Part shown: positions 1 to 64,000 of the stretch, piece by piece
Position numbering within the stretch: position 1 is the first letter of the stretch
Layout: each line of letters opens with the position of its first letter
DNA from: an uncultured Sulfolobales archaeon
Lineage (GTDB): Archaea > Thermoproteota > Thermoprotei_A > Sulfolobales > Desulfurococcaceae
DNA length: 64,000 bases
Direction of reading: 5' to 3'
Assembly (NCBI GenBank): GCA_938045475.1
Contig: CALIML010000009.1
Coordinates: 1 to 64,000, forward strand
Position numbers and translations under genes: made by a program
The notes under the pieces: model-generated
Told to the model about the DNA's origin: nothing
What the model saw: the letters and a program-made list of their open reading frames with translations, nothing else
Databases searched by the model: none

Positions 1-1
1 G

Positions 2-703
2 AGTGATGTAGAGGTGGAGAGTGCTTCAGGCATAGTTCCATATAGGTATAGAAAGAAGAACTACGTGAACACCGTTCAATGGGCTATAGGGCTTGAAGTA
101 GCTTTACTAGCCAGAGATGTTTGGAGGATCTACTTGACAACTGATCACCCGAATGGAGGTCCATTCATTGATTACCCCAAGGTGATTGCATGGCTTGTGA
201 GCAGGAAAGCGAGAGAGGACTTCATGAAGGAGCTCAGCCAAAGGGCTTTGAGAAAAACCTCTCTGCCAGCTATAGATAGGGAGCTATCCCTATATGACAT
301 AGCTGTAATTACTAGAGCTGCTCCCGCAAAGCTCTTGGGGATTGAAAAGACGAGGGGTCACTTAGGATTGGGGGCTGAAGCAGACATAGCGATCTACGAC
401 GTTGATCCAAGGAGCGTTGACTTAAGTGAGCAGTACGATAAAGTAGTTAAAGCCTTTAGGAGAGCTTTCATAACTATAAAGAGTGGAGAAATAGTTGTAA
501 GGGATGGAGAAATAGTTAAGACTACTTACGGGAGAACTATCTACGTGAAGCCTGAGCTACCAACAGATCTACTTAAGGATTTAGAGAAAGCTATCTCAGC
601 AAAGTTCAAGCAGTATTACTCCATATCACTCAACAACTTCATTGTAAGAGAACACGAGTTGAAGAAAGGCGTGGAAGTACCCTTAAAAACTCACTTGAGG
701 TGA
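2..703 (+). CDS. fwdA: Formylmethanofuran dehydrogenase subunit A, C-terminal part (5' end outside window)
   Basis: This is the amidohydrolase-type subunit that moves the formyl group between formate and methanofuran, the first or last step of the archaeal H4MPT C1 branch. The frame is open to the window edge, so the N-terminal metal-binding half is missing. About 234 residues remain. The family hallmarks VQWAIGLEVA and TTDHPNGGPF are present; the Asp of TTDHPN corresponds to the conserved catalytic aspartate. The C-terminal GLGAEADIAIYDVDP is the usual cyclic-amidohydrolase end. The stop codon overlaps the fwdC ribosome site, so the two genes are translationally coupled. Identity is confident. 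Confidence 0.93.
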   Translation, partial: SDVEVESASGIVPYRYRKKNYVNTVQWAIGLEVALLARDVWRIYLTTDHPNGGPFIDYPKVIAWLVSRKAREDFMKELSQRALRKTSLPAIDRELSLYDIAVITRAAPAKLLGIEKTRGHLGLGAEADIAIYDVDPRSVDLSEQYDKVVKAFRRAFITIKSGEIVVRDGEIVKTTYGRTIYVKPELPTDLLKDLEKAISAKFKQYYSISLNNFIVREHELKKGVEVPLKTHLR

Positions 704-1581
704 ATGGCTTGGTTAATGTAAATACTGCTTACGTAGTTAAGCTGAAATCTAAGCCTATGGCACCCATTGACTCGAGAAACATCTCTCCAGATAAGTTTGC
801 TGGAAGAAGCTTATCAGACATCAAGCTTCTAAAAGTCTTGGAGGGAGGTAGGGAGACTGTTTTAGAGGAATTATTTGATCTAGATGGCCCGACTACAACT
901 GTAAGAGAGTCTAGGGAAGTAGAGATAGTGATTACCGGCCCTGGGACAAATAAACTTAAGTACTTGGGCTACAGGATGAGCGGTGGCAGAATAGTTGTTA
1001 AAGGCGATGTAGGCCACTTAGCTGGATACCGAATGTCTGGAGGAAGCATCGTTATTGAAGGCGGGGCTGGAAGCTACCTTGGAGCAAAAATGAAGGGGGG
1101 AACTATAGAGGTTTTCGGAGATGTAGGCGACTTCGCTGGCGGAAAGCTGCAGGGAGAAAAGCCTGGTAAAGGAATGTCTGGAGGCGCAATAGTTATACAC
1201 GGTAATGCGGGCTCTCAAATAGGTGTTGGAATGAGCAAAGGAACGATAATTATTGAGGGAAGCGCTAAATTACTTGTGGGAGCATTCATGACTGGAGGCT
1301 CAATATTAGTTCAGGGAGACTGCAGTGGATTTGCTGGAGCTAGAATGACTGGAGGCAAGATAGTTGTTGGTGGAAGTATAGAAAGCGTTCTTCCAAGCTT
1401 TTACGTAGACTCAATAGTTCCTTCAGCTGGCGTAAAGGGGAGAACGATCAATAAGCAATTCATGGTGTTCGCTGGAGATGCATTAGTTAATGGAAGGGGC
1501 ATGCTATACATTGCATACGAAGATAATAAATTATTACTTGAGCAGTATAAGGAACTAGTGGAGGTGGCTTTAATTGAGTAG
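700..1581 (+). CDS. fwdC: Formylmethanofuran dehydrogenase subunit C
   Basis: FwdC is the beta-helical subunit of the formylmethanofuran dehydrogenase complex, homologous to the C-terminal GltB/GXGXG domain of glutamate synthase. The protein shows the expected ladder of G-x-x-M-S/T-G-G repeats from about residue 85 to 225 (GYRMSGG, GAKMKGG, GKGMSGG, GVGMSKG, GAFMTGG, GARMTGG). Its length (about 290 aa) fits the family. It can start at GTG 700, overlapping the fwdA stop, or at TTG 709, which stands 5 nt after a GAGGTGA site; the second is slightly better placed. It overlaps mch by 8 nt, giving one C1 operon. Confidence 0.93.
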   Translation: MNGLVNVNTAYVVKLKSKPMAPIDSRNISPDKFAGRSLSDIKLLKVLEGGRETVLEELFDLDGPTTTVRESREVEIVITGPGTNKLKYLGYRMSGGRIVVKGDVGHLAGYRMSGGSIVIEGGAGSYLGAKMKGGTIEVFGDVGDFAGGKLQGEKPGKGMSGGAIVIHGNAGSQIGVGMSKGTIIIEGSAKLLVGAFMTGGSILVQGDCSGFAGARMTGGKIVVGGSIESVLPSFYVDSIVPSAGVKGRTINKQFMVFAGDALVNGRGMLYIAYEDNKLLLEQYKELVEVALIE

Positions 1582-2530
1582 ATCCATGAATAAAATGGCC
1601 GTGAATTTAATCATGAGGGCCATCGAGTTAAGGAGGGAGTTGAGGGTAGGCTTAACTAAAGTAGGCGGAGCTACAGTAATTGACATGGGTTTAAAGTCCC
1701 CCGGAGGTTTTGAAGCAGGGCTATGGCTCTCTAAAATATGCATGGGTGGTTTAGGGCAAGCGTCGTTGACGAGCTTCCATATTGGCGACACAATTATTCC
1801 AGCAGTTGCTGTACACACAGATCATCCGTTGGAGGCATGTATGGCTTCACAGTACGCTGGGTGGAGAATTAAAGTTGGAGACTATTTCGCTATGGGAAGC
1901 GGACCCGCTAGAGCCTTAGCTAAAAAGCCTAAGGGACTTTACGATGAAATAGCTTACTCAGAGGAGTCAGATGAAGCTGTAATAGCTCTTGAAGCAGATA
2001 AATACCCCAGTGAAGAAGTGATAAAGTACATTAGTGATTCAACGAACGTTAGCCCAGAGAACTTGTACGTAGTTGTAGCTCCAACTAATAGCGTTGCTGG
2101 ATCAGTGCAAGTGAGCGCTCGAATAGTTGAGACAGGGATACATAAGTTTCACTCAATAGGATTCGACATTAAGGCCGTAAGGTATGGCTTCGGAATAGCT
2201 CCTGTAGCTCCACTGCACCCCAACTCATTAGTAATGATGGGGAGGACTAATGACATGCTTCTATATGGCGGATCGACTTTTTACATAGTTGACTACCCTG
2301 ATGAATCGAAGTTGAAGGAATTCGTTGAGCAATCGCCCAGCATTGCGTCAAAGGATTACGGGAGATCTCTAGCTGAGGTAGTTATGGAAGTAGGAGTAGA
2401 GTTTCTCTATAAACTTGATCCAAAGGTGTTTGCTCCAGCTGTTGTAGAAGTAAATAGCGTTAAGAGTGGTTTAACGTATAGAGCGGGCTGCGTAAACTAC
2501 GAGGCCTTAAAGAGATCTATTGGTTTGTAA
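1574..2530 (+). CDS. mch: Methenyltetrahydromethanopterin cyclohydrolase
   Basis: Mch interconverts 5,10-methenyl-H4MPT and N5-formyl-H4MPT in the cytoplasm. The 318-residue length and the family signature FAMGSGPARALAKKP (about residues 104-118) followed by YDEIAYS identify it. The start is TTG 1574, inside the last codons of fwdC, with a GGAGGTGG ribosome site about 8 nt upstream; an ATG four codons later (1586) is possible. Because it follows fwdA-fwdC directly, formyl transfer and cyclisation genes are co-transcribed. Ftr, Mtd/Mer and other Fwd subunits are not in the window, so the direction of carbon flow cannot be read here. Confidence 0.95.
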   Translation: MSRSMNKMAVNLIMRAIELRRELRVGLTKVGGATVIDMGLKSPGGFEAGLWLSKICMGGLGQASLTSFHIGDTIIPAVAVHTDHPLEACMASQYAGWRIKVGDYFAMGSGPARALAKKPKGLYDEIAYSEESDEAVIALEADKYPSEEVIKYISDSTNVSPENLYVVVAPTNSVAGSVQVSARIVETGIHKFHSIGFDIKAVRYGFGIAPVAPLHPNSLVMMGRTNDMLLYGGSTFYIVDYPDESKLKEFVEQSPSIASKDYGRSLAEVVMEVGVEFLYKLDPKVFAPAVVEVNSVKSGLTYRAGCVNYEALKRSIGL

Positions 2531-2535
2531 GACCA

Positions 2536-3429
2536 CTATTTTTTCAACTTGTCAACAACGTACTTTACTACTTCCACAGCTATGTCTCTCTCTGCAACGC
2601 TTTGTAAGCCGCTCCACCCAGGCTGGCTGTTTACTTCAAGAACGTACGGGGATCCTCTTACTACAACTATGTCTACACCCGCTACTTCACATTCAAGTAC
2701 TTTTGCAGCCTTTAGAGCTAATTCCTCTATAACTGGGTCGAGTTTGTCTATTCTTTTAGGCACAGCTCCTTGAGCTACGTTAGTCTTCCAGGAATCTAAG
2801 GGAGCAATGCGGTGCATTGCTGCTAGGACTCTATCGCCTAAGATGAATGCCCTTATGTCCATTCCTCTATGAGGCAGAAACTCCTGTAGGTAGAGTACGT
2901 GTCTTGCGAAAGCCATTGATCTAAGCACTTCCCACAGCACGTCCCTATCCCTAACTCTAGTGCTTCCATGACCTCTTGATCCAAAGACGGGCTTCACTAC
3001 AACATCTGAGCTCTTCAATAGATCTAGTCCCTTAAGGGCTAGGCTTGAGCGCTCAGTAACAATAGTTCTCGGCACTGGCACTCCATGCATCTTCAGTATG
3101 TAGAGGGATCGGAATTTATCAGTGCACTTCTCTATGGCTGAGGGCCTATTGATTACTTCTACTCCGCTCTCATGCAGGGCGTACAGTAAGTCAAGCCTAA
3201 ATATAGCTTGATCTAGGCTTGATCTGCCTAAAGGTCTAACTATGATTGCTGGAACTTCCTTAATTAAGTCAACGCCTTTTGCAAATAGCTTAACGCCCTC
3301 TTCGTTAATGAAGGCCGCTATATCGCTGAAACCGAATGGCAGAGGCGTGTGGCCTAAAGCCTTGATTGCTTCAATAAGCCTTGTAGAAGCCCAACCCTGC
3401 TGATTTCTAGTCAATACACCGATCATCAT
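2536..3429 (-). CDS. mptN: RimK-like ATP-grasp ligase, probably H4MPT:alpha-L-glutamate ligase (MptN)
   Basis: This is an ATP-grasp amino-acid ligase of the RimK family (297 aa). Visible features are an N-terminal pre-ATP-grasp segment, the ATP-binding strand VVKPVFGSRGHG (about residues 146-157), the YLQEFLP segment and the C-terminal metal site VLEVNSQPGWSGLQ. Family members glutamylate coenzyme F420 (CofF), H4MPT (MptN), ribosomal S6 (RimK) or LysW (LysX). MptN is preferred because the gene is convergent with mch, 5 nt from its stop, and the organism clearly uses H4MPT. That assignment is inference from context; the ligase class itself is secure. Confidence 0.72.
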   Translation of the reverse strand: MMIGVLTRNQQGWASTRLIEAIKALGHTPLPFGFSDIAAFINEEGVKLFAKGVDLIKEVPAIIVRPLGRSSLDQAIFRLDLLYALHESGVEVINRPSAIEKCTDKFRSLYILKMHGVPVPRTIVTERSSLALKGLDLLKSSDVVVKPVFGSRGHGSTRVRDRDVLWEVLRSMAFARHVLYLQEFLPHRGMDIRAFILGDRVLAAMHRIAPLDSWKTNVAQGAVPKRIDKLDPVIEELALKAAKVLECEVAGVDIVVVRGSPYVLEVNSQPGWSGLQSVAERDIAVEVVKYVVDKLKK

Positions 3430-3546
3430 GTTTGCCCAGTGCCTCCAACCTTCACTTAAAGCAATGAGTTAAGAGCTAATAACGTTATCTGACCCTCCTC
3501 CACCTTAAAGAAGTAAGGCTCTCCTCCAGAGAGATCTGGGTTTGAA

Positions 3547-3622
3547 TGCGGCGGCCGGGATTTGAACCCGGGATCTCCGGCTTGGAGGGCCGGCGTCCTA
3601 GTCCAGGCTAGACGACCGCCGC
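3547..3622 (-). tRNA. tRNA-Gly(TCC)
   Basis: A 76-nt cloverleaf with acceptor GCGGCGG/CCGCCGC, discriminator A, and a T arm CCGGG-TTCAAAT-CCCGG. The anticodon stem CCGGC/GCCGG encloses the loop CCTCCAA, giving anticodon TCC. Position 33 is C rather than the near-universal U. No intron is seen and CCA is not encoded. A TATA-like GTTAAAAC on this strand at 3650-3657 lies about 30 nt upstream of the 5' end. Confidence 0.93.
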
Positions 3623-3647
3623 ACTTAACATATTCTTAGTACACTAG

Positions 3648-3669
3648 GGGTTTTAACTGTATAAAACCC
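3648..3669. promoter_or_regulatory. Divergent TATA promoter for tRNA-Gly and the C/D sRNA
   Basis: A 7-bp inverted repeat, GGGTTTT (3648-3654) and AAAACCC (3663-3669), holds a TATA element on each strand: TGTATAAAA on plus (3658-3666) and GTTAAAAC on minus (3650-3657). The plus element is about 25 nt before the sRNA's presumed 5' end and the minus element about 28-35 nt before tRNA-Gly. Both spacings fit archaeal TBP promoters. Confidence 0.55.
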
Positions 3670-3687
3670 TGTGTTCGAATAGTACCC

Positions 3688-3752
3688 CTCAGTGATGAGA
3701 AGAGGGTCTCTCGAGTTGCTTAAACAATGAAGACCGCTGGAAAAACTGAACT
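3688..3752 (+). ncRNA. Probable C/D box guide sRNA
   Basis: The order and spacing match an archaeal C/D sRNA. Box C GTGATGA is at 3692-3698, then a 13-nt spacer to a weak D' (CGAG, 3712-3715), an 11-nt gap, C' ATGAAGA at 3727-3733, a 12-nt spacer, and box D CTGA at 3746-3749. Archaeal guides have about 12-nt spacers, as here. A plus-strand TATA element sits about 25 nt upstream. The D guide is ccgctggaaaaa; by the rule of five nucleotides it would direct 2'-O-methylation of a complementary rRNA or tRNA site that I cannot identify. D' is degenerate, which is common. Confidence 0.6.
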
Positions 3753-3756
3753 AACT

Positions 3757-3770
3757 ATAGCTATTTAAAC
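3757..3770 (+). promoter_or_regulatory. TATA promoter of tRNA-Phe
   Basis: The sequence ATAGCTATTTAAAC has a TATA-like core CTATTTAAA about 26-35 nt upstream of the tRNA-Phe 5' end at 3796. It lies just after box D of the sRNA, so the two RNA genes appear to have separate promoters. Confidence 0.5.
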
Positions 3771-3795
3771 CACTTCAAGGACTATAGTAGTGGCT

Positions 3796-3890
3796 GCCGC
3801 CGTAGCTCAGCTGGGAGAGCGCCCGAGGAGCATCTGGCTCCGGCGAAGCTGAAGACCGGGTGGTCGGGGGTTCAAGTCCCCCCGGCGGCA
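3796..3890 (+). tRNA. tRNA-Phe(GAA) with 22-nt non-canonical intron
   Basis: The acceptor GCCGCCG/CGGCGGC, discriminator A, T arm GGGGG-TTCAAGT-CCCCC and anticodon loop CTGAAGA (GAA at 3851-3853) identify tRNA-Phe. The 5' strand of the anticodon stem is interrupted: CCCG (3822-3825), then 22 nt, then the last stem base G (3848). Removing 3826-3847 restores a standard 73-nt tRNA with stem CCCGG/CCGGG. The intron lies between positions 30 and 31 rather than 37/38. A BHB fold is present: helix CGCC/GGCG flanked by bulges cga and aag, with inner hairpin GGAGC/GCTCC. Confidence 0.93.
3826..3847 (+). other. tRNA-Phe intron at position 30/31 (BHB)
   Basis: The 22-nt intron runs from the third base of bulge 1 (cg|a) to the second base of bulge 2 (aa|g). 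Those are the positions archaeal splicing endonuclease cuts. The inner stem GGAGC/GCTCC closes a 5-nt loop ATCTG. Confidence 0.85.
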
Positions 3891-4025
3891 CTCGTCGCTA
3901 TTATAACTATGGGCTACGCTCAATGCCGGCGATTAGAGTCTTCGTAAAAACATTAATAGTTCTTTAGGTTAAAATGAGCTGATAGCTGCGAATATTTAGC
4001 TAGGGTTAGGAGCTGTCGCTTAGCC

Positions 4026-4592
4026 ATGGAGGCAGTGTTTATTCCATTAACAAGGTACTTAGTTGACGACTTTATTGATGAATGGGCTAAGTTAGTGAAC
4101 GATAGCTATTCAAGGGCTGGAGTTGGCGTTCACATACTCATATGGCCTAGGACTGAGAGCCCTCCAATAAAGTGCTTTAACTTCAATAGAGTTCAGTATC
4201 ACAGTACCTGCATACTATCATGGCTTTATGAATCACTTGCAAGTAAAGTAAGCACATACTATTTCATTGGGATTGGCTACATAGATGCATATGTAGAGCG
4301 CTTAAACTTCGTCTTTGGAGAAGCAGCTCCAGGCATGAGGGTTGCCGCAGTCTATACTAAGAGGCTTCTACCGCAATTCTACGGCCGCGGGCCCAACTAC
4401 AACTTATACTATGAGAGAGTGGCTAAGGAAATAGTACACGAGCTCGGCCACTTACTTAACTTAAGCCACTGCGTGAATAGGGCGTGCGTCATGAGTTTCA
4501 GCAATAGCGTTAATGAAGTGGATTTAAAGAGCAGGTTCCTATGCGACAAATGCAGCAGATCTCTAGTGAGCTATATGTCTAAGACGAAATAA
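4026..4592 (+). CDS. amzA: Archaemetzincin-like zinc metalloprotease
   Basis: The 188-aa protein carries the archaemetzincin core near its C-terminus: HELGHLLNLSHC (residues 138-149), then C-x4-C and CDKC, which bind a second zinc. The usual metzincin pattern is HExxHxxGxxH; here the glycine is Asn145. That glycine normally lets the chain turn so the third His can reach zinc, so activity or geometry may be altered, though all zinc ligands and Glu139 remain. No signal peptide is seen, so it is probably cytoplasmic. The substrate is unknown. It runs convergently into the archease gene with a 22-nt overlap. Confidence 0.85.
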   Translation: MEAVFIPLTRYLVDDFIDEWAKLVNDSYSRAGVGVHILIWPRTESPPIKCFNFNRVQYHSTCILSWLYESLASKVSTYYFIGIGYIDAYVERLNFVFGEAAPGMRVAAVYTKRLLPQFYGRGPNYNLYYERVAKEIVHELGHLLNLSHCVNRACVMSFSNSVNEVDLKSRFLCDKCSRSLVSYMSKTK

Positions 4593-5068
4593 GCCCTCCA
4601 CGTTCTTTCACTAAACAGTATCTTCATTAAGTGGTAAGTGACTGCTTTAACTTCAATCCTCGGGATATGCTTGTCCAAGTCAAATTCCTCTCCGCTACAA
4701 AAGCCCGCGAGCTCATACTCAACTCCATCAGTAGCTCTGCGGACTTCGAGTTTTTCAGCAACTACTTCTCTGCACATGATGTTCTCAGAGTAGTAAAGTA
4801 TAAGTAATTCTTCAAGCCACTTATACAAAAGGCTCTCAAAGTCGAATCCAAGGGCTTTAATAACTTTCTTAACTCTTCCATTAATCCTACTAGTGTCAGT
4901 CATAGTTTCAAAAAGCGCTAGACCAGCATTACTGAATAATTCAAGTAGATCGCTGCCGTATGCCGCTATGTATACATCGGCTGTGTGCTCTAAGTACTCA
5001 AACTTGCGTCGTGCTTCATTCGCAGATGCTCCGCACGTAGATGGAGCACCGTGCTCCAGCTCATTCAC
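4571..5068 (-). CDS. Archease (RtcB cofactor)
   Basis: Archease activates the RNA ligase RtcB, which joins tRNA exons after intron removal; this fits a genome with intron-bearing tRNAs, two of them in this window. The family opening FEYLEHTADVYIAAYG and the C-terminal IEVKAVTYHLMKI are present. The start is uncertain. An ATG at 5131 would add 21 residues absent from the family, while GTG 5068 has a GGTGGAG ribosome site just upstream; even from there about 20 extra residues precede the conserved core. RtcB itself is not in the window. Confidence 0.9.
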   Translation of the reverse strand: MNELEHGAPSTCGASANEARRKFEYLEHTADVYIAAYGSDLLELFSNAGLALFETMTDTSRINGRVKKVIKALGFDFESLLYKWLEELLILYYSENIMCREVVAEKLEVRRATDGVEYELAGFCSGEEFDLDKHIPRIEVKAVTYHLMKILFSERTWRAYFVLDI

Positions 5069-5149
5069 CTCTCCACCATAATGTTTTTGCTGCAGCCCAC
5101 TGCACTTGGAGTACAATGAATGCCTGGTCATTTAGGTGCTTCAACGTAT

Positions 5150-5614
5150 TTATACATATGAGGAAACTAAGAGCCTTGCCTGCTCAGGCTCATACCTCCA
5201 GTTGCGCGGGAGCTTTCCTACGCGGGTATAGTACTTCGCTAACCTATGTATTTTAGATTCTATTTCCTGAAGCCCCTTCTTCGCCTTTAGATCCTTTGGA
5301 TGCTCCTCAAGGTGCTTCCTTAAGTTTACTGCACGCTTCATTAATTGCAGCAGGTCCTCTGGTACAGGTAGATTTAAACCGTGTTCGCTGAGTATCTTCG
5401 AGATCTTCTTGCCCGTCACCTGCTTTACTAAAGGCACGCCAAACTGGTCTCTTAACACTACTCCCACCATTGATGGCATGTAGCCTTTTCTAGTTAATTC
5501 CACTACAAGTAGCTCTACATCCTCTGGACTCAGCACTCCGCGAAGCCACTTTGGAGGCGAAGCTCTTACGGGCCTCGTTGAATGGGACTCTCCGCGATCC
5601 CTCTTCTTATTCAT
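5150..5614 (-). CDS. rps15: Ribosomal protein uS15 (S13e/S15p type)
   Basis: This 154-residue protein is the archaeal form of uS15, a small-subunit protein that binds 16S rRNA early in assembly. It has the archaeal/eukaryotic N-terminal extension ending in [15 protein letters not shown], then the helical S15 core with [18 protein letters not shown] and the C-terminal [18 protein letters not shown]. Length is typical. It lies between archease (downstream) and the NTP pyrophosphatase (upstream) on the same strand. Confidence 0.96.
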
Positions 5615-5660
5615 TACTACCCCTCAATTACGTACAATTGCCTTAACTACATACGACTTT

Positions 5661-6233
5661 TTAAACTTTTAATAGGTTGAGCAAGCTTTCCAGAGCTTTA
5701 GATACAGCTTTAGCTCTGTGGCTGATGGAGTTCTTTTCATCAATGCTCATTTCAGCAAAAGTCCTAGTAGATCCATGTGGGATGAATATTGGATCGAAGC
5801 CAAATCCTCCCTCTCCTCGGGGTTCTTTAGATATCGATCCATTTACTCTGGCAGCCTCAGCTATTATTAATCCATTGTATACTATCGCTACAGCTGATTC
5901 AAAGTATGCTTCCCTATCCTCTACTCCCTCCATCAGCTTTAGGACTCCCCTCACTCCCAAAGTTCTATATATATAGCTTGAGTAAGGCCCTGGGAAGCCG
6001 TTTAATGCCCTTATGAATAACCCAGCGTCTTCCGTTAATACAGGCATTCCGCCGCTTGACACATAGTAATTTATTGCTGAGTACATAGCTATTTCCCTTA
6101 AGCTATTGCTTTGCACTTCAAGCTTAGGCGCACTAGTTGCCTCTAACTCTACTCCATACTTTACTGCAATTCTAGCCATCTCCTCCACTTTACCCTTATT
6201 TGATGTAAGTAAGTGGAGCCTTACTCTATGCAT
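5661..6233 (-). CDS. rdgB: XTP/dITP diphosphatase (RdgB/Ham1)
   Basis: This enzyme hydrolyses deaminated purine nucleotides (XTP, dITP, ITP) to monophosphates and keeps them out of nucleic acids. Diagnostic segments are LLTSNKGKVEEM near the N-terminus, PVLTEDAGLFIRALNGFPGP (metal and base recognition) and GFGFDPIFIPHG with FAEMSIDEKNSISHR at the C-terminus. The start chosen is the ATG at 6233, whose ATGCATAG overlaps the bud32 stop; an in-frame start at 6275 would add 14 residues inside bud32. The bud32-rdgB overlap suggests one transcript with the KEOPS genes, a common archaeal arrangement. Confidence 0.94.
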   Translation of the reverse strand: MHRVRLHLLTSNKGKVEEMARIAVKYGVELEATSAPKLEVQSNSLREIAMYSAINYYVSSGGMPVLTEDAGLFIRALNGFPGPYSSYIYRTLGVRGVLKLMEGVEDREAYFESAVAIVYNGLIIAEAARVNGSISKEPRGEGGFGFDPIFIPHGSTRTFAEMSIDEKNSISHRAKAVSKALESLLNLLKV

Positions 6234-6909
6234 ACCTATCCTTGGAGACCCTTCTCCTAAGCCTTTCTTCAACATACCTACCTCTTAACCTTACATCCCT
6301 CACTTTATCTTTAAGCTTCTCTACAAAGTTTGCGGAAGCATTTATTGAATACCCCTTCCAGAAGCCATCCATGAATGCATTCTTTAGCTCTGAATACAGT
6401 AATTCAACGCTACGATCCAGTAAGTGTACGTCTATAGCGTACTCCTCTACATCCCTGCTATAACCGGAGAGCCCGAAGTCTATTATGTAGACCTCGTCTT
6501 TAGAGCTCATTAATGTATTGGCTAAAGTCAAGTCCCCGTGGTAAATGGAGTTCGCATGCATTATACTTGTTTGACGCCCAATATCTAGAGCTATTTCAGC
6601 TACTCTACCTACAGGCATTTCACTGAGGCATTCAGACAGCCTGCATCCATCTATGTACTCCATAACTATTAGGCCAGCATCAGGATCTACGTAAAGCACG
6701 CTTGGCGCTCTCACCCCAAGGGATCTTAAGTGAGCCATTACTCTTGCCTCAATAAAAGTTCTTTTATACTTAAACACTCTATCGTATTCCGGGTGTCTGT
6801 AGGGCTTAGATATCCTTAACTTCACTACTGCCGGAATGCCTAAGAACACCGTTCTATAGATCTTTGCTTCAGCTCCCTGAGTTAGCTCAACTAATCCTCC
6901 GGAAGCCAA
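6226..6909 (-). CDS. bud32: KEOPS complex kinase/ATPase Bud32
   Basis: Bud32 is the small RIO-like kinase of the KEOPS complex, which makes N6-threonylcarbamoyladenosine at A37 of ANN-decoding tRNAs. The 227-aa protein has the N-terminal GAEAKIYR loop, the lysine strand AVVKLRISKPYRHPEYD, the catalytic HGDLTLANTL and the metal-binding IIDFGLSGYS, with an Arg-rich tail ending RRRVSKDRYA. It overlaps the end of kae1 by 19 nt, so the two subunits are separate here, not fused as in some euryarchaea, but still translationally coupled. Confidence 0.96.
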   Translation of the reverse strand: MASGGLVELTQGAEAKIYRTVFLGIPAVVKLRISKPYRHPEYDRVFKYKRTFIEARVMAHLRSLGVRAPSVLYVDPDAGLIVMEYIDGCRLSECLSEMPVGRVAEIALDIGRQTSIMHANSIYHGDLTLANTLMSSKDEVYIIDFGLSGYSRDVEEYAIDVHLLDRSVELLYSELKNAFMDGFWKGYSINASANFVEKLKDKVRDVRLRGRYVEERLRRRVSKDRYA

Positions 6910-7919
6910 GGCGCGTCAACCTCGTCAAGCCTCCACCTCTGCCTTATGAAGGCTTCCTCAGGTCTAACGATTACTCCATGAACGTAGTGCAACAAGCCGT
7001 TCCAAGCTATCATAGCTCCGTTGTCTCCAGCATAGTCAGCGGGCACAGTGTAGAACTTTGCGCCATGAAGGGATGCCATTGACTTTAGCTTATCGTTAAG
7101 GACTTGGTTTGCTGCAACTCCACCAGTGAGCAGTACTTCACTCTTTGCTGCAAGCACCAGAGCTCTTTCACTAACTTCTACAAGCATGTTGAATGCAGTC
7201 TCCCTTAAGCTTAAGCACACATTCCCAAGCTCCCTCTCACCCTTCGCCCCTCGGGCTTTCTTGAGTGCAGCTGTAAGTAGGCCTGAGAAAGAGAGGTCGT
7301 TCCCCTTCACAGTGTACGGAAGATCTATGAAATCCTCGCCCCAGTTAGCACACGCATCCACTTGGTGTACCCCGTTAACTACGTATGGTGGAGCTAGGCC
7401 TATTTCCCTAGCAAAAGTGTCGAGCAAATTACCGAGAGATATGTCTAGAGTCTCTCCAACAATCCTATATCTCTTCCTCCTCTGTACAGCTATCAATGTA
7501 TTTCCTCCAGAAACGTATATCACTAGCGGATCCCTTAAGTTGTTCAACAACTTCCCTATCTCTATGTGGGCCACGGCGTGATTCACCGGTATTAATGGCT
7601 TAGAGTAGTAACTCGAGAGGAATCGAGCCACCGTCGCCCCCACTCTAAGACACGGGCCTAAACCTGGGCCTAGCGCTATAGCTATAGCTGAGACCTCGCT
7701 TAGCTTCACTCCAGCTTTACTGAGGGCTCTATAGAGAACTTTCGGGGCTTCCTTCGCATGGTAATTGCTCGCATCTCTAGGATGTATTCCGCCTTTTTCA
7801 GGGACGTATCTAGAGAACTCATTTACAAGTATTTCCGGCGCTCCACTGCTTAATCTAACTACTCCTACGCCGAAGGTGTGGGAAGTTGACTCTATTCCAA
7901 GTACGGTGAGCTTACTCAA
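6891..7919 (-). CDS. kae1: tRNA N6-threonylcarbamoyladenosine transferase Kae1
   Basis: Kae1 is the ASKHA-fold catalytic subunit of KEOPS and transfers threonylcarbamoyl from TC-AMP to A37 of tRNA. It shows VLGIESTSHTFGVGVV at the start, the metal motif HAVAHIEIG, ALGPGLGPCLRVG, YVSGGNT and the C-terminal GDNGAMIAWNG. The TTG at 7919 gives a 342-aa protein of normal size. An ATG at 7982 adds 21 unfamiliar residues and lies inside the eS31 gene, so I prefer 7919. It is followed by bud32 with overlap. Confidence 0.95.
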   Translation of the reverse strand: MSKLTVLGIESTSHTFGVGVVRLSSGAPEILVNEFSRYVPEKGGIHPRDASNYHAKEAPKVLYRALSKAGVKLSEVSAIAIALGPGLGPCLRVGATVARFLSSYYSKPLIPVNHAVAHIEIGKLLNNLRDPLVIYVSGGNTLIAVQRRKRYRIVGETLDISLGNLLDTFAREIGLAPPYVVNGVHQVDACANWGEDFIDLPYTVKGNDLSFSGLLTAALKKARGAKGERELGNVCLSLRETAFNMLVEVSERALVLAAKSEVLLTGGVAANQVLNDKLKSMASLHGAKFYTVPADYAGDNGAMIAWNGLLHYVHGVIVRPEEAFIRQRWRLDEVDAPWLPED

Positions 7920-7938
7920 GCCGCCTTCATGAATCGAT

Positions 7939-8109
7939 CTAGCTATGTTCCCTAATGAACTCTGTGTAACTGCATTTTCCACAGTGCCACCTGGGAACAG
8001 GGCTGTTGTGGAAAGCCATGACGCTCCCGCATCTAGGGCATCTTCTATTCTTAAGCCTTATTATTCCCTTTGAGTAATCGTATTCATAAAGCTTATTTAC
8101 GTGGGCCAT
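7939..8109 (-). CDS. rps27ae: Ribosomal protein eS31 (S27ae)
   Basis: This is a 56-residue zinc-ribbon protein of the small subunit, the archaeal counterpart of the ribosomal part of eukaryotic ubiquitin-S27a. The zinc ligands are in CPRCG and CGKC, around RWHCGKCSYTEF. The start MAHVNKLYEYD at 8109 is preceded by a GGAGGC ribosome site; longer in-frame extensions run into eS24. It sits directly after eS24, an order seen in many archaea. Confidence 0.94.
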   Translation of the reverse strand: MAHVNKLYEYDYSKGIIRLKNRRCPRCGSVMAFHNSPVPRWHCGKCSYTEFIREHS

Positions 8110-8122
8110 AATTATGCCTCCT

Positions 8123-8440
8123 TTAACCAACTTCATTTCTTTTAATAACGTACTCTGGCTCAAAGATTTTTGCTTTCTCCGGAGACTCATATACGTGTGC
8201 TTCAACTATTGTTGAATTCGCGCCTCTCTCACTGATCATCCTCCTTATGTACACGCAATTAGCGCTTACTCCATAAGCATTGGCCAGGGCCTGCCTAATT
8301 AAGGCTCTGGACGGAGTTCCCTTACCGCTGTGGAATACTTTAACGATTACTTCCCTTCTCTTCGTTAACGGATTATACTTCTCTTCAACTACTCCTCCTT
8401 CATGTCCTTCAGCTGTAGTTACAGTAATGCTTTTGCTCAT
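8123..8440 (-). CDS. rps24e: Ribosomal protein eS24
   Basis: The 105-aa protein has the eS24 pattern: EKYNPLTKRREVIVKVFH near the start, TPSRALIRQALANAYG in the middle and a short basic tail. It is a peripheral small-subunit protein found in archaea and eukaryotes. It begins one base before the end of the dephospho-CoA kinase gene and leads into eS31, within the spt4-rpo7 cluster. Confidence 0.94.
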   Translation of the reverse strand: MSKSITVTTAEGHEGGVVEEKYNPLTKRREVIVKVFHSGKGTPSRALIRQALANAYGVSANCVYIRRMISERGANSTIVEAHVYESPEKAKIFEPEYVIKRNEVG

Positions 8441-8935
8441 CTACCGACCCTCGACTTGCTCTTGATATAAGTTGAGGCCTGGTTTAAATGCTTTGAGTAA
8501 CTTAAAGTACTTCATCCTCCTTAAGTTAAACTCTGTTAATACAACTCCGACGCCTGGCTGTCCATAGACCACCTTCCTTACTTTAGGATTCCTAGCTAGA
8601 GGTAGCAGCAATAGGTCTTCCTCGCCAATAGCTGTAATAACGCCTTCACTAATGCTTGCTAAAGCGCTAGTTGATTGAGCAGTTATAGCCCCTCTAGGAT
8701 TAACTACGATCAACCCTTTCGCCACGCGATTAATTAATGGACTCCTCATAGTGGCTCCATCCACTACTGCTAACCTGCCATTAATAGTTGAGCAAGCTAC
8801 GTCGCCAACACATCCATCTACAGTTACACCTAAGTCCTTGCCATAAATGATGGTACGTGATGCAAATAGCTTTCCCTGAGGCTGGCTGAGAACAGCTCTC
8901 ATCCAGCTAGGCATAACTAAGCTTAGGAACCTCAC
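8441..8935 (-). CDS. GTP-dependent dephospho-CoA kinase (DUF359 family)
   Basis: The family catalyses the last step of coenzyme A synthesis in many archaea, phosphorylating dephospho-CoA with GTP. Recognisable features are GVTVDGCVGDVACS, the acidic AVVDGATMRSPL segment, VVNPRGAITAQS and the closing YGQPGVGVVLTEF. The length of 164 residues is normal. The gene lies between spt4 and eS24 and is packed tightly on both sides, an arrangement commonly seen in archaea and supporting the assignment. Confidence 0.87.
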   Translation of the reverse strand: MRFLSLVMPSWMRAVLSQPQGKLFASRTIIYGKDLGVTVDGCVGDVACSTINGRLAVVDGATMRSPLINRVAKGLIVVNPRGAITAQSTSALASISEGVITAIGEEDLLLLPLARNPKVRKVVYGQPGVGVVLTEFNLRRMKYFKLLKAFKPGLNLYQEQVEGR

Positions 8936-8937
8936 TC

Positions 8938-9132
8938 CTACCTTACCCTAAGCGCATATCTACCGGGGCGATTTATTCCAAGGGCTTTGGATACTTCAGA
9001 CTTCTCTGGGCTGATTATAAGCAAAGCCCCCTCCCAATCCTCTGAGAAGTTAGTTGACTTACACACAGGGCATACTTCAGCTTCTCTATCAACCAACGAC
9101 TTACAGTTTCTGCAGGCTTTAAAAGGCTTCAT
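8938..9132 (-). CDS. spt4: Transcription elongation factor Spt4
   Basis: Spt4 is a small zinc protein that pairs with Spt5 on RNA polymerase for processive elongation. Ligands are in ACRNCKSLV and CPVCKSTNF, followed by EDWEGALLIISPE and the end LGINRPGRYALRVR. The start is placed at ATG 9132 (64 aa, the usual length). Upstream in-frame GTG 9201 and ATG 9192 add 20 or more unfamiliar residues. A TATA element on this strand at 9204-9212 would put the transcript start near 9183, downstream of those codons. It follows rpo7 as usual. Confidence 0.92.
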   Translation of the reverse strand: MKPFKACRNCKSLVDREAEVCPVCKSTNFSEDWEGALLIISPEKSEVSKALGINRPGRYALRVR

Positions 9133-9242
9133 CTTAACTCTAGCTCTTCTAGCTGAAGACACTTGCTCCACCACAAAATCAAGTGCGTTCATAGTTAACA
9201 CAACTTATAAACATTTACCTGCATAATTCCGCAGCGACTGCC

Positions 9243-9806
9243 TTATGATCTAGCTACTCTCTCCCTGGATTTAGCTAGCCACTCTACTTTACCTAAGTTC
9301 GGCTGCCTCATCGTAAGACTTATCCTTAGACCTTTTTGAGCGGATGCTGCTGTGTTATATATTCTAGCCCTAACCACATCCCCCCTCTCTACAAACCTTC
9401 CAGAACTAGCCAGCCTGAGCGCTGGCCTAACAGGATCATATTCTATTTCTTCTTCACTTATCTGAGACCTATGTATGAATCCATCTACAGCTCCAAGGTC
9501 TACGAAGACGCCGTAGTTAGCTACTGTAACTACTTCTCCTTCAACAACCTCCTGCAGTATTGGATTAAATGCTAGCACCGTAAATTCCGTTTCATGATAG
9601 CTTGCTCCATCTCCATGAATGACCTTTCCTTCAGGCGCTGGATTTGCGTCGAGGACTGCTATTATTACTCCAAGGTTTTTCGAGACAACTCCTTCATAAG
9701 TATTGCTTAGTACTTTAAGAGCGACTCTTTTAAGAGGCTTTTCAAAGTCCTCCGGGGGGATCCTTATTATGCTCCTTAACTTATAGACTCTATACAAATA
9801 CCCCAC
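9243..9806 (-). CDS. rpo7: RNA polymerase subunit Rpo7 (RpoE')
   Basis: Rpo7 forms the stalk of archaeal RNA polymerase with Rpo4, helps open the promoter and guides the nascent RNA. The 187-aa protein begins MGYLYRVYKLRSIIRIPPED, has the N-terminal RNP-like domain and then an S1 domain from about residue 85 (EVVEGEVVTVANYGVFVDLG). The gene lies between the PIN-domain gene and spt4. Rpo4 is not in the window. Confidence 0.95.
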   Translation of the reverse strand: MGYLYRVYKLRSIIRIPPEDFEKPLKRVALKVLSNTYEGVVSKNLGVIIAVLDANPAPEGKVIHGDGASYHETEFTVLAFNPILQEVVEGEVVTVANYGVFVDLGAVDGFIHRSQISEEEIEYDPVRPALRLASSGRFVERGDVVRARIYNTAASAQKGLRISLTMRQPNLGKVEWLAKSRERVARS

Positions 9807-9814
9807 CGTTAAAG

Positions 9815-10219
9815 TTACATGGCGCTCTGCGACTCCAGCATATCCTTCTCCTCTCTAAAATATATTTCAGCTAACCCCCTCTCCCTCAGCTTCTTTCTCA
9901 ACTTTCTATCATTAGTTGCAACTAATGCCTTCTCCCTTAATGCTGCTTCAACTATTAATTCATCAACTCCCCCCGTTCCGCCAGGCCCTAGGTCTACTAC
10001 AGTACACTTAGCCTTAATGAGTTCAAGAGCTACTGCAGCTGCTTTCCTCTCTCTTGGAGAACCTGTGCTAGCTATTTTCTCGAGTTCCTGCTTTACTTGG
10101 CTTAACACTATGAACGTAGGCTTTGAATCCAGGATCTCTTCTATTTGCTCAAAGACTCCGAATCCTCCGCCAGCCATCATTAACATGTTTGTATCAAGAA
10201 TTACCTTAGGCTTGTTCAG
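9815..10219 (-). CDS. PIN-domain protein of Fcf1/Utp24 type with non-standard start
   Basis: This is a PIN nuclease like Fcf1/Utp24, the family linked to 18S rRNA processing; archaeal members sit between aIF2-gamma and rpo7, as here. The first ATG (10186) would begin at MLMMAGG and lose the first beta strand. The same frame upstream encodes KVILDTN, the conserved strand carrying the catalytic Asp, before reaching a stop. No ATG, GTG or TTG lies in that stretch; CTG 10219 stands 6 nt after GGTGA and is my inferred start (134 aa). Other acidic residues (GGVDELIVEAA, ATNDRKLRKKL) are present. Confidence 0.82.
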   Translation of the reverse strand: MNKPKVILDTNMLMMAGGGFGVFEQIEEILDSKPTFIVLSQVKQELEKIASTGSPRERKAAAVALELIKAKCTVVDLGPGGTGGVDELIVEAALREKALVATNDRKLRKKLRERGLAEIYFREEKDMLESQSAM

Positions 10220-10221
10220 GC

Positions 10222-11469
10222 TTATTCACCCACGCTTTCAATAACTCCGTGCCCTACTAGCCTCCACCTACCGAATACCTGTCTACTAATAGCTACTCTA
10301 GCGCCTTCCCAGGCAACTAAAGGATCCCTTAAAGTTACAGCGAGCTCGCCTGATGTAACTTTCTCTATACTGCCTATCCTTATTGCAGTACCAACAATAA
10401 CAACTATCGGTTCTTTAGGCTTCATGGGAGGCGCCTTAACTAGCTCCTTTGTGCCAACGACTCTCTCCATCAACTTATACTCTATTGATAAATGTCTCGC
10501 AACTGGAGGAAGGTGCCCCGGCTTTCCAACAATGTTTCCAATTAATGCATCAGCCTTAGTTAAGCTTGGATCAAGGCTTGTCCCTATGGCTACAAGCCCT
10601 CCAGGCCTAGCGTCCTCTACCTCTATTTCCCCAAACCTTAAGCTTGTTACATCCGTTATAAGTGGCTCATACTTATATCTGCCGGGCCCTATAGGCAATT
10701 TTACCCCAGGCCTTATCTCTATCTCATCACCTACACTGATGACTCCCTGTATTATTGAACCACCTATTACTCCTCCAGCGAGTTTCTCAGGCGGTGTACC
10801 CGGTCTATTGACTTCAAAGCTCCTGGCAATGAACATCAACGGAGGCCTGGATGGATCTCTTTCAGGCGTCGGTATTACTTCCTCTATTGACTGTAGGAGT
10901 ACATCTATGTTAGCTCTATGCAGTGCGCTAATGGGGATTATTGGAGCTTCCTCAGCCCACGTGCCTTTAAGGAAGCTCTTTATTTGCTCATAGCTTCTTA
11001 GAGCCTCTCCTCTAGTCACTACATCAACTTTATTTTGGACTACTACAACTCTCCTTACGCCTATTATATCAAGTGCTACGAAGTGTTCTCTCGTCTGGGG
11101 TTGAGGACACTGCTCATTAGCTGCTACAACCAATATAGCTCCATCCATTAACGCAGCTCCTGAAAGCATTGTGGCCATCAATGCTTCATGGCCTGGGACA
11201 TCTACGTAACTGACTCTCCTCAAGAGAGATGATTCGCTTCCATCGAGACACTCCTCTTCAATTACGTAAGACTCCGGGGGCTCAAAGCCTCTGCAGTAGG
11301 CAATGGCTCCATCTGCATAACCGAGCTTTATAGTCATTCCTCTCTCTATCTCCTCGCTATGTCTCGATGTCCAAACACCTGTTAATGCTTGAACAAGAGT
11401 AGTCTTGCCATGGTCTACGTGTCCAACTACTCCTATATTTACTTCAGGCTGCTTTAATTCCCAAGGCAA
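10222..11469 (-). CDS. eif2g: Translation initiation factor aIF2 subunit gamma
   Basis: This is the GTPase core of aIF2, which brings initiator Met-tRNA to the small subunit. It has G1 GHVDHGKTTL (about residues 16-25), DVPGHEALMATM and QNKVD, the archaeal zinc-knuckle region with Cys residues at about 59 and 74, and two beta-barrel domains. The 415-residue length is right. Its end forms the ribosome site of the PIN gene; eS6 lies upstream 18 nt away, a standard archaeal cluster. Confidence 0.97.
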   Translation of the reverse strand: MPWELKQPEVNIGVVGHVDHGKTTLVQALTGVWTSRHSEEIERGMTIKLGYADGAIAYCRGFEPPESYVIEEECLDGSESSLLRRVSYVDVPGHEALMATMLSGAALMDGAILVVAANEQCPQPQTREHFVALDIIGVRRVVVVQNKVDVVTRGEALRSYEQIKSFLKGTWAEEAPIIPISALHRANIDVLLQSIEEVIPTPERDPSRPPLMFIARSFEVNRPGTPPEKLAGGVIGGSIIQGVISVGDEIEIRPGVKLPIGPGRYKYEPLITDVTSLRFGEIEVEDARPGGLVAIGTSLDPSLTKADALIGNIVGKPGHLPPVARHLSIEYKLMERVVGTKELVKAPPMKPKEPIVVIVGTAIRIGSIEKVTSGELAVTLRDPLVAWEGARVAISRQVFGRWRLVGHGVIESVGE

Positions 11470-11487
11470 TCAACTGCACCTAGCCTT

Positions 11488-12138
11488 CTACTTACTGTAA
11501 ACAATCTTTGTATTTACCTGCACTGTCTCTAAAGTTATAGTATTTCCTCTCACAGTCTTCCTCACTCTCTCACCTCTCTCCCTTGGATGAAGCCCTGGAG
11601 GAGATGAAAGAAGCGCTTTCTTCTTTACTCCGCCTGAAATAGTTGGTATCATTGGAAAGCCTGAGCTATCGCTTCCACCAGTTACTAGTAGCTTGCATCC
11701 CTTCAGCCCGACTATAGAGCCATCGATTGAGTCCCCTATCTTTAAGCCAACTAGCTTGGATGCTACGTCATCTCTTAACCTAATTCGCCACGAGCGTGCT
11801 CTAAAGATCTCTCCTTCAGCTTCGCTCGCCCCTACTTTATCCATAAGTATGTCACTGCTTACTCTAACTTCGTTCTCAGGAATGCTTTCATCTATTTCTA
11901 CCTTAAATCTTGCATTAACTCTCTCCCTAGTCCCCGGTTTATACATCCTTATCGTGACTACTCCATGTATAGCGCCAAGTCTCTCTACTAGAGCTCTCCC
12001 CACTCTCGCTACAGGCATCTTATATCCCTCCTTGACGTCCGCATCATACGGTAGGTCCTCTCCAACTACCCTTACCTTAGCTAAATAGGGCTTCTTGAAG
12101 GCCTCAGGATCTGATATTACTACCTTAAGTTCTACCAC
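11488..12138 (-). CDS. rps6e: Ribosomal protein eS6
   Basis: The C-terminal half carries the core: VGLKIGDSIDGSIVGLKG, VTGGSDSSGFPM and RKTVRGNTITLETVQVNTK. The N-terminal half (about 120 residues) is an extended version found in crenarchaeal proteins, making 216 aa against about 130 in euryarchaea. This length is one reason for placing the organism on the Thermoproteota side. It heads the minus-strand cluster that continues with aIF2-gamma. Confidence 0.93.
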   Translation of the reverse strand: MVELKVVISDPEAFKKPYLAKVRVVGEDLPYDADVKEGYKMPVARVGRALVERLGAIHGVVTIRMYKPGTRERVNARFKVEIDESIPENEVRVSSDILMDKVGASEAEGEIFRARSWRIRLRDDVASKLVGLKIGDSIDGSIVGLKGCKLLVTGGSDSSGFPMIPTISGGVKKKALLSSPPGLHPRERGERVRKTVRGNTITLETVQVNTKIVYSK

Positions 12139-12371
12139 GCCTCACGCCACCTCTAGTCATTCACAGGCTTTCAACTATTTTAACTCCTCTCAACTCTTAA
12201 AGGGCTTAGTAATTCGTGGAGAGGCATTCCTGCATGGCAATTGGATTTAAAATACTTAGCTGAGGCTTATAAACCTTAATCACAGTAGTAGAAGCTATTA
12301 AAGCTATGATAGATATTTTACGCTTTTTAAACATACTTCTATAACTTGCGCACACTAATAATTGCTGCGGG

Positions 12372-14195
12372 ATGGTGCTGTTGGAGATGAATCGAGGGAG
12401 GACTTGGGTTAGGCAGCCAATAGTCGTTGTATTAGGGCACGTAGACCATGGGAAGACGTCTTTGCTAGATAGGATTAGGGGGACAACTGTAGCTAGGAAA
12501 GAGCCGGGTGAGATAACTCAACACGTAGGAGCAAGCATTGTCCCAGAGAGCGTGTTAAGGAAAGTGTCTGAGCCGTTGAGAAAATACTTACCTAAACTAT
12601 CAATAGAAGTGCCGGGCCTTCTCTTCATAGATACTCCAGGGCACGAGCTTTTCTCAAATTTAAGGAAGAGAGGTGGGAGTGTAGCTGATATAGCCGTATT
12701 AGTCATCGACATACTTGAGGGAGTGATGCCTCAAACAGTTGAGTGCATAGAAATATTGAAGGAGAGGAAAGTGCCTTTTATTGTAGCAGCAAATAAGATA
12801 GATAGAGTACCTGGCTGGAAGCCCTTCCCTAACGCCCCGTTTACTGAGTCTATAGTTAAGCAAACCCCCCAAGTGCAAAACGCCTTAGATGCAAGAATAT
12901 ACAAGCTCGTAGAGCAACTGTATAGGTTTGGCTTCAATAGCGATAGATTTGATAGAGTAAAGGACTTTAGGACTACGGCAGCCATAGTCCCGCTTTCAGC
13001 TAAAACAGGTGAAGGAATCTCAGAGCTACTAGCTCTACTAGCTGGTTTATCTCAAGTATTTATGAAGAAGAAGCTCATTACAAGCCTTGAAGCAGCTAAA
13101 GGAGTAGTGCTGGAAGTAAAGGAGGAGCCTGGCTTAGGAACGACGATGGATGTAGTGATATACGATGGATTAATTAGGAAAGGCGATACAATAGTTGTTG
13201 GAGGGAGGTTTGAACCCATAGTTTCTAAAGTCAAGGCCCTCTTAATGCCGCGCCCTCTTCAAGACATGAGGGCGCATGAAGGTAGATTCATAAGTATTAA
13301 CGAGGCTGTAGCTGCAGCAGGAGTTAAAGTAGTCGCTAGTGATTTAGAGAATGCGCTCGCCGGTTCACCACTCTACGTAGTTCCCAGTGAAGAAGTTGTA
13401 AGCGACTACGTATCTAAAGTTAGGGAGGAAGTTGAATCAATTAGAGTGAGGAGCGATAACGTTGGAGTAATAGTTAAAGCAGATACTCTCGGGGGTCTAG
13501 AAGCTCTAGTAGCAGCGCTAAGAAGAGAGGGGAATCCCGTTAGACTAGCTGATGTAGGACCTGTATCTAGAAGTGAAGTACTGGAAGCTGCAGTAGTGAA
13601 GAAAAGTAAACCCGAGTATGGAGTAATATTAGCGTTTAACGTAGGCGTCCTCCCAGACGCTCAAGAGCTGGCTCAAAGCGAGGGAGTAAAGATCTTTGTC
13701 AATAACGTCATCTATAGACTCATGGAGGAATTCACAGAGTGGATTAGGGAATTTAGGGAGGAGGAGAAGAGGAAGTCCATAGATTCACTAATAAGGCCTG
13801 GGAAAGTAAAGATACTCCCAGGCCTCGTGTTTCGGAGAAGCGATCCAGCGATAGTGGGTGTAGAAGTCTTAGGAGGGAGGATTAAGCCCGGCTATCCATT
13901 GATGAGAAGCGATGGAATGTACGTTGGGGATTTAATGCAGATAAGAGATAGAGATAACGTACTTAAGGAAGCTTCCAAAGGCATGTCGATTGCAATATCT
14001 ATTAGGGGGAAAGTGCTCGTAGGCAGGCACATCGATGAAGGCGACGTGCTGTACACGGACATGCCGAAGGACCACGTAAAGGCGTGGGCAACGAAGTTTA
14101 GGAGTGAACTAAGTAGTGATGAAGTTGATGCATTGAGGGAGATTATAGAGATAAAGAAGAGGAAGGATCCTCTTTACGGCCTATTCACGGTCTAG
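12372..14195 (+). CDS. infB: Translation initiation factor aIF5B (IF2-like)
   Basis: aIF5B is a GTPase for ribosomal subunit joining. The 607-aa protein has G1 GHVDHGKTSL (about residues 22-31), G3 DTPGHELF, NKIDRVPGW, the archaeal domain II and the long helix linking to domain IV (MEEFTEWIREFREEEKRK). No N-terminal acidic extension is present, as is normal in archaea. It is divergent from eS6, with 233 bp between them, and ends 17 nt from the convergent ndk. Confidence 0.96.
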   Translation: MVLLEMNRGRTWVRQPIVVVLGHVDHGKTSLLDRIRGTTVARKEPGEITQHVGASIVPESVLRKVSEPLRKYLPKLSIEVPGLLFIDTPGHELFSNLRKRGGSVADIAVLVIDILEGVMPQTVECIEILKERKVPFIVAANKIDRVPGWKPFPNAPFTESIVKQTPQVQNALDARIYKLVEQLYRFGFNSDRFDRVKDFRTTAAIVPLSAKTGEGISELLALLAGLSQVFMKKKLITSLEAAKGVVLEVKEEPGLGTTMDVVIYDGLIRKGDTIVVGGRFEPIVSKVKALLMPRPLQDMRAHEGRFISINEAVAAAGVKVVASDLENALAGSPLYVVPSEEVVSDYVSKVREEVESIRVRSDNVGVIVKADTLGGLEALVAALRREGNPVRLADVGPVSRSEVLEAAVVKKSKPEYGVILAFNVGVLPDAQELAQSEGVKIFVNNVIYRLMEEFTEWIREFREEEKRKSIDSLIRPGKVKILPGLVFRRSDPAIVGVEVLGGRIKPGYPLMRSDGMYVGDLMQIRDRDNVLKEASKGMSIAISIRGKVLVGRHIDEGDVLYTDMPKDHVKAWATKFRSELSSDEVDALREIIEIKKRKDPLYGLFTV

Positions 14196-14212
14196 AAATG
14201 TATTGAAAGACT

Positions 14213-14635
14213 TTAAGGTATTAGCTCATGCTCGTTGAATACTACGCTTATTTCGTATAAAGCGCTATCCACGCTATCGCTTGCATGAACGGTGTTTTTC
14301 AACTTAGATAATGAGTAGTCTCCTCTAATGGTTCCAGGAGGAGCTTCCCTTCCATCCGTGGGGCCTATTATTGCTCTAGAGACCTTAATAGCGCTTTCAC
14401 CCTCTATCACCATGGCTACTACAGGCCCTGAGGATATGTAATTCACTAGTTCATTAAAGAACTCCTTTCCTTTATGAACTGAGTAGAATTTCTCCGCTAA
14501 TTCCTTGCTGAACCTGAGCATTTTTAATCCAACGATTCTAAACCCCTTCTTCTCGAATCTACTTACTATTTCTCCTACAAGGCCTCTTTCAACGCCGTCG
14601 GGCTTTATTAGTATAAGCGTTCTCTCAACAGCCAC
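14213..14635 (-). CDS. ndk: Nucleoside diphosphate kinase
   Basis: Ndk equalises NTP pools by a phospho-His intermediate. The 140-aa protein has [20 protein letters not shown] at the start and the active-site region [12 protein letters not shown] with the catalytic His; the common form is N-x-x-H-G-S-D, so Gly is replaced by Ala here, a mild change. It follows eL24 on the same strand with a short gap, a cluster common in archaea (eS28, eL24, ndk). Confidence 0.96.
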
Positions 14636-14666
14636 AGTTGCTCACCAGATGGGGGATTTCCGAGAA

Positions 14667-14849
14667 TTAGCTGGCCTGCCTCCCTTTAACTGCCCACTTT
14701 AACTTCCTTGGATCACTTCCATAGAAGTGCTTCCTCCTACACTTACTGCTGCAAAACCACAGTATTGATCCATCATTCTTTACATACATTATGCCTGTCC
14801 CAGGCTCTATGCTTCTTCCGCAGTAGCTGCAAGTAATAGCTCTAGGCAT
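14667..14849 (-). CDS. rpl24e: Ribosomal protein eL24
   Basis: A 60-residue large-subunit protein with a four-Cys zinc site (CSYCG and FCSSKC) and the basic segment [15 protein letters not shown]. It lies upstream of ndk. eS28, usually its co-directional partner, is here on the opposite strand across a 110-bp intergenic region. Confidence 0.95.
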
Positions 14850-14959
14850 TCTAATTCCTCGATAGCTCTTGTTTAGTCGTATAAAAGGTTGATATACTAT
14901 ATAAGCTTTTATTCCTCAATAAAAGTTTAGCTACTCTAAGTACAGCAAAGGGTATATCC

Positions 14960-15217
14960 ATGAGCGCTGAGAAGAAAGCATTTGTAGAGCAGCCTGAGTC
15001 AAATGTAGTTGAGGAAATAGGGTTTCCAGCAGAAGTAGTCCAGATCATTGGGAAAACTGGAGTTACTGGAGAGATAACGCAAGTAAGAGTACGCGTACTT
15101 GAGGGAAGGGATAAGGGCAGAATAATAACTAGGAACATTAAGGGCTCAGTGAGAATAGGCGACATAGTTATTTTAAGAGAAACTGCGCGTGAAGCGAGAA
15201 AGCTTACTACAAAGTAA
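14960..15217 (+). CDS. rps28e: Ribosomal protein eS28
   Basis: The 85-aa protein ends with the family block [20 protein letters not shown] followed by RETAREARK. It has a beta-barrel OB-like fold and sits near the mRNA exit of the small subunit. A plus-strand TATA-like stretch (ACTATATAAGC, 14896-14906) precedes it by about 55 nt. It is transcribed away from eL24, which breaks the usual single operon, and is convergent with L7Ae. Confidence 0.94.
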
Positions 15218-15261
15218 AAAAGAGTTAGAAAACACTATTAATGAATTAAGGCAGGGGGAAT

Positions 15262-15648
15262 CTACTTACTGGCCACAGTCCTTATTTCATGTACGGCTCT
15301 TATTACTTCATCAACTAAGTCCTTGGCATTACCTGGATCAACTATTGCGGTACTAGCAGCAGCAACCTCTATGCCGGAGGCTTCGCCGAGCCTCTTTTTG
15401 CTTGGTACATAGACGTATGGTATTTTCTTCTCATCACATAATAGCGGTAAATGCATAACTATTTCAGGCGGATCTACGTCTATAGCTATTAGCACTAGCT
15501 TCGCCTGCCCTCTTTCCACAGCTTTAGTGGTTTCATTAGTGCCTTTCTTTATTCTGCCCCCGCTCTCCCTAGCTTTTCTCACCGCTTCATAGGCCTTCTC
15601 AGATATTTCAGGCGGCACATCGAATTTTACGTGAATAGGCCTACTCAT
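15262..15648 (-). CDS. rpl7ae: Ribosomal protein eL8/L7Ae
   Basis: L7Ae binds K-turns in 23S rRNA and also in C/D and H/ACA sRNAs and RNase P, so it is a partner for the sRNA candidate at 3688 and for Cbf5. The 128-aa protein has [39 protein letters not shown] and [13 protein letters not shown], all diagnostic. It is preceded by a GGAGGATGATA ribosome-site region. Confidence 0.97.
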
Positions 15649-15721
15649 ATTATCATCCTCCTCTTCTATTCGTCAAATCGTGCTACATGTAGAAACGAGC
15701 GCTCCCTTATATAAGTATTAG

Positions 15722-17482
15722 CTACGTATGAGCAAATATAGCTCTAATACCTGTAGAAGTTTTCTCTATTCTCACAAAACCATATCTGTAGAATTGAATT
15801 ATGTCACCGCTATTCACTCGTTCTATGGATCTCTCTGCATAGCCAAGCGATCTAACTATAGAATCTCCAAATGGCTTAAGGACTTCTACGACTACGCAGT
15901 CACTTACCGGAGCCCATTGAACTATCTGCAAGTTGTTCTTCTGCGCAGTCTCCAGCGAATTATCAATGTACATTGCGTTAATCAATATTCGTCCATTATT
16001 GATGCGCTCAATGAATTTAACGTTAGCTAACTCCATGAGTCTTATCATGCCTCTGCGGACTAGCGTCTCAGCATCACTTTTAGCTAAGTATACTGAGAGC
16101 CTCGGTCCCTTAAACACTACTTCATCATATGTCTTTAGCGTTGGGTGACGAGTTACTTTAACTGAATGCTCCTCCGGAAGCCCTTCAACTACTACTTCAA
16201 CGGGATCCTCTACATACATGTACCTGCAGGCGATGGGATCTATGATCTTCCTATTTATTGCAGCGAGATTCACATAGCTTATCTTAGCGTCTAAAGGACT
16301 TAAGCCTACTTCCCTTATGACTTCATGTATTGCTTCAGGCACTATCCCCCTCCTCCTCAATGCTGATAGTGTTCCAAATCTAATGTCATCGTAAACTTCA
16401 TAACCTTCCCTAACCCTCCTCCTCATCAAGCTCTTACTTAACACAACTCCCTCTAAGCTAAGCCTCCCGAAGTGTATTGCCTCAGGGTATTTCCACCCTA
16501 ATCTCTCATACACGTACTTCTGCTTCACAGTATTAGTCATGTGTTCCTTCCCCCTAAAGATGTGGGTTATACCCATTAAGTAATCATCTACTCCTGCAGC
16601 GTAATTATATGTTGGCCATACAATGTATTTGTCCCCAACTAGTGGATGGGGGTTCCTTGAAGTATCTATTATTCTCAACGCCACCCAGTCCCTTACAGAG
16701 GGATCTGGGTGCTCTAAGTCAGTCTTTACTCTAACTACAGCCTCTCCCTCAGAGTAAGCTCCTTCAATCATTTTATCAAGTTCCTCTAAGTGACTGCTTG
16801 AATCAAGGCTTCTATGAGGACACTCCTTTCCTTGATTCCTAAGCTTTCTAAATAAATTGATACTGCATTTGTCGACGTAAGCTCCTCCACGCTTAACTAA
16901 TTCTCTAGCAATCTCATAGTATATTTGGAGCCTTAAGCTCTGTATATACTCTCTACTCCACTTAATTCCAAGCCACTTTAAGTCCTCCTTTATTTTAACG
17001 TAGGAGTCGGGGAAGGAGGCCTTAATCCTAGGATCAGTATCTTCGAATCTTAAAACCATTTCTCCGCGATAAATTTCAGCGTAGACGTAGCTTAAATAGG
17101 CAGATCTAGCGTTTCCAAGGTGTATTGTGTAGTCTGGGTTTGGCGCAAACCTAGTCACAACTCTTCCTTCAATAGCGTTTGGAAGCGGCGGCAGACTCTT
17201 TTTCTCAAGTGCCTTCCTCTCCTCAAGGAGTTCAGGCCAGTTGATTCTAATAGTGTTTAACTGCTCTTCTAAAGTAAGTCTATTCACTTCTTCAACTACT
17301 TGAGAAATCAATGGTATTAGTTGTTTAACAAAGCTCTTTAAATCAGGCTTTTCACCTAATACTTTAGATACAACTGCCTTAAGAGAGGCCTTCCCCCCAT
17401 GTTTAACTGCATTCAGCAACGAGTATTTGAACGCTAGCTCACGCAGCTCCTTTAATCGAGATTCTTCTAGCATGCTCTTCAC
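15722..17482 (-). CDS. gltX: Glutamyl-tRNA synthetase (archaeal type)
   Basis: This class I synthetase charges tRNA-Glu, and probably tRNA-Gln where an amidotransferase is used. The 586-aa protein has an archaeal N-terminal helical region, the HIGH equivalent in RFAPNPDYTIHLGNARSAY (about residues 110-128), the KMSKS equivalent VLSKSLMRR and an all-beta anticodon-binding domain. Its start overlaps the end of the DUF2118 gene by 44 nt. A tRNA-Glu gene is in the window at 56593. Confidence 0.96.
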   Translation of the reverse strand: MKSMLEESRLKELRELAFKYSLLNAVKHGGKASLKAVVSKVLGEKPDLKSFVKQLIPLISQVVEEVNRLTLEEQLNTIRINWPELLEERKALEKKSLPPLPNAIEGRVVTRFAPNPDYTIHLGNARSAYLSYVYAEIYRGEMVLRFEDTDPRIKASFPDSYVKIKEDLKWLGIKWSREYIQSLRLQIYYEIARELVKRGGAYVDKCSINLFRKLRNQGKECPHRSLDSSSHLEELDKMIEGAYSEGEAVVRVKTDLEHPDPSVRDWVALRIIDTSRNPHPLVGDKYIVWPTYNYAAGVDDYLMGITHIFRGKEHMTNTVKQKYVYERLGWKYPEAIHFGRLSLEGVVLSKSLMRRRVREGYEVYDDIRFGTLSALRRRGIVPEAIHEVIREVGLSPLDAKISYVNLAAINRKIIDPIACRYMYVEDPVEVVVEGLPEEHSVKVTRHPTLKTYDEVVFKGPRLSVYLAKSDAETLVRRGMIRLMELANVKFIERINNGRILINAMYIDNSLETAQKNNLQIVQWAPVSDCVVVEVLKPFGDSIVRSLGYAERSIERVNSGDIIQFYRYGFVRIEKTSTGIRAIFAHT

Positions 17483-17939
17483 CTACAGTTACCACAATGT
17501 ACTTCTCAGGCTTTAGCCATACATAACCTACTACTAAAATTACTACTCCACTGCAGGAAGTTCTATAGGTTCTAACATCCCCCTTACCAGTCACTATGCT
17601 GGCTAGTTTGTCTCCAACACTTACTGCATCTCCTTCACTTACGTGAATTATTGCGGCGCGACCCATTACTTCATCAATGCAAATAGGAGTGCCCTTAGAT
17701 ATGAGGATGCCCTCGAAGTCTTTACTAAGGCTAAGCCTTGGCACAACTAATATCGACCTTATTGTAACTAGCTCCTCTAGATTTAAGGCTTTTTCAACAA
17801 CATCTTCATAAATTATGTGTCCGTAGAACTTCTCGCTCACTACTCTTCTAGAGAGGAAGTAGCGTTCATCAATAACATTTATGTAAGGCCCCTCCCCACC
17901 TCCTTCAATGAATACCTCTGGGTATTCACTGGAGCACAT
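17439..17939 (-). CDS. DUF2118 family protein with biotinyl/lipoyl-like fold
   Basis: The 166-aa protein resembles the archaeal DUF2118 family. It has an N-terminal region, then a segment like a biotinyl/lipoyl carrier or hammerhead domain: GRAAIIHVSEGDAVSVGDKL and a closing SGVVILVVGYVWLKPEKYIVV. No lysine in a biotinylation-type M-K-M motif is visible, so it is probably not a carrier. It lies between idi and gltX with tight spacing, an arrangement I recall from crenarchaea. Function is unknown. Confidence 0.78.
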   Translation of the reverse strand: MCSSEYPEVFIEGGGEGPYINVIDERYFLSRRVVSEKFYGHIIYEDVVEKALNLEELVTIRSILVVPRLSLSKDFEGILISKGTPICIDEVMGRAAIIHVSEGDAVSVGDKLASIVTGKGDVRTYRTSCSGVVILVVGYVWLKPEKYIVVTVGEEHARRISIKGAA

Positions 17940-17943
17940 GGGT

Positions 17944-19062
17944 TCAACCCCCTTTATTCATTAAATAAGTATCTATGTTTACTCCCCGCGAACGCATGTA
18001 TGAAAGAACCCTACTGCCTATGTAGAGAGGCTTTTTCTTTAATTCCAATACACTGCTAGATCCCGTTAGAAACGCTATGGCTTTAAGACCCTCCATGAAT
18101 AGCTTTAAGTATTCTAAGCCTCCCTCCACTCCACCGTTAAACAATGCTTTGAGTACTGGTCGAGCCATTCCAACAAGATCTGCTCCTAAAGCTATGTTAA
18201 TCGCAGCTTTATAGCTTGACCAAACCCCTCCACTAGCTATTATTGTTGATCGTGGAACAGCATACCTACACTCTATGACTGATATAGGAGTTGGTATTCC
18301 CCAAGAACTAAGCTCTTCAGCTAATGCAGCCCTCAATAGATCTCCAGCTCTTTTAGCCCTAGCCCCCTCTATCTTTATCCAGTTCGTGCCACAGGCTCCA
18401 GCTACATCGAAGATCTCTATACCGATCCTTGAAAAAACCCTCGCAGCCTCCATAGAGAGGCCTGTCCCAACTTCCTTAACTATCACTGGCACAGCGATCT
18501 CCTTTCTTAAATCAGCTAGCTTATCAAGAAGGTCCTGCGTAAAGGATGCATCACCCTCCAGCTGTATTAACTCCTGTGCAGGGTTTAAGTGTACGGCAAG
18601 AGCGTCTATGTTTATTGAGCTAACTGCTTCAGCCACCGTACTGTAATTGTATTTGCCTAGCATCGTTATCCCAATGTTCCCTATTACAGGTACGTCTTTC
18701 GCTACATCGCGAACGATCTTATAGGTTTTAAGCACTTCTTCACAGCGGTTCTCAACTAATGCCCTTTGACTTCCAATACCAATAGCTACCCTAGCTTTAC
18801 TAGCTAGCAACGCTAGCTTTTCATTAATTCCAGCTGTAGCTGGATGGCCCCCAGTCATTCCTCCAATAACTATTGGAGCATTAAGAGAATACCCTAAGAA
18901 ATCCGTGGCCAGCGTGACTTCTCTAAATGAAGCTCCTGGAAAGGCCTGGTGCACCAGCATTATATCGCTATATATGCTGCTGCATTTGTTTTCATAAGTC
19001 ATCTCGTCGATTAATGCAAGCTCTACGTGCTCAACTTTTCTACACATAGTTTTATTGCTCAT
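17944..19062 (-). CDS. fni: Type 2 isopentenyl-diphosphate delta-isomerase
   Basis: IDI-2 is an FMN- and NAD(P)H-dependent TIM-barrel enzyme that interconverts IPP and DMAPP for archaeal lipids. It shows RKVEHVELAL at the start, IGGMTGGHPATAGINEKLA (flavin binding), IGSQRALVE, LNPAQELIQLEGD and IIASGGVWSSYKAAINIALGA. The ATG at 19062 has GGTG upstream and matches family starts; an ATG at 19098 adds 12 residues. It is downstream of a mevalonate-type cluster and upstream of DUF2118. Confidence 0.96.
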   Translation of the reverse strand: MSNKTMCRKVEHVELALIDEMTYENKCSSIYSDIMLVHQAFPGASFREVTLATDFLGYSLNAPIVIGGMTGGHPATAGINEKLALLASKARVAIGIGSQRALVENRCEEVLKTYKIVRDVAKDVPVIGNIGITMLGKYNYSTVAEAVSSINIDALAVHLNPAQELIQLEGDASFTQDLLDKLADLRKEIAVPVIVKEVGTGLSMEAARVFSRIGIEIFDVAGACGTNWIKIEGARAKRAGDLLRAALAEELSSWGIPTPISVIECRYAVPRSTIIASGGVWSSYKAAINIALGADLVGMARPVLKALFNGGVEGGLEYLKLFMEGLKAIAFLTGSSSVLELKKKPLYIGSRVLSYMRSRGVNIDTYLMNKGG

Positions 19063-19093
19063 TAAATACACCTTGCAAGCAACTGATATGAAT

Positions 19094-19114
19094 CTCAAGG
19101 TTTATTAACTTGAG
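19094..19114 (-). promoter_or_regulatory. TATA element inside a 6-bp inverted repeat before idi
   Basis: CTCAAG (19094-19099) and CTTGAG (19109-19114) are exact inverted repeats with 9 nt between them. The minus strand reads TTAATAAAC in the spacer, a TATA-like element about 25 nt before a transcript start near 19078 and 40 nt before the idi ATG. A dyad over the TATA box suggests an operator, but no regulator is identified. Confidence 0.4.
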
Positions 19115-19144
19115 GTCGTTTATTGAACAGCCCTAATTCTACAT

Positions 19145-19939
19145 CTAATAACTTATGGAGGCCGCTGCTACGTAATTGTCTAAGTCTACTACATAGACTT
19201 CTCCCCTACTCCTAGGCTGAAGCTCGTAGAGTATGTAGTATATGGAGTTCATAGATCTAGACGATAACTCAATTACTTCTCCGCAATTACTTAAACCACG
19301 TTCAAGAATGCACTTGACTAGCTCTATTACAGCATAGCCTCCTAAGTGAATTACTATAGATCTCAGGGGCTCTTCAATTAGGGGCTCACTTAATTGAGCT
19401 ACTTTAAGTACTTCGATAATTTTCGGCTCTAACCCCCCGCCTTCAAGTTCTATGAATCCTTCGCCACGCCTATAGACTATGGGTTTTCCAACAATTATTG
19501 AGTACCTCATGGGGGTCAGTTGAGCTTTTCTAATTCCGATTAATGCATCTATAGAACTAGCTACTTCAATCAAATCACTGCTGCTTAATCCAAAAAATTT
19601 CGCTGTCTCAGCAGTTAGCGATGCATAAACTCCAAGAGCGTAACTAAGATCTCCTTCTACAGTTACCTTAAGACCCCGCTTAATGACTTCGCTAGATATG
19701 AGTTCATAGAATGAGTGCAGAGAGCCCGCTAAAAGATCGCTGTATTCATCGATGCCTCCATTAGTTAACTTAACTTCAACACCTCTACAGTCTCTTGCGC
19801 TAATACGTGCAGTTACCTTCATATTGCTTAGAAACACTAGCGTAGGATTATCTGATTCCAGCGGCGTTGAGAGCAACGGTATGGGTAATCTGGACTCTAT
19901 TGTCTTCAATAATCCCTCCTCTAGAACAAAGGGGCTCAC
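19145..19939 (-). CDS. GHMP-kinase-fold protein, degenerate, in the mevalonate gene neighbourhood
   Basis: I do not recognise this 264-aa protein with certainty. The middle resembles GHMP kinases: VIKRGLKVTVEGDLSYALGV, then YASLTAETAKFFGLSSSDLI followed by an acidic position in a helix, the place where mevalonate kinases have P-x-x-x-G-L-G-S-S-A-A. The glycine-serine ATP loop is replaced by DLSYALGVYAS, so ordinary kinase activity is doubtful. In crenarchaea the interval between memo and idi holds mevalonate kinase and isopentenyl phosphate kinase; here only this gene fills it. It overlaps memo by 4 nt. It may be a remodelled MVK-family enzyme or a non-catalytic relative. Confidence 0.5.
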   Translation of the reverse strand: MSPFVLEEGLLKTIESRLPIPLLSTPLESDNPTLVFLSNMKVTARISARDCRGVEVKLTNGGIDEYSDLLAGSLHSFYELISSEVIKRGLKVTVEGDLSYALGVYASLTAETAKFFGLSSSDLIEVASSIDALIGIRKAQLTPMRYSIIVGKPIVYRRGEGFIELEGGGLEPKIIEVLKVAQLSEPLIEEPLRSIVIHLGGYAVIELVKCILERGLSNCGEVIELSSRSMNSIYYILYELQPRSRGEVYVVDLDNYVAAASISY

Positions 19940-20805
19940 TTAGCTAAGTAAAATCTTATTGATGCGTAACCTACGACAGCCGACTTGTCTCCAGTTACGT
20001 CTCCACTAGTAGCGTACTTAAGGAGTTCTGCTCTAGCCTTTTCAGCACCCGTTGTTTTTGCATACTCAATTAGCGTCATTATTCCTCCGGGCCCGCATAT
20101 ACTGATGTCCAGCTCACTCATAGTTTTATAGAAGCCTTCAGCGTCTAGAGAAATTATTTTCTCTATGGCCTTCAGATCCTTTTTTACAGCCGCGCTGTGG
20201 GGCTCGTAGTGAGTCATATCGCTGCTAGCCAGTAGTACTACATCTCTCCCGCTCTTCGTTACAGCATTGTATATTGCTTTGGCCAAGTCTCTAGATACTT
20301 CCAGCGAGTGCATCATTATGACTATAGGCAGAACTCTGAACCTACTTCCAAAAAGGTATTGGAGAAACGGTAATTGCACTTCCACTGAGTGTTCATCCAC
20401 ATGGGCATAAACGTCTTCCTCCGCATACGAGCTTTCACTCACGACTCCTCTAGCTAACTCTCCATCAACTTCAACTCCTCCCAGCGGCGTAAGCCACTTC
20501 CCCCTTGGATATACCGATACAAGGGCTCCATAGCCTGTGTGATTAGTGCCAACTATGATTACAGTCTGAGGCACTCCCTCTAGAGCTAACTTATAGTAGG
20601 CATGTGCTGCTATAGGCCCGCTGTAGATGTAGCCGGCGTGAGGTACAACGAAGCCCACGCTCTCCTTCAGCCTAAAGTCGCTAACTGTAGGAATACTGCC
20701 GGGGCCAAGCCCGTGTTTAAATGAGCTCTCAACGCTCTTACTTAACTCAGCTGAATCAGATGAGTAGAAGAAGCCTGCTACAACAGGCCTTCTTACATGC
20801 TCCAC
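19936..20805 (-). CDS. MEMO1 family protein
   Basis: Memo proteins are related to class III extradiol dioxygenases and nitrilase-like amidases; the archaeal role is not established. Conserved elements include VRRPVVAGFFY at the start, VPHAGYIYSGPIAAHAY, GTNHTGYG with conserved His, EHSVEVQLPFLQY and SSDMTHYEP. The gene lies just after uS2 and before the GHMP-like gene, the usual crenarchaeal position. A GTG at 20805 with a GGTGG site 5 nt upstream gives 289 aa; an in-frame start at 20841 would overlap uS2 by 23 nt. Confidence 0.92.
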   Translation of the reverse strand: MEHVRRPVVAGFFYSSDSAELSKSVESSFKHGLGPGSIPTVSDFRLKESVGFVVPHAGYIYSGPIAAHAYYKLALEGVPQTVIIVGTNHTGYGALVSVYPRGKWLTPLGGVEVDGELARGVVSESSYAEEDVYAHVDEHSVEVQLPFLQYLFGSRFRVLPIVIMMHSLEVSRDLAKAIYNAVTKSGRDVVLLASSDMTHYEPHSAAVKKDLKAIEKIISLDAEGFYKTMSELDISICGPGGIMTLIEYAKTTGAEKARAELLKYATSGDVTGDKSAVVGYASIRFYLAK

Positions 20806-20818
20806 AGCTACCACCGCT

Positions 20819-21481
20819 TCACTTAGTAGAAGCTGCTTCAAAAGCGCTTGGAGGCTCCGGTAGATCCTTGTCGGGGGGCAGCAGCCCTTTTTCCCGGAGG
20901 ACTTGTCTAGTTAAAACCCAGTATAGTAGGGCAAGGCTCTTCCTACCCTTATTATTTGCTGGTATAGTTAGCTCTATGTATGAAGTCTTGTTATCAGTGT
21001 CAGCGAATGCAACTATCGGCACACCTATTTCAGCAGCCTCCTTTACTGCCTGGTGGTCTACTCTAGGATCTGTGACTAAGACTACATCAGGCTCAAAGTA
21101 CGTTGACAAGTGTGGATTTACGAAAGAGCCTGGGAGGAAGCGCCCTATGAAAGGCCTTGAGCCAACGTATTGACTGAACTTTAAAGCAGGCTTCTGCCCA
21201 TACTGTCTCACTGATACAGCAGCGATCCTGCTTTGATCGAATTTAGAAAGGAACCTCCCAGCTATTCTAAGCCTCTCATCTATTTTCCTAACATCCAGTA
21301 TGTAGAGGCCATCGGATCTGACTCTATAAACGAACTTCTCCATGAACTTAGTGCATACATTAGTGCCTATGTGAACTCCAGCCACTAAGTATTGATCTAA
21401 CGGTATGAGGAGCTCTATCTCCTTCCTTACTTCAAACTTCTCCCACACATCACTAGATCTAAATTCTTCCTCCAATGCCAC
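20819..21481 (-). CDS. rps2: Ribosomal protein uS2
   Basis: The 220-aa protein has [42 protein letters not shown] and [20 protein letters not shown], all typical of archaeal uS2 (RPSA type). It assembles late on the small subunit. It follows Rpo10 by 5 nt and leads into memo, as in other Thermoproteota. Confidence 0.96.
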
Positions 21482-21486
21482 CGCCC

Positions 21487-21696
21487 CTAGCTCTTACGTG
21501 ATACCTTGATTACATCATAAGCTATGTCCACGTGGGATAGAAACATCCTCCTACAGCAATACCTCTTTACGCCAAGTTCATTAAGCACTTTTCCAGGATC
21601 CTCTCCTTTCTCCACCCTAGCCTTGAAATCCTCCCACAAGTGACCTATTGGCTTTCCACACGTAAAGCATCTAACTGGGAATATCAATTCAATCAC
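21487..21696 (-). CDS. rpo10: RNA polymerase subunit Rpo10 (RpoN)
   Basis: This 69-residue zinc-bundle protein caps the Rpo3/Rpo11 assembly platform. The atypical zinc motif CFTCG with [13 protein letters not shown] is present. Its start overlaps the uS9 stop by 4 nt. Rpo6 (RpoK) and enolase, often next in this operon in crenarchaea, are absent here. Confidence 0.95.
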
Positions 21697-22121
21697 CTAT
21701 AGCTCTTCTGCCACCTTCTTCTAGCGCTTCTCCTCATGTATTTCTCGGACTCAGTCCTCCTCGGGTCTCCCGACAATATGTATCTATCGTATTCTAGGAA
21801 TATGTTCTTCAATTCTTCACTGTTGAAGTATTCCAGTAGACCTCTAGCTATAGCTGCTCTAGCCGCATCAGCTTGACTCATAAATCCTCCTCCTCTAACG
21901 TCCACTACTATATCTACGCTCTCCCTAAGTTTTCCAGACATCAATAGGGGCTCCATGATCTTTAATCTAGCCATCTCGATGGGCCACAATTCTACTGGAA
22001 CTCCATTAATCCAAACTCTCCCGCTGCCTGGCTTAACTACCGCCCTAGCTATGCTAGTCTTTCTCTTCCCGCTAGATACAACTATTTTCACAGCTTTAGC
22101 TTCCTGTACTTGCGTGCTCAA
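21693..22121 (-). CDS. rps9: Ribosomal protein uS9
   Basis: This is a small-subunit protein whose C-terminal tail reaches the P-site tRNA. The 142-aa sequence shows [39 protein letters not shown] and the tail ending [13 protein letters not shown] with the conserved final Arg. It overlaps uL13 by 26 nt in the eL18-uL13-uS9-Rpo10 cluster. Confidence 0.97.
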
Positions 22122-22575
22122 CTCTCTCCCTCCACCCCAAGCTCTTAGCTAATTCACTTAGAGTTATGAAGCTTCCTCTAATCCTTGAAGCATCAGCTTC
22201 AGGGAATTTGATTGGAGTTACATTAGTCAAGTCCTTAGGCACCCCTATGTATGCTTTAAGTCTCTTTAAAGCCTCTCTGCCCTTAGACTTGTCCATCGGT
22301 AGCATGCCTCTCACAGTTCTTTTAAATATTCTATCGGGCCTCCTAGGCCTTCTAATGCCCTGTCTATAGGGGTTCCTCAGGGTCCTAACCTTCTCTAGTA
22401 ATTTATAGCCTGCAATAACTCTCTCTCTTTTCCCACTAATAACTGCCTTCTCAACGTTAATTACGTAGACTCTATAGCCTTCGAGAACTTTTCTAGCAAC
22501 CATGCTAGCCAATCTTCCCAAGACTTGGTTTGATGCATCAACTACTATTGCCTCCTCTTTAACCACAGCATTCAC
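22096..22575 (-). CDS. rpl13: Ribosomal protein uL13
   Basis: A 159-aa archaeal uL13 with IVVDASNQVLGRLASMVARK at the N-terminus and TVRGMLPMDKSKGREALKRL in the middle. It binds 23S rRNA early in large-subunit assembly. It overlaps eL18 by 4 nt and uS9 by 26 nt. Confidence 0.97.
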   Translation of the reverse strand: MNAVVKEEAIVVDASNQVLGRLASMVARKVLEGYRVYVINVEKAVISGKRERVIAGYKLLEKVRTLRNPYRQGIRRPRRPDRIFKRTVRGMLPMDKSKGREALKRLKAYIGVPKDLTNVTPIKFPEADASRIRGSFITLSELAKSLGWRERVEHASTGS

Positions 22576-22934
22576 CCAATTATCTTTACTCCTTTACCAC
22601 TAGGGTTCTCCCTTAATAAATCAAGTATGTGGAGGGCTCTTCCATTAATTGACCCTATCTTCTCTAAAGCCTTTGATGAAAAGGCTATGGCAGCCACTGT
22701 CACTGGATGCCTCAGCTCCCCAGCTCCAATGACTTTCCCCGGTACTACGACTACTTCACCAGGCTCTGCACACCTATTTATTCTTCCAACGTTAACAGCT
22801 ATTCTCCTCCTTCTGGGTTTCTCAAGTAGTTCAGCAACAGTTCTCCAAACCCCGCCCCCTCCTCTACTTGAAGCTCTCTTCAACTCATCGATAGTCCTCC
22901 TAACGACTACATTCGTTGGGCCCGTTCTCCTCAC
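22572..22934 (-). CDS. rpl18e: Ribosomal protein eL18
   Basis: The 120-aa protein belongs to the eL18 (uL15-like) family. It reads RRTGPTNVVVRRTIDELKRA at the start and continues with VVVPGKVIGAGELRHPVTVA. It is a large-subunit protein shared by archaea and eukaryotes. It overlaps both Rpo3 and uL13 by 4 nt. Confidence 0.95.
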   Translation of the reverse strand: MRRTGPTNVVVRRTIDELKRASSRGGGGVWRTVAELLEKPRRRRIAVNVGRINRCAEPGEVVVVPGKVIGAGELRHPVTVAAIAFSSKALEKIGSINGRALHILDLLRENPSGKGVKIIG

Positions 22935-23788
22935 TTCAATACACCCTGTATCTCAAGCTTTCTACTCAATTCACTTACTTTACCTTCAAGCATCTTAATG
23001 GACTCCAGTAGAATCTTCTTTGGTGAAAGAGATCCCGTGGACTCTATTCTAAGTATGTAATCATTTTCCCTAGCTTTCAGCGTTATTGCTTCACTTGGAC
23101 AAACTTTTTCGCATAAGTGACATAGGTTGCAGTTAAGGACTGATGCTTCATCAACTTCTACTCCACTATTAGTAGCCTTAAGTACATTCCTTGGACACAC
23201 CTCTACGCACTTTCTGCACTCTGGGAGACACCTAGATCTATCTATAGACACTTCAGGAACATACTTTATTACAGCCGCTGATACGGGACTCCACTTATAA
23301 TGCTCCCTCCCCCTTCCAAGCCTTGCATAAGCCTCCAGCTTTACTTGATGACCTCCTCCAAGTATTAGTATTGGAATATCGTCATATACAGGCCTGACTT
23401 CAGGGTCGCTGGACTTAAGGTCTTTGCTGTAGATAGTCCGTAAATCTTCACCATTATTTGATACATCTAAGTCAAGTTTAACGAAGCAATCGGGTGGGAA
23501 AAGCGATGCTTCCTCGCCCTCAGAGCATTCCTCAGGGGACTTGTATTTGTCGAGAGCTGCTTCACTGGTTAGAGGTATTAAGCCAAGTCTATGAGCTACG
23601 TACTCGTCGTAGAACATGCTTCTATTAAGCGTAAATATAACTGTGCTTATAGCCATAGATGGCACTTCGCTAATAACTGTTCTCCTAATGGAATTAACTA
23701 CGTGCAACGGTACATCACTTAAATATAGCTCTACGAAGTCCTCTCTTCTATTCAGAACTCTCAACTCCAAGCCATCCCCACCCTTCAA
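22931..23788 (-). CDS. rpo3: RNA polymerase subunit Rpo3 (RpoD) with a di-cluster ferredoxin domain
   Basis: Rpo3 pairs with Rpo11 to seed polymerase assembly. The 285-aa protein has the alpha-like dimerisation domain (VNSIRRTVISEVPSMAI) and an inserted ferredoxin domain at roughly residues 195-240. Both Cys sets look complete: C-LPE-CRKCVEVCP and CNLCHLCEKVCP, enough for two [4Fe-4S] clusters. In Rpo3 proteins the number of intact clusters varies by lineage, so a full pair is informative. It lies between uS11 and eL18, the conserved order. Confidence 0.96.
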   Translation of the reverse strand: MKGGDGLELRVLNRREDFVELYLSDVPLHVVNSIRRTVISEVPSMAISTVIFTLNRSMFYDEYVAHRLGLIPLTSEAALDKYKSPEECSEGEEASLFPPDCFVKLDLDVSNNGEDLRTIYSKDLKSSDPEVRPVYDDIPILILGGGHQVKLEAYARLGRGREHYKWSPVSAAVIKYVPEVSIDRSRCLPECRKCVEVCPRNVLKATNSGVEVDEASVLNCNLCHLCEKVCPSEAITLKARENDYILRIESTGSLSPKKILLESIKMLEGKVSELSRKLEIQGVLK

Positions 23789-23791
23789 TAA

Positions 23792-24193
23792 TCACAGTCT
23801 CCTTCCACGTCTTCCTCCAGGTCTTCTCGTAGTGTCGTGAGGTATTGGAGTTACATCCTCTATTCTCCCAATTATAAACCCAGATCTAGCGAGAGCTCTT
23901 ATTGATGCTTGAGCACCAGGCCCAGGAGTCTTGGGGCCATGCCCTCCCGGCGCTCTAACTTTTATGTGGAGAGCCGAAACCCCCTTCTCCATGGCGTCTG
24001 AAGCCGCCCTACTTGCAGCCATCATTGCAGCATATGGACTTGGCTTTTCCCTATCCGCCTTAACAACCATCCCTCCAGACGCTTTGCTGAAAGTCTCTGC
24101 TCCAGTAAGATCAGTTACATGAATTAGAGTGTTGTTAGGCGAGCTATATATGTGGGCTATACCCCACTTCAACTCTCTCATGGAGAGCGCCAC
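23792..24193 (-). CDS. rps11: Ribosomal protein uS11
   Basis: A 133-aa platform protein of the small subunit. The family segments are [36 protein letters not shown]-like [16 protein letters not shown], and a basic tail [11 protein letters not shown]. It follows uS4 in the uS13-uS4-uS11-Rpo3 operon. Confidence 0.97.
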
Positions 24194-24212
24194 AGTGCAA
24201 CACCAGCGTTCC

Positions 24213-24728
24213 TCATTCCCTCTGAGCTGTAGTTTGGGGAACCGCCCTATACAGGCTACTTAGATAGTAATCCACCGAGCCCTCTTCATCGCGCTTCACT
24301 ATGTATCCCGGTGAAGTAATTCTCCTTCCACCTACAGCTATGTGCCCGTGGACTATTAGCTGTCTAGCTTGGTAAATGCTTTTAGCGAGGCCTTTGAGGT
24401 AGACTATTGTTTGTAAGCGCCTATTCAACAGATCTTCTACCGTTAGTGATAGAACTTGGTCTAAAGTAGCGTTTTCGGGAAGCAAGCCCATTCTATAGAC
24501 TCTCTCAAGTAGAGCTTTTTCAGCCCTCTCCCTAGTTTCTAATGGTAGTGCTAGTAGAACTCTAGCTTTATGCCTAAGCTCCCTAATCGTTGTCTGAGCT
24601 ATCCAGATCTCTCTTTTATTCCTTAAGCCATACTCTCCGATCAACTTCATTTCTTCAACTAACCTATCCTTTCTCCAAGGATGCCTCGGCCCAACCCACT
24701 TCTTTCTACACTTCCTAGGGTCCCCCAT
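24213..24728 (-). CDS. rps4: Ribosomal protein uS4
   Basis: The 171-aa archaeal uS4 starts with the basic [20 protein letters not shown] and has the S4 RNA-binding domain in the second half ([20 protein letters not shown]). It nucleates small-subunit assembly with uS7. It begins 3 nt after the uS13 stop. Confidence 0.97.
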
Positions 24729-24730
24729 GG

Positions 24731-25183
24731 CTACCTCCTCTGCTTCCTTACGCCGACTGTTCCACCAACACGGCCAGTTGTCCGAGTTCTCTGTCCTCTA
24801 ACTTTTAACCCTAGTGAGTGCCTTATTCCGCGATAGCTCTTTATTCTCTTTTCCCTCTCGACGTCCTGCTTTACGTAGAATATGAGATCTGATGATACTA
24901 AGTGCATGTCGTTGCCAGTGCTGTAGTCCTTCCTCCTATTTAGCATCCAGCTCGGTATGCCGTATTCCCTCGGATTCTTTAAGGCGTCCTCAATCTTCTT
25001 CAACTCCTCGTCAGTTAAGTACCCAGTCTTCATATCAGGATCTATCTTAAGGACTCTACATAAGTAGAGCGCTAGAGTGTATCCTACGCCCTTTACTTCA
25101 GCTAGACCCCAAGGTACTTTCATCCTTCCATCAATATCTGTTTCAGCTATTCTAACTACGTGTCTATAGCTCCTCTCACTCAA
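24731..25183 (-). CDS. rps13: Ribosomal protein uS13
   Basis: A 150-aa protein with [20 protein letters not shown] near the start and the C-terminal [20 protein letters not shown] and KQRR tail. It contacts the large subunit and tRNA in the head of the small subunit. It is the first gene of this operon; 226 bp without genes lie upstream, containing AT-rich stretches (TTTTTAAACATAT near 25220) that probably hold the promoter. Confidence 0.97.
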
Positions 25184-25409
25184 AGCATCTTCACGCCCAC
25201 TTCTAAAGACTCATTACTTAGATGTTTTTAAACATATACAGGAGGCTAATATAAGTATTTTAGCTCTACAGTAGAGCAAGCTTAAGCAACTGAAGACGCA
25301 GTCTAACTATTTTCATTGAGAGCATGTACTCGCTCAGCGTCTGCTTAGCAATCAACAGTCGATGGCCTCAATTAGCGGCGTTTTTAGGCAGTCAACGCAG
25401 CTTTCTGCA

Positions 25410-26174
25410 TTACATCGCCCTAGGGGCAATCCAATAAATTACTCTCCCACCCGTCTCAAGTGCTAGCTCAAGCTTAAGAGGTTTATCTGTATCGAACAAT
25501 AAGTCAATTACTTCAGCCATTGATGAAGCCCTTGCCACTGCTTCTAAGTGAGCTATAGAGTATGCTGCTTCAGCTCTACTCACACTTGAAGATATGGAGA
25601 CTAGAGGGTTTCCATCTTCAAGAATTGCTTCGTATTCCTTTGGGTATCCATACGCCTTTACGTAAAGCCTTCCATCGCTATACGTGAACCTAGCTTCTTC
25701 ACCAATCACCTTTAGATCTTTAATGAGATCCTTGAAGTCCCTCGCTAAAATCCTTGCTGAAACGGATAGTTCAACTAAGAGCTCTGGCACAGCTTCTCTC
25801 ACTCTTTCCTTAAGTTCAATGTTGAAGGCTCTCTCCACTCCAGTCCTCTTGTTTTTAAGCACTACTTTAAGTTGCCCCACAGCTTTATTCAGCTCTACAA
25901 GTACTTCGTCATTCCTACCACTCCTCCTAAAGACTCTCATTAATTCATCAGCAGCTACTACGAAGAATTCATCTGTATCACAAACGTACTCTTCGAAGGC
26001 TACGGCTGGGAGCTGGAGGATCATTAATGACGTCTTATCGGGGCTCAATACTTTAACTTCAAGAGAACTGGGGGTGGCTAAAAAAGGCACTTCATCAATT
26101 GCCTTAGATAGTAGCTGCACTACAGATCTTAGGCCGAGGGCTGATGAATACTTTAACTTAAGCAATTCCCCCAC
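25410..26174 (-). CDS. pcn: DNA polymerase sliding clamp (PCNA)
   Basis: PCNA rings tether replication proteins to DNA. This 254-aa protein has two PCNA-like domains with VLSPDKTSLMILQLPAVAFE near residue 50, ELMRVFRRSGRNDEV, RILARDFKDLIKDLKVIGE and the closing DTDKPLKLELAL. Thermoproteota often have several PCNA paralogues forming heterotrimers; only this one is in the window. It ends APRAM, without an obvious PIP-box partner nearby. The upstream neighbour is a DUF432-like gene on the same strand. Confidence 0.92.
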   Translation of the reverse strand: MGELLKLKYSSALGLRSVVQLLSKAIDEVPFLATPSSLEVKVLSPDKTSLMILQLPAVAFEEYVCDTDEFFVVAADELMRVFRRSGRNDEVLVELNKAVGQLKVVLKNKRTGVERAFNIELKERVREAVPELLVELSVSARILARDFKDLIKDLKVIGEEARFTYSDGRLYVKAYGYPKEYEAILEDGNPLVSISSSVSRAEAAYSIAHLEAVARASSMAEVIDLLFDTDKPLKLELALETGGRVIYWIAPRAM

Positions 26175-26248
26175 CTGAATCTATAGACATCGGCCAGCTA
26201 TTTATTTTAACTGCTCTTCCCTGAGCACTTCCCACTGAGCTATGCTGA

Positions 26249-26962
26249 TCAGTGCCCAAACTTCATTACATAAGTGTAATCCCTCTCCATTATAGGAAAC
26301 CTCACTTTAGCAGCTGTAGTAACTTCCCTTCGCACAGTTACTTCAACAAGCCCTCTGTTCAGACTTGCTGTAACATCGTTGAAGAAGAGCCCCCTCTCAT
26401 CGCTTATCGATACTGCGAGGCCGCTTAATGGAATCACTACTTTGCTTAAAGTCGCTGGCTCACCGGATTTGTTCTCAATGTATAGAGTCATTAAGCCCAG
26501 GAGCTCTGGAGGCACTTCACTAACTATTGTTGAATCTATGTAGCGGGTCAGCTCCCCTAAATCGGGGGGGCCGTAGAGGCCGAGCTTGACTCTGCTTAGA
26601 GGTGTGATGTCTACAACTGCTCCCCCAGATTCAATGGCTACATCTATGGGGAGCTTTGTTAAAACTCTGGTGGCTCCATAAGGCTTCATGTATACTGGCT
26701 TATCTAGCTTGACTAACAAGTACTTGACTTCAACAGGTGTGTAGAAAGGAGGCATGGGTTTAAGGACTACTCCTCCATCATGGGGGATGTTAATTAACTT
26801 GGATTCAGCCCCAACTCCATTGACTACCTTAGTTAATTCAACTAAGCTTTCGTCAATTCTCCTAAGGAATGCCTTAAACTTACGTAAATCGATCTGAAGC
26901 TCATCAACTATCTTTAATTCCTTAAAAAACACTTCGCTCAAATTAAGGGCCAATTGCTTCAC
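26249..26962 (-). CDS. DUF432-like archaeal protein
   Basis: A 237-aa protein of unknown function. From residue 70 it matches my memory of the archaeal DUF432 family: PMPPFYTPVEVKYLLVKLDK, PIDVAIESGG, followed by KLGLYGPPDLGELTRYI and a C-terminal beta-rich part. There are no transmembrane segments, signal peptide or metal-binding motifs. It is transcribed toward PCNA and divergently from the acyl-CoA synthetase genes. Family assignment is moderately sure, function unknown. Confidence 0.6.
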   Translation of the reverse strand: MKQLALNLSEVFFKELKIVDELQIDLRKFKAFLRRIDESLVELTKVVNGVGAESKLINIPHDGGVVLKPMPPFYTPVEVKYLLVKLDKPVYMKPYGATRVLTKLPIDVAIESGGAVVDITPLSRVKLGLYGPPDLGELTRYIDSTIVSEVPPELLGLMTLYIENKSGEPATLSKVVIPLSGLAVSISDERGLFFNDVTASLNRGLVEVTVRREVTTAAKVRFPIMERDYTYVMKFGH

Positions 26963-27065
26963 CCCAAGTTTTTAACGGCTTAACAACACTCCTACTTAGC
27001 GCTAACTAATTCACTGCCGTCACGTTTTTAACTCTAACCCAGTAATTCCGTCATGGTGGAGCATT

Positions 27066-28484
27066 TTGAATGGCTTACGCGGGCTTGAAGCATTGTTTAA
27101 CCCAAGTAGTGTGGCAATAATTGGAGCTACACCTATTGAAGGAAAAATTGGAAGAGTACTTGTTGAAAACTTCACTAAAAGGTATCGCGGTGAAACGTAC
27201 TTAGTTAATCCAAAATACGGTGAAATCCTTGGATTAAAGTGTTACAAGAGCGTAAAGGAGCTTCCCGAGCCTCCTAAGCTAGCTGTAATAGCTATTCCAG
27301 CTCCATCAGTTCCCCAAGTACTCATGGAGTGCGGTGAAACGGGTGTGAAAGCAGCAATCATAATTAGCGGTGGGTTCAGCGAAACGGGAACTGATGAGGG
27401 CATAAGGCTTGAAAGAGAAGTTAGGGAAATAGTGGAAAAATACGAGATCAGAGTTGTTGGACCAAATTGCCTAGGGGTATTCGACAACTACAGTGGGGTA
27501 GACACATTCTTTCTCCCAGAGGAGAGAATGAAGAGACCTCCTAAGGGAGGCATAAGCTTTATAAGCCAGAGCGGTGCTTTCGCATCAGCTCTCCTTGACT
27601 ACATGGCTTACAATAACTTGGGGATAGCTAGAGCAATAAGCTATGGAAATAAAGTTGACGTCGACGACGTTGACTTAATGAAGTTCCTTAAAGACGATCC
27701 TGTGACTAAAGTAATAGTCTTATACATTGAGGGATTTAAGGAGTCTAGAGGCAGGGCATTCATGGAAGTAGCCCGCGAAGTTGTTAAGAAAAAACCCGTG
27801 ATAGTCTATAAGGCTGGGAAGACTCCTCGTGGAAGCAGAGCCGTCATAAGCCATACTGCTGCTTTAGCAGGAGACTACAGTATCTACTCAGCTGCATTCA
27901 GGCAGGTTGGAATAATTGAAGCAGGGACTTTTGATGAAATAACTGATTTCGCTAAAATATTCTTAACTCAACCATTAATGAAGGGGAATAGGGTTTTCAT
28001 AGTTACTGATGCTGGCGGAATAGGCGTAATGCTTACCGATGCTTTAGTTAAGGAGGGCTTTGAAGTCCCCTTAACTCCGGAGGACCTAAGGGAGGAGCTT
28101 AGAAAAGTTCTTCCAAGGCACTGCATACCTGATAACCCCATAGATCTTACTGGAGACGCTGATGACGAGAGATACAGAGATGTCCTTGAAATAGTTGCAT
28201 TTAAGCCATATGTAGATGCACTAGTCATAGGGGCCCTCCCCCACATACCGGGTATGACTATGAAGATAGCTTATTACATTTCATCAATTGTGGAGAGAGC
28301 GGGGAAGCCTGTAGCTATAATAGATATTGGGAGTGAAGTAGCCCTGAAGTTTAAAGTGGAGTTTGAGCGTAGAGGTATGCCAGTATATGAGTCTCCAGAG
28401 AGAGTTGCAAGAGCTCTTAGAGCGCTATACGCGTACTCTAAGTACCTCAAGAAGTATGAGCGGGGTGTAAGTAATGATCCATAG
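27066..28484 (+). CDS. acdA: ADP-forming acyl-CoA synthetase, alpha subunit
   Basis: With the beta subunit this enzyme converts acyl-CoA, ADP and phosphate to acid, CoA and ATP, the energy-saving end step of peptide and sugar fermentation in archaea. The 472-aa protein has the CoA-binding domain (PSSVAIIGATPIEGKIGRVL) and two ligase-CoA domains (GPNCLGVFD, SQSGAFASALLDYM). The phosphate-carrying His region SHTAALAGDY is present. The start is TTG 27066 with GGTGGAG 4 nt upstream. It overlaps the beta gene by 11 nt. Confidence 0.92.
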   Translation: MNGLRGLEALFNPSSVAIIGATPIEGKIGRVLVENFTKRYRGETYLVNPKYGEILGLKCYKSVKELPEPPKLAVIAIPAPSVPQVLMECGETGVKAAIIISGGFSETGTDEGIRLEREVREIVEKYEIRVVGPNCLGVFDNYSGVDTFFLPEERMKRPPKGGISFISQSGAFASALLDYMAYNNLGIARAISYGNKVDVDDVDLMKFLKDDPVTKVIVLYIEGFKESRGRAFMEVAREVVKKKPVIVYKAGKTPRGSRAVISHTAALAGDYSIYSAAFRQVGIIEAGTFDEITDFAKIFLTQPLMKGNRVFIVTDAGGIGVMLTDALVKEGFEVPLTPEDLREELRKVLPRHCIPDNPIDLTGDADDERYRDVLEIVAFKPYVDALVIGALPHIPGMTMKIAYYISSIVERAGKPVAIIDIGSEVALKFKVEFERRGMPVYESPERVARALRALYAYSKYLKKYERGVSNDP

Positions 28485-29178
28485 GGCTTTAATTAAGAGA
28501 GCTATTTTAGAAGGGAGAGCTAAGCTCTTGGAGCACGAGTCCATAAAGCTCTTGGAGAGCTATGGAGTTCCCGTAGCTGAAGCAGAGTTAGCTAGCGGAG
28601 TTGATGAAGCAGTAGTTCTGGCTAGAAAAATAGGTTACCCAGTGGTATTAAAGGTAGTGTCTCCAGACATAAGCCATAAGAGCGACGTAGGTGGAGTGAA
28701 GATAGGCGTTGACAGCGACGACAGTGTTCGCTCAGCCTTCAGTGAAATAATAAGCAATGCTTCTAAGAGAGCGCCTGGCTCTAGAATAGTTGGCGTACTA
28801 GTTCAGAAAATGGCTCCAAGCGGCGGCGTTGAGGTAATCATTGGTGGATTGAGGGATAGGGCCTTTGGATCCGTAGTCATGTTTGGCCTAGGAGGAGTGT
28901 TTGTCGAAGTATTAAGAGACGTTAGCTTTAGAGTCGCCCCTATATCAGAGGAAGAAGCTTACGAAATGCTCGGCGAGCTCAAGGGATCTATAGTACTCAA
29001 TGGATATAGGGGGATACCTTCTGTGGATAAGTTGAGTTTAGTTAAAATAATTCTTAAGGTAGCTGAAATACTTGACGAAAACCCAGAGATAGATTCACTG
29101 GATTTAAACCCCGTTATGTCTTATACGAGTGGCGCACTGGTTGTAGATGCGAGAATAGTATTGAGAAGCGTGGGATAA
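28474..29178 (+). CDS. acdB: ADP-forming acyl-CoA synthetase, beta subunit
   Basis: This is the ATP-grasp half of the enzyme (234 aa). Visible are LLESYGVPVAEAELASG, GYPVVLKVVSPDISHKSDVG with the Lys and His typical of the family, GLGGVFVEVLRDVSFRVAP and a metal site SLDLNPVM near the end. Separate alpha and beta genes are the Pyrococcus-type layout. It overlaps acdA and is followed 3 nt later by the coiled-coil gene. Confidence 0.93.
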   Translation: MIHRALIKRAILEGRAKLLEHESIKLLESYGVPVAEAELASGVDEAVVLARKIGYPVVLKVVSPDISHKSDVGGVKIGVDSDDSVRSAFSEIISNASKRAPGSRIVGVLVQKMAPSGGVEVIIGGLRDRAFGSVVMFGLGGVFVEVLRDVSFRVAPISEEEAYEMLGELKGSIVLNGYRGIPSVDKLSLVKIILKVAEILDENPEIDSLDLNPVMSYTSGALVVDARIVLRSVG

Positions 29179-29181
29179 GTA

Positions 29182-30090
29182 TTGACTAGCCAAGTAGACG
29201 AACTCCGCAGAAAACTTGAGGAAATAGCTATTGAAATATCTTCAGTGAGAGATTCCATAAGGGAACTGAAGAACCAGCGTTACTCATTGATAGAGGAACT
29301 AAAGGCTCTTAGGAGGGAGAAGAGCAAGCTCCTAGACGAGCTAAGAGAGCTTAGGGAAAAACACGGCAGCCTCATAGAGAGGAAGGGGAAGCTTGTAGAG
29401 AGAATAAGGAGCTTAAGAAGTGAGAGAAGCGCTAAGGTAGCTGAACTAAAGCAAATGATGTCAATTCTCGAGGATAAAAAGAGGGTTGTAGAAGAGTTAG
29501 CGAATCCAAAGGTATCAGTAGCTTCCATTAGAAGGGAGCTTGAGAGGCTGGAGTGGGTACAGCAGACTAAACCGCTACCTATTGAAGAAGAGTCGAAAAT
29601 ACTTAAAGAAATAGCTAGACTTGAGCAACTCCTTGAGAAGGCGATTAAGGCTAGGGATGAGAGGAATAGGCTAATTGAACTGAGGGCCAGTGTTATAGGA
29701 ATAAAGCTTGCGATAGCTGAGCTGCAACGCGAAATGAATAACGTGAGCAGAGAAATCGCTTCAATAAACAATGAGTGCACCTCCATAAAGTCCAGGATTA
29801 GTGAGCTAATTAATGTAATTAAAAACGTTTCTCAAAGAATCAATGAACTCCAATCAACCGTGGACTCCCTTGGAAAAAAGATTGAAGAAAAAACTTCCTA
29901 CTTAACTAACTTAAGGAGCCGATATAATGAAGTCGTTAAAGAAATTGAGAGAAAAAGAGTTGAATCAATAGTAGAGCGCAAGAAGATGATTGTTGAAGAA
30001 AAATTGAAGAGAGGCGAGCGCAAGCTGACTCTAGAGGAACTCCAATTACTATACGGCAGTGTTGATGAATTAATAGAGCCAGGGGGCTAG
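29182..30090 (+). CDS. Archaeal coiled-coil protein (COG1340-like)
   Basis: This 302-aa protein is almost entirely coiled coil, with heptad-rich Leu/Ile and charged residues from residue 5 to about 265, a break around residue 110 (ANPKVSVASIRRELERLEW) and a globular-looking end RGERKLTLEELQLLYGSVDE. The break and the tail resemble archaeal COG1340 coiled-coil proteins, whose function is not known to me. Neither SMC/Rad50 ATP-binding motifs nor membrane segments are present. It follows the acd genes with a TTG start, so it may be co-transcribed. Confidence 0.7.
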   Translation: MTSQVDELRRKLEEIAIEISSVRDSIRELKNQRYSLIEELKALRREKSKLLDELRELREKHGSLIERKGKLVERIRSLRSERSAKVAELKQMMSILEDKKRVVEELANPKVSVASIRRELERLEWVQQTKPLPIEEESKILKEIARLEQLLEKAIKARDERNRLIELRASVIGIKLAIAELQREMNNVSREIASINNECTSIKSRISELINVIKNVSQRINELQSTVDSLGKKIEEKTSYLTNLRSRYNEVVKEIERKRVESIVERKKMIVEEKLKRGERKLTLEELQLLYGSVDELIEPGG

Positions 30091-30108
30091 TCCAACAGCC
30101 GTTCTGAC

Positions 30109-30133
30109 CTAGCGTTAATTCCCATAACGCTAG
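30109..30133. terminator. 9-bp hairpin after the coiled-coil gene
   Basis: CTAGCGTTA (30109-30117) and TAACGCTAG (30125-30133) form an exact 9-bp stem with a 7-nt loop, 19 nt after the stop codon. A short pyrimidine run TTCTTCCCCCC follows. It may end the acd transcript or stabilise its 3' end; archaeal termination does not need hairpins. Confidence 0.4.
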
Positions 30134-30150
30134 TTCTTCCCCCCTCACTT

Positions 30151-30171
30151 CATTGGGGGTTTCGCCCAATG
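30151..30171. repeat. 7-bp hairpin CATTGGG/CCCAATG
   Basis: CATTGGG (30151-30157) and CCCAATG (30165-30171) make an exact stem around loop GGTTTCG, 17 nt after the preceding hairpin. The remaining 30172-30351 shows no gene. The region could encode a structured 3' tail or a small RNA. Confidence 0.35.
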
Positions 30172-30351
30172 GATTTTACGGGCCTGTGAACGATTGAAGA
30201 CCTCGCATCTACATCTTTTAACCCAAGCTCACTCGGGCTCAGTCTATCCCACATACTGGGCATGGGTTTAGAGCATTCCTTCAATTGAATGAGTTTAAGG
30301 TAATAAGCTTTCGCTGGGGAGAAATAGTTTCAAAGCCCCATTAAACATCAC

Positions 30352-31152
30352 TCATCTACCGAACCTTCTTTCCCTAACTTGATACGACCTTACTGCTCTC
30401 CAGAAGTCTATTTTCCTAAAGTCAGGCCAGTATGCATCGCAGAAGTATAGTTCTGAGTAAGCTATTTGCCATAGCAGGAAATTGCTTACCCTAACTTCTC
30501 CAGAAGTTCTAATTACTAGATCTGGGTCAGGTATGTCTGCTGTGTAGAGGTGTTTTTTAAAGTATTCTTCAGTCACGTGCTCAGGCTCTATATCGCCGTT
30601 CTTTACAGCTATAGCTATTTTCCTCACTCCATCAAGTATCTCCTGCCTTCCCCCATAACACAACGCTATGTAGAGATTTCTCTCATAGAGATCCTTGGTC
30701 TTCTCCTCCACTTCTTTGGCTACTTTAACTACTTCGTCTGGAACAAGATCTAGTTTTCCAACAACTCTTACTCTAACTCCATACCTGCGTATTTCCTCAC
30801 TATTCATTAATTCCATTAGCCCTCTTTTCACCAAGTCCAGTAAGTGCTTTCTCTCCTCTTCATCCCTATAGAGGCAGTTTTCAGTGGACATAGCGTATAT
30901 TGTTGCGACCTTAGTACCTAAGTTCCATATCCACTTTAATACCTCCTTAACTTTTTCATAGCCATGTTCATGGCCTTCAATGGAGTTTAAGCCCATTTGC
31001 CTAGCCCACCTTCTATTGCCATCCGGTATTATTCCTATGTGCACTGGCATAGGGCCTTTCCTTATCTGTAGCCAAAGCCACTTCTCGTACGCCTTATAAA
31101 TAGGCTTTAACAGTAAGTTAAAGGCCCTTGCTAAGTATTTTGAGACGCCCAT
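30352..31152 (-). CDS. uppS: Cis-prenyltransferase (polyprenyl diphosphate synthase)
   Basis: The enzyme adds isoprene units in cis to make the long dolichyl/polyprenyl phosphate carrier used for N-glycosylation. The 266-aa protein has the five conserved regions, including IGIIPDGNRRWARQMGL with the catalytic Asp, GYEKVKEVLKW, YAMSTEN, CYGGRQEI and PDLVIRTSGEVRVSNFLLWQ. The N-terminal 40 residues form an amphipathic membrane-approach region. It is divergent from eS8 across 190 bp. Confidence 0.95.
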   Translation of the reverse strand: MGVSKYLARAFNLLLKPIYKAYEKWLWLQIRKGPMPVHIGIIPDGNRRWARQMGLNSIEGHEHGYEKVKEVLKWIWNLGTKVATIYAMSTENCLYRDEEERKHLLDLVKRGLMELMNSEEIRRYGVRVRVVGKLDLVPDEVVKVAKEVEEKTKDLYERNLYIALCYGGRQEILDGVRKIAIAVKNGDIEPEHVTEEYFKKHLYTADIPDPDLVIRTSGEVRVSNFLLWQIAYSELYFCDAYWPDFRKIDFWRAVRSYQVRERRFGR

Positions 31153-31354
31153 GTCTTATCACGATCTACTGCCGGCTACTGCACTCATTGTTTTCTATTC
31201 CTATTGAAAGTATTTAAGCATCTATAAGGGCTTCTTCAATCACTCTGGATCGTTTTATGCACTCTTTCTTTATATAAAGCGTTAGCCGAGCCCCGCAATA
31301 AAGCTTAAATGGCTGAGTGCTTTTAGACTTGAGTGCTGTTTGCAGGTGAGCAGA

Positions 31355-31753
31355 GTGTCTTATTACCAAGGCAACGACTTGAGGAAGCCTAGTGGTGGAG
31401 TTAAGAGTAGGAGTAGGGGTAAGAGAAAGCACGAACTCGGATCTCCACCTACGCTCACTAAGTTAGCTGAAAGCGACTTAAGGAGGGTGGTGAAAGTAAC
31501 TGGGGGGAATATTAAAGTCAGGTTAGCTAAAGCATCCTCAGCCAACGTATTTATACCTAGCGAGAGGAAATGCGTAAAAGCAAGAATACTTGGAGTACAG
31601 AGTACGCCAGCCAACGCTGAGTACTCCAGGAGGGGTGTAATAACTAAGGGCGCAGTAATTAAGACTGAGCTTGGATTAGCTAGAGTCACTTCTAGACCGG
31701 GGCAGGATGGAGTGATAAACGCAGTCCTTATTGAAGGAAAAAGCGGTGCTTAA
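31355..31753 (+). CDS. rps8e: Ribosomal protein eS8
   Basis: The sequence SYYQGNDLRKPSGGVKSRSR is the family start, followed by a basic middle and VITKGAVIKTELGLARVTSR near the C-terminus. Two earlier in-frame starts exist (TTG 31340, GTG 31346), but GTG 31355 lies 6 nt after GGTGA and gives the normal length of 132 aa. SRP19 follows 3 nt after the stop. Confidence 0.95.
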   Translation: MSYYQGNDLRKPSGGVKSRSRGKRKHELGSPPTLTKLAESDLRRVVKVTGGNIKVRLAKASSANVFIPSERKCVKARILGVQSTPANAEYSRRGVITKGAVIKTELGLARVTSRPGQDGVINAVLIEGKSGA

Positions 31754-31756
31754 TTC

Positions 31757-32053
31757 TTGAGCCGTGATTACGTAGGTGAAAGAGCAGTAGTCTACCCAGC
31801 CTATATAGATAAAACTCTTTCTAGAAAGAAGGGGAGAAGGCTTCCCATTACACACGCTGTTCCAAACCCAACAGTTGATGAAATTGCTCGTGCAGCAGAG
31901 CTCTTAGGGCTTGAACCAGTAGTTGAGGAAAGAAAGTACCCTAGGGATGCACACAAGTATACCAAGGTAGTTGTAGTTAGAAAAATGCATTCGAAGCGCT
32001 TAACTTTAGTTAACTTAGCTATGAGAGTTAAGGAGTTGAGGAAGCCTTCTTGA
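31757..32053 (+). CDS. srp19: Signal recognition particle subunit SRP19
   Basis: SRP19 binds the tips of helices 6 and 8 of 7S RNA and lets SRP54 assemble. The 98-aa protein shows VVYPAYIDKTLSRKKGRRLP and KYPRDAHKYTKVVVVR, both diagnostic. It starts with TTG 31757 directly after eS8. SRP54, SRP RNA and FtsY are not in the window; SecY is at 62304. Confidence 0.95.
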   Translation: MSRDYVGERAVVYPAYIDKTLSRKKGRRLPITHAVPNPTVDEIARAAELLGLEPVVEERKYPRDAHKYTKVVVVRKMHSKRLTLVNLAMRVKELRKPS

Positions 32054-32078
32054 GATAAATAGATCTATTGCTTTGACT

Positions 32079-32804
32079 CTAAGGCCTTACCGAGTAGTAC
32101 AGCCTCTTCCTCTTCCTCCCTTTATTCTCGGCTTTAACAAAGACTATTTCCCCTATCTCTTGAGTGTTCTTAACGTGAGGACCTCCATCGGCTTGTACAT
32201 CTACTCCAGGTATTTCAACTATCCTCAATGTAGCTATGCTTGGGGGCATTTTAGAAGCCAGCTTGACTACTCCAGGTATTCTTAAGGCTTCCTCCCTGCT
32301 TAACCAATAGATCTTTACGTCAACCCCTCTCTTTACGACTTCGTTTGCTTCACTCACGGCATCCTTGAATATATCTAGATCGAAGGACTCTAAGCTGTAG
32401 TCATCGTATGCATACTCCTCATAAATGCTTCCGCCAGTTATCAATGCTCCATTCTTTAAGTACATTATTGCAGAAAGAATGTGGGCAGCTGTATGCAGTC
32501 TCATAACTCTATACCTCCTACTCCAATCTATTGCTCCACGCACGATATCTCCAGGCAGTAAGTCGTGTTCTGAATTAATTACGTGCACTACATTCATCGA
32601 CTCCTTGTCTATTTCAACGTCTATAACTCTGTATTCCCTAGAAGCTTTGACTAGGTAGCCTGTGTCCGGGGGGAGGCCGCCCGACCTAGGGTTAAAGGCA
32701 GTCTTGTCTAAAACAACTCCCCTTCCACGAACTTCTTCTACAACTGCGTCAAACTCCCTTACGTAGCTGTCCACTTGATATATGAGCTCAGTCAATTTAA
32801 TCAC
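32079..32804 (-). CDS. alaX: Alanyl-tRNA editing protein AlaX
   Basis: AlaX hydrolyses mischarged Ser- or Gly-tRNA(Ala) in trans. The 241-aa protein has the first part of the AlaRS-like editing domain (FNPRSGGLPPDTGYL) and the zinc/active-site HTAAH (residues 104-108). The second metal motif is normally CxxxH; here the region reads VDVQADGGPHVKNTQEIG, with Asp where Cys is expected. Asp can be accepted in some AlaX proteins, so activity is not excluded. It is convergent with SRP19 and divergent from tldD. Confidence 0.92.
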   Translation of the reverse strand: MIKLTELIYQVDSYVREFDAVVEEVRGRGVVLDKTAFNPRSGGLPPDTGYLVKASREYRVIDVEIDKESMNVVHVINSEHDLLPGDIVRGAIDWSRRYRVMRLHTAAHILSAIMYLKNGALITGGSIYEEYAYDDYSLESFDLDIFKDAVSEANEVVKRGVDVKIYWLSREEALRIPGVVKLASKMPPSIATLRIVEIPGVDVQADGGPHVKNTQEIGEIVFVKAENKGRKRKRLYYSVRP

Positions 32805-32919
32805 TTCAGTAGACCAGTGTGAGTTACAGCAAATAAGTGTTTCTAAAACTTAAGCTATATAGACAATAGATATTTACCTCAAGACTGTCATACATATATT
32901 AGTGCTGCGGGGTGATGTA

Positions 32920-34353
32920 ATGGAGGACTTAGTCCTCTACGCCGTTGACTATGCTAGAGGCGCCGGGGCAACTTATGCTGAAGCACGCTACCATAGAAAT
33001 AGCTTAAGAAGCATTGTTTCAAACAATGGTTTAATACTTGGCGTTGGAAGCGAAGTAGTTGAAGGCATAGGGATTAGAGTAGTGGTTGGAGGAGCCTTAG
33101 GTTTTTCAGCAACCAACAGGCTTGAGAGAAGCTCTATAAAGGCTGCAGTTGATAGAGCGATTGCTCAAGCTAAAAACGCGCTTAGACTTATGAAGCACCC
33201 CGTGGAGCTAGCTGAATCTAGGCTTGGGAGAGCCAAGTACTCGGTTCTAGAAGCAAAGCGCTTTGACTCACTAAGCTTTGAAGAAAAGGCAGGCTTCCAC
33301 AGCGAATTATGGAAGGCGCTGTCAAGATCTATTGGTGAAGCTAAGGCGAGCGCTCTATTCGTAGAATACGTGGAGAGCTTTGAGGAGAAAGCAGTCGCCA
33401 ACAGCGATGGAGCGTTCATAGAGAGTAGAGTGCCTCGAATAGCATTGTTCTACAACTTAGTGATAACTCATCCGCAAAAAGGCTCTATACAGCGGTGGGA
33501 GACTCTTGGTGCAAGCGGCGGCCTAGAGTGGCTTGACAAGTGGGGGCTTATTAATAAGTTGGAGGAAGACGCTAAAACATATGAAAAGATACTCTTAACA
33601 GCTATCGAACCCCCCAAGGACCCCATAGACTTAGTTATTGGAAGCGAGATAGTTGGATTAATGGTTCACGAGAGCTGCGGGCATCCAAGTGAAGCAGATA
33701 GAATACTCGGTAGAGAAGCTGCTCAAGCCGGCAAGAGCTTCATTAAGAAAGGAATGGCTGGAGAGAATATAGGTAATGAAAATGCGACAGTAATAGATGA
33801 TCCATCCATACCCGGCAGCTATGGCTTCTACCTATATGATGACGAGGGAGTGCCAGCTAAACCAAGATACCTCTATAAAGAGGGAGTGATAAATGAGCAC
33901 TTGCACAATAGGTGGACTGCTAAAATCTATGGAGTTGAAAGCAATGCCGCTGCAAGATCCATGGACTACAAGAGCGAGCCCATAGTGAGAATGGCGAATA
34001 CGTACCTTAAGCCAGGCAACTATAGGCTTGAGGAACTAATTGAAGACGTGGAGCTAGGAGTCTATGTAAAGAGCTACATGGAGTGGAACATAGATGATGA
34101 AAGGTGGAGTCAGAGATACGTTGGCTTAGAAGCATACTTAATAGAGCGCGGCGAGATCAAGGACTTCGTTAGAAACCCAGCTCTAGAAATTACTACAGGC
34201 GGGTTCTACAGCAATATAGATGCTGTAGGTAGGGAAGTGAAGTTCTATGCTGGGACTTGCGGAAAAGGCGAACCTCCCCAAGGAGTTCCAGTATGGTTTG
34301 GAGGCCCTGACGTTAGGTTGAGGAAAGTGAGGCTTGGGGTGAGCGTTGCATGA
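32920..34353 (+). CDS. tldD: Metalloprotease TldD
   Basis: TldD and TldE form a heterodimer that degrades unfolded peptides through a narrow channel. This subunit carries the zinc site: HESCGHPSEADRILGREA (about residues 250-267) has the HExxxH form. A third ligand, usually a Cys, is probably in GTCGKG near the C-terminus. ATG 32920 follows a GGGGTGAT site directly; an earlier in-frame GTG at 32902 is less likely. It overlaps tldE by 4 nt. Confidence 0.94.
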   Translation: MEDLVLYAVDYARGAGATYAEARYHRNSLRSIVSNNGLILGVGSEVVEGIGIRVVVGGALGFSATNRLERSSIKAAVDRAIAQAKNALRLMKHPVELAESRLGRAKYSVLEAKRFDSLSFEEKAGFHSELWKALSRSIGEAKASALFVEYVESFEEKAVANSDGAFIESRVPRIALFYNLVITHPQKGSIQRWETLGASGGLEWLDKWGLINKLEEDAKTYEKILLTAIEPPKDPIDLVIGSEIVGLMVHESCGHPSEADRILGREAAQAGKSFIKKGMAGENIGNENATVIDDPSIPGSYGFYLYDDEGVPAKPRYLYKEGVINEHLHNRWTAKIYGVESNAAARSMDYKSEPIVRMANTYLKPGNYRLEELIEDVELGVYVKSYMEWNIDDERWSQRYVGLEAYLIERGEIKDFVRNPALEITTGGFYSNIDAVGREVKFYAGTCGKGEPPQGVPVWFGGPDVRLRKVRLGVSVA

Positions 34354-35690
34354 ACGAAGAGCTGCTTAGAATATCAGAGGACCTAGTTAAGAGGGCTTCT
34401 GTGGAGGGATTTAATGAATCTGCAGCATTGTCCATAAATACTAGGAGGACTATGCTTAAGATAGCTAATAGTGAGCCATCAGTAATACAGCATTGGAACT
34501 CGCTCAGCGTAATCACTTACTTAGCCAAGGACAGGAGGATCATTATAATGGAGTTCCATCCTAGGGACGAATCCGAGATCTATAAATCTATGGCTGACCT
34601 ACTTAAAGTAGCTGCTAAAGTAATGGAGTCACCTCTATATGCTCCACTGCCTGAGCCAATTGAAGTAAAGCCTTTAGAAGGGCTTGTTGACAGAGAAGTA
34701 ATTGAGCGATTAGAGGAGCCAAGTACGTTAGCTGAAGTAGCTATTGAGGCAGCCCATAGAGAGAAAATAGACTCCGTTGCTGGAACAATAGATCTTTGGT
34801 ATAGGGAAAAAGCATTATCAACTTCCAGCGGAGTTTCCCTACATGAGGATTCAACAGGCTTCCAAGCCTACTTAAGAGCCTTCGCCGAACCTAGTGGAAG
34901 CGGTCAATGGAGTACTTGTTCAACTAGGCTCAACTCGAGAGGCGTTGAGGAGGCTGCGTTAACTGCAGCTAAGTACGCTGTGGAGTCTAGGTATAGGGAG
35001 AAGGTAGAGGTAGGTAAGTACGACGTCATAATGTCCCCCATGGTGTTTGGAAACCTGCTTGAACTAACTGTACGTATGGCTTCAGCGTTCAATGTGTTAA
35101 TGGGCTTATCAATGTTTATGGGTAGAAAGCCAGGCGATAAAGTTGCTTCAGACAAGTTGAGAGTATTCGATGAGCCGAGGAATACCGAGCTCCCCAGAGC
35201 TACAAGCTTCGATGATGAAGGAGTGCCTACTCACAATAAGGCAGTGATAGATGGCGGAGTCTTGAAAACCCTGCTTCATAACTCTAAGACAGCGAGCAAG
35301 ATGGGTGCAACTACCACTGGTAATGCCGGCTGGATTTCCCCAGCTCCGTGGAATATAACGGTTGGCCGAGGAGGCTATAGTCTTGATGAAATGATAGGTG
35401 GAGTAAAGCGGGGAATATTAGTTACTAATAATTGGTATACTAGGTTGCAGAACTATGTTGAAGGAGTTTTTTCAACTGTAAGTAGAGACGCAGTCTTCTT
35501 AATTGAGAACGGCAAAGTAACTAAATCTATTGAGAAAATACGTATGGCTGACAGACTTCCAAACATACTGAACAACATCGAAGCCCTCGGGAAGGAAGCG
35601 TACAACATCATGTGGTGGGAAGTAACCATACCATCAAAACTTCCATACGTATTAATTAAGGATGTAAGTGTAACAAAGCCAACCCTCTAA
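34350..35690 (+). CDS. tldE: TldE/PmbA subunit
   Basis: This partner of TldD (446 aa) lacks the HExxxH zinc motif, as expected for the structural subunit. Conserved pieces are RATSFDDEGVPTHNKAVIDG, LLHNSKTASKMGATTTGNAG and NNWYTRLQNYVEGVFSTVSR. Overlap with tldD indicates translation coupling. A hairpin and tRNA-Ser(TGA) follow. Confidence 0.94.
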   Translation: MNEELLRISEDLVKRASVEGFNESAALSINTRRTMLKIANSEPSVIQHWNSLSVITYLAKDRRIIIMEFHPRDESEIYKSMADLLKVAAKVMESPLYAPLPEPIEVKPLEGLVDREVIERLEEPSTLAEVAIEAAHREKIDSVAGTIDLWYREKALSTSSGVSLHEDSTGFQAYLRAFAEPSGSGQWSTCSTRLNSRGVEEAALTAAKYAVESRYREKVEVGKYDVIMSPMVFGNLLELTVRMASAFNVLMGLSMFMGRKPGDKVASDKLRVFDEPRNTELPRATSFDDEGVPTHNKAVIDGGVLKTLLHNSKTASKMGATTTGNAGWISPAPWNITVGRGGYSLDEMIGGVKRGILVTNNWYTRLQNYVEGVFSTVSRDAVFLIENGKVTKSIEKIRMADRLPNILNNIEALGKEAYNIMWWEVTIPSKLPYVLIKDVSVTKPTL

Positions 35691-35763
35691 CTGCTACACT
35701 TAAAGGCAGATGCAACAACTTCCTCAATATTTCCATAAAACTCATGTTTTTTAGATGGCTTTA

Positions 35764-35784
35764 GGCAGTGCCTCAATCACTGCC
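35764..35784. terminator. 7-bp hairpin between tldE and tRNA-Ser
   Basis: GGCAGTG (35764-35770) and CACTGCC (35778-35784) form an exact stem with loop CCTCAAT, after a T-rich stretch CATGTTTTTTA (35743-35753 region). It may mark the end of the tld transcript. Confidence 0.35.
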
Positions 35785-35811
35785 CCCAGAGCCGCCTTTA
35801 GGATTAGGAAG

Positions 35812-35897
35812 CGCCGGGGGCGGGATTTGAACCCGCGCGGAGAGCAATCCCCACTGGCTCTCAAGGCCAGCCCCTTAGGCCGCTCGGGCACCCCGGC
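35812..35897 (-). tRNA. tRNA-Ser(TGA)
   Basis: An 86-nt class II tRNA. Acceptor GCCGGGG/CCCCGGC, discriminator G, anticodon stem CTGGC/GCCAG with loop CTTGAGA giving TGA, a long variable arm (GGGGATTGCTCTCC) and T arm GCGGG-TTCAAAT-CCCGC. No intron and no encoded CCA. Confidence 0.94.
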
Positions 35898-35962
35898 TTA
35901 ACCAAGTACTATCTATACAATAAGGGGTTAAGTAATTTATTGCCGTGCCTTACATAGAAGGT

Positions 35963-36271
35963 CTATCTTTGTCTAACTATCTCTGCCTCCATCCATATCT
36001 CCGGAGGCACCCTTATCCTTATGAGCTGCCTCATGACTCTCTCATCCGCTGCCACATATATCACCCTCTTATGTATCCTCATTTCCCAATGCTCCCACTT
36101 CTTTCTCCCCTCTCCATGCGGCAGTTTCAGCGTTGGGACAACGAGTCTTTTTGTTGGAAGAGGTATGGGGCCCTTTACTTTTATACCGCTTCTTTTAGCT
36201 ACGTCAACTATCTTGAGTATGAATTCATTCAATCTATCTACGTCTGTACTCCAAACCTTTATTTTAACCAT
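35963..36271 (-). CDS. rps10: Ribosomal protein uS10
   Basis: The protein starts MVKIKVWSTDVDRLNEFIL and contains GPIPLPTKRLVVPTLKLPHG, the family core. ATG 36271 gives 102 aa; a GTG at 36286 adds five residues. It follows EF-1alpha on the same strand, the usual archaeal uS12-uS7-EF1A-uS10 order, although here NusA, uS12 and uS7 are separated from EF-1alpha by short gaps and one opposite gene. Confidence 0.96.
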   Translation of the reverse strand: MVKIKVWSTDVDRLNEFILKIVDVAKRSGIKVKGPIPLPTKRLVVPTLKLPHGEGRKKWEHWEMRIHKRVIYVAADERVMRQLIRIRVPPEIWMEAEIVRQR

Positions 36272-36359
36272 TGACACTTCTGACACCGCTATCTCATACT
36301 ACATAATCTTACTTAACTAAGTAAGTGCTTTCAAAAATATGCACCCCTTTATCCACGCT

Positions 36360-37679
36360 TTACTTAGCCTTTATTTCTACTTTCGCTGGAACGAGATCTA
36401 AAACTACCCCTATTCCAATAGTCTTACCCATGTCCCTCATGGCGAATCTTCCAAGCTGCGGGAAGTCACTGAACTTCTCTATTACTAAGGGCTTTATGGG
36501 CTTAAACTTCACTATAGCTGCATCGCCCATCTTTATAAATGATGGGTTGTTTTCAACTACTTTACCAGTCCTAGGATCTAGCTTAGCATCTATTGAAACT
36601 ATTCTACAAGCTACGCTAGCTGTATGTACGTGGACTACTGGAGTATAGCCTGGGGCTATAGCTGATGGGTGCCATACTACGAAGACCCTGGCCTTGAACT
36701 CATCTACTACTGTCGGCGGATTAGTCAAGTGGCCCACTACATCGCCTCTCTTCACGTCTTGTTTACTAATGCCTTTAACGTTGAAACCTATGTTGTCTCC
36801 AGGCTCCGCCTTCTCAATCCTTACGTAGTGAGTCTCAATGCTCTTCACTTCACCTATAACGCCTGGAGGCATGAAGACCACTCTATCTCCAACTTTAAGT
36901 AAGCCTGTTTCAACTCTACCAACAGGCACTGTTCCAATGCCACTAATGTTGTAAACGTCCTGTATTGGCAGTCTTAAGGGCTTGTCTATAGGTTTAGGAG
37001 GTATTGACAAAGTATCGAATGCTTCAACAATCGTGAGGCCATTGTACCAGGGCATGTTGAGGCTTCTCTCAATAACGTTATCTCCAAGCCAAGCGCTGAC
37101 TGGAATGAATGATATTTTACTGATGTCGTACCCTATAGACTTCAAGTACTTCTTCAAAACTTCTGTTACTTCCTTAAACCTTTGTTCACTCCACGGAGGC
37201 TCTGCGGCATCCATCTTATTTATAGCAACTATGAGCTGATCTATGCCCATGGTTTTAGCTAAGAGGGCGTGTTCGCGTGTCTGCCCCTCAGGACTCATGC
37301 CTGCCTCAAACTCTCCTTTGCGAGCACTGACTACGAGCAATGCTGCATCCGCTTGACTAGCTCCAGTAATCATGTTCTTCACGAAGTCTCTATGCCCTGG
37401 GGCATCAATAATTGTGAAGAAGTACTTTTTAGTCTCAAACTTTATGTGAGATAAAGCTATCGTTATCCCTCTTTCCCTCTCTTCCTTAAGTTTATCTAAA
37501 AGCCACGCCAGCTTAAACGACTCTTTGCCAGACTTCTTAGCTAGCTCTTCAACGACTCTAAAGGCCTTTTCTTCAACTAACCCCAGGCGGTACATTATGT
37601 ATCCAACTAAAGTGCTCTTACCATGATCTACATGCCCTATTACCACTAAGTTCAAGTGGGGTTTTTGCGCAGCGCTCAT
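36360..37679 (-). CDS. tuf: Elongation factor 1-alpha
   Basis: This GTPase delivers aminoacyl-tRNA to the A site. The start MSAAQKPHLNLVVIGHVDHG at 37679 matches the family (an upstream ATG at 37694 adds five residues). GHVDHGKST, DAPGHRDFVKNMITGASQAD and NKMD are the G motifs, followed by two beta barrels (GIGTVPVGRVETG). Length 439 aa. A TATA box on this strand (37734-37744) lies about 25 nt before a transcript start near 37712. Confidence 0.97.
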   Translation of the reverse strand: MSAAQKPHLNLVVIGHVDHGKSTLVGYIMYRLGLVEEKAFRVVEELAKKSGKESFKLAWLLDKLKEERERGITIALSHIKFETKKYFFTIIDAPGHRDFVKNMITGASQADAALLVVSARKGEFEAGMSPEGQTREHALLAKTMGIDQLIVAINKMDAAEPPWSEQRFKEVTEVLKKYLKSIGYDISKISFIPVSAWLGDNVIERSLNMPWYNGLTIVEAFDTLSIPPKPIDKPLRLPIQDVYNISGIGTVPVGRVETGLLKVGDRVVFMPPGVIGEVKSIETHYVRIEKAEPGDNIGFNVKGISKQDVKRGDVVGHLTNPPTVVDEFKARVFVVWHPSAIAPGYTPVVHVHTASVACRIVSIDAKLDPRTGKVVENNPSFIKMGDAAIVKFKPIKPLVIEKFSDFPQLGRFAMRDMGKTIGIGVVLDLVPAKVEIKAK

Positions 37680-37733
37680 ATCCAACACTCTCATACAGCT
37701 TCTAACATCACTTCTACTTAGACTGTAGACGCA

Positions 37734-37744
37734 GCTTATAAAGG
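37734..37744 (-). promoter_or_regulatory. TATA box of the EF-1alpha/uS10 transcript
   Basis: The minus strand reads CCTTTATAAGC, a strong TATA match about 55-65 nt upstream of the EF-1alpha start codon, which leaves room for a leader of about 30 nt. Downstream of it, 37745-37856 holds only AT-rich intergenic DNA. Confidence 0.55.
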
Positions 37745-37856
37745 TTACTTTAAGACACGTTCAGAAATTCCATATACTAATGAAAAATCGATTTAATGCA
37801 ATCTCATAAGACTAATATCAATTCAGACATTAATTTATATGAAGAATTTTGAAAGC

Positions 37857-38459
37857 TTACCTACTGCTTAACGCTATTCTCTCTATTTCCTCCTTTCTTT
37901 GTATAGCATAGCTCTTTGGGTCGCTGCGAGAAGCCATAATTATTTCATCAGCTAAGGCCTCTTCTATAGGTATCGTATTGTTAAACGCCTTTGCTCTAGC
38001 TCCTTCAGTTATATGTCTTAAAGCTAAGTCCACTCTTCTTTGTGGAGAGACATCTACTGCTATATGATAAACTATTCCTCCATACATTATTCTAGTCGTC
38101 TCCTCTCTTGGAGCACTGTTCTCTATGGCCCTTACTAGCACTTGTAGGGGGTTCTCATCAGTTTTTAAGCAAATTATGTCAAATGCCTTCTTCACTATGT
38201 TGTAAGCCAAGTGCTTCTTACCCATGTTCTTCCCAGGTCTCATAAGTTTATTCATTAATCTCTCAACAATAGGTACTTCTGCTTTGCTAAACCTCCTATG
38301 CTCATGCCTTCCACCTGTATGTGGAAGATAGATAGGGCTTAAACATATGTACCTCTTGAGACTTGGGTCCTTAATCACTATGTTGTCGTAGCTCCACTTA
38401 CTGAACAACTTTATTTCACTGACTTCAAACTCCATAGCTTCCCTACTTGACTCCAGCAT
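37857..38459 (-). CDS. rps7: Ribosomal protein uS7
   Basis: The 200-aa archaeal uS7 has an N-terminal extension ([16 protein letters not shown]), [39 protein letters not shown] and [20 protein letters not shown]. It organises the 3' domain of 16S rRNA and lines the tRNA exit. It stands between EF-1alpha and a divergent DUF151-like gene, so it has its own promoter near 38470-38500. Confidence 0.96.
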
Positions 38460-38550
38460 GCTACATCACTGCCGAACTGCTTTATACACAAACTTTAGAG
38501 AGCGATAAAAACTTAACTTACTGAACACCATTAAAGTGCTGTGTGGTGAA

Positions 38551-39045
38551 ATGATGCAGAGTGAAGGCCTAGTCAAAGTAGTGGATGTTGAGGCCTCTAT
38601 AAGAGTTCTAGAAGAATATAGTGAAGGCGATGAGGAGCTTACGTATGAGTCCATAGAGACTTCAATTAAATGCTTTCTAGAAGACGGAAGACACTTCATG
38701 CTTTATACAGTCCCTATAGATGTTGTAGAAGCCATAAGAAGACTTAAGGGGGAGGAATCAATGCTTCCAAGAGAGGGTGATGAAAGAGAGACATTCTTTG
38801 ATGTAATCACGACGAACATTTTATTGAGGGAAGCTCTAGGAAAGTACTTAAGTAAAGTGATCATAGATTCTCTAGACGTAGAAACATACACTTATGCAGC
38901 AGTAGCGGAATTCGTTGAAGGCGGCATAATAGTTAGAAGAAGGATGATTCCAAGCCACGCAATACTGATGGCCTTAGTTGCAGGAAAGCCTGTTTACGTT
39001 AGAAGAGAGCTCGTTGATCAGCAGGAAGCTATGACGAGGACCTAG
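38551..39045 (+). CDS. DUF151/BFN-like protein
   Basis: The C-terminal half resembles the bifunctional-nuclease (DUF151) domain: ETFFDVITTNILLREALGKY, TYTYAAVAEFVEGG, then IPSHAILMALVAGKPVYVRR, matching the family block around an SDAI-like motif. The usual D-x-R-P-S-D is changed to MIPSH, so known catalytic residues are not clear. The N-terminal 60 residues are acidic and unfamiliar. ATG 38551 (or 38554) follows GGTGA. It is the only plus-strand gene among the uS7-uS12-RNA polymerase genes. Function is not established. Confidence 0.62.
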   Translation: MMQSEGLVKVVDVEASIRVLEEYSEGDEELTYESIETSIKCFLEDGRHFMLYTVPIDVVEAIRRLKGEESMLPREGDERETFFDVITTNILLREALGKYLSKVIIDSLDVETYTYAAVAEFVEGGIIVRRRMIPSHAILMALVAGKPVYVRRELVDQQEAMTRT

Positions 39046-39080
39046 GGAGTGATTTGACGGTAATTTAATGCTGCTGCAGC

Positions 39081-39524
39081 TCACCTAACAGGCTTTTGCT
39101 TCTTGCCAAGCCATATGGCTTTTAATGAAACTCCATTAACTTTTACGACCTTATACCTGACTCCAGGTATGTCGCCGAGGGATTTTCCCTTAGGCCCCCC
39201 TATTCCCTCTATAATTACTTCATCGTGTTCGTCAATGTATGTAATTCCTCCGTCAAGCGGCACAAAGGCTGTCACTATCTTCCCATTCTTAACTAGTTGT
39301 ACTCTAACGCACTTCCTCAATGCACTGTTTGGTTGGCGTGACTCAACTCCAACCTTCTCTAAGACTATTCCTCTAGCCATGGGAGCTCCTTCTAAAGGAT
39401 CGGCTTTCCTCTTTAATTGAAGCATTCTAACCTTAAACTCCCTCTGAGACCACCTGAATTTAAGTCTCTTTCTCTTCAGCTTCCTGGCAGTATATAGTCC
39501 ATAGGGAGCCTTCTTTCCAGGCAT
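39081..39524 (-). CDS. rps12: Ribosomal protein uS12
   Basis: The 147-aa decoding-centre protein has [40 protein letters not shown] and the tail [17 protein letters not shown]. It is the last gene of the Rpo2-Rpo1N-Rpo1C-eL30-NusA-uS12 run, the normal archaeal order. Confidence 0.97.
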
Positions 39525-39593
39525 AACTATCTACCTCATTCAACTGACCTTACTGAAGTTTAAAAACTTTAATTACTCTGCATCAGGGAATCG

Positions 39594-40025
39594 CTATGTA
39601 ATTACTACGTTGTCTATATCATGGTATCTCTTCAATATAGTCTTTAGGCGGGCAACGTTTTTCCCATTTCTACCGATCGCTAGTCCTTTGTCGCTAGGCT
39701 CTACGTTTACGTAAACAGTCTTTTTCCCAAGTCTTTCAATTATCCTTACGTCTCTTATTCTGGCGGGCATTAAGGCGTATTTAACTAATTCCTCAACTCT
39801 ATCGCTGTAGCCGACGATCTCAATGTTTCTACCCACTATTTTCTTAATTCTCAGAACGTTAACGCCCTTTGCACCTACAGCTACGCCGACTTCATCTGGA
39901 TTAACTATGAATATTATTCTATCGAATTCATCATCTATTATGCAGTCTCTTACGTTAACCCCCGTTAATTCATTTAAAAGCGCCATATACCTTATTTCCT
40001 CTGGCGTTAGCTTTATACTATTCAA
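39594..40025 (-). CDS. nusA: Archaeal NusA-like KH protein
   Basis: The 143-aa protein consists of two KH domains without the S1 and N-terminal domains of bacterial NusA. The KH loops are VGVAVGAKGVNVLRIKKIVG and GLAIGRNGKNVARLKTIL. It probably binds RNA in transcription or antitermination. It is placed between eL30 and uS12, as in most archaea. Confidence 0.95.
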   Translation of the reverse strand: MNSIKLTPEEIRYMALLNELTGVNVRDCIIDDEFDRIIFIVNPDEVGVAVGAKGVNVLRIKKIVGRNIEIVGYSDRVEELVKYALMPARIRDVRIIERLGKKTVYVNVEPSDKGLAIGRNGKNVARLKTILKRYHDIDNVVIT

Positions 40026-40026
40026 A

Positions 40027-44237
<4,211 letters not shown>

Positions 44238-44242
44238 TTATT

Positions 44243-47200
44243 TCACCTCTTTACAACTCCTTCAAGAACCATCCTCGGCATAATGTTCATACTCATTAGC
44301 TCTTGTATAAGCAGTTTAAATGCATATGATACCTCCACTGGATACAGCTTGCCTTTATCTCCATGAACTGGGCAAACTGTTTCCTTCCTATTCCTATCAT
44401 ACCAGCCTATATGCCCGCAGAGGCTGCAGACGTAGATAGTCACCTTATCGCTTTTATCAACTAACTGCTCCTTGAGAAGGGAGGCAGCTCCATAGCCTAT
44501 TAAACAATCCCTCTCCATTTCCCCCCACCTTAAGCCACCCATCCTAGCTCTTCCTTCAACAGGTTGCCTAGTCAGGATCTGTATCGGTCCTCTAGCTCTT
44601 GCATGCATTTTGTCTGCAACCATGTGATGCAGCTTCTGGTAATACACTACTCCAATGAATACAGTGTTCTTGAGTAATTCACCCGTCCTACCGTCATACA
44701 TTGCTTCCTCCCCCGTATGCGAGTAGCCAAGTCTCCTCAAGGCCAGCCTAATTTCATCAACTGGCTTCTTATAGAATGGAGTTGCATCTATGAATTCACC
44801 CTTCATGGATGCTACTTTACCAGCTATGCTCTCAATTAACTGCCCAACAGTCATTCTACTTGGGAAAGCGTGCGGGTTTATTATCAGATCTGGTATAACT
44901 CCCTCTTCAGTAAACGGCATATCCTCTTGGGGAACCAATAGGCCTAGAACCCCCTTCTGTCCATGCCTGCTCGCGAACTTATCGCCTATTTCAGGCGCTC
45001 TTAAGTCTCTCACAACTACTTTAATTACATAGTTGCCCTCCCCATCGCTTGTAAGCATCACTGAATCAACTACTCCCTTCTCGCCATGCCTAGTTACAAC
45101 GCTTGTGTCTTGCCTAACTAATCCAGCGCCAACGCCGTACTCCTGGACTGTGAAGAATCTGGGTGGACTAGTCCTCCCTATCAATACGTCTCCGCCTTTC
45201 ACCTGTGTCTCAGGAGCTATTATTCCGTCTTCTTCAAGCTTCTCGTAGGCCTTTAATCCACGGAACCCCTTAACGTTAGGACTCGGGATCTCTATTCTAT
45301 CCTCTTGCCCTCCGGGATACTTATATGCTACTGTAGTATAGAGCCTAAAGAACGTGCTTCTCCCAAAACCTCTATCTGCACTTCCTTTATTCATTATTAA
45401 GGCGTCCTCGATGTTGTAGCCTGTGAAACTCATTATGGCTACAACTGCGTTCTGCCCAGCTGGCCTTGCATTATACCCCATTATATCAAGGACTTTTGTC
45501 TGGACAAGGGGCTTCTGCGGGTAGTGCAGTAAATGCCCCCGCGTATCTGACCTCACTTGGAAGTTAGCCGAGTACAACCCAAGAGCTTGCTTAGCCATAG
45601 CTGCTTCATAAGAGTTCCTGGGGCTTTGATTGTGCTCAGGATAAGGTATTATGGATGCAGTTATCCCAAGAACTGCTGGTGGATAGATCTCTAAATGAGT
45701 ATGCTCACCAGTGATTTCACGTGGCTCCACAGCTATGTACGCGCTCTCCTCTTCATCAGCATCTAAGTACTCAACTATACCCATTCTAACTAAATCGGAG
45801 AACAGTATTTCCTCATTCTTAAGTAGCTCCATGTGTTTAGGAGTAAGCTTTAAGCGACCATCATCTACTGTAAGGAGAGGCCTCCTTATTCTACCAGGAT
45901 CGCAGTTTACATAAACCTCCCTGATGTACTCTGTCTCTACGTAAGCTACATTCACTTCATGAATTCTATCGCTTAAATCCTTTAGCTCAGCCCTGATCTT
46001 ATGTTCTCCTCTATCGCCATACCTCCTAATTCTCCTCACAGTGTTCGCTAGCTCCACTCCATTAGGGTGGTAGCCTATGAGCCTCCCATTAAGGCACACC
46101 TTACTCCACGAAGATGCTTCTTCAAGGCTCAGCTCACCCCTTCTAACAGCTTCCACGACTTCATCTATAGGCATTACACCCAGCTTATACAACAGTCTTT
46201 CAACTAAAGCTTCATTAGCGCCGATGCTCACTACAGCCATTAATGCCAGGTTCTTCACTAAGCCTATGTTGGTTCCTTCAGGGGACTCAAAGGGACATAT
46301 CCTCCCCCACTGTGATGGATGTATTTCCCTTGCCTCGAAGTGAGGTTGAGTTCTAGCTAAAGGCGATATGACTCTTCTTAAGTGGCTGAGGGTGCTCATT
46401 AAGTTAGTTCTATCTAACAACTGGCTGACTCCACTTCTTCCACCGGGCCAGTTGCCTGTAGCCATTGCGTGAAGAACTTTATCTGTTAGAAGACCTGGCT
46501 TTAGCAGAGCTTTTAACTCCCCCCTCCTCTGCCTAGTGAAGACTTTTTCAACGTTTGACTTGAGTTCTCTCACGAAAGTTCTTGCAAAGTTGTATCTAAT
46601 TAGTTGAGCCAACAGATCTCCAGCTAACTTAAGCCTCTTATTCCTATAGTGATCCTTGTCGTCTGGCTTCCTCCATCCCTTAACTACTTCTATTAACTTA
46701 CATGTTGCCTGCCCAATGAAGTATGCTTTCTTCCTCCTGTCAGCGGGTCTATTACCTAAGTGGGGTAGGAGTGTTTCGTCGAGAAAGCTCTTGGCTTTAT
46801 CTATTCGCACTTGTTTTGGCTGACCTATTGCAAGTCTTGAACCAATGTAGTCTTGAGCTTCTTCAGGGGTTTTAATGTCCTTAGCCTTAATTAGCGTTGG
46901 CAATAGCTCCTTCTGAATCTCTGGGTTGAGGCTTACTGCAAAAACTATCTCTTCATCACTTTCAACACCTAAGGCCCTCATTAATGCCACTACTGGCACT
47001 CTTATCCCCTGTAGGTTAGCGTATATTACTCCATCCCTCCTCCTCTCAATTACTAGCTGGCTCTTTCTCCCGCGGTAAACACTCATGACTTTAGCTACGT
47101 GAGTTATGGCTCCTCCCTCCTGCCCGTAGTCCACTAATACGTTGTTATTAGCTAGATCTTCTTGAGCTACTAACACTCTTTCAGAGCCATTTATTATGAA

Positions 47201-47680
47201 GTAGCCGCCGGGATCCTTAGGATCCTCACCTATTTTCATGAGCTCTTTAGAAGACATCTTTGACAATGGATCTACGCTTGACTTAAGCATAACTGGAATA
47301 TTCATTAAAAGGATCTTTACTGGGGAATACGTTTCCCCCTCTACTTCAACTCTAAAAACTATGTTTACAGGAGCTGAATACGTCAAGCCTCGCAGCCTGC
47401 ATTCCAGTGGAGTGACTCTCTCATAGTATCCTTCAACTTCCTTTACTTTAGGTTCCTCTATCTCTACGTCCTCTATAATTATTTTACCATTTATTGTTGG
47501 TAGAGGTATCTCTCTATAATCCATTATTATTTCCTTAAGGGAGCTCTCTATGAAGTCATTGTAGCTCTCCAAGTGTTGTCTTACAAGGCCTTTTTCCTTA
47601 AATAATCCCTCCACAATGAGCCATTTATCGTCAGATGTCGGAAAGTCTTTGGCTTCTTGGGCAACTTTCATAGAATTCAC
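44243..47680 (-). CDS. rpo2: RNA polymerase subunit Rpo2 (RpoB)
   Basis: A single 1145-aa second-largest subunit, not split into B' and B'' as in many euryarchaea, which agrees with a Thermoproteota-side organism. Landmarks are GYFIINGSERVLVAQEDLAN, GTNIGLVKNLALM, NAVVAIMSFTGYNIEDALIM, GEKGVV and GDKFASRHGQKGVLG, and a C-terminal zinc site CSLCGHIGWYD. Start and end are tightly packed with Rpo5 and Rpo1N. Confidence 0.98.
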   Translation of the reverse strand: MNSMKVAQEAKDFPTSDDKWLIVEGLFKEKGLVRQHLESYNDFIESSLKEIIMDYREIPLPTINGKIIIEDVEIEEPKVKEVEGYYERVTPLECRLRGLTYSAPVNIVFRVEVEGETYSPVKILLMNIPVMLKSSVDPLSKMSSKELMKIGEDPKDPGGYFIINGSERVLVAQEDLANNNVLVDYGQEGGAITHVAKVMSVYRGRKSQLVIERRRDGVIYANLQGIRVPVVALMRALGVESDEEIVFAVSLNPEIQKELLPTLIKAKDIKTPEEAQDYIGSRLAIGQPKQVRIDKAKSFLDETLLPHLGNRPADRRKKAYFIGQATCKLIEVVKGWRKPDDKDHYRNKRLKLAGDLLAQLIRYNFARTFVRELKSNVEKVFTRQRRGELKALLKPGLLTDKVLHAMATGNWPGGRSGVSQLLDRTNLMSTLSHLRRVISPLARTQPHFEAREIHPSQWGRICPFESPEGTNIGLVKNLALMAVVSIGANEALVERLLYKLGVMPIDEVVEAVRRGELSLEEASSWSKVCLNGRLIGYHPNGVELANTVRRIRRYGDRGEHKIRAELKDLSDRIHEVNVAYVETEYIREVYVNCDPGRIRRPLLTVDDGRLKLTPKHMELLKNEEILFSDLVRMGIVEYLDADEEESAYIAVEPREITGEHTHLEIYPPAVLGITASIIPYPEHNQSPRNSYEAAMAKQALGLYSANFQVRSDTRGHLLHYPQKPLVQTKVLDIMGYNARPAGQNAVVAIMSFTGYNIEDALIMNKGSADRGFGRSTFFRLYTTVAYKYPGGQEDRIEIPSPNVKGFRGLKAYEKLEEDGIIAPETQVKGGDVLIGRTSPPRFFTVQEYGVGAGLVRQDTSVVTRHGEKGVVDSVMLTSDGEGNYVIKVVVRDLRAPEIGDKFASRHGQKGVLGLLVPQEDMPFTEEGVIPDLIINPHAFPSRMTVGQLIESIAGKVASMKGEFIDATPFYKKPVDEIRLALRRLGYSHTGEEAMYDGRTGELLKNTVFIGVVYYQKLHHMVADKMHARARGPIQILTRQPVEGRARMGGLRWGEMERDCLIGYGAASLLKEQLVDKSDKVTIYVCSLCGHIGWYDRNRKETVCPVHGDKGKLYPVEVSYAFKLLIQELMSMNIMPRMVLEGVVKR

Positions 47681-47682
47681 CC

Positions 47683-47943
47683 TTACTCTACATCAACTAC
47701 TACGTATCTATACACAATTGTTTCTCCAGATGTATGGCTCCTCCTATGTATCTTTATGACTTCTCCAACTCTAGCGCCAATAGCTCTTACTATAGGATCG
47801 CTTGCCTTTATCCACGGCAATTGTATAGGCTTAACGCCAAGCTCTTTAAGTACTTCAGCTGCTTCCTCAGGGCTTAAGACCTCGTGCTTTGGAACCCACT
47901 CGTGTTCGAGTATATCGGCTTTCTTAGACTTAGACCTAAGCAT
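47683..47943 (-). CDS. rpo5: RNA polymerase subunit Rpo5 (RpoH)
   Basis: The 86-aa jaw subunit carries [39 protein letters not shown] and [10 protein letters not shown], typical of archaeal RpoH. It is the promoter-proximal gene of the polymerase operon. The minus strand at 47978-47988 has AAAAATATAAG, a TATA element about 40 nt before the start codon. Confidence 0.95.
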
Positions 47944-48055
47944 ATTAATCGACTCCCAGTATTCACTAATCTACTACTTATATTTTTTGTAGCCCGTCTC
48001 CATTTTATCCACGAGCTATGTTCAAACAAACACTCAGATGGTTTATAAACTTCGA

Positions 48056-48190
48056 TGCCCCCTATGGGGACAGGTTGATGGGATGCAGGAGTTGCGGTGC
48101 TATAATGGATAGGAACGTAGTTCCGAACCTTTAGATTGGGGAGCCGTGAGTTCATTTAAAAGGGAGCGAGAGCTCCAAGAGCTACGTGCG
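48056..48190 (+). mobile_element. Decayed TnpB (IS200/IS605-type) C-terminal fragment
   Basis: One frame reads CPYGDRLMGCRSCGAIMDRN followed by VVPNL and a stop. This matches the TnpB zinc ribbon and RuvC-III end, which usually runs CPxCG-RL...CRSCG...DRD-VVAVLNL. The second Cys of the first pair is Tyr, the finger loop is shortened and the frame then breaks. Downstream, CCAAGAGCTACG also occurs in the other TnpB-like remnant near 57550. No intact ends or TnpA are present. Confidence 0.6.
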
Positions 48191-48194
48191 TCCA

Positions 48195-49358
48195 TCAAGG
48201 ACTACGCAGCTCAGAATCCTTAAAAGCGGCAGATCTCTCCCCCAGCACTTGCTTATTCCTAAATGCTATTACTAGAGCCGACGACGTCAGTAAGGCTATT
48301 GACGAAATGCACAGTGCTGTCAGAAAAGATTGTTGTGAAAGAGCTGGGTATAGGAGAGCTATGAAAGCCGCTCCAATAGAGCTAAAAGTTATTACAACGC
48401 CTGAAGCACTTGACCTAAGCTCCTCCGGGCTGTATAGTGCAGCTGAAGTATACATAGCTACATCAATTAAAGGGTATAGAGGTATTTGCCACAATATGAC
48501 TATGAGTAAGTCGCTTGAGAAGTAGAACGCTGAGGCGTAAGCTATGTAAGCCAAGTTCATTAGCGCTAGCAGGCTTAATGGATTCACTTTGCTAACTAGC
48601 TTTCCTGCAAGCAGCCTCACTGGAATAGCTAGCATTGATGAAGCCACTCCATAGATTACGCCGAAAGCCTCATGAGTACTCAAGCCGGGGAAATTAATTG
48701 AGGAAACAGCTTGGCTAAGCTTAGCAGTCAAGTGGACGAATATGTACTCTCTAGCGAAAGTAGATGCAGCTATTGCAATAGCAAAGAGTTTGAGTACCCC
48801 CATCATCTCCAATAGATCTTCCTTAGTGGCTCGCTCAAAGCCTCGAACTCCAGTAACTTTATTGATGAAAGCTGTGTAAGCCGTTAGGTATAGTGCTGCC
48901 ATTAATGCAAATGTTCCCGCCACTCCTAAGCGCTCATAGGTGAACCCGGATGTAGTTGACCCCAAGCCCCATCCAAGCCCTATGCCTAAGCCAAACTTAC
49001 TGTACTTCACTCCGATATTCCTTCCCCTAAGCACGTGGGATAGCACAGTAGGCCAAGCTATGGCCCATGCAAGTGATGAAGTGCTCAACATGAGTGACAA
49101 AAGCGTTGGCTCAGTTACCAGTGGTGCGGCTAGAAATGGAATTGCTCCAAGAGCACCAATGTATAGAGGCCACTTACCCCCATATCTATCAGCTAAATAG
49201 CCAGCCGGTATCGCTAGAAAGGCAGCAAACCACTCCAGCCCAGTAAGTAGTGTTAGAGCTTCAACACCTCCCCCAAGATCTTTAACTATGTATATCCTTG
49301 TAAATGCATAGTACATGCCCCACGCCGTAGCGTGAAGTGCTGCAGCGATCTGCATCAT
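48195..49358 (-). CDS. Major facilitator superfamily transporter
   Basis: The 387-aa protein has about 12 hydrophobic helices. The MFS loop motif between helices 2 and 3 reads GYLADRYGGKWPLYIGALGA (G-x-L-A-D-R-x-G-G-K/R), and a second glycine-rich stretch FGLGIGLGWGLGSTTSGFTY follows. Substrate cannot be told. It is isolated: tRNA-Ser(GGA) lies upstream and the TnpB fragment just after its stop, so it borders the accessory region. The C-terminus (after VLGERSAAFKDSE) is soluble. Confidence 0.85.
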   Translation of the reverse strand: MMQIAAALHATAWGMYYAFTRIYIVKDLGGGVEALTLLTGLEWFAAFLAIPAGYLADRYGGKWPLYIGALGAIPFLAAPLVTEPTLLSLMLSTSSLAWAIAWPTVLSHVLRGRNIGVKYSKFGLGIGLGWGLGSTTSGFTYERLGVAGTFALMAALYLTAYTAFINKVTGVRGFERATKEDLLEMMGVLKLFAIAIAASTFAREYIFVHLTAKLSQAVSSINFPGLSTHEAFGVIYGVASSMLAIPVRLLAGKLVSKVNPLSLLALMNLAYIAYASAFYFSSDLLIVILWQIPLYPLIDVAMYTSAALYSPEELRSSASGVVITFSSIGAAFIALLYPALSQQSFLTALCISSIALLTSSALVIAFRNKQVLGERSAAFKDSELRSP

Positions 49359-49493
49359 AGCGCTCCACCCCTTAATGCTCTACTCAAGCAACATCACTTG
49401 ATTCAAGCCCCCGTATATAAAGCACTTAAAGAGTCTTTAAGCACTCATTATAAACACTTTAATTGTGTTGCAAGCGCGTAAACATTAGTAAGA

Positions 49494-49502
49494 GCATATA
49501 AG
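49494..49502 (+). promoter_or_regulatory. TATA box of tRNA-Ser(GGA)
   Basis: GCATATAAG lies 28-36 nt upstream of the tRNA 5' end, the standard archaeal spacing. Confidence 0.55.
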
Positions 49503-49529
49503 GAGAAGAGTAGCTATAGTGAGAGCAGG

Positions 49530-49615
49530 GCCGGGGTGCCCGAGCGGCCTAAGGGGCTGGCCTGGAGAGCCAGTGCTCCATACGGGGCACGCGGGTTCAA
49601 ATCCCGCCCCCGGCA
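49530..49615 (+). tRNA. tRNA-Ser(GGA)
   Basis: An 86-nt class II tRNA with acceptor GCCGGGG/CCCCGGC, anticodon stem CTGGC/GCCAG and loop CTGGAGA (GGA), a long variable arm (GCTCCATACGGGGC) and T arm GCGGG-TTCAAAT-CCCGC. The acceptor and T arm equal those of tRNA-Ser(TGA), but the base after the acceptor is A, not G. CCA is not encoded. Broken genes begin right after its 3' end. Confidence 0.93.
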
Positions 49616-49779
49616 TCAATGTTTTTGGGTTCAAACCCCCTCCTTCCGCGGCGGTTTGCGATTACTTTCGGTTTAGTTAGTAATTTCAAAATGGCTATCA
49701 TTTGCTGAGTTGGGGTTTCGATAAAAAAGGCTCCAAGTTAATGTTTGCAAGGCAATCGCACATTGTATCGATTTGCTTA

Positions 49780-50294
49780 TCCGTTAGATTAAGCAATGAA
49801 GTCATCAATTTCGCTTCGAACTCAACTCCGCTAAACAATTCGCTTTTTAACCACTTATTGTAATCAGATAATGCCTCACTTGAGCGCCGTTTTTCTGCAG
49901 CGCATTTGAGACTGTAACTGCTGCTTCCTTTCCCATAAGCATAGCTATAGCATTTGATGAATGCCCGAGTGGTGTGACTGTGTCGCCTATGCCAACAAAA
50001 CCGTTAGTGACTAGCGCTTTTGGTTTCTTGGAGAAGTATCCAATAACCCTTTCCTCCAGTTATTGTTCCCTTATGGCAAAGTTCGCTTATCCAAGAAACC
50101 CTTGAAACATACTCATCTAGGTAATCAGTTAAACGTCCACTGTAAGGCCATTTGTGTTCAGACAACAACACGCCGAAGACTATCATTGCTTTATTGTGTC
50201 CAAGCAAATGCAAGGTGTCCATTGCCTTTGGCAAACTTGAGTATGCACTTCCCAAAGCGCTCCTCCGACCTAAATCATTCTCGTGCAGTTTCAA
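49780..50294 (-). pseudogene. Broken FAD-dependent geranylgeranyl-reductase-like gene
   Basis: One frame (50294 to about 50040) encodes FGVLLSEHKWPYSGRLTDYL and WISELCHKGTITGGK; the next frame continues with KPKALVTNGFVGIGDTVTPL, GHSSNAIAMLMGKEAAVTVS and NALQKNGAQ before a stop near 49842. The GIGD-x-x-x-P-L-G-x-x-x-x-A-I pattern is the C-terminal FAD-contact motif of the geranylgeranyl reductase group. A frameshift joins the pieces and the N-terminal Rossmann part is absent. These enzymes saturate archaeal lipid chains; a functional copy should exist elsewhere. Confidence 0.55.
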
Positions 50295-50563
50295 GTTTTC
50301 TAAGTAAACACATAAGATGACAAAAAAGAGGAAGGTCTCTCGGCAAAAAGACCTGCTTCGTTAGAGAGTTTGCGCGCAATCCTTCAGCGATATGACAACT
50401 GTTGCTCTCACCTCGTTACGACAGACCATTAAAGGATTATTTAATAAATGGGCTTAACTTGACAGTATCAGCGACTGAAAGAGTAATGCTTATTTATGGG
50501 GGAAGCTGCTTTTAGGAAGCATTTTTAGGATGCCTATCTTTATATTTTTAGTTGGTGTTTAGG

Positions 50564-51164
50564 TTGAAGGTTGGTGAAAAGTTTAAGCCTCATCCGAACT
50601 TGAAGAAGGTTTATGGTGTTTATCTTTTGCTTATGGCCATCCTTTTTTGCTGCGGTTTTGCCCATTTGGGCTGTGTTTACGTTTGAGCCTCAAATTTGGC
50701 ATGCGGCTTGGCCTTTTACTTTCATACCCCTAGTTGTAGCGCTTGCAGTTTTCGGTTTTATAGCCTACTGGATTCCAAAGTATTACAATTCTATCTGCCT
50801 TACTCTTAATAAGGATGAAGTGGTTGTTGAGAGGGGTGTGTGGTGGAAAATAAAGCACGTGGCTCCATACCCGCGCGTCATGTCCGTAGACGTAATTCAG
50901 GGACCCGTTTCGAGGCGGTTTGGCGTCGGTTCAGTTCATGTGCACACAGCTGGGTATACGGGTCCAGCCGGTGGATCCGCCGGTCCTGGAACGCGAAGTG
51001 CGGAAGCAGTGATATGGGGAGTTGTAAACTTCACTGAGATAAGGGATACGATAATTGGTATGGTGAGAGGTAGACCTCTCTTCGGCGCAGCCGGGGCAGC
51101 ACCCGACATAAGCTTAGAAATTTTAGAAGAGTTGAGGAAAATAAGAAAGGCTGTAGAAAAGTAG
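50564..51164 (+). pseudogene. PH-domain (bPH2/DUF304) membrane protein, frameshifted in a T run
   Basis: An upstream frame from TTG 50564 (or GTG 50555) encodes LKVGEKFKPHPNLKKVYGVY then LLLMAILF; the frame then shifts into AAVLPIWAVFTFEPQIWHAA and continues to 51164. The switch is at six Ts (50643-50648); five Ts would give one protein of about 200 aa. Two membrane segments precede a bPH2 domain (LNKDEVVVERGVWWKIKHVA), then a Gly-rich loop and a helix ending LEELRKIRKAVEK. It could be a real mutation, an assembly error, or internal initiation at ATG 50613. Confidence 0.6.
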
Positions 51165-51233
51165 TTCATTCACCTTCAACTCAATTCAACATTAAAAAGC
51201 CGATATCAAACCCCTTTTCATAAAGAAACACAA

Positions 51234-51476
51234 TTGAAATTAGAGAGGATAACTGACATAACGATAAGCAGAACATTCTGGGAGAGAATCTGCGGCGTAA
51301 GCGGGCTGATTATGAAGGAGATTGAATCGGTTCCAAAATATTATGGATACTACGGATATAGTTTCAGATGGGGCTTCCCAACGATGATAGCGGTGCCAAA
51401 CCCTGAGGAAATGCAAAAACAAATCCTCGAATTAATCAGCAAGAAAGTGGGGAGGGAGCAAACTCTGAAAGCATAA
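51234..51476 (+). CDS. Short bPH2-domain fragment protein
   Basis: The 80-aa frame starts with TTG 51234 and reads LERITDITISRTFWERICGV, then SGLIMKEIE and a C-terminal helix MQKQILELISKK. The first part equals the second half of a bPH2 domain (xxRIxDVxIxQxxxERixGvg). The first half is absent and a stop lies just before the start, so this is either a truncated relic or a small partner of the preceding PH-domain gene, 70 nt upstream. Confidence 0.5.
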   Translation: MKLERITDITISRTFWERICGVSGLIMKEIESVPKYYGYYGYSFRWGFPTMIAVPNPEEMQKQILELISKKVGREQTLKA

Positions 51477-51596
51477 CCAGCATGCCCCTCTCTTAGTTGC
51501 CGTTAAGAAGCTCAGGCGTCTCTATAACTTTTGTTCTATTTCGTGGATGAGCCTTTTGCATGTTTGTTCTAAAATATATATTTGTGGGGGTGAAGT

Positions 51597-52238
51597 ATGC
51601 TTGTGAGCAGCAAGGTGAGAAGAGTTGATTTGGATTTGAACAAGAATATTGCCGTCATAGTTGTTTTAGCAACTATGATCGTGGTTAGCGCATTTCTCGC
51701 TTGGTACATTCGGCTTTCTGATTCCGGGGAGCAAACTATGAGGGAGGACTTTGAGGACGGATTTGGTGATTGGGTCATAGATGCAGATGTGCCGCTTGAC
51801 CCAAATAATCCTGGGCATTACGTTGAGTGGAGCATAACGCGTTCAACCGATGTCGCCAGCTCTGGACGATACTCATTGAAGTTTTTCATTGACGGACGGC
51901 AGGATGATGGAACCATATGGATAGAGAGAAAAATAGATGTGCAAAAAGACACTCAGATACGAGTTAGCATATCCTTCGATTTCTACAGCGATCATGAAAG
52001 CCTCGCAAACACTATAGCCGTCATATGCGCTTATGTTGGCCTTCAAAAACCCAGAACTGAGGAGCATTTCATCGTGATTGGAAACGCTAATGAAGTTGAA
52101 GGGTGGAAAAGATACAGTTACACGGCAAGTATTAACACAGGCCCCCGCGGAGAAATATGGGTTGCCTTAGGCATTTCAGTACGCTGGGAAACCCACATGA
52201 CATACTACATCGACAACGTAGAAGTAAGAACCATTTAA
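51597..52238 (+). CDS. Membrane-anchored extracellular beta-sandwich protein
   Basis: A 213-aa protein with one N-terminal transmembrane anchor (IAVIVVLATMIVVSAFLAWY, residues 18-37) after a short basic cytoplasmic part, and an outer domain of about 170 residues. The outer part resembles carbohydrate-binding or concanavalin-like folds: EDFEDGFGDWVIDADVPLDP, SGRYSLKFFIDG, RVSISFDFYSD, and TYYIDNVEVRTI, a frequent end of such modules. No catalytic motif is seen. Its ligand and any link to the PH-domain genes are unknown. Confidence 0.6.
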   Translation: MLVSSKVRRVDLDLNKNIAVIVVLATMIVVSAFLAWYIRLSDSGEQTMREDFEDGFGDWVIDADVPLDPNNPGHYVEWSITRSTDVASSGRYSLKFFIDGRQDDGTIWIERKIDVQKDTQIRVSISFDFYSDHESLANTIAVICAYVGLQKPRTEEHFIVIGNANEVEGWKRYSYTASINTGPRGEIWVALGISVRWETHMTYYIDNVEVRTI

Positions 52239-52623
52239 TTTCGCACGGAACCCCTCTTTCACATTCCCCATTTTCAGCATAAAAAGCACAAGCCTGTAGC
52301 AGAAATAAGAGCGTTAGAGAATAGTTGAAAAGCAAATATAGTGGGATATGAGTTATGAGACATTTCGAAGCGTTAGAAGATATCACTGGATGCGGCAACT
52401 TAAGATGCAGGTTTTCACTTGTTTTCTTTTATGTTTGGCGTTGAGACTCTAGAATTGTTGTACTTTTAAGCGTTATCACTAAATCCATGCTTCGAAGAAG
52501 CATTATGGCTGAAAGGGTGGGCAGCAGAATAAATACCCACTCTGTAGTAACATAGAGCCGTTATGGCGTTATTTAAGGCTGTTTGACTAAAAACTTTATC
52601 AAAGTTAATCACTGCGTTCTACT

Positions 52624-53033
52624 AAGGTGACTGATGGAACAGCCGGGTTTAGACATTAATCTCCTACTTTACTTCATTACTGTTCCATGACTATAGTCCC
52701 TTACTTAAGGACCGCGCTCTACATAGAGCTTTACATGAAGTTAAAACGATTCGTAAACGCGCTAAAGATGGTTTAATCAAAGGCTGCATCAAGCATTGGC
52801 TTGAGGGATTTGCGTAACTAATTACAGTTCCGAGAACTCTATAGCATGTCCTCCAAGACATTGCAGTGAGGCGGTCTCCCGTTACATCAAACAGTTTGCT
52901 GAAAGCAGTGAGGCTACATTAGACGAGGCTCCACACGTAGTCTTCGAGCACTTAAGGCTGATCAACGAAAGTGGGAGACCCGTCGAGATCTCGAAGACCT
53001 AGGTTGCGGCTGAAAACCCAGCTTCTTTAGGCA
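52624..53033 (+). pseudogene. Unrecognised decayed reading frames
   Basis: No intact gene, but protein-like pieces occur in shifted frames: MEQPGLDINLLLYFITVP, then YSPLLKDRALHRALHEVKTI and RKRAKDGLIKGCIKHWLEGF, then SEAVSRYIKQFAESSEATLD and EHLRLINESGRPVEISKT. The last piece looks like the start of a winged-helix DNA-binding domain. An inverted repeat ATGGAACAG (52634-52642) and CTGTTCCAT (52680-52688) lies inside the first piece. The parent family is not recognised. The 52239-52623 stretch before it shows no gene. Confidence 0.35.
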
Positions 53034-53080
53034 GGAAGGTTAGATGAATTCGCTCAGAAGCTGGGCTGTAGCCTGACCTC

Positions 53081-53671
53081 TTATGAAGTACGCATTCCCC
53101 TGGAAATGAGGGTTTTACTTACTTTAGATGCAAGCATGCCGGCTATTCTAAGGGGTTCAGGCTCAGGCGAATACATTTGCGACTTCCTAAGGATGTCTAG
53201 CGCAGTGCTTTCACTCAGTCCTATTGAAGTATATTCATAAACCCCCCACCAAGTATAGATCTTAGCCCTCCACTCAAGAACTCTCTCTATTACACTCAGC
53301 CTCAGCTCATAGTCATGGAAGTGCTTTACTAAAGCTCTCCTTATTCTATCTATACTTAGTTGATGCCTAAAAAAGACTATTGCTGGGCAACTGGTTTCGC
53401 TAAATAGTTTATATGGATCAACTATGTTGAATCCTGCGTAAGTAACTCCATCAAGTATTATTGGTGCGTCAGCGTTTAATAACTTGACTAAACTAATGGC
53501 TTTATTCGTTGCATCAAGACCGTCTATTAGTACGTCGCTAATGGCTGCTGCTTCAACATTCCTATCACTTAAATCATAGATTATTGCTGTAAGCACTGTG
53601 CTTCCCTTAAAATACTTGTAGTACACGGGGAAAAAGCCGTCGTCTATGGCCAAAACTCTTTGTTTAAGCAA
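53081..53671 (-). CDS. DUF99 family protein (endonuclease V-like fold)
   Basis: The 196-aa protein has the DUF99 blocks: RVLAIDDGFFPV at the start, AAAISDVLIDGLDATN, IILDGVTYAGFNIVDP and a C-terminal EPEPLRIAGMLASKV. DUF99 is related to endonuclease V with an RNase H-like fold, and acidic residues are kept in IDD and LDG. Its biological role is not known. It follows Orc1/Cdc6 on the same strand after 102 bp. Confidence 0.9.
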   Translation of the reverse strand: MLKQRVLAIDDGFFPVYYKYFKGSTVLTAIIYDLSDRNVEAAAISDVLIDGLDATNKAISLVKLLNADAPIILDGVTYAGFNIVDPYKLFSETSCPAIVFFRHQLSIDRIRRALVKHFHDYELRLSVIERVLEWRAKIYTWWGVYEYTSIGLSESTALDILRKSQMYSPEPEPLRIAGMLASKVSKTLISRGMRTS

Positions 53672-53773
53672 TACGCTCCTCCAAGTAAATAATTCTCAGT
53701 GGATAAATATGCTTATGTAGGCCTCTCCCCAACTTGAAGAACGAGCGCTCAATTGCGGGCAAGCGATTAGTGA

Positions 53774-54955
53774 TTATGTGTTTAGGCAGTCAGTTATAGT
53801 ATTGATGACTAGCTCAGGTATTTTTATTACTTTAGTCTTTCCATACCTCCCCCTATTTACTACAACTGCATTGACGAGACCGAGCATGTCCAGTTCGCTA
53901 ACTATTTCACTGATCCTTCTTTGAGTTAAAGGCTCTACGCGCATTTCCTTAGCCATCTTTACGTAAGTATTGAAAGTCTCACCAGTTGTGGCACTTCCCT
54001 TTTCACCAACTATAGTCACTATTGCTTTAAGAACGAGCTTTGAGTGAAGGGGCAGTGATGAGATCACCTGCTTTACTCTACCGTGCTCTATTTCTAGAAG
54101 AGCTTGCTTCACGTGATCTATTGCAACTATAGGATCTTCAAGTCTCTCAGCTATTTCACCAGCAATCCTCAATAGATCTAATGCCCTTCTAGCATCTCCG
54201 TGCTCTCTAGCTGCTAAAGCTGCAGCATACTTTATTACTTCAGGTGTTATAGCTAGAGGGTTGAAAGCTAACTTAGCTCTCTCCTGAAGAATGTCTTCCA
54301 GTTGTTCAGCATTGTATGGAGGGAAAACTACTTCTACTTCCCCCAAGCTGCTCCTCACCCTTGGATCAAGGCCTTCAATGAAGTTTATATCATTAGTTAC
54401 CCCAATTAATGATGCTTTAGCATGTTTAAGTTCTTCATTAACTCTAACGAGCTTATATAAGAGGTCGTCCCCATGTCTTTTAACATAGTAGTCAACTTCA
54501 TCGAGCACCATTACGTGAATGCCTCCCCAACTGTTTAGAGCTTCAACGTATCTCCTGTAGACTTCTGCAATAGCTATGCCAGTCTGAGGTATCCTCAGCC
54601 CTATGCTTCTAGCTATTTCAGATATTATTCTATACGTAGTGTCGGCTTTCCTAGTATTTACGTACGCATACTTGAACTTTGTAGCAAGCTTTTTAGCCTT
54701 CTCTTCAAGCCATCTTAAAGTAAACAGTGTTACAGCAGTCTTTCCAGTGCCAGTTAAGCCATATATCAGTACATTGCTTGGCCTAACTCCCTCAAGGATT
54801 GGGACGAGTATTGAAGCTATTCTCTCGATCTCCTTTTCGCGGTGGGGGAGTTTTTCAGGTATGTAGTCTGGGTGAAGCTTCTCCTTGTCTACGAATATCC
54901 TTACTTTCTTAGCCAGCCTCGACTCAATCACTTTCTCTAATACGTCCTTACTCAA
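53774..54955 (-). CDS. cdc6: Orc1/Cdc6 replication initiator
   Basis: Archaeal Orc1/Cdc6 marks origins and loads MCM. The protein has PDYIPEKLPHREKEIERIAS, Walker A YGLTGTGKTAV, Walker B VMVLDEVDYYVKRHG, sensor 1 GVTNDINF, and a C-terminal winged helix. TTG 54955 with GGTG upstream gives 393 aa, beginning SKDVLEKVIESRLAKKVRIF as in relatives; an ATG at 55033 would add 26 residues. The 65-bp gap to trxB is AT-rich, but I found no convincing origin recognition box. Confidence 0.94.
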   Translation of the reverse strand: MSKDVLEKVIESRLAKKVRIFVDKEKLHPDYIPEKLPHREKEIERIASILVPILEGVRPSNVLIYGLTGTGKTAVTLFTLRWLEEKAKKLATKFKYAYVNTRKADTTYRIISEIARSIGLRIPQTGIAIAEVYRRYVEALNSWGGIHVMVLDEVDYYVKRHGDDLLYKLVRVNEELKHAKASLIGVTNDINFIEGLDPRVRSSLGEVEVVFPPYNAEQLEDILQERAKLAFNPLAITPEVIKYAAALAAREHGDARRALDLLRIAGEIAERLEDPIVAIDHVKQALLEIEHGRVKQVISSLPLHSKLVLKAIVTIVGEKGSATTGETFNTYVKMAKEMRVEPLTQRRISEIVSELDMLGLVNAVVVNRGRYGKTKVIKIPELVINTITDCLNT

Positions 54956-55098
54956 GCAGAACACCGTACTTCTATTTGAAAAGACTATCCCGTGATTAAT
55001 AAGCAATCTTGGGTTATGCATTGACGCAGGCATGGTTGCCGAAGTTCAAGCCATTGTTTAAACTACGTAATATTTTTAAAACGTTGTTAAAAAGGCTT

Positions 55099-56094
55099 TT
55101 AGGCAGCAGAGGACTTAGTTCTCAATATGTATTTAAATGCAGCATCAGCTGCTATAGCTCCTTCAGCCACTGCTGTAATTACTTGTTCAAACCTATATTT
55201 ATAAGGTCCTCCAGCAGCATCTCCTGCAACGAATATCCCTGGGAGGTTGGTACTCATGTCTGGCTTCACTACTGCATGACCGCCGTCATCTACTTCCAAG
55301 CCGATCTTATTGAAGAATTCTCTATCAGGCTCTAAACCTATTTCTACAAAGACTCCATTTACTTTAACAACGCTTTCTCTGCCATCCACTACATTAATTA
55401 CTCTTATTGCTTCAACTCTCTCTTCACCAACTACTTCTTTTACAATAGAGTTTAGGAGGAGCTCTATCCTTGGGTTGGCTTTAACTGCCTCCACATAGGT
55501 TGGGAAAGCTCTAAAGCTACTCCTCCTGTGCACTAAGTATACTTTAGAGCATATGCTAGCTAAGTAAATGGATGACGATAGAGCGGAGTTTCCTCCTCCA
55601 ATAACTGCCACGACTCTATCCTTAAACAATGGGCCATCGCATGTAGCGCAATACGATACTCCTCTGCCAATAAGTCTCTCCTCCCCCGGGGCTCCGAGCT
55701 TCTTCCTCTTACTTCCAGTAGCTATGATTACAGCACGCGTCCTCAGCCTTCTCCCCCCTTCTGTTGAAACGATCCAGAGGGATTCATCGCGGGTTACTTC
55801 AATGACTTTATCTACAACTATTGGAACTCCATATGTCGATATGTGCGCTACAAACTTCTCCAGCAATTCAGCCCCCCTTATGCTTGGAAGGCCTAGGTAG
55901 TTATCTAATAAGTGTATTTCACTTAAGTAACCACCAATTTTTTCAGTGACTACAATTGCCTTTAGGAAATACCTGGTTGAGTATAGTGCAGCAGCTAAGC
56001 CAGCGGGTCCGCCGCCTACTATCACTAAATCATATTCTACGCCCATAGGTTCCGTTGGCTCTAGCGCAGGCTTTAACTTGAGTTTAAAACTCAC
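55099..56094 (-). CDS. trxB: Thioredoxin reductase (TrxB-like)
   Basis: A flavoprotein that passes NAD(P)H electrons to thioredoxin-type proteins. The 331-aa protein has FAD site VIVGGGPAGLAAALYSTRYF, the redox pair CATC in GVSYCATCDGP, the second nucleotide site VIGGGNSALSSSIYLA and GIFVAGDAAGGPYKY. The first 16 residues (before MGVEYDLVIVGG) could be an over-long start. It is upstream of cdc6 on the same strand. Confidence 0.94.
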   Translation of the reverse strand: MSFKLKLKPALEPTEPMGVEYDLVIVGGGPAGLAAALYSTRYFLKAIVVTEKIGGYLSEIHLLDNYLGLPSIRGAELLEKFVAHISTYGVPIVVDKVIEVTRDESLWIVSTEGGRRLRTRAVIIATGSKRKKLGAPGEERLIGRGVSYCATCDGPLFKDRVVAVIGGGNSALSSSIYLASICSKVYLVHRRSSFRAFPTYVEAVKANPRIELLLNSIVKEVVGEERVEAIRVINVVDGRESVVKVNGVFVEIGLEPDREFFNKIGLEVDDGGHAVVKPDMSTNLPGIFVAGDAAGGPYKYRFEQVITAVAEGAIAADAAFKYILRTKSSAA

Positions 56095-56210
56095 TATCTA
56101 CACCTCTCCTATACTTCATAGAATCTATTGAGTATATGAATCAAACGCTTATTAAAGTCTGTGGTTTGATAATGCATACAACTAGCTTTACAGCGGCAGC
56201 GGTGGCTTGA

Positions 56211-56579
56211 GTGAGCTTTAACAACATGTATCTTTTACAGCAGATTGCTGCAGCACTAATGCTTGCAGCCATATTGTCGTACGTGATCGCTGGGCGCAAG
56301 TTAAAGAAGGCTCTGCTGACAATGCTTCTCTTAGCATTAATGCTCGTTCACTACTCCATTGTCTTCAGCATAGCTTTATTAGGAGTAAAGATAGCCATCT
56401 ACCCACTCGTATATGCTGAGGTCTTCGACTCCTTTAGAAGCTTAAGCTTAGACTATGGACAAATATCGATCATGGCAATCATAGCAGTATGGCGTAAGGA
56501 GGTGGCACAACTCGCTAAGAGAGCTCTAAATTCATTTAAGCAAGTAGTAAGAGAAAGAAATAAAAGTAGAAGCAGTTAA
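56211..56579 (+). CDS. Small membrane protein of unknown function
   Basis: A 122-aa protein with three likely hydrophobic helices (around residues 8-26, 33-60 and 78-93, the last less sure) and a basic C-terminal tail (RKEVAQLAKRALNSFKQVVR). No family is recognised. GTG 56211 lies 7-8 nt after GGTGG. It stands alone between trxB and tRNA-Glu, and its last codons overlap the likely tRNA promoter. Confidence 0.6.
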   Translation: MSFNNMYLLQQIAAALMLAAILSYVIAGRKLKKALLTMLLLALMLVHYSIVFSIALLGVKIAIYPLVYAEVFDSFRSLSLDYGQISIMAIIAVWRKEVAQLAKRALNSFKQVVRERNKSRSS

Positions 56580-56592
56580 TCAACCTAAGTGA

Positions 56593-56695
56593 GCCGCCGT
56601 AGTATAGCCCGGTCAAGTATGCGGGCCTCTCGAGCCCGTGACACCCTCCGGGCCCCTGGGTGCGGGAGACCCGGGTTCAAATCCCGGCGGCGGCA
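56593..56695 (+). tRNA. tRNA-Glu(CTC) with 28-nt intron in the variable region
   Basis: Acceptor GCCGCCG/CGGCGGC, discriminator A, anticodon stem CGGGC/GCCCG with loop CTCTCGA (CTC at 56629-56631), and T arm CCGGG-TTCAAAT-CCCGG. Between anticodon stem and T stem are 32 nt instead of 4. Removing 56641-56668 leaves variable bases TGAC, a normal tRNA-Glu of 75 nt. The fold is an exact BHB: CCCG (56635-56638) pairs with CGGG (56663-56666), bulges TGA and AGA, inner stem CACCC/GGGTG. Confidence 0.92.
56641..56668 (+). other. tRNA-Glu intron at about position 45/46 (BHB)
   Basis: The 28-nt intron is set by cutting after the second base of each 3-nt bulge (TG|A and AG|A). The inner stem CACCC (56642-56646) and GGGTG (56658-56662) closes an 11-nt loop. 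Position in the variable loop is non-canonical. Confidence 0.85.
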
Positions 56696-56759
56696 CTTAA
56701 GAGTACTGATATTAGTTAATGTTGTTTAAGAGTGTAAAAAGACCTGTTGAGGTAAAGGA

Positions 56760-57464
56760 TCATGTTTCACTATATATTCCATAGAATCTCTCACACGCCT
56801 CTATTATTCGTGAAACAACTATCCAGGCTTCAAGGACTTCGGAGTAAATTGAGTAAATGGATCTGGCTAGCGAATATGTTGTTTCACTAAATGAGCCGTG
56901 GGGGAAGCACCCTATACCTATTGCACACCCAGCACTACAAGCTTCTTCAATTACTCGATCAGGGCTTGCTTTAACCCCTTCTTCGCTAAGCAATATTAGG
57001 CACTTACTCCCTATTTCTGTGAGGAGGCTCCTCAAGTTCATCTCCTTTACGTAGAGCAGTGGCTCGCCAGCTCCCGGCGGTGCTCTGCCATACTTAAGCA
57101 ATTGTTCGAAGAGCCCAACGAATCTATTGTAATTTCTAGGAATCCTCGTCCTTGGATCTATGAAAATGACTAATTCGTTTACTGTGTGTACATATAGCTT
57201 CAGTAAACCCCTCTTATTCAATGGACTTCCAAGAGCGTTCAACAACGATATGTGCACTATGTCTGGACGCCCTCTTTTCTCAAAGTTCGTTAGATCCTTC
57301 ATGGCGTAGTAGTGTAAGCTTTTATCTAGCAGCATCTCGCCCGGCTTCTTACGCCTCCTCCGGGCAGTGTTTAGTACGGCTGGGTGACCCCAAATGGATT
57401 CTGGGACTAGTTCTATGGATGACTCAATCAGTACTATCGATAGAGGTTTCAAATGCTCCACCAA
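56760..57464 (-). CDS. nep1: rRNA pseudouridine N1-methyltransferase Nep1 (Emg1)
   Basis: Nep1 is a SPOUT methyltransferase that methylates the N1 of a pseudouridine in helix 35 of small-subunit rRNA and helps assembly. The 234-aa protein has ESSIELVPESIWGHPAVLNT, RRRRKKPGEMLLDKSLHYYA, RPDIVHISLLNALGSPLNKR and IDPRTRIPRNYNRFVGLFEQ, a clear match. The C-terminal knot binding SAM (GIGCFPHGSFS) is present. It is convergent with tRNA-Glu. Confidence 0.95.
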   Translation of the reverse strand: MVEHLKPLSIVLIESSIELVPESIWGHPAVLNTARRRRKKPGEMLLDKSLHYYAMKDLTNFEKRGRPDIVHISLLNALGSPLNKRGLLKLYVHTVNELVIFIDPRTRIPRNYNRFVGLFEQLLKYGRAPPGAGEPLLYVKEMNLRSLLTEIGSKCLILLSEEGVKASPDRVIEEACSAGCAIGIGCFPHGSFSETTYSLARSIYSIYSEVLEAWIVVSRIIEACERFYGIYSET

Positions 57465-57510
57465 TTGCTTAAAGCGATCTCGGATACGCAGCCCATCCAG
57501 TGTTTAAATT

Positions 57511-57705
57511 TTATAGAGGCCTATATTTAGGGTTCTGGACTGCGTAGCTCTTGGGGTTCATTAGTCTAAAGCCCCTCTCAAGTTCACTGGAGCTCTCACA
57601 AGCCTCACCCCCCTTCACCAGCTCATCGAAGGGCTTAGGGGGTGGAGGAAGACCCTCCATCTGAAGGCCCAGCGACCCTCTTTCGGGGCACTGATCATCT
57701 CGCAT
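57511..57705 (-). mobile_element. Decayed TnpB-like transposon protein tail
   Basis: The frame RDDQCPERGSLGLQMEGLPP continues with KPFDELVKGGEACESSSELE and ends RLMNPKSYAVQNPK. This resembles the low-complexity C-terminal tail that follows the RuvC-III motif in archaeal IS200/IS605 TnpB proteins. A stop (TAG) lies directly before its ATG and the catalytic and zinc parts are missing. It shares CCAAGAGCTACG with the fragment at 48056. Not functional as it stands. Confidence 0.5.
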
Positions 57706-57891
57706 CTAGAGCGCCACCTTCATCAGCGACTTCATTTAAGCTATAAATCAGCCCTGAAACTGTTGCCGGAGGCGTTCAGTATTAATGGATTGTATGAAGA
57801 CATCTAAGAGCATTGTTTACAAGCCTCATCCCCTCACTACATAGTTGTGAGAACTGTTAACGAGAGTTGAAGAGTTGTTGACGTCTGAAAC

Positions 57892-57908
57892 CACAGGATC
57901 ATCCTGTG
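57892..57908. repeat. Perfect 8-bp palindrome in a gene-less stretch
   Basis: CACAGGAT (57892-57899), one C, and ATCCTGTG (57901-57908) form an exact dyad. It lies on the side where the left end of the decayed TnpB element would be, and IS200/IS605 ends carry subterminal hairpins, so it may be a relic of that end. The rest of 57706-58213 has no gene that I can support. Confidence 0.35.
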
Positions 57909-58213
57909 AATAATCAAAGTGCAGGAATCTCGGGGATCCCTAAACGTATCCAAGCCGAGTGAAGCCCTAAGAGTGGAGCGTAGGGAAAACCAGGTGAGGC
58001 CGTGAAAATCGTTAAATGAATCTAAACCTCAAACAGCTACCTAGCTGTTACCTGTTCTAGCAAACTGGGTTTTCCATATTGATTCCCGTAGTGCTCGCAC
58101 TTATGTGAGCGTTAAATAGTTTCTACAAGACTTTTATGAAGCTTAGAATAACTTGTCTTGTAGAGTATATAGCTTACCTAAGCTTACACTAAGTACTTGG
58201 TGAACACTCCTTG

Positions 58214-58912
58214 ATGGCAGCTATTTTAGCTGGAGGCTTAGGGAAAAGGCTTAGACCGTATACAGAGGAAGTTCCTAAGCCACTCATTAATGTAGCTGGA
58301 AAAACCATTCTTGAATGGCAGATAGAGTGGTTGAAGGAATACGGCTGCTTTGAGTTCGTGCTGCTAGTCGGATATAGAAAGGAGAAGATAATTGAGTACG
58401 TTGGCAGCGGCTTAAGGCTTGGTGTAAAAGTGACGTATGTTGTAGAGGATGAGCCATTAGGGACTGGTGGAGCGCTTAGAAACGCTATGCATGTACTCTC
58501 TAAAAACGAGTACTTCCTAGTCCTTAATGGAGATGTAATAACTGACATCAATCCCGCGAAGTTAATTGATAAACTATTTGGCGAGGAATTTGTAGGAGTA
58601 ATAGCGGCAGTCCCTCTGCCAAGCCCATACGGAATACTCGAAATAAGTAATGGAGTAGTTAAAGGCTTCAGAGAGAAACCTAAGTTAATGGATTATTGGA
58701 TTAACGCAGGCATATATGCGTTAAAGCCAAGCATATTTGATTATCTTCCAGAGAGAGGAGATATAGAGACGATGACCTTCCCCGATCTTGCGGGCAAGGG
58801 GCTTCTTGGAGCAGTGAAGTATAGTGAAGTATTTTGGAAAAGTGTAGATACGCACAAAGACCTTGAGGATGTGGCTAGGGAACTCGCCAAGAGAAGCCGC
58901 AGCAGTATGTGA
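58214..58912 (+). CDS. Sugar-1-phosphate nucleotidyltransferase
   Basis: The enzyme makes an NDP-sugar from NTP and a sugar-1-phosphate. The 232-aa protein has the signature AGGLGKRLRPYTEEVPKP (about residues 6-23), EDEPLGTGGAL, LNGDVITDI and GFREKPK. The fold covers only the Rossmann catalytic domain; no left-handed beta-helix follows, as in short GDP-mannose or glucose-1-phosphate nucleotidyltransferases. The substrate cannot be decided. ATG 58214 is preferred to TTG 58211. Confidence 0.88.
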   Translation: MAAILAGGLGKRLRPYTEEVPKPLINVAGKTILEWQIEWLKEYGCFEFVLLVGYRKEKIIEYVGSGLRLGVKVTYVVEDEPLGTGGALRNAMHVLSKNEYFLVLNGDVITDINPAKLIDKLFGEEFVGVIAAVPLPSPYGILEISNGVVKGFREKPKLMDYWINAGIYALKPSIFDYLPERGDIETMTFPDLAGKGLLGAVKYSEVFWKSVDTHKDLEDVARELAKRSRSSM

Positions 58913-59039
58913 TGCACTAACCATTTTTTATAGTTCTTTGATCCCTAAGCAGTTCCTCAGCACTGCATGAGAGCCTCGTAAAACTCTAGATCCACGTAGA
59001 GCTGAGTAGACTCCTAGAGATGAACTAGTGTTTGTTCAG

Positions 59040-59113
59040 CGGGCCCGCCGGGATTTGAACCCGGGACCTACGGGTTAAAAGCCCGCCGCTCTACCAGGCT
59101 GAGCTACGGGCCC
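59040..59113 (-). tRNA. tRNA-Lys(TTT)
   Basis: A 74-nt tRNA with acceptor GGGCCCG/CGGGCCC, discriminator G, anticodon stem GCGGG/CCCGT (one G-T pair) and loop CTTTTAA giving TTT, and T arm CCGGG-TTCAAAT-CCCGG. No intron. The minus strand has TATA-like stretches about 25 nt (GCTTTTTATC) and 40 nt (GTATAAAAGG) upstream. Confidence 0.95.
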
Positions 59114-59354
59114 ACACACGCTAAAACTGATAAAAAGCTGTTCCTTTTATACGCTACTCCTCAATAAATTAATTACTAATGGTCCTTCGACCCAGATTAT
59201 GGGGATCCCCAAGGACTCTTCAACATAGTCTCCGACTTTTAAAGCATGGGGATTTGGTAGGAGCTAAACGCTCTTTACGTATATCTCTCTTAAAGGGGGC
59301 TCAGCATCACTATGTGTGAGCTACATTACTTCTTCATTTAAGAATGCCTCTCAT

Positions 59355-60398
59355 TCAATGTTGTTTAGCGCTTTTCCACGTCCTCGGATATATGTCTGGA
59401 CTCATATAGACTCTCTTGGTCTTAACTATGATGCCTTTACTTAATGCAGCCATTTCCTCAGCGCCGTAGAGCGCTTGACCTAGTGCAACTAGCTCTCCTT
59501 TAAGAGTGAATAGGGCTGCTGTTGAGCCTTTCGTTACATCCTTAGTTAGCATTACTAAACCAGGGGCAGCTAAGCTAGCTCCATGCGCTATAGATCCAAC
59601 GGCTGTATCCCTAATTACTATCTTTGGTAAGTGGGCTACAGCAACTTCAACTGGCTGCACTACTTTTCTAAGTAAGCGCTCATCATTAAGGACTCTCCAC
59701 AAGTATAGAGCTTCAGAGACATTCTGCATTTTGACTAGTGTTTCATCCTCCTTGAATGGCCCGGCCCTAGTCCTCCTCAGCTCCCTCATATGGGCTCCAA
59801 CACCTAATATTAGACCTATATCGTGCGCCAGCTTTCTCATATAAGTTCCTGGATCGCATGCTACTTTAACTAGTGAGTACTTCCCAGAGTGCTCTAGGAG
59901 CTCTATGCTATGGATCGTTTTGACTCTAATAGATCTCTTGACGCTAGATCTTAGCGGAGGCTTTTGATATATCTCTCCAACAAATAGATTTAGAGCTTCC
60001 CTAACTCTCTCCTCAGGCACTTCGCTGTGGAATTGCATTACCATTACATACTCCTTCAATGTATGGACAACGCTCCCTATAATTTTAGTTGCATTCCCTA
60101 AAGCTATTGGAAGCACTCCGGTGACCTTTGGATCCAGGGTTCCCCCATGACCAGCTCTACTAATGCCGAACATTCTCTTTATCCATGCAACTACCTCATG
60201 GCTTGTTGGTCCAGGAGGCTTATCTAAGTTTATCACACCATTCTCTAAAAGGCTTCCAACATCCCTACTGTACGGTGGAGTTCCATACCTAGGATCGGTA
60301 TCCTCATCTCTTATAACTATCCATTCATGCTTTACGCAAGCTTTAGCCGCTAGATCGTTGAGGAAGGACAGCCCACTTCTTTCACTCAAATACAGCAC
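59355..60398 (-). CDS. cbf5: H/ACA pseudouridine synthase Cbf5 (TruB/dyskerin family)
   Basis: Cbf5 makes pseudouridine in rRNA with H/ACA guide RNAs and can modify U55 of tRNA. The 347-aa protein has [20 protein letters not shown], the catalytic Asp in [35 protein letters not shown], and a C-terminal PUA domain ([20 protein letters not shown]). It follows eL14 and CMP kinase on the same strand, the usual archaeal order eL34-cmk-eL14-cbf5. Confidence 0.97.
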
Positions 60399-60439
60399 CG
60401 TGTTAAGAACGTGTAATTGCGCTAAAATAGCTTATCAAC

Positions 60440-60730
60440 TTAAATGGGTTTTACCTCGATCTTCACTCTCTCCTTCATAAACTCCACTAAACCCGCTTCC
60501 CCTAGTGCTTTGAGGACATCTTCATCGCTTGCCCCTCTCGGTATATTGATTTTAACGTCAAGAGGCTCTACGTGCTTTATGTTAACCCTTCTTCTCTTTA
60601 CGCCAGTTAAACTCTTCGGCCCAGTCACTAGGACGAAGTTGTCGTCAACTATGTTCACTATGATGCACTTTAAGCCAGCCTCTCTACCAGCCACTTTTAC
60701 GCATATTCTCCCAACTTCTATTGCAGGCAT
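60440..60730 (-). CDS. rpl14e: Ribosomal protein eL14
   Basis: The 96-aa KOW-type protein starts [20 protein letters not shown] and continues [20 protein letters not shown] and [15 protein letters not shown]. eL14 occurs in the Thermoproteota and some other archaea but not in all, so it is a useful lineage hint. It is placed between cmk and cbf5. Confidence 0.94.
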
Positions 60731-60773
60731 AACTCTCCCCTAGCTCTCCAGCTTAAGTAAGAGAGAAAGCGCC

Positions 60774-61325
60774 TTAGTTTTTATTGTTTTCTCCAGTTGC
60801 TCCCAGTAGTTTTTCCACAGCCATGCCTATTATTGGCTCAGCATCCTCTGGACTCAGCTTATCTGTATTTATGGTTAAGTCAAAGACTTCAGTGTCTCTA
60901 GGATCTATGCCATAGTACTCTATAAATCTCCTTAACTGAGAGTACTCTCTAACTATTGTTTCCCTTAGTGAATCCTCGAGTTTCTTACCATCCCTCATAG
61001 ATACTCTCATAGCCCTAGCCAATAGAGGGGCTGTTATAAGTATTCTCACATCAGCTAGATCCTTTAATATCCATGCCGTAAGGTGGCCATCCAAAACCGC
61101 GTTTTCTTTAGATAGTTCAACGCTTCTCCTATCTATTTCCAGGTCTATCGCAGGCTCTCTCATAGCTTGCACACTTAGTTCTTCAAGACTTACTCCTCTT
61201 TCAGAAGCCATTGCTCTAAATATGGAGCCAGCTGAATGATACTTTAACCTAAGTTTCTCAGCTAACTTAATTGCTTGAGTAGTCTTTCCCCCGCCAGGAG
61301 GACCGCTTACAGCTATTACAACCAA
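60774..61325 (-). CDS. cmk: Cytidylate kinase (archaeal Cmk)
   Basis: Cmk phosphorylates CMP and dCMP. The P-loop is GPPGGGKTT near the start, followed by YHSAGSIFRAMASERG, LDGHLTAWIL and RREYSQLRRFIEYYGIDPRD-like VREYSQLRRFIEYYGIDPRD. TTG 61325 gives 183 aa, the family length. An ATG at 61388 is upstream of a TATA box on the same strand (61363-61375) whose transcript would begin near 61340, so it is unlikely to be used. Confidence 0.93.
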   Translation of the reverse strand: MVVIAVSGPPGGGKTTQAIKLAEKLRLKYHSAGSIFRAMASERGVSLEELSVQAMREPAIDLEIDRRSVELSKENAVLDGHLTAWILKDLADVRILITAPLLARAMRVSMRDGKKLEDSLRETIVREYSQLRRFIEYYGIDPRDTEVFDLTINTDKLSPEDAEPIIGMAVEKLLGATGENNKN

Positions 61326-61362
61326 GTCCTCCACCCAGTCGTTGTCTAGCTGTGAAAGGCTG

Positions 61363-61375
61363 TATTTAAATAAAT
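61363..61375 (-). promoter_or_regulatory. TATA box for the cmk transcript
   Basis: The minus strand reads ATTTATTTAAATA. A start of transcription about 22-25 nt downstream falls just before the TTG start codon of cmk, leaving a very short leader. Confidence 0.45.
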
Positions 61376-61411
61376 GGATCCTCGGCAAGCTCCATTAAAA
61401 ACGCTGAGAGT

Positions 61412-61699
61412 TCAACTCCTATGTAGCTTAATCGCTCTTACGGCTTCCCTCAATATGTTGGCTAGGCATCTACGACATAGTGTTCCTCCATAGATTCTCT
61501 CAGGCCTCTTTTCAGTCTTAGCGAGCTTTCTTAAACTACTTGGGTTAAGCCTTGGGACTCCGCCTAGTTGAGCACCGCATGCAGAGCACTTAGCTACGTT
61601 CACATTCCTTAACTCATAGTGGGCAACAGCTACACCGCTGGGAATCCTTTTATACACTCTTCTCCTAGAACTACTCTTCCGCCAGGGCCTCGGCAACAT
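61412..61699 (-). CDS. rpl34e: Ribosomal protein eL34
   Basis: The 95-aa protein starts MLPRPWRKSSSRRRVYKRIP and has two Cys pairs (CSACG and CRRC) with the family block YGGTLCRRCLANILREAVRA. A minus-strand TATA element AAGTTTATAAATC (61739-61751) lies about 45 nt before the ATG. It heads the eL34-cmk-eL14-cbf5 series. Confidence 0.95.
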   Translation of the reverse strand: MLPRPWRKSSSRRRVYKRIPSGVAVAHYELRNVNVAKCSACGAQLGGVPRLNPSSLRKLAKTEKRPERIYGGTLCRRCLANILREAVRAIKLHRS

Positions 61700-61738
61700 T
61701 ACCTCACCTCACTTATTGGTTGATTTCACAAGTCCGGG

Positions 61739-61751
61739 GATTTATAAACTT
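61739..61751 (-). promoter_or_regulatory. TATA box of eL34
   Basis: The minus strand reads AAGTTTATAAATC, giving a transcript start near 61714, 15 nt before the ATG. The stretch 61752-61850 between this promoter and the next gene shows no gene. Confidence 0.5.
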
Positions 61752-61850
61752 CTTGGATTCTAAGGACACAGGCTATGCCAAATTGAGTGTGACTGGTGAC
61801 TCTCTTTGCAGTGAGGCACCTGTAGATGGGGGCCTCCAGCGGGAAACGCT

Positions 61851-62303
61851 TCACATAGAGTAGAGCTTTGACGCCCTAGTGAATAAGTATGAAGGCGCTA
61901 AAAACCCAAGTAGCGCCAGTATCACTAAGCTAACCCTGTGCGAGCCATTCATAGAGTAACTCACGAGCGGAATGTATATGGGTAAAGTGGCGTAAAAATC
62001 TCCGCCAGCTAAGTAGTAGGCGGTGAAGTACGTAGCTACTATAGCTGCTGTATAGGATAGCATGAATACCGTGAAGTTAATCATGAAGAGTACGAACATT
62101 CTTCTCCTATATCTTCCAATAAATCCCTTCACTTTCCTCATCTTTCGAACACTCCTCTTATCTCTGCCGACTTCATCGCTGCGGATTTTTGAGAGAAACT
62201 CTATTGCTTCAATAAAGTACCTTCTCCTAGACAAAGTATTTGAAGCTGCTGTGGCAAGAAGCGATATTGATGACCCGATGAGTATAATTATTGAAGCAAG
62301 CAT
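61851..62303 (-). CDS. EMC3/TMCO1-type (DUF106) membrane insertase-like protein
   Basis: Archaeal DUF106 proteins are relatives of YidC/Oxa1, Get1 and EMC3 and help membrane protein insertion. The 150-aa protein has an N-terminal transmembrane helix, a basic cytoplasmic coiled segment (RRRYFIEAIEFLSKIRSDEV to KVKGFIGRYRRRM), then two more helices. It lies directly after secY on the same strand, its usual place in the secY-adk-DUF106 region (adk is missing here), which fits a job next to the translocon. Confidence 0.85.
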   Translation of the reverse strand: MLASIIILIGSSISLLATAASNTLSRRRYFIEAIEFLSKIRSDEVGRDKRSVRKMRKVKGFIGRYRRRMFVLFMINFTVFMLSYTAAIVATYFTAYYLAGGDFYATLPIYIPLVSYSMNGSHRVSLVILALLGFLAPSYLFTRASKLYSM

Positions 62304-63719
62304 TTACTCTCCCACAAGCTTCTTTAATAACGGGTAGGCTTCCAAAGCCCTCTCATAAGTAATTAGTGAGTAGTACTGCTGCACTATTCCTACAGCCAGT
62401 AGGAGCCCCATTCCCGAGCCATAGGCGCCAGCTATATCTGCAGCTATAGCTATTAATGCAACTATTATTGAGCTAAGGATCGTTAGTGGAGGTATGATCC
62501 TCTCAAGCCTGTCCTTAAGTATCTTAGGATTCCTCCTTAAGCCAGGGATCTCTATGCCTGACTTAATCAGTTGCTCAGCTTGTGCTTCTGCATTAAGTCC
62601 CGCAACCTCAACCCACAGGACTCCGAAGAGAACTGCTAACGCAATGAAGCTCGTGGAGTACGCTAAGGCCTTAAATGGATCAGCCAATACTCCATAGATA
62701 TTGCTAGGCGGTGAGAGGTAGTAGGCGAGGCCTCCTATAAGCCTGTTGTCAGAGTCATACTTAGCCATTACATCCGCAATCCATCCTGAGCCGAACATCC
62801 TAGCTATGTTAGCGAATATAACTAGGTCGCTGTACAGTATTCCCACGAGCAGCACAGGTATGTTAGTTACATAAAGGAACTGTAGAGGTATCTTAGTCTT
62901 TATGCTCCTCAACTTAGGCGATGAAGCAGGTATTTGTATAGTCATGCTCTGTAGATACACGACTATAAATACTACTGCTATTGTAGCCGCCAATCCAAGC
63001 ACATCTGATCCATAAGCCCTAACCAGCACATTACTTAAGCTCCCCCTAGCACTCAGCACATCAATTAAGTGTGGAACCAATCCGAACTTCTCTCCGTAGA
63101 CAACTACTGGGGAGAAAGTGTTCCAGAAGATCCTCTGTGCTACGCCAGCCAATATGAAGAGACTTATGCCGCTTCCAATCCCCCAACCCTTTTGAATCAT
63201 TTCATCGAGAAGTATCACTATGTATGAGGCTAGGAATAATTGAAGGGATGTCAAAGCCCTACTCGCGAGAGAGGCTGTACAGCCAAAGAAGGGGTTTTGG
63301 CCTGGCGTAACCGTCCAATACCTGCATCCAGCTGCATACATACCTGCTTGAAACGCAGCTAGCAGGACTGCAAACGTTTTTTGCGCCGCTGTAAACTTCC
63401 TTCTATCACCAGGATCACTTAAGTCCATATCTATGAGTTTCGCCCCAACAAGTATCTGCATTATTAAACCTGCAGTAACTATGGGGCCTATTCCAAGCTC
63501 CATCAGTGTCCCAGCGTTTGAAGCAAACACTATTTCGAGGAGAAGTATGTTTTGCTGGGCAAAGCTTATTCCATAAAGTGGAGTATTTGACATAACTACA
63601 TACGTCACTAACGCGACTGCCGTCCAGAAAAGCCTCTCATAGAGGCCGGGCTTTTTAGCAGGCTTGATGGCTGAAGGCAAGTAATTCGCTGCATTCGCCA
63701 TTAAATCGAGTACACCCAT
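62304..63719 (-). CDS. secY: Preprotein translocase subunit SecY
   Basis: SecY is the channel of the archaeal Sec translocon. The protein has ten membrane helices; recognisable parts include YGISFAQQNILLLEIVFASN, LGIGPIVTAGLIMQILVGAK (helix 2 and plug region), GWGIGSGISLFILAGVAQRI and QIPASSPKLRSIKTKIPLQF. ATG 63719 (MGVLDLMANAANYLPSAIKP) has AGGAG upstream and is better than an ATG at 63749. Length 471 aa. uL15 lies upstream, as in the S10/spc operon. Confidence 0.97.
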   Translation of the reverse strand: MGVLDLMANAANYLPSAIKPAKKPGLYERLFWTAVALVTYVVMSNTPLYGISFAQQNILLLEIVFASNAGTLMELGIGPIVTAGLIMQILVGAKLIDMDLSDPGDRRKFTAAQKTFAVLLAAFQAGMYAAGCRYWTVTPGQNPFFGCTASLASRALTSLQLFLASYIVILLDEMIQKGWGIGSGISLFILAGVAQRIFWNTFSPVVVYGEKFGLVPHLIDVLSARGSLSNVLVRAYGSDVLGLAATIAVVFIVVYLQSMTIQIPASSPKLRSIKTKIPLQFLYVTNIPVLLVGILYSDLVIFANIARMFGSGWIADVMAKYDSDNRLIGGLAYYLSPPSNIYGVLADPFKALAYSTSFIALAVLFGVLWVEVAGLNAEAQAEQLIKSGIEIPGLRRNPKILKDRLERIIPPLTILSSIIVALIAIAADIAGAYGSGMGLLLAVGIVQQYYSLITYERALEAYPLLKKLVGE

Positions 63720-63804
63720 GGCTCCTACTCCTCTGCAGCCACAATTCATACAGCTAATTAGTAGCTAATTAACTAGATACTTAATAAATTAAACTAATGT
63801 ACTT

Positions 63805-64000
63805 CTATTCGCTGGTGGGAGAAATAGCTGGAGAGCTATTGAGGCTGTGGGAAGATCTACTTATTATAGAAACTTCTCCTCCAGCTTCCTCTATCTTTCT
63901 TTTAGCTAGTTCAGTTATTGAAGGAGTTATTAATTTAATCTTTTTATCGACTTTTCCTCTGCCGAGCACTTTATTGCAGCCCAGCTTCGCTACATCTATC
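63805..64000 (-). CDS. rpl15: Ribosomal protein uL15, C-terminal part (5' end outside window)
   Basis: The minus strand, open to the window edge, encodes IDVAKLGCNKVLGRGKVDKK, then KLITPSITELAKRKIEEAGG and a short end SISPTSE-like tail before TAG at 63805-63807. The VLGRG and EAGGEV patterns are the C-terminal hallmarks of uL15. It lies 86 bp upstream of secY, the standard spc-operon order. Its N-terminal two thirds is not in the window. Confidence 0.88.
   Translation of the reverse strand, partial: IDVAKLGCNKVLGRGKVDKKIKLITPSITELAKRKIEEAGGEVSIISRSSHSLNSSPAISPTSE

Follow-up and report, generated by a model that had tools for sequence, protein, structure and literature searches.

How archaeal tRNA genes acquire introns is an open question in the field; the proposed sources include introns borne by integrases and transposition from one tRNA to another. 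The question arises at a tRNA-Phe(GAA) gene at positions 3796-3890 (+ strand) of the window, by which we mean the whole 64,000-nt stretch of DNA analysed here. The gene does not encode its CCA end and carries a 22-nt insert in the anticodon stem, between tRNA positions 30 and 31. We consider it likely that this is a functional tRNA gene with a bulge-helix-bulge (BHB) mini-intron, and that it represents the endonuclease-free form at a site also used by selfish DNA.

The layout of 3796-3890 is GCCGCCG UA GCUC AGCUGGGA GAGC G CCCG [AGGAGCAUCUGGCUCCGGCGAA] G CUGAAGA CCGGG UGGUC GGGGG UUCAAGU CCCCC CGGCGGC A, with the intron in square brackets. Exon 1 (3796-3825) covers tRNA positions 1-30, the intron AGGAGCATCTGGCTCCGGCGAA occupies 3826-3847, and exon 2 (3848-3890) covers positions 31-73, all on the + strand. 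All possible single excisions of 11-69 nt were compared by script, and the removal of 3826-3847 gave the single best-scoring full cloverleaf, with the loop CUGAAGA, the anticodon GAA (3851-3853, + strand) and a 5-nt variable loop. This bears out the preliminary description, in which removing the same segment was said to restore a tRNA-Phe. The Rfam tRNA model scored 51.9 bits on 3796-3890 and gave the same ends. On inspection, TTTAAA at 3764-3769 (+ strand), ~27-32 nt upstream of the gene, is a possible TATA element.

ARAGORN called 3796-3891 as a tRNA-Arg(UCU) without an intron, because the intron hairpin was taken for the anticodon arm. A regular tRNA-Arg(UCU) is present on another contig of the assembly (C14, L006), the orthologous intron-free genes in relatives are tRNA-Phe(GAA), and no other tRNA-Phe was found, so that the intron-less tRNA-Arg reading deserves practically no credence. 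Such genes are thus miscalled by tRNA scanners, and the miscall at this position may persist in annotation pipelines. It had also been pointed out that a second, intron-free tRNA-Phe(GAA) gene would make this copy a relic, with the other gene being the functional one. The 1.29-Mb assembly is 89% complete, which means that a second tRNA-Phe could be missing from it. However, none was found among its 37 tRNAs, the exons are perfectly paired, and each relative genome has a single tRNA-Phe exon-2 match. In addition, a genome of the same genus (G001) keeps both parts of the gene, with conserved exons and an intron that is identical except for two substitutions. A relic is therefore highly improbable.

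The exon-intron junctions form an exact BHB core of the 3-4-3 type. The 5' strand of the central helix (CGCC, C3820-C3823) pairs with the 3' strand (GGCG, G3842-G3845), and the helix is flanked by the 5' bulge C3824-G3825-A3826, with a predicted cut between G3825 and A3826, and the 3' bulge A3846-A3847-G3848, with a predicted cut between A3847 and G3848 (all + strand). This agrees with the junctions described previously, at the third base of the bulge CGA and the second base of the bulge AAG around the helix CGCC/GGCG. Within the intron, GGAGC (3827-3831) pairs with GCUCC (3837-3841) to form a 5-bp stem closed by AUCUG, the hairpin (3827-3841, + strand) that gave rise to the tRNA-Arg(UCU) call by ARAGORN. 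The 4-bp helix and the 5-bp stem occurred together in register at a frequency of 5.5e-5 in 200,000 shuffled 22-nt introns. The outer helix on the exon side has 2 bp only (A3818-G3819 with C3849-U3850), and these pairs, A23-U33 and G24-C32, are invariant because they are tRNA bases. The BHB is absent from the minimum-energy fold of the precursor at 37 °C, as predicted by a model that also misfolds the mature tRNA.

Comparison with other genomes provided evidence that the helix is maintained. The 3' junction was searched for in 214 genomes belonging to the order and in a further set of 398 drawn from the phylum. After whole-tRNA reconstruction, tRNA-Phe precursors interrupted at 30/31 were recovered in 38 distinct versions. 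Across 33 distinct core sequences of such introns, 96.1% of the pair cells were formed, compared with 73.0% in shuffles and 31-41% when the partners were slid by 1-3 columns. The covariation score was 0.597 versus 0.149 in shuffles, and none of 500 shuffles scored as high. Compensatory double changes (G26-C to A26-U and C28-G to U28-A) preserve the exon-intron helix; the change of position 26 from G to A, with the partner intron base changing from C to U, was seen in five cores from different classes. The sequence of the intron stem varies freely among the 33 cores while its pairing is retained.

The endonuclease EndA cleaves within the two 3-nt bulges of a BHB. The preliminary description had assigned the intron to the heteromeric form of this enzyme, and both subunits were found in the window's genome. 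The catalytic subunit (L038) has its best PDB match to 3p1z_B, of the Aeropyrum pernix type (1.6e-45), and conserves the HAP and RKK motifs. Its K-P-K aligns with the Crenarchaea-specific loop, the lysine being aligned by eye to the K44-P45-R46 described for this loop (PMC12397907). The second subunit (L039) is present but divergent. RtcB and archease are encoded as well. Archease, an activator of the RNA ligase RtcB, adjoins the tRNA-Phe locus at 4571-5131 (- strand; Pfam PF01951, 2.6e-40), and an archaemetzincin gene (peptidase M54) lies at 4026-4592 (+ strand; Pfam PF07998, 1e-25); both are conserved in synteny with the tRNA-Phe gene. In the precursor, the exon bases C25-C28 would pair with GGCG near the 3' end of the intron, (alpha-beta)2 EndA would cut both 3-nt bulges, and RtcB with archease would join the halves. 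Excision of 3826-3847 by EndA is thus a well-supported prediction from sequence.

A stem-located 22-nt intron had been regarded as unusual and as a good lineage marker, and neither view is supported. Position 30/31 is already listed as a non-canonical site (PMC4090602), and 673 non-canonical introns had been recorded in 217 archaeal genomes by 2021 (PMC8450103). Among 40 genomes of the window's family, 16 have an intron at 30/31 in tRNA-Phe, 19 do not, and the gene was not found in the other five. In the phylum, several families and also several classes have tRNA-Phe introns at this position. The 30/31 intron is scattered even among members of a single genus, which makes it a poor lineage marker. 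It was observed that one of the 19 genomes lacking a 30/31 insert (G019, L083) has a 14-nt insert at 37/38, and that other members of its genus have either no insert or one at 30/31. Of the 19 empty alleles in the family, 18 share the exon sequence GAGAGCGCCCG^GCTGAAGA around the 30/31 site.

The 16 carriers in the family fall into 10 genomes with introns of 22-84 nt and six with long introns. In five of the latter (G005, G015, G017, G031, and G034), the tRNA-Phe halves lie 633-670 nt apart and the insert sits exactly at 30/31; the sixth (G023) is known only at a contig end. Two of the carriers are the Desulfurococcales archaeon MAGs S144_56_esom and T10_maxbin2_scaf2bin.134 (accessions WAPN01000014.1 and JALVYU010000026.1). 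The long introns share the junctions of the mini-introns, have a long terminal stem, and encode a protein of ~200 aa. This protein contains GIMIGDGSL and GIFDTDGTI, both motifs of the LAGLIDADG type. Its reading frame reaches the last base of the intron, and the stop codon is the UGA supplied by U33-G34-A35 of the tRNA. The protein matches Pfam LAGLIDADG_3 (2.4e-12), and its AlphaFold model (pLDDT 84.8) resembles I-Tsp061I (TM 0.71) and I-DmoI (TM ~0.64-0.72), which are homing endonucleases encoded in archaeal introns.

The endonuclease gene is intact in G005 and G015 and decayed in G017 (one stop), G031 (shifted frame), and G034 (several stops). The dN/dS values were low, at 0.16/1.94 for G005-G015, with dS near saturation, and 0.013/0.095 for G005-G017. 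Exon-2 matching found a single tRNA-Phe in each carrier genome. Any use of this one gene would therefore require the long intron to be spliced out. A split tRNA was considered for the distant 3' halves in the relatives and rejected, as the 5' half is found on the same strand, 665-702 nt upstream, and the endonuclease frame lies in between; for the window copy it was rejected since the halves are 22 nt apart in one gene. A related LAGLIDADG gene was also observed in the 16S rRNA gene (L132) of G017.

The order tRNA-Phe, M54 peptidase, archease identifies the locus as orthologous in the window, the endonuclease carriers, and the genomes with mini-introns or no intron. At this same locus, the tRNA-Phe gene is intron-free in G036 and eight other genomes checked, G036 being congeneric with four endonuclease carriers, and mini-introns are found in the window and in G001, G003, G004, G012, G016, and G027. 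This neighbourhood is kept across most of the family, whether the intron is present or absent. The 22-nt intron of the window has no endonuclease, and no match to the relatives' endonuclease (P0001) was found in the window's genome. At a single syntenic locus, members of one family thus have empty sites, mini-introns, and endonuclease introns both decaying and intact, so that intron gain can be tested there by a simple cleavage assay.

Two further ARRANGEMENTS were found: endonucleases beside tRNA-Phe in another class, and a tRNA-Lys(CUU) intron in one genome (G674). In the former (family f14), relatives of the endonuclease lie directly upstream of tRNA-Phe in four of four cases, at 26-37 nt where measured, and the flanked tRNA-Phe genes have their own 29-30-nt introns at 30/31. 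These flanking endonucleases are the closest other relatives of the tRNA-Phe intron endonuclease (30-34% identity, E ~1e-22); they are intact in G360 (L229), G370 (L228), and G596 (L255) and decayed in G598 (L257). An endonuclease beside a mini-intron tRNA-Phe may be the forerunner of tRNA introns that encode the endonuclease themselves. The tRNA-Lys(CUU) gene of G674 (L258:1417-2157, - strand) contains a 666-nt intron at 22/23 that encodes a 224-aa LAGLIDADG endonuclease, whose stop codon lies within the tRNA-Lys anticodon loop. Read by eye, the BHB of this intron is AGGU/GCCU, with cuts at AG|G and AA|A. The f14 and G674 loci (L228, L229, L255, L257, and L258) were scanned for group I introns, and no match reached the gathering score.

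The other ~200-aa relatives of the endonuclease that were checked all lie in SSU or LSU rRNA genes and none in tRNAs, and a scan of viral contigs gave matches of 27-28% only. In the phylogenetic tree, the tRNA-associated endonucleases cluster beyond shuffled labels (0 of 500), and the fork has a support of 85/87. The group is weakly resolved because of this support and its long branches, and a single origin of these proteins is possible.

The sequences show the anatomy and covariation of the intron, the conserved locus, the coding and decayed endonuclease genes, and the empty sites; we infer splicing, DNA cleavage at 30/31, and homing. Cleavage by the double-motif LAGLIDADG endonuclease of the relatives is most likely directed at position 30/31 of tRNA-Phe genes that lack the intron, homologous repair would then copy the intron into the cut gene, and EndA and RtcB would render the insertion harmless; the endonuclease gene would afterwards decay and be lost. 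Endonuclease gain, decay, and loss would explain empty, mini, decayed, and full introns at one syntenic locus, and the conserved exon bases around 30/31 would permit transfer of the intron between species. This points to selfish mobile DNA as something that tRNA introns here can constitute or derive from. A broader reading, to which we give slightly less than even weight, is that tRNA genes of Thermoproteota are homing targets, with one LAGLIDADG lineage specialised on tRNA-Phe 30/31 and others on tRNA-Lys 22/23, and that some short introns, possibly including that of the window, are leftovers. If true, it would provide a concrete mechanism for intron gain in archaeal tRNA genes.

For the 22-nt intron itself, descent from a homed endonuclease intron that shrank after losing its gene is somewhat doubtful. 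The family has both intact and decaying endonuclease introns at the same site, and two other short introns resemble the ends of the long ones: the 84-nt intron of G002 starts with GGACACCCACACCGGGA, which matches GGACACCCGTGCCGGGA in the endonuclease intron of G015 (9 of 1000 shuffles were as good), and the 43-nt intron of G058 matches the end stem of the long intron (0 of 1000). However, the similarity of the window intron to the ends of the long introns was marginal (26-37 of 1000 shuffles as good, uncorrected), and 30/31 mini-introns without an endonuclease occur across several classes.

Mini-introns at 30/31 without an endonuclease are found in many families, including those of other classes, and because of this they may predate the endonuclease. 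The tRNA-Phe mini-introns would then be old, and endonucleases would have invaded them later, initially from an adjacent position with cleavage at the site of the intron and subsequently from inside it, with the window preserving the state before invasion. We regard this history as evenly balanced between true and false. It accords with the occurrence of 30/31 mini-introns in several classes and with the f14 endonuclease lying next to, rather than within, a tRNA-Phe whose intron has 29-30 nt. However, the 19 empty genomes among the 40 of the family would require many losses or repeated gains, and the tRNA-Phe endonucleases of the two classes form no single supported clade apart from those of rRNA introns. 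A third proposal concerns upkeep: the intron may be kept because it shields the tRNA gene from the integration of viruses and plasmids, following the idea of Randau and Soll, which is a general proposal for archaeal tRNA introns (PMC4090602, PMC3218864). This seems unlikely for the present locus, as a 30/31 intron would equally protect against the endonuclease itself, which is a simpler pressure with genomic evidence.

The window copy fits fully with the non-canonical archaeal tRNA BHB introns (Marck and Grosjean; Sugahara et al.; the tRNAscan-SE 2.0 set), with which it shares the position 30/31, the BHB, the short length, and a heteromeric EndA in the genome. Archaeal tRNA introns were reported to span 11-129 nt in a 2014 review (PMC4090602), whereas the long 30/31 introns of the relatives have 633-670 nt and encode an endonuclease. 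The latter resemble the 16S/23S rRNA introns of the I-DmoI, I-PorI, and I-Tsp061I type in having BHB ends of the EndA type and a double LAGLIDADG protein of ~200 aa. The rRNA BHB introns with endonucleases have been divided into coding, remnant, and hairpin classes (PMC4496867), and the tRNA introns of the window's relatives show the same mix. However, they differ from the rRNA introns in that the host is a tRNA and the reading frame terminates within its anticodon loop, and in that one tRNA-associated group has the endonuclease beside the gene.

The split tRNA-Lys(CUU) of Staphylothermus and Nanoarchaeum is also joined at 30/31 (PMC3218864). The window tRNA-Phe has the same joint position and a BHB, but both of its halves belong to one gene and one strand. 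In bacterial tRNA genes, homing endonucleases have been described within group I introns (PMC3984707); there, too, the endonuclease lies in a tRNA intron, whereas the archaeal introns have BHB ends for the protein EndA and not a ribozyme. In the full-text literature searched, mostly outside subscription journals, no report of a homing endonuclease within an intron of an archaeal tRNA was identified. The window copy alone is a known type of intron, and the new part is the tRNA intron at the same site that encodes an endonuclease.

Introns of 650 nt would probably make tRNA-Phe appear missing or split in genome annotations. It should also be noted that a second tRNA gene with additional sequence lies in the window. 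The tRNA-Glu(CUC) gene at 56593-56695 (+ strand) has 28 extra nt in its variable region compared with tRNA-Glu(UUC) (L012); we read this insert, which was missed by ARAGORN, as another non-canonical intron.
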